The notes beneath the pieces were generated by a model. It ran no database searches. It worked only from the letters and a program-made list of their open reading frames with translations, and was not told the DNA's origin. From Prevotellaceae bacterium (lineage in GTDB: Bacteria; Bacteroidota; Bacteroidia; Bacteroidales; UBA932): a DNA stretch of 35,368 bases. Numbering within the stretch: position 1 is the first letter of the stretch; each line of letters starts with the position of its first letter. The stretch spans positions 1 to 35,368 of the forward strand of contig JAISOH010000002.1 in the NCBI GenBank assembly GCA_031275825.1. Direction: 5' to 3'. A program made the position numbers and the translations under genes. Shown in pieces: positions 1 to 35,368 of this stretch.

Positions 1-63
1 GATTTTTGTCAATTTATCAAAAATAATTTTGTAATTTTGCAGCAGATTGTTCATTGTATTTAA

Positions 64-567
64 TTATCTTATAATCATGCAAATATACGACATTTTTGTC
101 AAATGAACAATCTTTTTTATATTTTTTTCCAAATGTACAACGGGTGTAAAAATGCGGAACAAATCTTTGCAAGTTTTGTAAAGGCAATACGCAGAACCTG
201 TCAGAATTGGCAAAACAGCGGATTGTTTGCTTAAATGAATTGCATTGCAAAGCAAGTCAATGTTTAATCCGTTTGGAATTACAAAAATGACAATTACAGA
301 TAAAGTTTCAAAAACGATTGAGTGTTTATAATAATCTTTAATTCGGTGTAATTCAGTTTTGTATGATTTATTTTTTGTGTCCCAAAGTTTTTTTCGCAAA
401 GGGGAACTAAACAAAATAGAAAGCGAAGATATTTTAAAACCAATCATTATTGACAGATAAGTGATTAAGTCGGAATAACCGTCAAACTCACAATCAAACA
501 GAAATAAACCGCCAATGAAAGAAGCGGAAAATATAATCCAAAACCATATTAAATCTTTGCCTTTCAT
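64..567 (-). CDS. Small membrane protein with about 4 TM helices; RexB/KwaA-like partner of the upstream gene (tentative)
   Basis: 167 aa ORF with four hydrophobic stretches (LIWFWIIFSASFIGGLFLF, LITYLSIMIGFKISSLSILFS, SIVFETLSVIVIFVIP, AVLPILTGSAYCLY); ATG overlaps the TGA of the upstream gene (ATGA at 564-567), indicating translational coupling. Confidence 0.65.
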   Translation of the reverse strand: MKGKDLIWFWIIFSASFIGGLFLFDCEFDGYSDLITYLSIMIGFKISSLSILFSSPLRKKLWDTKNKSYKTELHRIKDYYKHSIVFETLSVIVIFVIPNGLNIDLLCNAIHLSKQSAVLPILTGSAYCLYKTCKDLFRIFTPVVHLEKNIKKIVHLTKMSYICMIIR

Positions 568-1359
568 TTGTTTATTTCTTTCAATAGATTATCTCGAACT
601 TCATCTATTTTTATTTTGCCATTTTCGTCTTTGTTTGCGGATATGTTGATTTTTTGCTGAAATGTATCAACATTGTAAATCGTTTCAAAACCACTGTCAT
701 CTGTTCCGCAAATAACCAAAGAATCAATGTGGCTATCTTGTTTTGCTTGAAAAATATTTTTAATAAAATCAACGATATTTTCTTTCTTGCACTTTGCAGA
801 AATAGTGAACTTATCGGGTGCATCTGTTCCTGTTAAATCCTTTAATGCCTGCTTTTTAGTGCTGTCGTTGCTAAATAGATTGTTTATGTGTGTAAAACTA
901 ATCTCATTGCACGATTGCAATGTGTTTAGAAATTCTTCTCTGTCTTTGAATAAGTTTTTGATTTTATAATCAGTGCTTAATTTTTCTTTCAGAATTGATT
1001 CAAGCAAACTTTTCTTTTTTGAATTTGAAACATACAATCTTTGTTTTGCATAATGAAACAGAAAAAATGCTTGATTGTTTAGTTCTGTTTCTTCTGTGGT
1101 ACGTTGATTTGGCGTTTTTTCCCCTGTATTCACATTTGTTACATTTTCATCTCTTGGTTCAGGATTACCAAAATAGCAAATAAAGAAAGCATAATCATCG
1201 TTTTTTTTCAATGGCAATCTCGTAATAAGTTTTGTCTCTCGTAAATGAAAAACTCTCTTCCAAAGCACCAAACGACTCTTTTGTTGGTGTTACAAATCTT
1301 TCGCCTCGTTCTTTGCTTTCTTCTATTAATTGCATTATTGAAAAAGGAACTTCTGCCAT
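564..1359 (-). pseudogene. RexA-like/abortive-infection-type soluble protein, split by a -/+1 frameshift in an A8 tract (1201-1208); about 264 aa if restored
   Basis: Frame from ATG at 1359 reads MAEVPFSIMQLIEESKERGERFVTPTKESFGALEESFSFTRDKTYYEIAIEKKR*; the 235-aa ORF frame continues ...KKNDDYAFFICYFGNPEPRDENVTN...; the switch falls at AAAAAAAA; 796 nt = 3n+1, so removing one A restores one frame. C-terminal half (KKENIVDFIKNIF...DSLVICGTDDSG) recalls the lambda RexA layout. Confidence 0.5.
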
Positions 1360-1371
1360 AACTATTTATAT

Positions 1372-2286
1372 TTATTCCATCTCTAAACTTAATTGTTTAA
1401 AATTTGACTTCGCTCTGCGAGTATGTTTCGCAAAATCTTTCACATCAAAATTGCAAACCAACGCCTCAACAACTTCTCGGCGGTTTTCAAGGTTTGCGCC
1501 GTTGTGATAAAAATGGTCTTTTGTCAGAACATTAAATTTGCCCCAATATTTTGTAATCATTTCATTTTCACGATAATCGTTGTGGTGCCAAGTAGAAAGA
1601 ACAAATTTTGCCTTCGTTTCGCTCAATAAATGAAACAGATTTTCCTCGTCTTTCTCTGTCCAACCGTTGTAATAATCGGTGTGGCGACCGTAATATGGGG
1701 GGTCGCAATAAATTATGTCGTCTTCTGTGGCAAGCGGGATAATTTCTGTGAAATTTGTATTGTAAAACTGCCAATCTGGTTCGGGTTGTACGATTTGCGA
1801 AACTGCACTTAATTGATTGACAATCTTTGTTATATATGCTTGTGCAAATCTGTCGGGCTTTTTGCAAAACGGAATATTCCAATTTCCTTTACTGCCGAAA
1901 CGCATCATTCCGTTGAAACCTGCTCGCGAAAGAAAAATAAAATCGTAAGGCGAATGTTCTCCGCTGTTAAAACGAGTTCTAACGGTTAAATAATGTTCGT
2001 AGCCGTTATTGTCTGCCTCTCGCAAAAGTTTTCCTTCTTGTTCAAGATACTGTTTCATTGCAGAAACGGTAATTAAATTTTCTTGTACCGACTTATAAAA
2101 GTTGATAATGTGCGGATTCGTGTCGTTAAGAATGGCTTTTTTGTAGCCCGAATTGAACGCCACAACGCCTGTTCCCAGAAACGGCTCAATCCATCGCCCG
2201 CTGACTTTCGGGGCAACTTCTTTTATCCAAGGAACAAGTTTAGTTTTAATTCCCTGACTTTTAATCGGTGGCACAACTACTTTCAT
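1372..2286 (-). CDS. D12-class N6-adenine DNA methyltransferase (Dam/EcoRV-MTase type)
   Basis: WIEPFLGTGVVAFN (FxGxG motif), IIYCDPPYYGR (DPPY motif) in D12/alpha order; 1 nt from the EcoRV-like REase gene. Confidence 0.93.
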   Translation of the reverse strand: MKVVVPPIKSQGIKTKLVPWIKEVAPKVSGRWIEPFLGTGVVAFNSGYKKAILNDTNPHIINFYKSVQENLITVSAMKQYLEQEGKLLREADNNGYEHYLTVRTRFNSGEHSPYDFIFLSRAGFNGMMRFGSKGNWNIPFCKKPDRFAQAYITKIVNQLSAVSQIVQPEPDWQFYNTNFTEIIPLATEDDIIYCDPPYYGRHTDYYNGWTEKDEENLFHLLSETKAKFVLSTWHHNDYRENEMITKYWGKFNVLTKDHFYHNGANLENRREVVEALVCNFDVKDFAKHTRRAKSNFKQLSLEME

Positions 2287-2287
2287 A

Positions 2288-3100
2288 TCAGGATTTTTTA
2301 GAGATTTTGGTTAATAAATCTGTGCGACTTTTGAACTCTAAAAAATTCTTCAAACTTGTAATTTTTACGGTTTTGCCGTCTTTGAGCATTGTTGCATTGC
2401 CGAAATTCATCCAATACTCGTCAAACCATTCTTCGCCGAGCTGGCTGAAAATACCGTTTTCGTTCTTTAAATCCTCAAAATTTAGCGTACAACCAATATT
2501 TGCAGTGTTTCCCGAACCTTGTTTGTCGCTTGCGATTTTCCATTTTTCGGCGGCAAAAAATTCAAAATCTTTTACGACAGACACAATTGATTTCAATTTG
2601 CTAATATCTAAAATTTCTCTTTCGGAAGTTTCAACTCTCGTGTAAATGATACCCAAACAATAATGTCCTGCATACTGATTATAAGGAAATTGAATGTTTT
2701 TTTGCTTGTCGCGTTCTTTGAAATATGCACCGTGTGAGCCAAGCGTAAAACTTGCTATACCACTCTTTTTGCGACAAGTTGTTTTCAAATCAACGGCAAA
2801 TTTTATGCTATCGTCCAATTTATTGACAAAAGTAAGATCGGGATAATAGTTTTGCTGTTCGGCAAGGATTATATTGTAGCCAATTTCTTCTGCAAACTGA
2901 ATTATCTGCGGGAATATATGAATTTCAAGAATTTTAGACACGATTTTCGTGTCAGACGAAATGGTATAAATGTTTTTATAAACATCAATGAAACCTTTGA
3001 TAGACCATTCGCCTGTTTCAGTCGCCACATAATTCTGCAACTTTTCGGCAAAACCGTCTAACTTTTTCTTGAACTGTATTTTATATTCTGTTTTTGTCAT
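2288..3100 (-). CDS. Type II restriction endonuclease, EcoRV-like (predicted GATATC)
   Basis: Colinear with EcoRV: SDTKIVSKILEI, QQNYYPDLTF, FAVDLKTT (catalytic D-x-K), FTLGS, PYNQYAGH, YTRV, GSGNTANIG, WFDEYWMNF. Confidence 0.93.
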   Translation of the reverse strand: MTKTEYKIQFKKKLDGFAEKLQNYVATETGEWSIKGFIDVYKNIYTISSDTKIVSKILEIHIFPQIIQFAEEIGYNIILAEQQNYYPDLTFVNKLDDSIKFAVDLKTTCRKKSGIASFTLGSHGAYFKERDKQKNIQFPYNQYAGHYCLGIIYTRVETSEREILDISKLKSIVSVVKDFEFFAAEKWKIASDKQGSGNTANIGCTLNFEDLKNENGIFSQLGEEWFDEYWMNFGNATMLKDGKTVKITSLKNFLEFKSRTDLLTKISKKS

Positions 3101-3124
3101 AAAATCAAATATTTATTTTGGGCG

Positions 3125-3132
3125 CAAAGGTA
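3125..3132 (-). promoter_or_regulatory. Putative Bacteroidetes -7 element (TACCTTTG) for the EcoRV-like operon
   Basis: Matches TAnnTTTG on the minus strand about 25 nt upstream of the REase ATG. Confidence 0.5.
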
Positions 3133-3143
3133 CGCAAATTTTC

Positions 3144-4337
3144 TCATTTTCCCCACATTTCTAAAAATTTCAAAATATTATCCCAACCAACTATTACGCT
3201 AACTATCAATGTTATAAAGGCAATTACGATACTGATTAACATACCTTTATTTGCCTTCTTCGATTTTATGTAAGTTGCAGCATTGGCTTTGTAGATTTCT
3301 TTTTGTTCGGCAAGCCAACTGTGAAGTTGGCGAGCGACAGAAGAAGTAAGCAATATGGCGACTTCGGGCGTTGTTGCGGGAAAATCGGGAAGATTTTCAG
3401 CAATATTTTCAATTTCTGCGAGTGCCTCACGAGCGTTTGAAAGGGCGTTTAATTGTTGATTAAATGCCTGTTTTCTGTCTTTTAAAAGGGATTTTGAGAA
3501 ATTGGCATTGACAATTTCGGAAAAATCAGAAATAGTGGCGTTTTCTGCTTGCAAGAAAACAGTGTTTTCGAGCGCACAGATAACAGCGACAAGCGTGTTA
3601 TCTGTTGGCGTTCTTTCGAGGTCGCCGTAAAGTTGCGAAAGCAAATTTGAGGCGGCTGCACTGTCAAAATTACTGTATAACTGTTGTGCTTGGTGTATGT
3701 GCAGGGCTTTTTGATATGCTGCAGTTTCGTCCTCGTCGGCTTGCCGATTGAGGCGTAAAGCAAAGAAATCGGCAAACGAAATGTAATCTTGTTCGGACAG
3801 TAGCACACCGAACAGCAAAGTAATCTCAAAATAGAGTTTGACGATTTGCGAAAGCAAAACGGAAAAAATCGGGTTGGGCTGCGTGTGTTCCTGAATATTC
3901 TTTGCATAGCGGGCAAGCAAAGTAAGCACTTCTTTTACTTCCTGTTTGCCACAAATATCATCTTTCAGAATCTCAACCGACTGCAATAAACGAAGTTTAA
4001 TGCGGTGAGCTTCGGCGGTTATTACAAAGAAATAAAACCGCTGAATCAGCGTTGTCGCCGCAGGCAACGGCAATGCGATTTCAGGCGAGAAATAATCCGC
4101 CGCAACTTGCGTGTATTCCTGATTATTGAGGAATTGCGCAATATTTACCGGCACATCGGCATTGAAATTTACCTGTAAATTTCTGCAGATTACCTGCTGC
4201 AACCTGTTTTCGAGTTCGGGCAAAGTTGGCGGAATATCCGCTAACAAGCGCGAAATTTCGGCATACTCGGCAGGCGGTTGGTCGCCTTGCGGCTGCAATG
4301 AGCCGTGAATGATACTGTCGTATATTTTGAGTTCCAT
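3144..4337 (-). CDS. Hypothetical helical protein with a C-terminal TM anchor, next to the integrase
   Basis: 397 aa ORF, long helical composition, C-terminal MLISIVIAFITLIVSVIVGW TM segment; 10 nt from the integrase stop. Confidence 0.75.
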   Translation of the reverse strand: MELKIYDSIIHGSLQPQGDQPPAEYAEISRLLADIPPTLPELENRLQQVICRNLQVNFNADVPVNIAQFLNNQEYTQVAADYFSPEIALPLPAATTLIQRFYFFVITAEAHRIKLRLLQSVEILKDDICGKQEVKEVLTLLARYAKNIQEHTQPNPIFSVLLSQIVKLYFEITLLFGVLLSEQDYISFADFFALRLNRQADEDETAAYQKALHIHQAQQLYSNFDSAAASNLLSQLYGDLERTPTDNTLVAVICALENTVFLQAENATISDFSEIVNANFSKSLLKDRKQAFNQQLNALSNAREALAEIENIAENLPDFPATTPEVAILLTSSVARQLHSWLAEQKEIYKANAATYIKSKKANKGMLISIVIAFITLIVSVIVGWDNILKFLEMWGK

Positions 4338-4347
4338 ACCTGTAATA

Positions 4348-5457
4348 TTATATTTTTATTTCAGGAAAACAATCTATCGCATCGCGTGCGCCTTTGTCGG
4401 TAATATTGGCGTAATGCTTGATTGTTGTTTGAACGGATTTATGTCCTAATAACTTGCTAACCTTGTAAATATCAACATCGTTTTCCAACAGGATAACACC
4501 AAAGGAATGGCGGGCAATGTGGAAATGTAAGGTCTTTTTTATCTTCAATTTGGCGGCAATACCTTTGAGAGCTTTGTCGCAGGTTTGCTGTAACGGCACA
4601 TCGAACACTTTCATATCATCGGCTTGCCGCTCGCCGAGCAGGGCGATTGCCTGCGGATTCATCGGCAAAAGAGTTACGCTTGTCTGCTTGCCTTTGCTCG
4701 TTTGGGTTTTCTGCTGCGAAAATTGTAACTTAAAATCAGGTGTTATATTGCCCCAAGTGAGGTTTTTAATGTCGGAATAACGCATACCGCAAAAGCACGA
4801 AAACAGAAAAACGCGCTTTACTTTCGTGTTGAGGTCGCTTTGTGCAATGCGTGAAATTTCGTCGGTTGTGAGATAATCGACAATGGTTTCCTGTTTCTTC
4901 GGGGCTTCCACATCAAGCAGCAAATCGGCGGGGACAATTTTTTCGGCGATTGCTCTTTTGATTGTTGTTCTCAACTTGGAAAAATAGCCGTTGGCGGTAT
5001 TGCCGTTGAGGTTTTTAGTCAGATATTCCGAAAAATCCTGCAAATGTTCTTTTGTCAGGTTTTGAATTTGGAAATCGTGCCCGCCTAAAAACTTGCGGAA
5101 ATGTTCGGTCATCATTTCGCCGCCTTTGGTGGTGCTGTTCGCGTCCAAATAGGCGATTACGGACTGTTTGCGCTTGTGCGCAGGCGTTATGCCACGCGGC
5201 TCGGCGATTAGTTGATTTTCGCGCTGATTGCGAATTTGCTGCGCTAATTTCAGACTTTCGCGGTTTGCCTCCCGCTCGGCTTTGGTGGGGCGGTCGGACA
5301 ACACGGTATAAAGTTTCAGGTATTCATAATGGCGTTTGCCGCCCTGAAACCAATCTAAATAGTAACTGCCGTTTCCGTCGGAAAGTTTCTTAACTCGAAG
5401 TTTTACAGTACTTTTCATATCTTTTTTACATAAATTCCTCACGCTCGGAAAATTCAA
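4348..5457 (-). CDS. Tyrosine recombinase/integrase (Bacteroidetes mobile-element type)
   Basis: Catalytic residues in CGMRYSDIKNL, HIARHSFG, LLGHKSVQTTIKHYANI; N-terminal arm-binding plus SAM-like region. Confidence 0.95.
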   Translation of the reverse strand: MNFPSVRNLCKKDMKSTVKLRVKKLSDGNGSYYLDWFQGGKRHYEYLKLYTVLSDRPTKAEREANRESLKLAQQIRNQRENQLIAEPRGITPAHKRKQSVIAYLDANSTTKGGEMMTEHFRKFLGGHDFQIQNLTKEHLQDFSEYLTKNLNGNTANGYFSKLRTTIKRAIAEKIVPADLLLDVEAPKKQETIVDYLTTDEISRIAQSDLNTKVKRVFLFSCFCGMRYSDIKNLTWGNITPDFKLQFSQQKTQTSKGKQTSVTLLPMNPQAIALLGERQADDMKVFDVPLQQTCDKALKGIAAKLKIKKTLHFHIARHSFGVILLENDVDIYKVSKLLGHKSVQTTIKHYANITDKGARDAIDCFPEIKI

Positions 5458-5501
5458 ACAAGTTTGATTTTCACTCGCTTAATCGGAATTTTCTTGCACT
5501 G

Positions 5502-5509
5502 CAAAGGTA
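5502..5509 (-). promoter_or_regulatory. Putative Bacteroidetes -7 element (TACCTTTG) for the integrase
   Basis: TAnnTTTG on the minus strand about 45 nt upstream of the integrase start. Confidence 0.45.
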
Positions 5510-5699
5510 CGAAAAAGGAACGATATAAGAAACGGTTTTGGCGAAAAAATGCACAAATAAGAGAAAAAAAGAGCAAGATAATGATTTTGTAAAAATTTTA
5601 TCTTGCTTATATATAGTTAATTATTTGTTTTTGACTTCTTTTGTTTTCGGGATTTTTAGAGGTGTGTTTTTGAAAGCAAATCACAACACGCTCAACTTG

Positions 5700-6065
5700 C
5701 AATTGAACGGTATATTTGTTGTTTCGGGCTGTGTCTCCGAATATACGAGTCGGGATGAGTGTGAAAGGCAAAACCAAAATCTGTAAAACGGGGATAACTA
5801 TGGTCGGAAAAATGTTATATTTATGTGCGCTGTCAGCAAAAAGATACAGTAAAGCATTTCGGGAACTTTACGACCGGTCGGTAGAGCGCGGCAAAAGTAA
5901 AATACTCGCATAAATAGCGGTAGCAAACAAATTATTCCGGCAGGCATTCGCTATTATTAAAAACAAACGCATGTATGTTGATAAATTTTACCCAAAAAAT
6001 TTGCCTGTTAACACAGTTCTTTGCAAAAAGCGAGGGCTTTACCCGAAGCGGGAAGCAATCTATTG
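5700..6065 (+). pseudogene. Decayed C-terminal fragment of an IS110-family transposase
   Basis: Reads ...VGMSVKGKTKICKTGITMVGKMLYLCALSAKRYSKAFRELYDRSVERGKSKILA*IAVANKLFRQAFAIIKNKRMYVDKFY; resembles the IS110 C-terminus (SVRGKxRIsKxG...LRxALYxxAlxAxRyN...GKxKxxAliAvxnKLLrqafai) with an in-frame TAA and 5' decay. Confidence 0.75.
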
Positions 6066-6078
6066 ACAATCAACATTT

Positions 6079-6170
6079 GGATTGCTTTGCCTAACGGCTC
6101 GCAATGACGTGTTGCTTCGTCGTTACTCTCCTCGCAATGACGTGTTTTTTCAATTATCCATTGTCAATTA
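6079..6170. repeat. Dispersed intergenic repeat copy A (GGATTGC...CAATGACGTGTTGCTT...GCAATGACGTGTTTTTTCAATTATCCATTGTCAATTA)
   Basis: About 90 bp similar to 26523-26611 in this window. Confidence 0.75.
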
Positions 6171-6273
6171 TTCCGTACGGGGCAGCACACATTCGTCCAT
6201 TTCACATTCTATAATATGCAGTGCTTTCGGCATCGATGACAAACATGATATAAAGCCTGCGTTAATAATTTTC

Positions 6274-7674
6274 CTAAATTTTAAGTTTTATTTTCATTTT
6301 GCCGAGTACCCATGTTATTCCTGTTACGGCAAATGCAAATACGAGAGATTTTGCCAATCCTCCAAAGCCGGAACGCATAAATTCGGGATAACCGACAGCG
6401 GCAAGAGAAACAATACAGTACCAGATTGAAGGAATAAGATAGCATGTGAGAGTGGCTGTGCCTGCGGGCTTTATAGTGTTGAACCACGATTTTTTGTTTT
6501 TAATGTCGGTTAGCCAGTATATAAAAATCAATAGTGTAAACGAAATTGATATGCAGTAAAAAATCCATGTGCATGTTTCCTGCAGTTTTGATATTATAAA
6601 GTATCTGTGCGCAATGGTTGCCGCAGCAAACATCAGGGCAGCAACGGCAAGGCAGGATGAACATAATTTTTTGAATTTCTGTTTGCCCTCACTGTTTTGC
6701 ATTAGCAGCGATGCAATAATTCCTGAAAAGGCAAACGACTGAAAACTTCCGTTGCCCGGAATAAAACCTGCAATTTTCATATCTGTTGCCAGTCCTGTAT
6801 TTGCGGCAATACATAAAGATGTGAAAAATATCCATGCAATTATGTTTGGTAAAAATCTGTTTCTTGTAAATATAAAAATCACAGCCGTAAAAAAATAAGT
6901 CCAGCCAATCAATCCAAGTATCTGCCACCATCCCGGACGCAAACCGACCAAACCACCGGCATTTGCGCCTTTAAATAAAAACAGATAAAATATTATTATG
7001 GAAACTGCTGCGCTTATCAATAATTTTAATATGCTGCGGTTGCGTAAAAAACTTGCAGTTATTGGAACAATGGCGCAAATGGCAATTATCAGATATTGAA
7101 AAACATGTTGAGCGCTACCTGAAAATCCTATTGAAATGAAACCCGAAACTGTTTGCTGTTCTGTTGCTGCCGGTTTGCCTGCAAATATCAGTGCAAGCGT
7201 TGCAAGTATTATCCATCCGAGTATTTGCAATGCCGAAAATATTTTTTTTGCAATTCCTTCGGTTTTGGGATAAACGTTCCAAATCATAAAAAATGCGGCT
7301 ACAGATATTAATTTCAGCCATTGAGAAGCGATGCCGATGGCATTTGCGGTTTCGGTAAAACTGTTCATCGAAAAAAGTCCCATTGTCAAAAGCGCAACGG
7401 TTCGCTGCGCTATGTGGGCAAATATCTGCAAAGACGAATCGCCTTTGCTTATTCTGCTGTTTACGGCAAACGGTATCGACAGCCCGACGCAAAAGAGAAA
7501 ACAGGGAAAAACAATATCCGAAAGTCCGAGCATGTCTTCGTTTTTTGCCGCATGATGCAGCCAGTGCGGAACAGTATCGCCAAGCGCAGGAATATCGTTA
7601 ACAAAAATCATTAAAAGCATTGTCAGCGCTCTGAAAATATCTATTGATGCTATGCGTGTTGCGTGGTTTTTCAT
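6274..7674 (-). CDS. DUF5009-type/heparan-alpha-glucosaminide N-acetyltransferase-like multipass membrane protein
   Basis: N-terminus RIASIDIFRALTMLLMIFVNDIPALG...WLHHA, multiple TM helices. Confidence 0.8.
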   Translation of the reverse strand: MKNHATRIASIDIFRALTMLLMIFVNDIPALGDTVPHWLHHAAKNEDMLGLSDIVFPCFLFCVGLSIPFAVNSRISKGDSSLQIFAHIAQRTVALLTMGLFSMNSFTETANAIGIASQWLKLISVAAFFMIWNVYPKTEGIAKKIFSALQILGWIILATLALIFAGKPAATEQQTVSGFISIGFSGSAQHVFQYLIIAICAIVPITASFLRNRSILKLLISAAVSIIIFYLFLFKGANAGGLVGLRPGWWQILGLIGWTYFFTAVIFIFTRNRFLPNIIAWIFFTSLCIAANTGLATDMKIAGFIPGNGSFQSFAFSGIIASLLMQNSEGKQKFKKLCSSCLAVAALMFAAATIAHRYFIISKLQETCTWIFYCISISFTLLIFIYWLTDIKNKKSWFNTIKPAGTATLTCYLIPSIWYCIVSLAAVGYPEFMRSGFGGLAKSLVFAFAVTGITWVLGKMKIKLKI

Positions 7675-7687
7675 GCAGGTTGAGATT

Positions 7688-7888
7688 TTACAATAAATCA
7701 GCGCCGTTTTTTAATTCTTCAGAACACTGGCGGCAATAAAGTTTAATTTCATCTTCAATAAATGGAGAATTAATCAATACTAATTCATTTTCTATAATTT
7801 CATATATATCATAACGATTAGGTTGCGAAATAAATTCCGTTGAACCGCATTTACAGGGTTTGATTTTTTTATTTTTAGATGATTTCAT
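7688..7888 (-). CDS. Small zinc-ribbon protein (CxC...CxxC)
   Basis: 66 aa; CKCGSTEF...LYCRQCSEEL; overlaps the upstream REase gene by 14 nt. Confidence 0.65.
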   Translation of the reverse strand: MKSSKNKKIKPCKCGSTEFISQPNRYDIYEIIENELVLINSPFIEDEIKLYCRQCSEELKNGADLL

Positions 7889-8630
7889 AACGTTCTGATT
7901 TTGTTAAAATTATACTGTTATAATCATTTGAATTTGTAAATTCATATTGCCAGATTGAATAAAAATTATTTCTTTTTTCAAAAAAGAGAGTTTTCACCTG
8001 CTTATTTGTATATTGTTGCCATTGTCTGTATGGATAAAAAAGTTGTCGTATAATAGTGTTTTTTGTAGAACTGTTTTTTGCTTCTATTAAAATAACTTGA
8101 TTTTTCCCTTCGTAGCCTGCATCAACTTCTGTTTGTACGCTTTTGGTTGTAATTAATTGATTATTTACTGTAAAAGAAAATTCAGGCGTGTATTTTCGAC
8201 CTCGAATTGTTAAAACCAAACTGTCATCTTTCAAAAAAGTACGAATTAAACTCGAAGCGTAAGCAAAATCCAAATGTTGCATTTCGGAATTACCGACCAA
8301 AGAAGTGTCTAATTTGAAACCAAGTTTGGACTTATATATTTTTACTGTTGAATGTATGTCGGGAATATTAACATAACCTTCGCCTTTTACAATAGCATAT
8401 TCACCATTTCGCGTTGGTAGCAAAAATAATTGATTGTTAATAAAAATTTCAGGTCTGTTTTCTCGACTATCTTGCTTACAAAGGATACGTACTTCTCGTT
8501 CATTTGTTTTCGTAAAATGTTTGGTTGCCATTTTTATCATTTCAGCAGAAATAATAAAAGGCATATTATCAAAATCATGATTTTGAATTTGATATTTATC
8601 AAAAATTGCTTTCCAAGAATTACTATTCAT
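7875..8630 (-). CDS. Putative type II restriction endonuclease (PD-(D/E)XK)
   Basis: TEVDAGYEGKNQVILIEAKNSSTKNTIIRQLFYPYRQW gives a D...EAK nuclease motif; overlaps the adjacent MTase by 4 nt. Confidence 0.75.
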   Translation of the reverse strand: MNSNSWKAIFDKYQIQNHDFDNMPFIISAEMIKMATKHFTKTNEREVRILCKQDSRENRPEIFINNQLFLLPTRNGEYAIVKGEGYVNIPDIHSTVKIYKSKLGFKLDTSLVGNSEMQHLDFAYASSLIRTFLKDDSLVLTIRGRKYTPEFSFTVNNQLITTKSVQTEVDAGYEGKNQVILIEAKNSSTKNTIIRQLFYPYRQWQQYTNKQVKTLFFEKRNNFYSIWQYEFTNSNDYNSIILTKSERYEII

Positions 8631-9532
8631 AAATTAAAAAGTGTATTTTGTAGATTTAATTGATTTAGGCGATTTATCGTGAGAATTATATATTCTTTTT
8701 CTATATCAATTCCGATATATTTTCTGTTGCCAATAAATTTTGCGGCAACACCTGTTGTTCCGCCGCCATTAAAAGGATCAAGTATTAGACTGCCATCATT
8801 TGTTGAGGATGAAATAATACGTTTTAATAAAGCGAGCGGTTTTTGAGTTGGATGTTTACCAAACGTTTTTTCATCGGGCAAAGGGGTCGGAATACTCCAA
8901 ACGCTACGCATTTGTTTGTTGGGAATTTTCATTTTATCTTCTTTGAAAATGCCATTTTTCATTTTCTCATAATTAAAAATATGCTTTGCTTTTTTATCTT
9001 TTTTTGCCCATAATAAAGTTTCGTGACTATGAGCAAAAGTAGTACAAGCCAAATTAGGAGCAGCATTAGGTTTAAACCATGAAATATCGTTAAGAATATG
9101 AAATCCCAGTTTTTGAAGTAAAAATCCACATTGGTAAATACTGTGATTTGTACCACTTATCCAAATAGTTCCTTCTGGTTTCAATATTCTTTTACATTCT
9201 GTTATCCATTTTTCATGAAATTTCAAATCCTTTTCAAAACCATTACTTTTATCCCATTTTCCTTTATTTACACTTACCATTTTTCCTGCATGACAAGTAA
9301 TTCCATCATTAGAAAGATTATAAGGAGGGTCGGCAAAAATCATATCAATATAATTATCAGGAAGCGCAGCCATTATGTCCATACAATCTGCATTATACAA
9401 AACCGTATCAGATGTTTCATACATCGGTTTTATGTTTTGGGGTTCATTATTGTTTGTAATACAAAATGCGACATCTTTCATTTTAATAGCAGTTTCAGAA
9501 TCAACGATATAATATTCCATATTTTTATTCAT
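8627..9532 (-). CDS. Beta-class N6-adenine DNA methyltransferase, DpnA/M2.DpnII-like
   Basis: MIFADPPYNLSNDGITCHAGKMVSVNKGKWDKSNGF, WISGTNHSIY, PAPNL-like PNAAPNLACTTFAHSHETLLWAKK, KHPTQKP, DPFNGGGTTGVAA. Confidence 0.93.
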   Translation of the reverse strand: MNKNMEYYIVDSETAIKMKDVAFCITNNNEPQNIKPMYETSDTVLYNADCMDIMAALPDNYIDMIFADPPYNLSNDGITCHAGKMVSVNKGKWDKSNGFEKDLKFHEKWITECKRILKPEGTIWISGTNHSIYQCGFLLQKLGFHILNDISWFKPNAAPNLACTTFAHSHETLLWAKKDKKAKHIFNYEKMKNGIFKEDKMKIPNKQMRSVWSIPTPLPDEKTFGKHPTQKPLALLKRIISSSTNDGSLILDPFNGGGTTGVAAKFIGNRKYIGIDIEKEYIILTINRLNQLNLQNTLFNL

Positions 9533-9535
9533 ACT

Positions 9536-11671
9536 TTATTTCACCAGTTCAAGTTCGCTTATCAATCGCTTTGCTCCCGAAAACTTGTCGATTATAAACA
9601 GCACATAACGAATATCAACGGAAATATTGCGGCAATAGTTTGGGTCAAACATAATGTCGCTCATTGTTGATTCCCAGCAGCGGTCGAAATTCAATCCTAT
9701 TAAATGTCCGTATGCATTCAAAACGGGACTTCCCGAATTGCCGCCCGTTGTATGATTGGACGCCAAAAATGCAACCGGCAGTTCGCCTTTTGCGTTTTTA
9801 TATTCGCCAAAATCTTTTGTTAAATTGAGTTCTGCAAGCTGGGCTGGGATTTTATAATCGGCTACATCTTCCTTCAGGCTTTTTTCAATCACTCCATCCA
9901 GTGTTGTATAATGTTTGTAAACCGTTCCATCGACAGGCGAAAATCCTGCAACTTTTCCGTATGCAATACGCAAAGTTGAATTTGCATCGGGATACATATT
10001 TCTGTCGGTTTGCATTTCCATTTGTCCGCGCATAAAAAGCCGCTGCTTCAATGCAAGCGTTTTATTCAGTTTTTTCAGTTCCGGCGAGATTTTTTCTTTA
10101 TAAAAGTCGGCAAACGATTTATAAAAAACAACGGCAACATCATTGTTAAATTCTTCCGACTTTCCATCAACATCAGACAAAAAACCGTTAACCCAAGTTT
10201 GGTTTGCAAGTTTTGTTTCGGCATAGATTTTGTTTGACATTTTTGTGAAGTCATTGTTGGTTTCGGCGCAAAATTTCAGGAATGCATCGGCGTGGTATTC
10301 TCTGTCAATATTAATAAAATAGGTTTGCATGACTTCGGCAAATATTTTTCTGTCGGTTTCGAGATTGTAGTTTTTGAAAAAATCTGTTGCTGTTTCTTGC
10401 AGGGATTTTATTTTCTTTTGCCTGTCTTCGTCTGTTTTTTCTTTGAAAACGGCATTTAATTTTTCGGCAAATCTTATTATTTCAGGTGCCATAACGGCTT
10501 CGTTAAAATAATCGTTTAACAGCGAATATGCGTTTATCTTGTTATATATTTCTTTAAAATCGGCAAGCAGATTTTTATAAATTGAGCGCGATTTGTCCTG
10601 CTCAATCCATTCTGCAAAACGTTTTTCAAATTCTGTTTTTTTATTCACGGCGTTCAACCGCTGCAATCCCAGATATTCGCCCTGCCATTTTTTCCATGCG
10701 TTTGCAATACTTGCCTGTTTTGATGCGTATTTTATGCGTATTTCCATATCGTTTGCCATATCGGCGTTTATGATATTCAAACGTTGTGTGCGCAATTTTA
10801 TTTTATGGGGATTATGTTTCATCATCATGTCAACTGCGTACGATGGCAGATATTCCTGAGTTCTGCCGGGAAATCCGTAGATAAATGTAAAATCGTTTTC
10901 TTCATAGCCTTTCAACGAAATTTTCAGATATTGCTTTGGAGTATATGGAATATTAACGTTAGAATATTGAGCAGGCTGATTTTCTTTGTTTGCGTAAATT
11001 CTGAAAATCGAGAAATCTCCCGTATGCCGGGGCCACATCCAGTTGTCGGTATCGCCGCCAAATTTACCTATTGCATCAGGCGGAGTTCCAACCAAACGAA
11101 CATCGTTGAAAATTTCGTAAATGTACAAAATATACTGATTGCCGTAATAAATCGGCTTTACGATGGCTTCAAATTTACCGCCGGCTTCGGCTTCTTTTGC
11201 AATTTTTGCTGAACGCGCGTTTACTAAACTGTCGCGAACTGTTTCGAGAGTATTATCGTCAATATTCTGCAAAATTTGAGATGTAACATCTTCCATCCAG
11301 TAAAGAAATTTAACGTTCAGATTTGGATTTGGCAATTCTTCGCTGTTTGACTGCGCCCAAAAACCTTTGTCAAGATAATTATGTTCAACCGAACTGTGAT
11401 ATTGGATCTGGTCATATCCGCAATGGTGATTTGTAAACAGCAATCCGCTTTTTGAAACCACAACGCCTGTACATCCTCCGTCAAACTGTATTATTGCATC
11501 CTTTAAACTCGAATTGTTTATGTCGTAAATATCCTGCGCAGTAAGTTTAAATCCTTTTTTACGCATGTCTTCAACAGTATATTTTTGCAGTATGGGAAGC
11601 CAGATACCTTCGTCTGCAAGCGCTGTAAATGTTGTAATTGTAATAATACAAACTGTAATTAATTTTTTCAT
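9536..11671 (-). CDS. S46 family dipeptidyl peptidase (DPP7/DPP11), secreted
   Basis: Signal peptide MKKLITVCIITITTFTALA; DEGIWLP, FTNHHCGYDQIQYHS, GGDTDNWMWPRHTGDF, TGGNSGSPVLN, LIGLNFDRCWESTMSDI; start placed at the internal Met (MKKL). Confidence 0.95.
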   Translation of the reverse strand: MKKLITVCIITITTFTALADEGIWLPILQKYTVEDMRKKGFKLTAQDIYDINNSSLKDAIIQFDGGCTGVVVSKSGLLFTNHHCGYDQIQYHSSVEHNYLDKGFWAQSNSEELPNPNLNVKFLYWMEDVTSQILQNIDDNTLETVRDSLVNARSAKIAKEAEAGGKFEAIVKPIYYGNQYILYIYEIFNDVRLVGTPPDAIGKFGGDTDNWMWPRHTGDFSIFRIYANKENQPAQYSNVNIPYTPKQYLKISLKGYEENDFTFIYGFPGRTQEYLPSYAVDMMMKHNPHKIKLRTQRLNIINADMANDMEIRIKYASKQASIANAWKKWQGEYLGLQRLNAVNKKTEFEKRFAEWIEQDKSRSIYKNLLADFKEIYNKINAYSLLNDYFNEAVMAPEIIRFAEKLNAVFKEKTDEDRQKKIKSLQETATDFFKNYNLETDRKIFAEVMQTYFINIDREYHADAFLKFCAETNNDFTKMSNKIYAETKLANQTWVNGFLSDVDGKSEEFNNDVAVVFYKSFADFYKEKISPELKKLNKTLALKQRLFMRGQMEMQTDRNMYPDANSTLRIAYGKVAGFSPVDGTVYKHYTTLDGVIEKSLKEDVADYKIPAQLAELNLTKDFGEYKNAKGELPVAFLASNHTTGGNSGSPVLNAYGHLIGLNFDRCWESTMSDIMFDPNYCRNISVDIRYVLFIIDKFSGAKRLISELELVK

Positions 11672-12153
11672 AAATACAAGCAATTTTATTTTATAATATT
11701 TTTGATTTTAACTTTATATCATTTTATGATGATTAATGCCAAATACAAATTACGGCAAAAACTTTCAATTATGCAAACAATTAAGAAATTTATTTTTAAA
11801 ATGATAAAAGCGGACTGAACAGTATATTTCTCTGACCGAATTGCGTATTTTATACATATTGCGTTACCTCAGTGTAAATTATGATTTTTTTCAATCCTTA
11901 AATAATCATTCCTGCTCAACAATGATTATTTTTCAGCAGCCATCAACAATTTACATTTCTGCATAATCCAATCCTGCCGCCAACACGTTTCCCTGTCGAA
12001 CAATTTTATCAAAATCGCATAAAGCGTAAAATTTGCTGCTTTTGCATTGTTTTTTTATGCTATTTTTTACCTTTACGGCTATTAATATTTTTAAAATAAA
12101 CCTTAACATCGAAAAAAAAATTTTTTTTTTGCTTGTAGTTTTGCATAAATTTA

Positions 12154-12161
12154 TAACTTTG
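12154..12161 (+). promoter_or_regulatory. Putative Bacteroidetes -7 element (TAACTTTG) for the EF-G paralog
   Basis: TAnnTTTG preceded by TTG at 12133-12135. Confidence 0.5.
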
Positions 12162-12259
12162 AAGCCGTTTTAAAATAAAACAAGGATTTTTGACATATAA
12201 AAACAGGTTGAAAACAGCGTTGAGAATTACAATTATTAATTAAAATAAATACATCACTC

Positions 12260-14416
12260 ATGAGAGTTTATCAAACAGAAGAAATCAGGAACATCGTGCT
12301 GATAGGAAGCGCAGGAGCAGGAAAAACTACTCTTGCCGAAGCAATGATGTTCGACGGTAAAGTGATCGACCGTCGGGGGACGGTTGAAGCCAAAAACACA
12401 GTATCGGACAGCGCCGAAATAGAACAGATTTATCAACGTTCAATATATTCGAGCGTGCTGTTTACCGAATACCACGATAAAAAAATAAATTTAATCGATT
12501 CGCCCGGCTCCGATGACTTTCTGGGCGGAACTTTTGCTGCGTTCAAAGTTGCCGACACGGGCGTGATGGTTGTTAATGCACAAAGCGGCGTTGAAGTCGG
12601 CACCGAAATTTTTGCACGTTATGCCGAACGGCACGAAAAGCCGATAATTATTGCAGTAAGCTGTTTGGACCACGAAAAAGCAAACTGGGAAAATACTCTT
12701 GATTCGTTGCGGCAAACATTCGGCAACAAACTGACGCTTGTGCAATATCCTGTCAATACAGGCAACGGATTTAACGAAATTGTAGATGTTTTGCTGATGA
12801 AACTATTCCGGTTTAAAGATGATAACGGAACTTTCGAGGCTGTGGACATTCCTGCAAATGAATTGGAACGCGCAAAAGAACTTAATGCAGCGCTCATAGA
12901 ATCGGCTGCCGAAAATGATGAAAGCTTAATGGAACTTTTCTTTGAAAAAGGCGTGCTTACCGAAGATGAAATTCGCAAAGGTTTACGCGCAGGACTGAAA
13001 ACACGCGGAGTAATTCCTGTATTCTGCACGGCGGCGAAAAAAGATATTGGCACAAAGCGTTTATTGGAATTTATTATAAACGTTGCCCCAAAACCAAACG
13101 AATCACGCGAATACAAAACCAAAGAAAGCGAAGTAATTCCATGCGACTCCAAAGGCGCTCCATCGCTGTTTATATTCAAAACTGCCGTAGAACAGCATCT
13201 CGGCGAAGTTTCATATTTTCGCGTAATGTCAGGAAAAATTACCGAAAGCATGGACTTGGTAAATGCAAACAACGAAACCAAAGAACGCATTTCTGCCTTA
13301 TATGCCGTTGCAGGTAAAAAACGTGAAAAAGTTACTGAAATGCTTGCCGGAGATATAGGCTGCACCGTGAAACTGAAATCGTCGCGCCGTGACCAGACCT
13401 TAAACGGAGATGGCAAAAAATGGCAGTTCCTGCCGGTGAAATATCCTGAACCTAAATTCCGCACGGCAATAAAAGCCAAAGACCAGAAAGATGACGAAAA
13501 ACTCAGCGAAATATTAAGCCGCACACACATGGAAGATCCGACAATTATTGTAGAATATTCAAAGGAATTGAAACAAATAATTTTGAGCGGACAGGGCGAA
13601 CATCATATAAACATACTGAAATGGCATTTGAACAATACTCATAAAATAGAAGTAGAACTGTTTGCACCGAAAATTCCTTATCGTGAAACCATTACCAAAC
13701 TTTCTGCTGCCGATTACCGTCATAAAAAACAGTCGGGAGGCGCAGGGCAGTTTGGCGAAGTGCATTTGCTGATTGAACCTTATATCGAAGGAGTTGCCGA
13801 AAATAACAGATTCAAATTTGATGGGAAAGAATTAGTTCTTAATCTTAAAGGAAAAGAAGAATTTAATCTTGAATGGGGCGGAAAACTGATCTATTATAAC
13901 TGTATAGTCGGCGGAGCGATAGATGCGCGTTTTATGCCTGCCATACTTAAAGGAATAATGGAAAAAATGGAAGAAGGACCGCTTACAGGCTCGTATGCGC
14001 GCGACATCAAAGTTTATGTTTACGATGGAAAAATGCACCCGGTCGATTCAAACGAAATATCGTTTAGACTCGCAGGACGTAATGCATTTAAGGATGCTTT
14101 CAAAAAAGCATCTCCCAAAATCATGGAGCCAATCTATAATATCGAAGTGTTTGTACCGGGCGACAGCATGGGAGATGTAATGAGCGACTTGCAAAACCGG
14201 CGAGCCATAATTGAAGGAATGAACAGCGAAAAAGGATTTGAAGTAATTAAAGCGCGAGTACCTTTGGCTGAAATGTATAAATATTCGACAACATTAAGTT
14301 CACTTACTTCGGGACGCGCAACATTTACAATGAAATTTGCCGAATATCAGCAAGTGCCTGCCGAAGTTCAGGATAAACTGCTGAAATCTTATGAAGCCGA
14401 AGAAAAAGATGAATAA
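12260..14416 (+). CDS. Elongation factor G paralog (EF-G2 type)
   Basis: P-loop GSAGAGKTT, NLIDSPGSDDFLGG, EF-G domain IV/V sequence (SGGAGQFGEVHLLIEP, PIYNIEVFVPGDSMGDVMSDLQNRRAIIEGM); G4 motif is atypical (AVSCLDHEKA). Confidence 0.93.
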   Translation: MRVYQTEEIRNIVLIGSAGAGKTTLAEAMMFDGKVIDRRGTVEAKNTVSDSAEIEQIYQRSIYSSVLFTEYHDKKINLIDSPGSDDFLGGTFAAFKVADTGVMVVNAQSGVEVGTEIFARYAERHEKPIIIAVSCLDHEKANWENTLDSLRQTFGNKLTLVQYPVNTGNGFNEIVDVLLMKLFRFKDDNGTFEAVDIPANELERAKELNAALIESAAENDESLMELFFEKGVLTEDEIRKGLRAGLKTRGVIPVFCTAAKKDIGTKRLLEFIINVAPKPNESREYKTKESEVIPCDSKGAPSLFIFKTAVEQHLGEVSYFRVMSGKITESMDLVNANNETKERISALYAVAGKKREKVTEMLAGDIGCTVKLKSSRRDQTLNGDGKKWQFLPVKYPEPKFRTAIKAKDQKDDEKLSEILSRTHMEDPTIIVEYSKELKQIILSGQGEHHINILKWHLNNTHKIEVELFAPKIPYRETITKLSAADYRHKKQSGGAGQFGEVHLLIEPYIEGVAENNRFKFDGKELVLNLKGKEEFNLEWGGKLIYYNCIVGGAIDARFMPAILKGIMEKMEEGPLTGSYARDIKVYVYDGKMHPVDSNEISFRLAGRNAFKDAFKKASPKIMEPIYNIEVFVPGDSMGDVMSDLQNRRAIIEGMNSEKGFEVIKARVPLAEMYKYSTTLSSLTSGRATFTMKFAEYQQVPAEVQDKLLKSYEAEEKDE

Positions 14417-14470
14417 TAACGAATATAGCAGATTATTGTTATTATAATTTGTCATTTGTACTTCATTAGG

Positions 14471-14506
14471 CACGGGATGAATATTTGTTTGTCCCGTGTT
14501 TTTTTA
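14471..14506 (+). terminator. Rho-independent terminator of the EF-G paralog
   Basis: CACGGGA-14 nt-TCCCGTG stem followed by T8. Confidence 0.85.
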
Positions 14507-14718
14507 TGTTGTCATTTTATTATGATTTTCTTAAAGAAGAATCACATTTGCCGAAAGAAAATCAAAATTGTGTCTGCTCAAATTTTGGATATATAACTTA
14601 TTTTAAGGATAAATGCTATTCAGGAATATTGGAAACACGCGAAAAAATTAGCGATTTTTCGTATGAACAAAAGAAATACATTATAGAATCTGTTAGAATT
14701 GAAGATATAAAAGAATGA
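14506..14718 (+). CDS. Small hypothetical protein
   Basis: Short ORF downstream of the terminator; soluble composition (LPKENQNCVCSNFGYITYFKDKCYSGILETREKISDFS...); no recognised family; start uncertain. Confidence 0.4.
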   Translation: MLSFYYDFLKEESHLPKENQNCVCSNFGYITYFKDKCYSGILETREKISDFSYEQKKYIIESVRIEDIKE

Positions 14719-14813
14719 AAAAAATATATGCCCGAATATCCGTAAATTATAAATTTTTCCAAACATTTTTACCAAATTTTTATTCATCCGTGCATAATTC
14801 GGAAAATTTCATC

Positions 14814-14821
14814 TATATTTG
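14814..14821 (+). promoter_or_regulatory. Putative Bacteroidetes -7 element (TATATTTG) for the HU-like gene
   Basis: TAnnTTTG about 42 nt upstream of ATG 14863. Confidence 0.5.
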
Positions 14822-14862
14822 CAGGTGATAAATAAATATTTAACTTATAAAAAAATAGAATT

Positions 14863-15243
14863 ATGGCAATTAAATACACCGTAAGCGAAAGGGGAAATCC
14901 GTTGCAACCCCAGCAACCCAAAAAATGGTATGCAAATGCAAAAAGCACAGGCGACATCACATTAAAAGCCCTGGGTAAAGAAATTGCGCAACGCAGCACA
15001 GTAAGTCCTGCCGACACACAGGCAGTTTTGGTAGCGCTTACCGAAGCGCTTGCAGAACGCCTTGCCGAAGGTAAAATTGTACGTTTAGGCGATTTTGGCG
15101 CATTTCAGGTAAGCATAAGCAGCGAAGGCGCTGAAAGCGAAGCAAAATTCAATGCCTCGCTGATTAAGAGTAGCAAGGTTGTTTTCCGTCCCGGAACCGA
15201 CCTCAAAGAAATGCTTAACAATCTGAAATACGAAAAGGCATAG
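14863..15243 (+). CDS. HU-like DNA-binding protein (Bacteroidetes HU-related family)
   Basis: KKWYANAKSTGDITLKALGKEIAQRSTVSPADTQAVLVALTEALAERLAEGKIVRLGDFGAFQVSISSEGA. Confidence 0.92.
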   Translation: MAIKYTVSERGNPLQPQQPKKWYANAKSTGDITLKALGKEIAQRSTVSPADTQAVLVALTEALAERLAEGKIVRLGDFGAFQVSISSEGAESEAKFNASLIKSSKVVFRPGTDLKEMLNNLKYEKA

Positions 15244-15259
15244 TTGTTTTGTCTGAAAG

Positions 15260-15369
15260 GTATATACTTTTTGCAATAAATGTATATACCTTTTCCTGAA
15301 AAAGTATATACGTTTTTAATGAAACGTATATACCTTTTTGAATAAGGGTATAAAACGTTTTGAAAAGAC
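15260..15369. repeat. Tandem array of five about 22-bp units headed by GTATATAC (fifth degenerate)
   Basis: GTATATAC at 15260, 15282, 15304, 15326 and GTATAAAA at 15348: exact 22-bp spacing; 12-bp perfect inverted repeats 15256-15267/15282-15293 and 15304-15315/15322-15333. Confidence 0.9.
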
Positions 15370-15560
15370 GCAGTCAGATAAGGTTTTTCTTCCATAAATT
15401 CAGGACAGACTGCGCCAAACGGTACTGCAAACTGTGAAGCAGTAAAACAAACAGTATCCGGCATAGCCGAAGCGGAGAATTAACAGTAAAAAAATGAAAC
15501 CTTCAATACCGAATTATAAAAACAGTTAAGAGTTATTTGCAAATCAATACACATAAAACT

Positions 15561-18179
15561 ATGAAACGCAGATTGCTTATATTGATTCTGTTATTTCCGA
15601 TCTTGATGAACGCGCAAATTGCAGAGGATTTTGAGTTGCAAAATATCGAAACATGGAAACAGACGCCGGAAAACCGTTGGGCGGCATCGCAAACCGATGC
15701 TGTTGAAGGAAATTTTTCGCTGAAACATATCTTTGACAATACTGCAGCAGGACACGACAGAATATCTGTTTCGGTTGAAAACATTGATATTGCGGCAGGA
15801 AATGTTACATGGAAATTTTTAATCAGGCACGGATATAATCCATCATCATCAAACTGTTGGGCAACCTTTCTGATGAGCGATAAGGATGCTGCAATGATGA
15901 TGAAAGACAGCGCCGTAAATGCTTATGCCATTGGCGTTAATCTTGTTGGAAGCAGCGATTTTGTTTATCTTTACAAAATAACAAACGGAATTGCAACTCA
16001 ACTTGTAAATACAAATATCAACTGGGAAACCGCTATAAAATCAACAGGAAAAGCGGCGATGGAAGTAACACGAAAAACAGACGGAGAATGGAATATACGC
16101 ATAGACAGGACAGGAAGTTTTGAAAATTTTGAACAGGCAGGAACTCCGGTAATCGACACCGAGCACAGCAACTTTAATCATTTCGGATTGCTATATACCT
16201 ACACTTCGAGCGCCGACATGCGTCTTTGGTTCGATAAACTTACAATCACATCAAGCATATTGCCGGCACAAATAACAGGCGTAAATAAATTAAGCAAAAA
16301 CCAACTTGCAATATCAATAAGCAAATCGGTGGAAAGTATCGGAAACATAAGTTTAATCAATCAAAACGGAGAAGATGTAAATATAATTTCCCAAAGCGTG
16401 GAAGGGCAAAACTATGATAAAATCATTGTAACAACCGAACCTTTGCACGGACGGAAATTTACAGTATCAATCAATAACCTGACCGATAAGGATGAAATTA
16501 CAACAAACACCGCAAAAACATTTTTTATTGATAATTTTGACTATGGCGACGTTGTTTTCAACGAAATAATGTTTCGTTCCGAACCTGTGGTCGGATTACC
16601 AAACAGAAAATATATAGAACTGTACAACCGTACGCAATACAGCATAAATACAGGCGATTGGAAAATACTGTACGGAACGGCAGGAGAAGCCCGAATTACA
16701 GCCGACAGTATTTCTGCATGTTCGTATGCGGTTATCTGTACATCAAGCGCAGTAGCAGATTTGTCGCCTTACGGAAAAGTTATTTCTGCCGTTTCTTTTC
16801 CCACATTGACATATTCGGGACAAAACCTGAAACTTGTCGATAACGAAAATAATCTTATTGCAGCAGTTAATTATCTGCCCGACTGGCATAACAACACAGA
16901 AAAAACAGCAGGAGGCTGGTCGCTCGAAAAAATAGATTTTGACAATCTTTCGGAATTAAGCAACAACTGGAAATCAAGCCTCGATGAAAAAGGAGGAACG
17001 CCGGGACAAAAAAATTCCGTATTCGGCGAAAATCCCGATAACAAACCGCCAGTTCTTATTCAATGGGAAATTTTAGACAATAACAAATTGCGACTGATTT
17101 TCAACGAACCGATAAACATGGAAACCGCATCGCAAACCGAAATTTATTTTGTTGATAACAATATCGGAAATCCCGTAAATGTGATAACGGATTATAATGA
17201 AATAACATTAATTTTTGACGATATTATTGAACTTGGCGTAATTTATAATCTTACGGTACAAAATACTTTTGCCGATATTGCAGGAAACGCTACTGTTGAT
17301 TTTAATCTTGCTTTCGGCATAATGCACAAGCCGCAAAATAACGATGTTATTATAAACGAAACCCTTTTCAATCCTTACCCAAACGGCGTGGATTTTGTGG
17401 AAATTTACAACCGCTCACATAAAAACATTGATTTCAAGGACCTGTTTTTGGCAACACGCAACAAAAGTACAGGTTTGTTGCAGTCAGTACATCGCATACA
17501 GTCAAAAAGCGGTTTTCTGCAAACTCAACAATTTGCCGTACTTACAACAAATCCCGAAACTGTAAGTCAGCAGTATTATGTTCAAAATCCTGAAAATATG
17601 ATAACGATGGAACAGATGCCTGCGTATCCCAACACAGACGGAACTGTTGTGCTGCTTGACGAACAGCAAAATATAATCGATGAGTTTTCATATAACGAAA
17701 ATATGCATTTCAAATTTTTGACAGACGTTGAAGGCGTTTCTCTTGAACGTACAAACTACGAAAAACCGACAAACGACAGAAATAACTGGCATTCCGCATC
17801 AGGAGATGCCGGATATGCAACACCGACTTACAAAAACTCGCAGGCAGAATTTAATTCTGAAAATTACGGCTTTAATATTTCGCCGCAAACATTCTCGCCC
17901 GACAATAGCGGTATTGACGACGAACTGCTTATTACTTACTCAATGCCTGAATCGGGATACATTGCAAACATAAAAATATATGATTCGCAGGGACGTCATA
18001 TTACCGATGTACAAAACAACGCTTTGCTTGGAACACAGGGCAGTTTTATATGGAACGGACTGAATGACAGAAAACAAAAGGTAAACATTGGCGTTTATAT
18101 AGTTTATATTGAATATTTTAACCTGCAGGGAAAAGTTACAAAAGAAAAGAAAACATGCATTGTAGCAGCGCAAAAATAA
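15561..18179 (+). CDS. Large secreted protein with lamin-tail-like domains, Ig-like repeats and a C-terminal FlgD/gliding-motility-like domain
   Basis: Signal peptide MKRRLLILILLFPILMNA; VVFNEIMF..NRKYIELYNRT and VIINETLFNPYPNGVDFVEIYNRS (LTD-like); C-terminal IKIYDSQGRHI...WNGLNDRKQKVNIGVYIVYIEYFN. Confidence 0.85.
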   Translation: MKRRLLILILLFPILMNAQIAEDFELQNIETWKQTPENRWAASQTDAVEGNFSLKHIFDNTAAGHDRISVSVENIDIAAGNVTWKFLIRHGYNPSSSNCWATFLMSDKDAAMMMKDSAVNAYAIGVNLVGSSDFVYLYKITNGIATQLVNTNINWETAIKSTGKAAMEVTRKTDGEWNIRIDRTGSFENFEQAGTPVIDTEHSNFNHFGLLYTYTSSADMRLWFDKLTITSSILPAQITGVNKLSKNQLAISISKSVESIGNISLINQNGEDVNIISQSVEGQNYDKIIVTTEPLHGRKFTVSINNLTDKDEITTNTAKTFFIDNFDYGDVVFNEIMFRSEPVVGLPNRKYIELYNRTQYSINTGDWKILYGTAGEARITADSISACSYAVICTSSAVADLSPYGKVISAVSFPTLTYSGQNLKLVDNENNLIAAVNYLPDWHNNTEKTAGGWSLEKIDFDNLSELSNNWKSSLDEKGGTPGQKNSVFGENPDNKPPVLIQWEILDNNKLRLIFNEPINMETASQTEIYFVDNNIGNPVNVITDYNEITLIFDDIIELGVIYNLTVQNTFADIAGNATVDFNLAFGIMHKPQNNDVIINETLFNPYPNGVDFVEIYNRSHKNIDFKDLFLATRNKSTGLLQSVHRIQSKSGFLQTQQFAVLTTNPETVSQQYYVQNPENMITMEQMPAYPNTDGTVVLLDEQQNIIDEFSYNENMHFKFLTDVEGVSLERTNYEKPTNDRNNWHSASGDAGYATPTYKNSQAEFNSENYGFNISPQTFSPDNSGIDDELLITYSMPESGYIANIKIYDSQGRHITDVQNNALLGTQGSFIWNGLNDRKQKVNIGVYIVYIEYFNLQGKVTKEKKTCIVAAQK

Positions 18180-18385
18180 AAACCCGCCTGTCGGTAATAA
18201 TCAGTTCGCTGCACAGAATATACAAATTAAGATAAAATTTATTTCTTGTTTTGTATCAAAGAAAAAACTTTTGTTCTATTTTGCAGGTTTTAATCAATAT
18301 TGCCATAAAACTATGCATTCTTATTCATTAATTCCTGTTTCTGATTTGTTATTAACAAATGATTTGTACGGTTGTTAAGGAATAT

Positions 18386-19279
18386 TTATGTGTTTTTTGT
18401 TTTCACTTTTATCTGTTCAAATCCTTTTCCGAAAACTCCCATAACCGAAGCAACAGTTATAAAGGCATCTTTATCGATTTCCTTTATAAGCCGGTAAAGT
18501 TCGTTGCTCTGGTATTTTTTTACTACAACCAGCAAAACTTTGTTTTCTTCTTTTGTAAACCATCCTGTTGAATTCATTACCGATACTCCGCGATGTAATT
18601 CATTGCTTATCCTGTCGGCAATTTCTTCATATTTTTTTGAAAATATAAACATCTGTACCGACTGTTTTGATCCTGACAGCAAAAAATCAAGAGTGCTGCT
18701 CATAACCGCAATAAGGATGTAGCCGTACATTACCTTTACAAAATCGTGAGAAACGAAAAACGATGATGCTATGATTACCAAATCTATATACAATATTATT
18801 CGTCCGGGCGTAACGTTGCGGTATTTATTGACAAACAACGCTACAATATCTGTTCCTCCCGTACTGCCGCCCTGTGCAAATGTGATTGCTATTCCTGCTC
18901 CTGAAAAAATTCCGCCCATAATAGCACACATGAGAGGACCATTATCAGTACAAAATTTTTGTCCGAAACCTTTTGCATCGGGTATAATTTCAGGAAGCAA
19001 CTGAAATAAAACAGTAACAATAAAAGTTGCAGTTATGGTTTTAATTGCAAAATTTTTACCAAGTACCCTTATTGACATTATCAACAAAATTGCATTTATT
19101 ATGAAATACGTATAACCTATTGGAAATCCCGTCAGATAATAGATAATTGTTCCTATTCCGCTCACGCCTCCGCCTACAATTTCATTGGGAATAAGAAATA
19201 CTACCCATCCTGTTACGTACAAAAGCAAACCAAGCGTTATCAGAAAATAAGTTTTTATATATTTAAGTGTTTGATTCAC
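18386..19279 (-). CDS. YitT family membrane protein (DUF161/DUF2179)
   Basis: Multi-TM N-terminus with NEIVGGGVSGIGTI, AQGGSTGGTDIVA; C-terminal DUF2179-like VLLVVVKKYQSNELYRLIKEIDKDAFITV. Confidence 0.9.
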   Translation of the reverse strand: MNQTLKYIKTYFLITLGLLLYVTGWVVFLIPNEIVGGGVSGIGTIIYYLTGFPIGYTYFIINAILLIMSIRVLGKNFAIKTITATFIVTVLFQLLPEIIPDAKGFGQKFCTDNGPLMCAIMGGIFSGAGIAITFAQGGSTGGTDIVALFVNKYRNVTPGRIILYIDLVIIASSFFVSHDFVKVMYGYILIAVMSSTLDFLLSGSKQSVQMFIFSKKYEEIADRISNELHRGVSVMNSTGWFTKEENKVLLVVVKKYQSNELYRLIKEIDKDAFITVASVMGVFGKGFEQIKVKTKNT

Positions 19280-19315
19280 AATAATTATTTTATGTCAAAT
19301 GTTTACGCTATTTCA

Positions 19316-20752
19316 CTAATATCTCGGTTTGGCATAAGTAATAATCAGCCGTGGCGGCCGTGAACTTGATGAGCCTTTCAACAATGTCTGATACAAATAT
19401 GCCTGATTTTCGATGTATGAATATGACGTTGTTCCGTAATATGATGTACTTGTTATTTGTGTATATGGAGAAACATACATTACTGCCGAATTTGACTTTT
19501 CCATGTTTTTAAGCATGTTTGTAAAATCATAAGTTATTTTCATCGAATATTTATACAATGTTCTGTTCAGCGCTCCTCCAAACAGTGTGGAATTAAGTTC
19601 TGTGATAGATGTAAGGCCTGGATACGAAACTGTTGCCGTATCCGATGTTTTTTGAATTGAGCGGTAAAACAGTCCCAACGGCGTTGCTAATCTGTCCGGT
19701 TCATATCCTTCAAAACGTTCAGCATCAAATTCGAGCAGAACACGTGATATTGCTATTTGTTCTTTATTCATGTTTTTTGATACAAACCAGTTTTGAATAT
19801 CATTTTTTCTTATTTTTATCATTGGCGTAATGCCGAACAATCCTTGAATATACAGCGTGCTGTCCAAAGTTGCCGTTTGTGCTGTGTCGTTTAATGTTGC
19901 AGTATTCACTTTCAGCGAATGCGTTGCCGTTGTATAATCGTGTTGCACTGCGGTAAACGATGCCATGTATCCCGAACTGTAATGCCAGTAAGCAGCAACA
20001 GTATCTTCACCATCGCGCTTGTAATATACCGACAAATTTATATCCAGTGTGTTCAAAGCCATTCTGTTCATTCTGCCTGTTATTCCCGGAGTTACATTGT
20101 CGGCAGTAATATAAAGTCCGTTAAAATATTCATAAAACGAAGATATTGAATCATACAGCATAACATCTGCCGGCGCCGAAACAAGTTTTTCGCCTATGGA
20201 ATTGTCAAGATGTATTTTAAGAGTATCGGAAGTTTCCCATCTGTCTTTGGGAGTCCGTACGTATTGTTTGGTTGCAACGGGAGTCGGATTTATCATAGAA
20301 TTTATATTTCTAACCGGATAATATACCGAGTCATAATAAATTTGTTTGTTTAATTCGTAAACTTTTAATGTTTGGTCATAAGCATCTTCGCCTGTACGGT
20401 CAGTAACAACTATGTCCAGAATAACAGAATCGACCGTATGCGTTGTTCCGAAATCCATGCTGTCGGTTGTAGGCGCTATTTGAAAAGCCAAGCCTGCCGT
20501 TGTTGTTCCCAAAATCGGGTCGTAATAACTGCCGAACGAATTATATTGAAGATTCATTGTCATTACGGAATCAAGCGTTACATTATAAACTGCCGGATAA
20601 AGCGTGTCTGTTACAAGCATAAACTGCTCTTCATCGGGAACCATGTCAACTCCGATAGTTTTATCTACATCTGTGCATGACGCAAAAAACAATATCAATA
20701 TTAATATTGAAAAAAAACTTTTTTTTGTCCGTTTAATAATATTTTTAATCAT
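19316..20752 (-). CDS. DUF4270 domain lipoprotein
   Basis: Lipobox-like LFFASCTDVDKTIGVDMVPDEEQF; typical Bacteroidales placement next to glycogen synthase. Confidence 0.82.
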   Translation of the reverse strand: MIKNIIKRTKKSFFSILILILFFASCTDVDKTIGVDMVPDEEQFMLVTDTLYPAVYNVTLDSVMTMNLQYNSFGSYYDPILGTTTAGLAFQIAPTTDSMDFGTTHTVDSVILDIVVTDRTGEDAYDQTLKVYELNKQIYYDSVYYPVRNINSMINPTPVATKQYVRTPKDRWETSDTLKIHLDNSIGEKLVSAPADVMLYDSISSFYEYFNGLYITADNVTPGITGRMNRMALNTLDINLSVYYKRDGEDTVAAYWHYSSGYMASFTAVQHDYTTATHSLKVNTATLNDTAQTATLDSTLYIQGLFGITPMIKIRKNDIQNWFVSKNMNKEQIAISRVLLEFDAERFEGYEPDRLATPLGLFYRSIQKTSDTATVSYPGLTSITELNSTLFGGALNRTLYKYSMKITYDFTNMLKNMEKSNSAVMYVSPYTQITSTSYYGTTSYSYIENQAYLYQTLLKGSSSSRPPRLIITYAKPRY

Positions 20753-21560
20753 GTTTTTCTAATATTTTTTCGTAAAAATTTGCATAACTTTGAGGATTGT
20801 TGTTTATATCCCCATATTCGAGTATATGTTTTTCTTTTTCTCTGACATAATCTTCAATTTTTCTGTTAATTTTTTTTGCCCCAAAAATAATTCCATCCGA
20901 ATAGTCGATTGCAAATTTCACAAAATGCTCGTAATCCGGCTTTTCTATTAATGTTTCTATGTGTTTGAGTTTTATGTTTTTGCTAATTAATTTTCTGTTC
21001 AGCGTATCGCTGAATGTTCCTTCAAACCTGTCGTTATACAGTGATAAAACGATTTTTGAATTTTTTATTATATCGTCTTTGTAAGCATTTTTAAGAAACA
21101 GCGGCACCATATATGTAAACCATCCGTGGCAATGAATAACATCGGGAATCCACTGTAATTTTTTTACGGTTTCGAGAACTCCGCGAGCATAAAATATTGC
21201 ACGTTCATCATTATCGGCAAACGGGATGCCCGTTTCGTCTTCAAACAACAGTTTTCTGCGAAAAAAATCTTCGCTGTCAATAAAATAAACCTGCATTCTT
21301 GCAGCCGAAATAGATGCAACTTTTATCAGAAGCGGATGGTCATTGTCATCAATTATTATATTTACTCCTGACAGTCTAATAACTTCGTGCAATTGATGGC
21401 GCCTGTCGTTTATACAGCCATAATGAGGAACAAAAGTCCTTATTTCGTTACCCATTTCCTGAATTGCCTGAGGTAGATGCCTGCAAATAATAGAAATGTC
21501 ATTTTCAGGCAGATATGGAGTAATTTCCGAACAGACAAATAAAATTTTTGCGTTTCTCAT
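20745..21560 (-). CDS. Starch/glycogen synthase-type (GT5 N-terminal domain) glycosyltransferase
   Basis: AKILFVCSEITPYLPENDISIICRHLPQAIQEMGNEIRTFVPHYGCINDRRHQLHEVIRLSG; VIHCHGWFTYMVPLFLK. Confidence 0.87.
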   Translation of the reverse strand: MRNAKILFVCSEITPYLPENDISIICRHLPQAIQEMGNEIRTFVPHYGCINDRRHQLHEVIRLSGVNIIIDDNDHPLLIKVASISAARMQVYFIDSEDFFRRKLLFEDETGIPFADNDERAIFYARGVLETVKKLQWIPDVIHCHGWFTYMVPLFLKNAYKDDIIKNSKIVLSLYNDRFEGTFSDTLNRKLISKNIKLKHIETLIEKPDYEHFVKFAIDYSDGIIFGAKKINRKIEDYVREKEKHILEYGDINNNPQSYANFYEKILEKHD

Positions 21561-21598
21561 TTATATATTTCTTATTGTATATTTTATAACACGAGTTA

Positions 21599-21606
21599 CA
21601 AAGGTA
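21599..21606 (-). promoter_or_regulatory. Putative Bacteroidetes -7 element (TACCTTTG) for the glycosyltransferase operon
   Basis: TAnnTTTG on the minus strand about 40 nt upstream of ATG 21560. Confidence 0.5.
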
Positions 21607-21956
21607 ACATTTTTTTTGCTATCTGCGAAATCCGAAAATCAAACTGAACGTTAATATTTTTTATTTTGTCAAAAATGCAATTCTTTCCGTATTGTTAGAA
21701 ACCGTATTAATATTATTGAAAATACAACATGCCTATATATTACCGCTTAATGTTTTTTCATTGCAATGTATTGATAATAAATGATTTTATCAATAAGCAA
21801 ATTAGCGTTCCACAAATATTGTTCAAAATTAATTTTAACGATAACATTGTATTTACAGGGATTGATTTTTTTGACATTCCGCTTTATTAAAATATATTTA
21901 AAATGTTAATAAATGCTGTTTTTATTAAAAATGTTTAATTGTTAAAAATAAATTTA

Positions 21957-21964
21957 TACCTTTG
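21957..21964 (+). promoter_or_regulatory. Putative Bacteroidetes -7 element (TACCTTTG) for the DUF362 operon
   Basis: TAnnTTTG about 30 nt upstream of ATG 21995. Confidence 0.5.
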
Positions 21965-21994
21965 AGGCGGAATATTACACAAATACACAATATT

Positions 21995-22924
21995 ATGAAA
22001 CGTAGAAACTTTATAAAAGCCCTTGCATTAGGCGGTGCGGCAAGTATTATACAATGGAAACCGGACAGTCTTTTTGCCGCTTTACCGAAAAATCCCGCGC
22101 AACTTAACGATCTTGTTGCTGTGATGGGAGGAGAACCTGTTCAACTGTATGAAAAAGCAATTGCTTCAATGGGAGGAATTGGCAGATTTGTAAAAAAAGG
22201 ACAGAGTGTTGTTATAAAACCGAATATCGGCTGGAACAAAGCGCCCGAACTGGCTGCCGACACAAATCCATTGCTGGTATCAGCCCTTGTTAAAGACTGT
22301 TTTGCAGCCGGAGCATCCGAAGTGGGAGTATTTGACCATACCTGCGACGAATGGCGCTCGTGCTACAAAACAAGCGGAATTGAAGATGCTGTGAAAGCCG
22401 CCGGCGGAAAAATGTTGTTTGCCCATGAAGAAAAATATTATCGCCAAGTGTCAATCCCTAACGGAAAACGTCTGAAAAACGCAAAAGTACACGAAGCGAT
22501 TTTGGACTATGATGTATGGATTAATGTTCCGATATTGAAAAATCACGGTGGAGCAAAAATGACTGTTTCACTTAAAAACAGCATGGGAGTAGTGTGGGAT
22601 CGCCGTTATTGGCATGCAAACGATTTGCAGCAATGTATTGCCGACTTTGCAACATTCAACAAAAAACCTGCGCTTAATATTGTTGATGCATACAGAATTA
22701 TGACGCAAAACGGACCTCAGGGCAGAAATTCCAATGATGTACAACTGGCAAAAGCGATATTTATGTCAACCGACCCCGTAGCCATAGATACTGCCGCCGT
22801 TGCATTTTTCAGCCAGTACAAAGAAATGACAATAAATGATGCAAGTCATATAAAATTGAGCGAAGAATTGAAAGTAGGAACTACAAAAATCAACGAATTA
22901 AAAGTAGAACGCATAAGGCTGTAA
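21995..22924 (+). CDS. DUF362 domain protein with a Tat-like signal
   Basis: MKRRNFIKALALGGAAS twin-arginine motif; VVIKPNIGWNKAPELAADTNP, VPILKNHGGAKMTVSLKNSMG, DPVAIDTAA. Confidence 0.9.
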   Translation: MKRRNFIKALALGGAASIIQWKPDSLFAALPKNPAQLNDLVAVMGGEPVQLYEKAIASMGGIGRFVKKGQSVVIKPNIGWNKAPELAADTNPLLVSALVKDCFAAGASEVGVFDHTCDEWRSCYKTSGIEDAVKAAGGKMLFAHEEKYYRQVSIPNGKRLKNAKVHEAILDYDVWINVPILKNHGGAKMTVSLKNSMGVVWDRRYWHANDLQQCIADFATFNKKPALNIVDAYRIMTQNGPQGRNSNDVQLAKAIFMSTDPVAIDTAAVAFFSQYKEMTINDASHIKLSEELKVGTTKINELKVERIRL

Positions 22925-22984
22925 CTGATAAACCGATGATTTTTAATTTGTAATTTTCAAAATATTAATAATACACTTTTAAGG

Positions 22985-24496
22985 ATGTATAAAAATTTAC
23001 GCCGTTTTCGCATCGTTTTTGCGATATTGTTTTTGTTTGCTCTTACGCTTGTATTTGCAGACATTAGCGGCAATGCGGCTTCGTTTTTCAAAAACTCCAT
23101 AGAATTACAGTTTGTGCCTGCTCTGTTTGGAATTTTGACAGGAGCAGCAGGAGTTTTTTTAATTTTAATTCTCATCACGCTTTTGTTTGGACGCGTTTAC
23201 TGTTCGTTTCTTTGCCCTGCGGGAATTTTTCAGGATGCGGTAACATTTATTGCCAATATCTTTAAAAGCAAGAAAAATCGGCGCCATGCTTATGCAAAAC
23301 CGCATCGCATATTGCGCTATACCGTAATGACGCTTGTTTTTTCGTTATTGATTACCGGCAGCACAACATTGCTGTTAAAGTTAGACCCGTACAGCAATTA
23401 CGGACGCATAGCCGAAAACGTATTTCGACCTGTAATAATAAGCGCCAACAATGTTGCTTCTTCGCTGTTTGCCGACACGTTTTATCAAATGAATTACAAA
23501 ACGTTTACATTCGGAAGCATTGTTTATGCAGTACTGGTTCTTGCAGTAATAACAGTGACGAGCGCTTTGCGCGGACGTTTGTTTTGCAATACTGTTTGTC
23601 CTGTCGGTTCGTTACTGGGTTTGATTTCAAAATATTCTGTTTTTCGCATTACCATAAAAAAATCCGAATGTACGCATTGCCGCCTGTGCGAATTTGCATG
23701 TAAATCACAGTGTATAAACAGCAAAAACGAACAGATTGACAATTCGCGCTGCGTGCAGTGTTATAATTGCGCCGTATCGTGCAAACACAATGCAATAGGA
23801 CTGCAGTATGCATACGTAAAAAAAGAAAAACAACCTGTTGATGCAGGCAAACGCAAAGCCTTTATAACTTCGGCAGGAATATTGAGCGCAGTATTAGCTG
23901 CAAAAATATTTATACCCAAATTCAGAACATCAACAAAAAACGCAAAAGCGATAGCGCCTCCCGGAGCAATAAGCATCGACCGTTTGAAACAGTATTGCAC
24001 GGCTTGTCACGCATGTATTGCATCGTGTCCATCTCGGGTATTGCGTCCTGCTTTTAACGAGTATGGACTTGACGGCTTTATGCTTCCGGTGATGGATTAT
24101 AAAAACGGTTACTGTAATTACGACTGTACCGAATGTTCAAATGTCTGTCCGAATTATGCACTGATTTCCCAAAAACCGGATGACAAAAAGAAAATACAAA
24201 TAGGAAAGGCTAATTTTGTTGAACAAAACTGTATAGTCGTACTCGATGGCACCGATTGCGGAGCCTGTGATGAGCATTGTCCTACAAAGGCGGTTCACAT
24301 GGTATCGTTTCGCGATGGTTTGCTGATTCCCGAAGTTAATACCGATTTGTGCGTAGGTTGCGGCGGCTGCGAATACATCTGTCCGGGACGACCCGAAAAG
24401 GCAATTTTTGTAACAGGCAATGAAGTTCACCAAACTGCCACCTTGCCCGCACAACAGGAACAGGAAGAAAAAACAGTTACCGACTTCGGATTTTAG
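22985..24496 (+). CDS. NapH/NosR-like membrane 4Fe-4S binding protein
   Basis: N-terminal TM helices, FGRVYCSFLCPAGIFQD, CNTVCPVGSLLG, multiple CxxCxxCxxxC clusters (CTHCRLCEFACKS, CVQCYNCAVSCKH, CTACHACIASCPS, CGACDEHCP, CVGCGGCEYICP). Confidence 0.93.
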   Translation: MYKNLRRFRIVFAILFLFALTLVFADISGNAASFFKNSIELQFVPALFGILTGAAGVFLILILITLLFGRVYCSFLCPAGIFQDAVTFIANIFKSKKNRRHAYAKPHRILRYTVMTLVFSLLITGSTTLLLKLDPYSNYGRIAENVFRPVIISANNVASSLFADTFYQMNYKTFTFGSIVYAVLVLAVITVTSALRGRLFCNTVCPVGSLLGLISKYSVFRITIKKSECTHCRLCEFACKSQCINSKNEQIDNSRCVQCYNCAVSCKHNAIGLQYAYVKKEKQPVDAGKRKAFITSAGILSAVLAAKIFIPKFRTSTKNAKAIAPPGAISIDRLKQYCTACHACIASCPSRVLRPAFNEYGLDGFMLPVMDYKNGYCNYDCTECSNVCPNYALISQKPDDKKKIQIGKANFVEQNCIVVLDGTDCGACDEHCPTKAVHMVSFRDGLLIPEVNTDLCVGCGGCEYICPGRPEKAIFVTGNEVHQTATLPAQQEQEEKTVTDFGF

Positions 24497-24687
24497 ATAG
24501 CCGCGCCTTGATAACCGAACAAACTGTTTATCAAAAATAAATTTACAAATAAAAATACAGGATTTTATTAATTGATAATGGAGAATTATTTGTTTTTCAG
24601 TCATTGCAGACTGCTATCGCAAACAAAAGCAGAAATCCTCTCAATCAGTGAGATTGCGGGTTGAGCCGACAAATGTGTTCTCTTTGT

Positions 24688-25830
24688 TTATTCCAGTTTT
24701 CTGTAATAAAACAGTTGATGTTCGGGCAACAAATAAGGATGAAATATTTTTATTAAATCTTTAAGAATTATTTGCGGGCTAACAACTCCGGATTCCCAAA
24801 AATCGTTTCCGCCCTGTTTGTTCAGTCTTTTGTTGTTGTTGTAAATATTGCCGTTTATGAATGCCTGTATATCTGTCAGCCTTGCATCAAGGTTTTGCAG
24901 TTGTATAAGCGATGTTTCGTTATTTTGATTAATCCACACATCCGAATCAAGCGCTTTTGCGTAAACATATTCGATGCCGGCAGGATTGCTTTCTCCTGCG
25001 TTTTGCATTTCATTTTCAAAAATATATTTTCCTCCCGCATCTTTCAGAAAGTTTATTACTGTGGATTTGTTTGAAGGAAGATACCATACATCTCCGTACG
25101 GAGCGTTTATCAACACTTTGGGCTTGGCTGTTACATTTTCTGCAAGTTTTTTAAGATGATTATATTCCTGTTCGATGTTTTTCAATTTATCAATTGCTTT
25201 TTCTTCTTCGTTAAAAAATGCGGCAACAGCAACAAGCCATTCGGCTTTGGCAAGCGGCGTTTCTTCAAGATATTCGCCGATATAAACAAGTTTAACTCCC
25301 ATTTCGTTGAGTTTGGCTTCGGTTTTGGCAAGTTCTCCGTCAACGCCATATGCAAATATAACATCTGGTTTTAACGAGGCTATAACTTCATACGAAAGAT
25401 AGTTTCCGTATCCTACATCAACTGTTTGACCGTTTGCTATGCGTCGCCGTACATTCTCGTTTGAAATATAAGATGTTCCCGATACGCCGGTAATTTTGTC
25501 AGCCTTGTCGATAAAATCAACAAAAGCAACATGGGTTGACGATAAACAAATGATGCGTTCAACCGGAATTTTTACCGAATGAACAGCATCGGCGTTACCA
25601 TTTGTCAAAGTATATGTAAATTTCACATTCTGTGAGCCTTGCCACGGATTAAGCACAGTCAAAAGTTTATTATCGCCATCCTTTTCAATAACAAAGCGTT
25701 TTGAAAAGGATGGTTTATAATAAATTTCGCGTCTGTCGATTGCCGTTTCGGTTTTTTCTCTGTTGTGCCTGCATGAGCAGACAGGCAGCAAGCCAAACAG
25801 TAAAAACCAGAAAATCTGTTTGCAGTTCAT
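24688..25830 (-). CDS. Metal-chelate/B12 ABC transporter substrate-binding lipoprotein (BtuF/FhuD-like)
   Basis: MNCKQIFWFLLFGLLPVCSC lipobox; RIICLSSTHVAFVDFIDKADKITGVSG, SLKPDVIFAYG; start placed at the internal Met adjacent to the subunit K stop. Confidence 0.88.
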   Translation of the reverse strand: MNCKQIFWFLLFGLLPVCSCRHNREKTETAIDRREIYYKPSFSKRFVIEKDGDNKLLTVLNPWQGSQNVKFTYTLTNGNADAVHSVKIPVERIICLSSTHVAFVDFIDKADKITGVSGTSYISNENVRRRIANGQTVDVGYGNYLSYEVIASLKPDVIFAYGVDGELAKTEAKLNEMGVKLVYIGEYLEETPLAKAEWLVAVAAFFNEEEKAIDKLKNIEQEYNHLKKLAENVTAKPKVLINAPYGDVWYLPSNKSTVINFLKDAGGKYIFENEMQNAGESNPAGIEYVYAKALDSDVWINQNNETSLIQLQNLDARLTDIQAFINGNIYNNNKRLNKQGGNDFWESGVVSPQIILKDLIKIFHPYLLPEHQLFYYRKLE

Positions 25831-25831
25831 A

Positions 25832-26317
<486 letters not shown>

Positions 26318-26522
26318 TTACTTTAATTTCTGTTTGTTATTTAATCTGTTTATTATTTAATTGTATTCCGTCATTGCGAAAGTGAGGGCTTTGAGCAATC
26401 CGGAATTTATTTGTTTTTTTATTATTCATTATTTTTCCAAATTGTCTTCAACATCATTGATGATGCTTTAATATTTTTTTACTGTTCATTATTAATTGTC
26501 CTTTATCCATTATCATCTCTCT

Positions 26523-26611
26523 GGATTGCTTCACTCCGCTCTCAATGACGTGTTGCTTTCGTCATTTCATTCCTTGCAATGACGCGTTTTTTCAATTATC
26601 CATTATCAATT
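26523..26611. repeat. Dispersed intergenic repeat copy B, in the V-ATPase K-I intergenic region
   Basis: About 90 bp similar to 6079-6170; an oppositely oriented CGTCATTGCGAAAGTGAGGGCTTTGAGCAATCCGGA lies near 26370-26405. Confidence 0.75.
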
Positions 26612-26641
26612 ACTAATTGTCCACTGTTATTTATTTGTCAA

Positions 26642-28453
26642 TTACTGCTTTTTAAGCGGGTTGAAAACGCGCTGTCCGGCTTCAAATCCTGCATTTTTAT
26701 AAAATTCGACAAAAGTCAAACGCATGGGATGCACAAAGGCTCCGAGCGCCGACATGCACAGATTCAATATGTGTCCTATTAACAGAATTACAAGCATGAC
26801 TATCTGTTTTACAACAATAATGTCGGGGCTCATTCCTGTAGCCAGACTGTTGAATACCGTTGCCAAAACCGAACCTGAGAGTCCAAGAGCAAACAGTCGC
26901 AAATATGACAGCGTGTCGCCCAAAATTCCGGTAAGATCGTTGTATGTATTCCACAATCCAGAGCCAAAGTTTACCAATATGTTTTTGCCCGGCGAATTGC
27001 AGAACAGCATTAAAAACAATCCCAAACCTATTGCGCCTGTAAAAATTTCGGAGCCGAAAGGAACTGCGCAGCTTAATGCCGGCACGACAATCAGGGCTGT
27101 AACTGTCGATATAAGCACAATCATCCATCCTATTGTGGACAGGGAATATCTGAAACCGAAATATTTTGCCTTGCCGTATGCTTTAATTCCCATGCCCAGC
27201 AGCAAATGCACAATTCCTGTGCCAAGCGCAAAATAGAATAATTTTGTTGAATCGAGGAATATGTTTTTTACGGGTTCAAATAATTTAAATTCGCCTAATG
27301 AAATGCCAAAAAACGAGCCTGTGGCTATTCCGAACAGCAATGTTGCAAGTCCGCACCAGAATGTCAGCCAGCCGATGCTGCGAAGCAGTCCGTTTTTCAT
27401 TTTTTTTGCAAGGAAAAGTCCCATTATCAAAAATATTGAGCCATAACCTCCATCGCAAAGGCAAAATCCGAAAAAGAACATGTAAAACGGAGCGCAGTAT
27501 GGTGTCATATCTGTTGTTCCGTATTTCGGCAAGGCGTAAAACTGTTCTATAAATTCAAACAGCCGTGCAAATCTGTTGTTTTTGAGTTTTACGGGCGTAT
27601 TGTCTTCAGGAGTCGGCTGTTCTTTTATGTAAAAAATTCCCGAAGAGTTTAACAAATTATCGACTTCCGTTTGCGTGTCGGCGGTCGCCCAGCCTTCAAG
27701 AACTACGAGTTTTCCGTCTGCCGCCGCTTCGCCGCTGTTGAGCGCTTTCGACAGATGCAAATCATCGGAAAGGCGCTGGCTTTCGGCAATAAAATCGTTG
27801 ATATAAACGGCGCTTCGACTGACAATATTTTGCTGTTCTTCGATTTCCGCTTCAATTTTTTTGATGTTTTCCAATGCCTGCCTGTGCGTAATTGCAGGCT
27901 GCTTTAATTCGGGCAGGTCAAATTCAAAAACTTCGGAAGCCTGTGTTGCTATTACAAAATATGTTTTTTTGTCGATAGCGTTTATTTCGGTAATCGAATA
28001 TTTTTCGTTCCACAGTGTTTTAAATTCTTCAAAACGTTTTTCGTCAAGTTCGTAAAAATGCAGTGTTATTCCCGCTTTTTTGAGTGTTTCGATACGGTCT
28101 GCATCAAATTCGCCCCATGCGGCAAGTTCGGCGGCTTCTTTGGTAATTTTGTCCAGTTCGGTTTTTAATTTTACAAGTTTTCCGTTTGCATTTGTATAAA
28201 TTTCCAAAGCGGTTTCCGCATCAAGTTTTTTTTTGTAATTCTGCTGATTTTTTTGGGTTGTGGCAACAGATTTCAGCTGCTGCGCCGCCTGCCTGTAATT
28301 TTTGATTTTTTCAACAAGATTTTGTTCTCCGTCATTTGCTTTCCACGCCGAAACGGTTACATCAACCAGTCCGAGTTTCTGCAACTGCTGCAAAAACTGT
28401 TGACAGTCTCTGTAAAAAACAATCATTGAGTATTTCATCATTGGCTCTATCAT
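26642..28453 (-). CDS. V-type ATP synthase subunit I
   Basis: 603 aa with coiled-coil N-terminus and C-terminal TM domain (PFYMFFFGFCLCDGGYGSIFLI; LSYLRLFALGLSGSVLATVFN; GHILNLCMSALGAFVHPMRLTFVEFYKN). Confidence 0.95.
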   Translation of the reverse strand: MIEPMMKYSMIVFYRDCQQFLQQLQKLGLVDVTVSAWKANDGEQNLVEKIKNYRQAAQQLKSVATTQKNQQNYKKKLDAETALEIYTNANGKLVKLKTELDKITKEAAELAAWGEFDADRIETLKKAGITLHFYELDEKRFEEFKTLWNEKYSITEINAIDKKTYFVIATQASEVFEFDLPELKQPAITHRQALENIKKIEAEIEEQQNIVSRSAVYINDFIAESQRLSDDLHLSKALNSGEAAADGKLVVLEGWATADTQTEVDNLLNSSGIFYIKEQPTPEDNTPVKLKNNRFARLFEFIEQFYALPKYGTTDMTPYCAPFYMFFFGFCLCDGGYGSIFLIMGLFLAKKMKNGLLRSIGWLTFWCGLATLLFGIATGSFFGISLGEFKLFEPVKNIFLDSTKLFYFALGTGIVHLLLGMGIKAYGKAKYFGFRYSLSTIGWMIVLISTVTALIVVPALSCAVPFGSEIFTGAIGLGLFLMLFCNSPGKNILVNFGSGLWNTYNDLTGILGDTLSYLRLFALGLSGSVLATVFNSLATGMSPDIIVVKQIVMLVILLIGHILNLCMSALGAFVHPMRLTFVEFYKNAGFEAGQRVFNPLKKQ

Positions 28454-29076
28454 TTTGTTTCTTCCTCCATTTTTTCGTGTCTGTTCTTAACTATTTTTTG
28501 TGCTGCTTTCGACAGGTTTTCTTCGTCTTCGACAAATCGTTTTATTTTAAGAATTGCCTCTCTGTATCCGGGTATCTGGACTTTTTCGTAAAGATTTACC
28601 TTTTGGGTTGTTTTTTTTCGGGTAAAATCCAGAAGGCGCGCTTTTTCATCAACAAATTCGCGTTCCAGACCCAGGCGCGCAAGGTCTTTAAGGATATTGA
28701 CTCCTTCGGCGTACCAAAGCGGTTTGCTGAAAAGATTAAACGGTTTGAGCGAAAATTTCACATCTCCGATTACGGGAATTTTTACGCCTGCTATTTTCAT
28801 GGTTTTAATATCAACATCATCAATTGCAATCAGGTCGGGTTCAAATTCAACCCACAATGCCGACATTTGGTCGTACGAATTGATTTTGCGGGTCAGTTCG
28901 GTGCTTATTTCATCTGCTTTGTCTTTTGCTTTTTTTACTTCCATTCTCAGTGCGGATTCTTTGCTTTTGATTGTAGGCAAAGCCCTTTCACGTACTTTGA
29001 GCTGTTTGTTCAAGTCGTTCAGCGATGTTTTGTTATATTGATATTTTATTGCCATTTTATTGTTTTTTATTTGCAA
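28450..29076 (-). CDS. V-type ATP synthase subunit D
   Basis: KYQYNKTSLNDLNKQLKVRERALPTIKSKESALR; coiled coil; overlaps subunit I. Confidence 0.93.
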   Translation of the reverse strand: MQIKNNKMAIKYQYNKTSLNDLNKQLKVRERALPTIKSKESALRMEVKKAKDKADEISTELTRKINSYDQMSALWVEFEPDLIAIDDVDIKTMKIAGVKIPVIGDVKFSLKPFNLFSKPLWYAEGVNILKDLARLGLEREFVDEKARLLDFTRKKTTQKVNLYEKVQIPGYREAILKIKRFVEDEENLSKAAQKIVKNRHEKMEEETK

Positions 29077-29092
29077 TCAATTTGCAAAATTA

Positions 29093-30409
29093 TTAAATTT
29101 TCCAGTATTTATCCATCAAATCCTGCTTAATTGCCACTTCTGTCCGGCTAAAATATTTGCCAAACATAGCCCATGTTCTGTCAAGCATTTCTATTGTATT
29201 GATATTAATATCTATTGACAGTATGTTTTCCGAATAATCTTTTGCAAAATTCAAAGCCCGTTCGTCGTAAGCGGTAAGGTCGAAACCGTTTTCCAGTTTT
29301 GTTTTTGCATTTGAGGCATCCGCATACAGACGAATAGCGGCGTTCATCACCTGCGGATGGTCTTCTCGCGTTTGCCTGCCTATTACAAGCTGTTTCAAAC
29401 GCGAAAGGCTTCGGAAAGGGTCGATGATAACCTTGCCTGTGTCGCTGTCTTTACGTAAATACAACTGTCCTTCGGTGATGTATCCTGTGTTGTCGGGAAT
29501 GGCATGAGTAATATCGCCGCCGCTTAATGTGGTAACGGCAATTATTGTTATTGAACCGCCATCGGGCAGCTGTACCGCTTTTTCGTAGATTTTTGCCAAA
29601 TCCGAATACAGCGAACCGGGCATGCTGTCTTTCGATGGAATTTGATCCATACGGTTGGAAACTATCGAAAGTGCATCGGCATAAAGAGTCATGTCGGTAA
29701 GCAAAACGAGAACTTTTTCGTTTTTATCGACTGCAAAATATTCGGCGGCAGTAAGCGCCATATCGGGAATTAACAGCCGTTCTACGGGCGGATTGTCGGT
29801 TGTGTTTACGAAGCATATAATTTTGTCGAGCGCTCCTGCATTTTCAAACGATTTTTTGAAAAACAGAAAGTCGTCATTCGACAGTCCCATTCCGCCAAGT
29901 ATGATTTTATCGACCTGCGCTCGCAGAGCAACCAAAGCCATTACATTGTTGTAAGGCTGGTCGGGGTCGGCAAAGAAAGGTATTTTCTGCCCCGAAACCA
30001 GAGTATTGTTAAGGTCGATGCCCGCTATTCCCGTAGGGATGATTTGCGAAGGCTGTTTTCGGCGAAACGGATTTACCGAAGGTCCGCCTATTTCGCGTTT
30101 TTCACCTTCCGGTTCTACTCCTCCATCTATCGGTTTGCCATAAGCGTTGAAAAAGCGCCCCGCAAGGTCGTCGCTCACTTTAAGCGAAGGCGGCTCGCCC
30201 ATAAATACTACTTCGGCGTTGGTAGGAATACCTTCGGTGCCTGAAAATACTTGCAGCGACACCATGTCGCCATCAATTTTTATTACCTGAGCTAAACGAC
30301 CGTCAACGGTTGCAAGCTCGTCGTTTGTTATGTTTTGAGCGTGCAAACTGACCGTTGCTTTGGTAATTGCTTCGAGTTTTGTGTAAATTTTCTGAAATGC
30401 TTTTGTCAT
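29093..30409 (-). CDS. V-type ATP synthase subunit B
   Basis: MTKAFQKIYTKLEAITKATVSLHA...GRLAQVIKIDGDMVSLQVFSGTEGI; LLTDMTLYADALSIVSNRMDQIPSKDSMPGSLYSDLAKIYEKA. Confidence 0.96.
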   Translation of the reverse strand: MTKAFQKIYTKLEAITKATVSLHAQNITNDELATVDGRLAQVIKIDGDMVSLQVFSGTEGIPTNAEVVFMGEPPSLKVSDDLAGRFFNAYGKPIDGGVEPEGEKREIGGPSVNPFRRKQPSQIIPTGIAGIDLNNTLVSGQKIPFFADPDQPYNNVMALVALRAQVDKIILGGMGLSNDDFLFFKKSFENAGALDKIICFVNTTDNPPVERLLIPDMALTAAEYFAVDKNEKVLVLLTDMTLYADALSIVSNRMDQIPSKDSMPGSLYSDLAKIYEKAVQLPDGGSITIIAVTTLSGGDITHAIPDNTGYITEGQLYLRKDSDTGKVIIDPFRSLSRLKQLVIGRQTREDHPQVMNAAIRLYADASNAKTKLENGFDLTAYDERALNFAKDYSENILSIDININTIEMLDRTWAMFGKYFSRTEVAIKQDLMDKYWKI

Positions 30410-30416
30410 ATATTAT
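30382..30416. repeat. 35-bp direct repeat, copy 1 (left flank of the R-M cassette; spans the V-ATPase B start)
   Basis: TGTAAATTTTCTGAAATGCTTTTGTCATATATTAT identical to 32063-32097. Confidence 0.97.
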
Positions 30417-30442
30417 GTTTTTTATAAGATATTATTATTTTT

Positions 30443-31432
30443 TTAATCAAACAGTGTTTTTTCCATTTTAGGTAAAGTATAGTTGCTTTTATCAACAATA
30501 TTTAAAATTGACCAATAGCCACGTCCGTATTCATCAGAAATGAGATTTATTGCATTTTTTTTAGAAATCCCTTTTTGCATTAACTGTTTAAATTCTGACA
30601 TAATTTGATACCTTTCTTTTTCTGACAGAGATTTTCCTTTATTAAAAAATTTATTTTGTGGAACCGTTCGCTGTTCAACAAGAAATTCTCCAAATGCAAT
30701 TTTTTTTGTTTCTTCCATTTGATAATCAAAAGCGTTTTTATTGATTTCAAAGCCGCAGGCATACCTTCCTAAACCAACAGCAACTTTTGCCGTAGAAAAA
30801 CTGCCTAAGAAAAAATCACATACCGTATCATTAGGGTTACTCGAATATAAAATCATTTTAGTTAAAAGCGATTTAGGTAATTCATTTTTATTTTTTACTT
30901 GCCCGGGCTTGTATTCGCGATTAATTATCCATACATCTTCTCTGTCTAAATAATTCAAACTGCCTCCATTTTCATTTTTTTCACAATCAGCATAAAAAGC
31001 ATTGGTGTTGAAAGTAATATTCTCTCCCTGTTTTATAAAATATAGAATGTGATAATGAGAAGATATAAATTTTTTACTTGTATAAACTCCAAAATTATAT
31101 TTCCATATAATATGATTTCTTTCTTGCAGATTTGTTTCTGCCAAAGCATTTAATATATGCCTTAAATTTGAATATCCGGAAATAATATAAATACTGCCGC
31201 CCGGTTTAAGTACCCGTTCTGCTTCTTTAATCCATTTAAACGAAAAATCAGGATATTTTTCTTTTGAAATTTCAACATAACCTTCAATAACATTATTTTC
31301 ATCACGATTATAATGTTTGTCCAGTTTATCTCCGTTGATGCCATAAGGCGGGTCGGAAATAATCAGGTCAACCGAATTATCCTTTAGATATTTTTTTGCG
31401 CCTTCAATGCAATCTTCGTTGTAAAACATCAT
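30443..31432 (-). CDS. Beta-class N6-adenine/N4-cytosine DNA methyltransferase of a type II R-M system
   Basis: VDLIISDPPYGINGDKLDKHYNRD, ERVLKPGGSIYIISGYSNL, DTVCDFFLGSFSTAKVAVGLGRYACGFEI. Confidence 0.92.
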   Translation of the reverse strand: MMFYNEDCIEGAKKYLKDNSVDLIISDPPYGINGDKLDKHYNRDENNVIEGYVEISKEKYPDFSFKWIKEAERVLKPGGSIYIISGYSNLRHILNALAETNLQERNHIIWKYNFGVYTSKKFISSHYHILYFIKQGENITFNTNAFYADCEKNENGGSLNYLDREDVWIINREYKPGQVKNKNELPKSLLTKMILYSSNPNDTVCDFFLGSFSTAKVAVGLGRYACGFEINKNAFDYQMEETKKIAFGEFLVEQRTVPQNKFFNKGKSLSEKERYQIMSEFKQLMQKGISKKNAINLISDEYGRGYWSILNIVDKSNYTLPKMEKTLFD

Positions 31433-32090
31433 AATTCAATAATATAATTTTCAAATTTATCTATTATTTCTAAATCAAGCATATATTTTTCTGGACGAGG
31501 CATGCCATTTGAATTTCTACCTTGTTTCATTGTTGATAACAAATCCATATCATCTTTTTTAAATATCAAAAGTAAAATTTCCGTCAATTCCGCTTTTATC
31601 TTCCGATAACGTGAAATTGAAGTTCTGCTCTCTCTGTCTAATTCATAATTAGATTTCCCCCCTTTAATTCCGTATGCCATTTTTGAAAAGTTCTGTTAAC
31701 ATCATTGTATTCTACATCACACATAGCAATTATTTCTCCATGATAACCTAATTTTTCAATAGACATATCCATTGCGCATTTATCATTGAGAATTACCTTA
31801 TGTTCATCCGATTTTATTGCCTTTGCTTTTAAATCCCAATTTATTTTTCTTTTCAAATCAAAACAAACATTGTTATATCTGTCTCCAGGAAATGAAAACT
31901 TATCTTTAAGCAAATCCTTTACTTTATACTCAAAATAAAAAGCCCACCATTCCATTTGTCGCCAATTATAATCGGCTACTTTTAATTCCATCACACAATG
32001 TTTCCCTTCCCATTCTTTGGGCAGTTTTGGCATTTCTTTTTTTAATATCTCTATATCTTCACTGTAAATTTTCTGAAATGCTTTTGTCAT
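31429..32090 (-). pseudogene. Putative REase of the inserted R-M cassette, as two overlapping ORFs (32090-31638 and 31680-31429) that merge by a 1-nt change in a G6 tract
   Basis: 150-aa ORF (...DYNWRQMEWWAFYFEYKVKDLL...NVCFDLKRKINWDLKAKAIKS...) ends ...KWHTELKGGNLIMN*; second frame reads ...IKGGKSNYELDRESRTSISRYRKIKAELTEIL...; both pass through GGGGGG (31657-31662); about 220 aa if merged; stop overlaps the MTase start. Confidence 0.55.
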
Positions 32091-32097
32091 ATATTAT
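32063..32097. repeat. 35-bp direct repeat, copy 2 (right flank of the R-M cassette)
   Basis: Identical to 30382-30416; encodes ATG ACA AAA GCA TTT CAG AAA ATT TAC plus 5' leader. Confidence 0.97.
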
Positions 32098-32106
32098 TTT
32101 TTGTTT

Positions 32107-35100
32107 TTAATGATTAACAATAATTGTCTGTTCTTTTATTTTTTCGTTATTTGCGATTATGTTAAGATAATAAATTCCGTTGGGCAGTTTTGAGGTGTCT
32201 ATTTTTATCTGCTGCTCTGCTGCCGAAAAATCTTTACTGTAAACCAGCTGCGTTGTGCTGTGGCTGTACAGCAATACTTTTACTGTTGTGTTTTTAGCCT
32301 GTGAGTTCTGTTCGTTGATTGTTGAGTTTGCTGCTATTTCGTTACTGTTTGTTTCCTTGTCTATAATTAATTCGTTGCCGGCAGGGTTTGGGTAGGCGGA
32401 TGAAACTCCCCAACCTCCACCGCTGCCGCACATTCCCCAAAAATCTGTTGAACTTGGTAATGATTCTTTTCCTTCTATATTTACCACAACAGAAAATTGA
32501 TGATCTCCGCATGGCCAATCCCAGTACCAAACGGATGGCTCTGATGTTACTGCAATAAGGCTACCGTCGAAATACCAGTAAAACTCTGCTCCGTTAATCA
32601 TAGGTACAGGAATATCTTCTACATAAGCATAAAGAGGTTCCGGTCGTAAGGGATTAAAATTTCCTAATAATGTTGGACGCCAAAGTGAAAATGATGCATT
32701 TTCCCATGATGACACACAATTTCCGTTTCTTGCTCTGACCGATATAAATCCATAAACATCTTCACCTGAAGGATATAATAATAAATCATTATAATTTGAA
32801 CAGGTAATATATCCTGTACCTACGTGAACATTATAAAAAGAATTGCTTATTTCCCAGTCATAACACTGTGCATAAGGATTATTTAACCAAACGTCAACAT
32901 GATCTAAATATTCAATTACAGACAAATTGCCTGTTTTTGCTTTAATTGTTTTATTCAATACCTGATTTACTCCCCCCGAAAGCGTAGCGGTCAGCGTTGC
33001 CGTGTTTCCGCCGCAAACAGAAACCGTAACCTGCGAAGTTCCCTGTCCGCTTATAATATTAACATTGCTGCTGCCGCTCCATGTTATATTGATGCCTTCG
33101 CCGAGAAAACGAACGGTATATGCCGCCTGCTGCAAACTGTAAACAGTATCGGCTCCTGCAATCATATAAGGATTTTCCGTAAGATGATTGTACAGAAACA
33201 ATGCGGGAGAATTAAATCTTGTATGCAAATCATTAACGGATTGCGCATACATGTCGTGAAAAGCCGGTGCTGCCGTTACCGGTTGCGTAAGTTTGGTTTG
33301 CCAGTCGGATAATGCCAGAGAACTTACCGTTGGAATAAAACAAAAATGCTGCTGCTTTATTATGTCATTACCAAACGGTAATTCGCCTCCGATTATGCTC
33401 AAATCATATTTTCCGCCCGGAGCGCCGTCCAAAGGCAACATGCCTGCCGTACTGTTTATTGTTTTTGACGTGAGGGTAACATATACGGGAATAAACCACA
33501 ATAATTTCTTTTTTATATATGCTTTTGCGTAATATATTTGAGAGGCAGTTTGGTTTTTCAATGCATGAATGCTCATGTCGGCTTTTAACTGACTGTTGCC
33601 CGGAACCATATTGATGAGAGCCATCAGAGGATAGTTGGTAGATAAAAAATACGGATGAAATATCCATGCAAGCATATCCATCCACCATTTTACAGAATAG
33701 CTTGCATTCATGCTAACCAAATTACTGCCTGCGGGAAATATCAGACTGCCCGAATTGCTGCCGTTAGAAATTGCCACATTGATACATTGACCGGGAAAAC
33801 CCAACTGGTCGTACTGGCTTTGAAAATTATCGTGCACGCTGTTATCAAATCCGTAACCCGAATTAACGGTATATACAAGCATTTGTTTAACCGCCACGCT
33901 GTTTAACAGGTTTACGGCATTCCTTGTTACATCAAAATCTTTATAATCGAGAATATTAATGAAGAATATCGTAAAATCGGTATTCTGTATATGCCTCACG
34001 GCAGCCTGAAAGCCCAGCGGTACATTGGCTCCCTTGTGAGGCGAGTCCATCGAAATATATTTCCATGTTTGATGCTCAACGCCGTCAAGTTCCATTTTGC
34101 GCAGGGCTATGCGGGCAACCAGACCGCCCATGCTTATTCCCATTACCACATTGGGTTTAACGCCTTCTTTGTTTGCGTTTACCCATTCTATAACTTCGCG
34201 AAACAGTTGAGCGTTGCGCCATATATCATCTACTCCGTTGTTGTAGTCCAAATATACAATATCATATTCTGCAAGATTAATTTCATTGTATAGATTTCTA
34301 TGATAATTATAGAAGTAGTTTATATTTATTGTACCTGTTGATGTGGGATATTCGTTATATATAAAATCATTAATATCCATATTATATTCTTTTCCCGTTA
34401 TAATGCTTGCATCAAAACCTTCGGCTACAATAAGTGGTTTTTTAATTGTTTTTGAAGAATTGTAGTTTGAATATTTGATTTGTATTTTTCCGCCGGAGTG
34501 TTGTGAAGTTGCAGAAATTGTAACGGCAGTATCTATTGTATTATTGCCTGCCGACATAAGTATGTATTCGTTATCGCTTTTTAGCATAATATTTGTTTGA
34601 CTTGTATAGGATGTGCCATCGATATATGTAAGTCTGAAATAAACGGTTTTTATTCCCGGCGAATCAAAACTTGATGTTACAGGCTCTCCCCATTCTGCGG
34701 GTCTCCAGCCGTGTCCGTTATTGAAGTTTATTTCAATTTTGTCAACAGTTTTATCCGTATTTGTATAAAAAAGTTCTTTAAAAAAAACGAAGGCTACCTT
34801 GTTTGTATTCTGTTTTAAGTAAACTTTTTCGGGAGCGGCGGCAAACAGTTGTTTGGTATAGTACAGCGGATTTTTTAATGATGATATAAGATTAGTTTCT
34901 ATTATCTGGTCGTTCACTATTTTCACCAGTCCTGCTTTTTCGGCATTTTCATTAAGCCGGTTATACTGAAAATGCATTATTGCCACAGTAACGGCATGTT
35001 CATCCCGGTATTGTGCTTTTTCAATCTGTTTGTAAACATCATCAGGCGATATGAGATTCGCGAATTTGTTTATTTTTGAGGAATACATGCCCAAATACAG

Positions 35101-35352
35101 CATTTTCCAAGTATCCATATCAACATAATTGCTGTCTGCAGGAATGCCATCGAAGTATTCGGGTTCAACTGTCTGCAATCCGTAATCAACAAGCAAGCCT
35201 GTTGTAATTTTGTTTTTGTCAACATGCTCGAAAATGTAATTCATTCTGTCGGTATATTCCTGACCGGGGTCAGGTTCTAAAACCACCTTTTGTGCAAAAA
35301 CGTTTACTGCTGTCAGTAAATTTAGCGCTAATAATAATATTTTTGTTTTCAT
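32107..35352 (-). CDS. Large secreted alpha/beta-hydrolase (lipase/PGAP1-like) with a T9SS C-terminal sorting domain
   Basis: Signal peptide MKTKILLLALNLLTAVNVFA; VVMGISMGGLVARIAL (GxSxG), KYISMDSPHKGANVPLGFQ; C-terminal VSSAYPNPAGNELIID...LPNGIYYLNIIANNEKIKEQTIIV. Confidence 0.88.
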   Translation of the reverse strand: MKTKILLLALNLLTAVNVFAQKVVLEPDPGQEYTDRMNYIFEHVDKNKITTGLLVDYGLQTVEPEYFDGIPADSNYVDMDTWKMLYLGMYSSKINKFANLISPDDVYKQIEKAQYRDEHAVTVAIMHFQYNRLNENAEKAGLVKIVNDQIIETNLISSLKNPLYYTKQLFAAAPEKVYLKQNTNKVAFVFFKELFYTNTDKTVDKIEINFNNGHGWRPAEWGEPVTSSFDSPGIKTVYFRLTYIDGTSYTSQTNIMLKSDNEYILMSAGNNTIDTAVTISATSQHSGGKIQIKYSNYNSSKTIKKPLIVAEGFDASIITGKEYNMDINDFIYNEYPTSTGTININYFYNYHRNLYNEINLAEYDIVYLDYNNGVDDIWRNAQLFREVIEWVNANKEGVKPNVVMGISMGGLVARIALRKMELDGVEHQTWKYISMDSPHKGANVPLGFQAAVRHIQNTDFTIFFINILDYKDFDVTRNAVNLLNSVAVKQMLVYTVNSGYGFDNSVHDNFQSQYDQLGFPGQCINVAISNGSNSGSLIFPAGSNLVSMNASYSVKWWMDMLAWIFHPYFLSTNYPLMALINMVPGNSQLKADMSIHALKNQTASQIYYAKAYIKKKLLWFIPVYVTLTSKTINSTAGMLPLDGAPGGKYDLSIIGGELPFGNDIIKQQHFCFIPTVSSLALSDWQTKLTQPVTAAPAFHDMYAQSVNDLHTRFNSPALFLYNHLTENPYMIAGADTVYSLQQAAYTVRFLGEGINITWSGSSNVNIISGQGTSQVTVSVCGGNTATLTATLSGGVNQVLNKTIKAKTGNLSVIEYLDHVDVWLNNPYAQCYDWEISNSFYNVHVGTGYITCSNYNDLLLYPSGEDVYGFISVRARNGNCVSSWENASFSLWRPTLLGNFNPLRPEPLYAYVEDIPVPMINGAEFYWYFDGSLIAVTSEPSVWYWDWPCGDHQFSVVVNIEGKESLPSSTDFWGMCGSGGGWGVSSAYPNPAGNELIIDKETNSNEIAANSTINEQNSQAKNTTVKVLLYSHSTTQLVYSKDFSAAEQQIKIDTSKLPNGIYYLNIIANNEKIKEQTIIVNH

Positions 35353-35368
35353 ATTCGTTATTTTATTT

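Follow-up and report, generated by a model that had tools for sequence, protein, structure and literature searches.

An EcoRV-type restriction-modification (R-M) operon with an appended RexAB-like two-gene exclusion module, in which a DNA sensor would be coupled to a membrane effector, is the reading we prefer for four genes at the edge of a Bacteroidota contig, and we hold it with about even confidence. The R-M genes are followed by a conserved gene pair, soluble then membrane, which recurs behind R-M genes in other genomes and which in this genome bears two lesions. The window, by which we mean the whole 35,368-nt stretch analysed, is one entire contig, C159, of a draft assembly (85% complete; 202 contigs totalling 2.46 Mb), which we take to be of Bacteroidota by its relatives and promoter type; the four-gene cluster lies at the contig edge. 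On the minus strand the order is a tyrosine recombinase (integrase; 4348-5457; PF00589 E 2e-19, PF13102 E 3e-14), a 397-aa ORF with a C-terminal hydrophobic segment (3144-4337), an EcoRV-family type II restriction endonuclease (REase; 2288-3100, 270 aa), a D12-class N6-adenine methyltransferase (MTase; 1372-2286, 304 aa), a frameshifted soluble, putatively RexA-like gene (564-1359; assigned from its two ORFs, its relatives and a fold model) and a membrane gene. The native part of the last, residues 1-140 of a four-helix protein by alignment with 157-aa relatives, spans 146-567 and is interrupted by the end of a multicopy insertion-sequence-like repeat (1-145). The four genes were found where the preliminary description had placed them, with a gap of 1 nt between REase and MTase, the ATG of the soluble gene at 1359, 12 nt past the MTase stop, an ATGA overlap of the soluble and membrane genes at 564-567 and a membrane ORF of 167 aa. 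The single promoter that it proposed also fits, because a Bacteroidota-type -7 box (TAccTTTG) lies just ahead of the REase and the promoter motif scan found none at the REase-MTase or MTase-soluble junctions, as judged by motif match only. The integrase, however, is not immediately upstream as had been stated, but is separated from the REase by the 397-aa ORF.

The assignment of the first two genes to an EcoRV-type R-M system, as originally proposed, is firm on homology. The REase matches the Pfam Endonuc-EcoRV family (PF09233) at E 4e-102 and 341 bits (cut-off 25), its residues 22-254 align with EcoRV structures (E 1.5e-39), and it keeps the residues aligned to the catalytic D74, D90 and K92 of EcoRV, together with the GSGNT recognition loop. 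The adjoining N6-adenine MTase matches MethyltransfD12 (PF02086, E 7e-45), TIGR00571 dam (E 2e-53) and PADLOC MTase_II (E 3e-113), and both R-M genes look intact. The REase family, these conserved residues and the adjacent D12 MTase are shared with the EcoRV system, whereas the placement of both window genes on one strand, at the 1-nt spacing and with two extra genes behind, is a difference. GATATC does not occur in the window (10 expected; 261 in the genome as a whole), but its avoidance was rejected as proof of an active enzyme; the scarcity is uninformative because other 6-base palindromes are also strongly scarce across the window (GAATTC, 1 versus 15 expected; TTCGAA, 0 versus 8 expected). 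A second type II R-M pair is present in the window at 7875-9532, where an N6/N4 MTase (8627-9532) overlaps an REase-like protein (7875-8630; DUF6996/DUF6997, PADLOC REase_II E 2e-34). Five viral contigs from IMG/VR (L018-L022) carry an EcoRV-like REase (64% identity with that of the window across residues 94-270), with a closely similar MTase behind it and no RexAB-like pair.

The soluble protein had been described as a frame-restored protein of 264 aa. In the window its gene is split into ORFs 1195-1359 and 564-1271, with the break at an A8 run (1201-1208); both halves lie within the length of intact relatives, and the break is therefore inside one gene. Homologues in L003, L063, L064 and L065 are single ORFs, and the protein length is 264-268 aa. 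Programmed frameshifting at the A8 run was considered and rejected, since one base must be skipped, unlike the usual -1 slip, and relatives cross the same point without a frameshift. Transcript slippage, phase variation or assembly error may account for the break. Of seven Bacteroidota copies of the soluble gene three are broken, each beside a membrane gene that is still open; two of the breaks are in-frame TAA codons (G470 L059/L061 and G632 L080) and the third is the window frameshift. The G470 gene additionally has its 5' part missing or replaced. With the G470 and G632 genes also interrupted by stop codons, non-functional pairs may be common.

The membrane-protein ORF (64-567) does encode 167 aa, as first reported, but its final 27 residues (window 64-147) are non-native. 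They are element sequence, because window positions 1-145 make up one end of a repeat whose copies share a sharp boundary (ACC[C/T]GTTGTGCATTT). At least 11 further copies with unrelated flanks are present in the same genome, running into contig ends in 10 of 11 further cases, and a different ORF elsewhere in the genome ends in nearly the same tail. The repeat end supplies the last codons of the membrane gene and carries a Bacteroidota-type promoter motif (motif match). By comparison with the 157-aa homologues, the protein has lost about 11 of its own residues, the conserved FSKFVI tail, to this replacement, and the missing native tail was not found elsewhere in the genome. We call the repeat insertion-sequence-like; no transposase belonging to it was seen. 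The preliminary description assumed that both genes of the pair work, but with a frameshift in the soluble gene and mobile-element sequence closing the membrane gene, the module is probably inactive or weakened in this genome.

The soluble and four-helix membrane pair is a recurrent, conserved unit, adjacent and in soluble-then-membrane order in six other Bacteroidota genomes (G171, G470, G632, L063, L064 and L065). When nearly 1,000 genomes from the phylum were searched with profiles or proteins, the soluble gene turned up in the first three, where it always adjoins the membrane gene. A membrane-protein scan of 85,488 species genomes, in which R-M played no part in the selection, added L063-L065, of which L065 is from Pleomorphovibrio. 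In L063-L065 the pair ends a same-strand operon, with small or no gaps, that is headed by a type IIG enzyme and continues with one or two genes that vary (in L063 a TIR-domain protein), a 46-aa basic protein, the soluble gene and the membrane gene. The L065 enzyme is PADLOC PDLC03612 (E 7e-235), and those of L063 and L064 are near-identical to it by reading, only that of L065 having been scored. The 46-aa protein is proline-rich and conserved, lies directly before the soluble gene (L063:5435-5575, L064:6990-7130 and L065:7065-7205) and is absent in the window. Because L063-L065 form one lineage, with pairs about 90% identical, the number of independent events behind the linkage to R-M is about three, and the one in G201 belongs to the distant PDC-M18 group considered below. 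In G171, terminase/portal-like prophage genes, as read from ORFs, are found about 1 kb away from the pair, and the G470 and G632 loci are cut by contig ends.

Co-occurrence of the pair with R-M genes was seen in other genomes, but at none of the other EcoRV loci examined. The pair is absent from the examined stretches of 13 other EcoRV-bearing genomes (L043-L055) and from the five viral EcoRV loci, with improved profiles included, and an EcoRV-specific association was rejected on these counts (0/13 and 0/5). A first genome scan with the soluble protein found nothing, no relatives of the Bacteroidota soluble protein were detected in plasmid and phage collections or IMG/VR, and an alignment-based scan of IMG/VR with the membrane protein also found nothing. 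One apparent relative, in G244, was a false positive and is a LacI-type regulator.

Among catalogued defence candidates, PADLOC PDC-M18 (A and B) shares the pair layout. The match of the L065 membrane protein to PDC-M18B is weak (E 6e-4, its residues 50-143 on model positions 53-142 of 174), and the profile also finds the G470 membrane protein (E 0.006); the window protein gave no match at E up to 1. G201 contains a clear PDC-M18A/B pair on one strand behind a type IIG enzyme of the PDLC03596 type and a helicase, so that a PDC-M18 pair, too, sits behind a type IIG enzyme. PDC-M18 pairs of two phages sit where lambda has rexAB, or close to that place: in a Vibrio phage the pair comes straight behind a CI repressor, and in a Halomonas phage a single 253-aa gene separates it from the LexA-type repressor that precedes it. 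The Bacteroidota soluble protein nevertheless differs in being shorter (264-268 versus about 340-360 aa) and in lacking a PDC-M18A match, both in profile search and in profile-profile comparison. Because the soluble proteins of the two groups are unmatched at sequence level, the relation is tentative, and the Bacteroidota pair may be a distant relative of PDC-M18 at most.

The likeness to RexAB suggested by the preliminary description is borne out in gene layout, has a tentative fold match and finds no support in sequence. The soluble protein of L065 was modelled with AlphaFold2 from only four sequences, at low confidence (mean pLDDT 50.5), and the best Foldseek match of the model in the PDB is E. 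coli RdgC (2owl; E 0.03, probability 0.92), with human CENP-N/CCAN chain N, CENP-N being the counterpart of CHL4, at ranks 7, 10 and 32. RdgC and IML3/CHL4 have been reported as structural relatives of lambda RexA in the paper on the RexA crystal structure (PMC11077077). The same model matches similar-sized phage proteins at E 9e-6 to 1.4e-4, with a phage RdgC at rank 20, whilst no PDB match reaches E 0.001 and the RexA crystal structure is absent from the top 50. Because the model is weak, we take an RdgC/RexA fold of the soluble protein as a tentative lead, in accord with the independently observed gene layout, and not as proved. The L065 membrane-protein model comprises four long helices (pLDDT 66.5), and a fold search gave no significant PDB match. 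Sequence profiles gave no match to lambda RexA or RexB, and profile-profile comparisons with RexA, whether made from the soluble proteins or from PDC-M18A, were without significant result. The pair shares with lambda RexA/RexB, and with RexABpp of P. putida (PMC12894663), a soluble gene followed by a four-helix membrane gene on one strand, the second likeness being drawn from the published description and not from sequence. It differs from lambda rexAB in following the MTase of an R-M operon and not lying beside a CI repressor. We consider it most likely that the pair works like RexAB, and treat it as no more than a candidate member of that family.

By analogy, the most likely role of the pair is to detect phage DNA and put the cell into arrest. 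In P. putida RexABpp a DNA-binding RexA-like protein triggers a four-transmembrane protein, the membrane is damaged and growth stops (PMC12894663), and it is from this system and lambda RexAB that we infer DNA sensing, activation and membrane damage. In the proposed sequence of events the restriction enzyme would cut unmodified sites in incoming DNA, and where phage DNA still replicates the soluble protein, with its probable RdgC/RexA clamp fold, would bind abnormal phage DNA. The DNA-bound protein would then switch on the four-helix membrane protein, which would damage the membrane and bring growth to a stop.

Ordinary clustering in a defence island, by which an independent RexAB-like or other abortive-infection module lies behind R-M genes and shares their transcription but not their function, is a real though somewhat doubtful alternative. 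It is favoured by the G171 pair, which stands near prophage genes without R-M, by PDC-M18 pairs in phages and plasmids with no type II R-M directly beside them, by the absence of the pair at other EcoRV loci and by the second type II R-M system near the cluster in the window. Three different R-M contexts (EcoRV-type, type IIG PDLC03612 and type IIG PDLC03596) nevertheless have the pair downstream of them, closely spaced and in the same orientation, which speaks against this reading. A Kiwa system, which was also raised at the outset and would likewise combine a small membrane protein and a soluble protein in one operon, is very improbable: no member matches any PADLOC KwaA or KwaB model at E up to 10, Kiwa proteins are missing from the 50 best PDB matches of the membrane-protein model, and the soluble-then-membrane order is the reverse of kwaA-kwaB, the gene order of Kiwa. 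Quite unlikely, too, is a toxin-antitoxin-like pair in which one protein restrains the other and the pair stabilises the R-M operon. A small membrane protein whose gene overlaps that of its partner would suit such an arrangement, and the Rex-like proteins of phage Butters do work in this way, the membrane protein restraining the soluble one (PMC12894663). A soluble protein needed as antitoxin is argued against by three genomes that have a broken soluble gene and yet keep an open membrane gene, albeit with a replaced tail in the window.

Returning to the restriction operon with an appended RexAB-like module, a broader version would hold that such modules entered restriction operons more than once as a back-up layer, the soluble clamp reading restriction products or escapees and triggering membrane shutdown, giving a combined restriction and growth-arrest system outside prophages; we regard this as unlikely on present grounds. 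A related pair in restriction operons would point to a concrete trigger, either the products of restriction or escape from it, and would illustrate how restriction is combined with growth-arrest defences. The lesions in three of seven Bacteroidota copies would also help in studying the cost of such modules. Separately, EcoRV-family matches appear as two stretches in six genomes (G299, G159, G270, G151, G130 and G066; loci L029-L034 and L037-L042), mostly in longer open frames of 294-320 aa, which suggests an insertion or shift in the middle of these enzymes.
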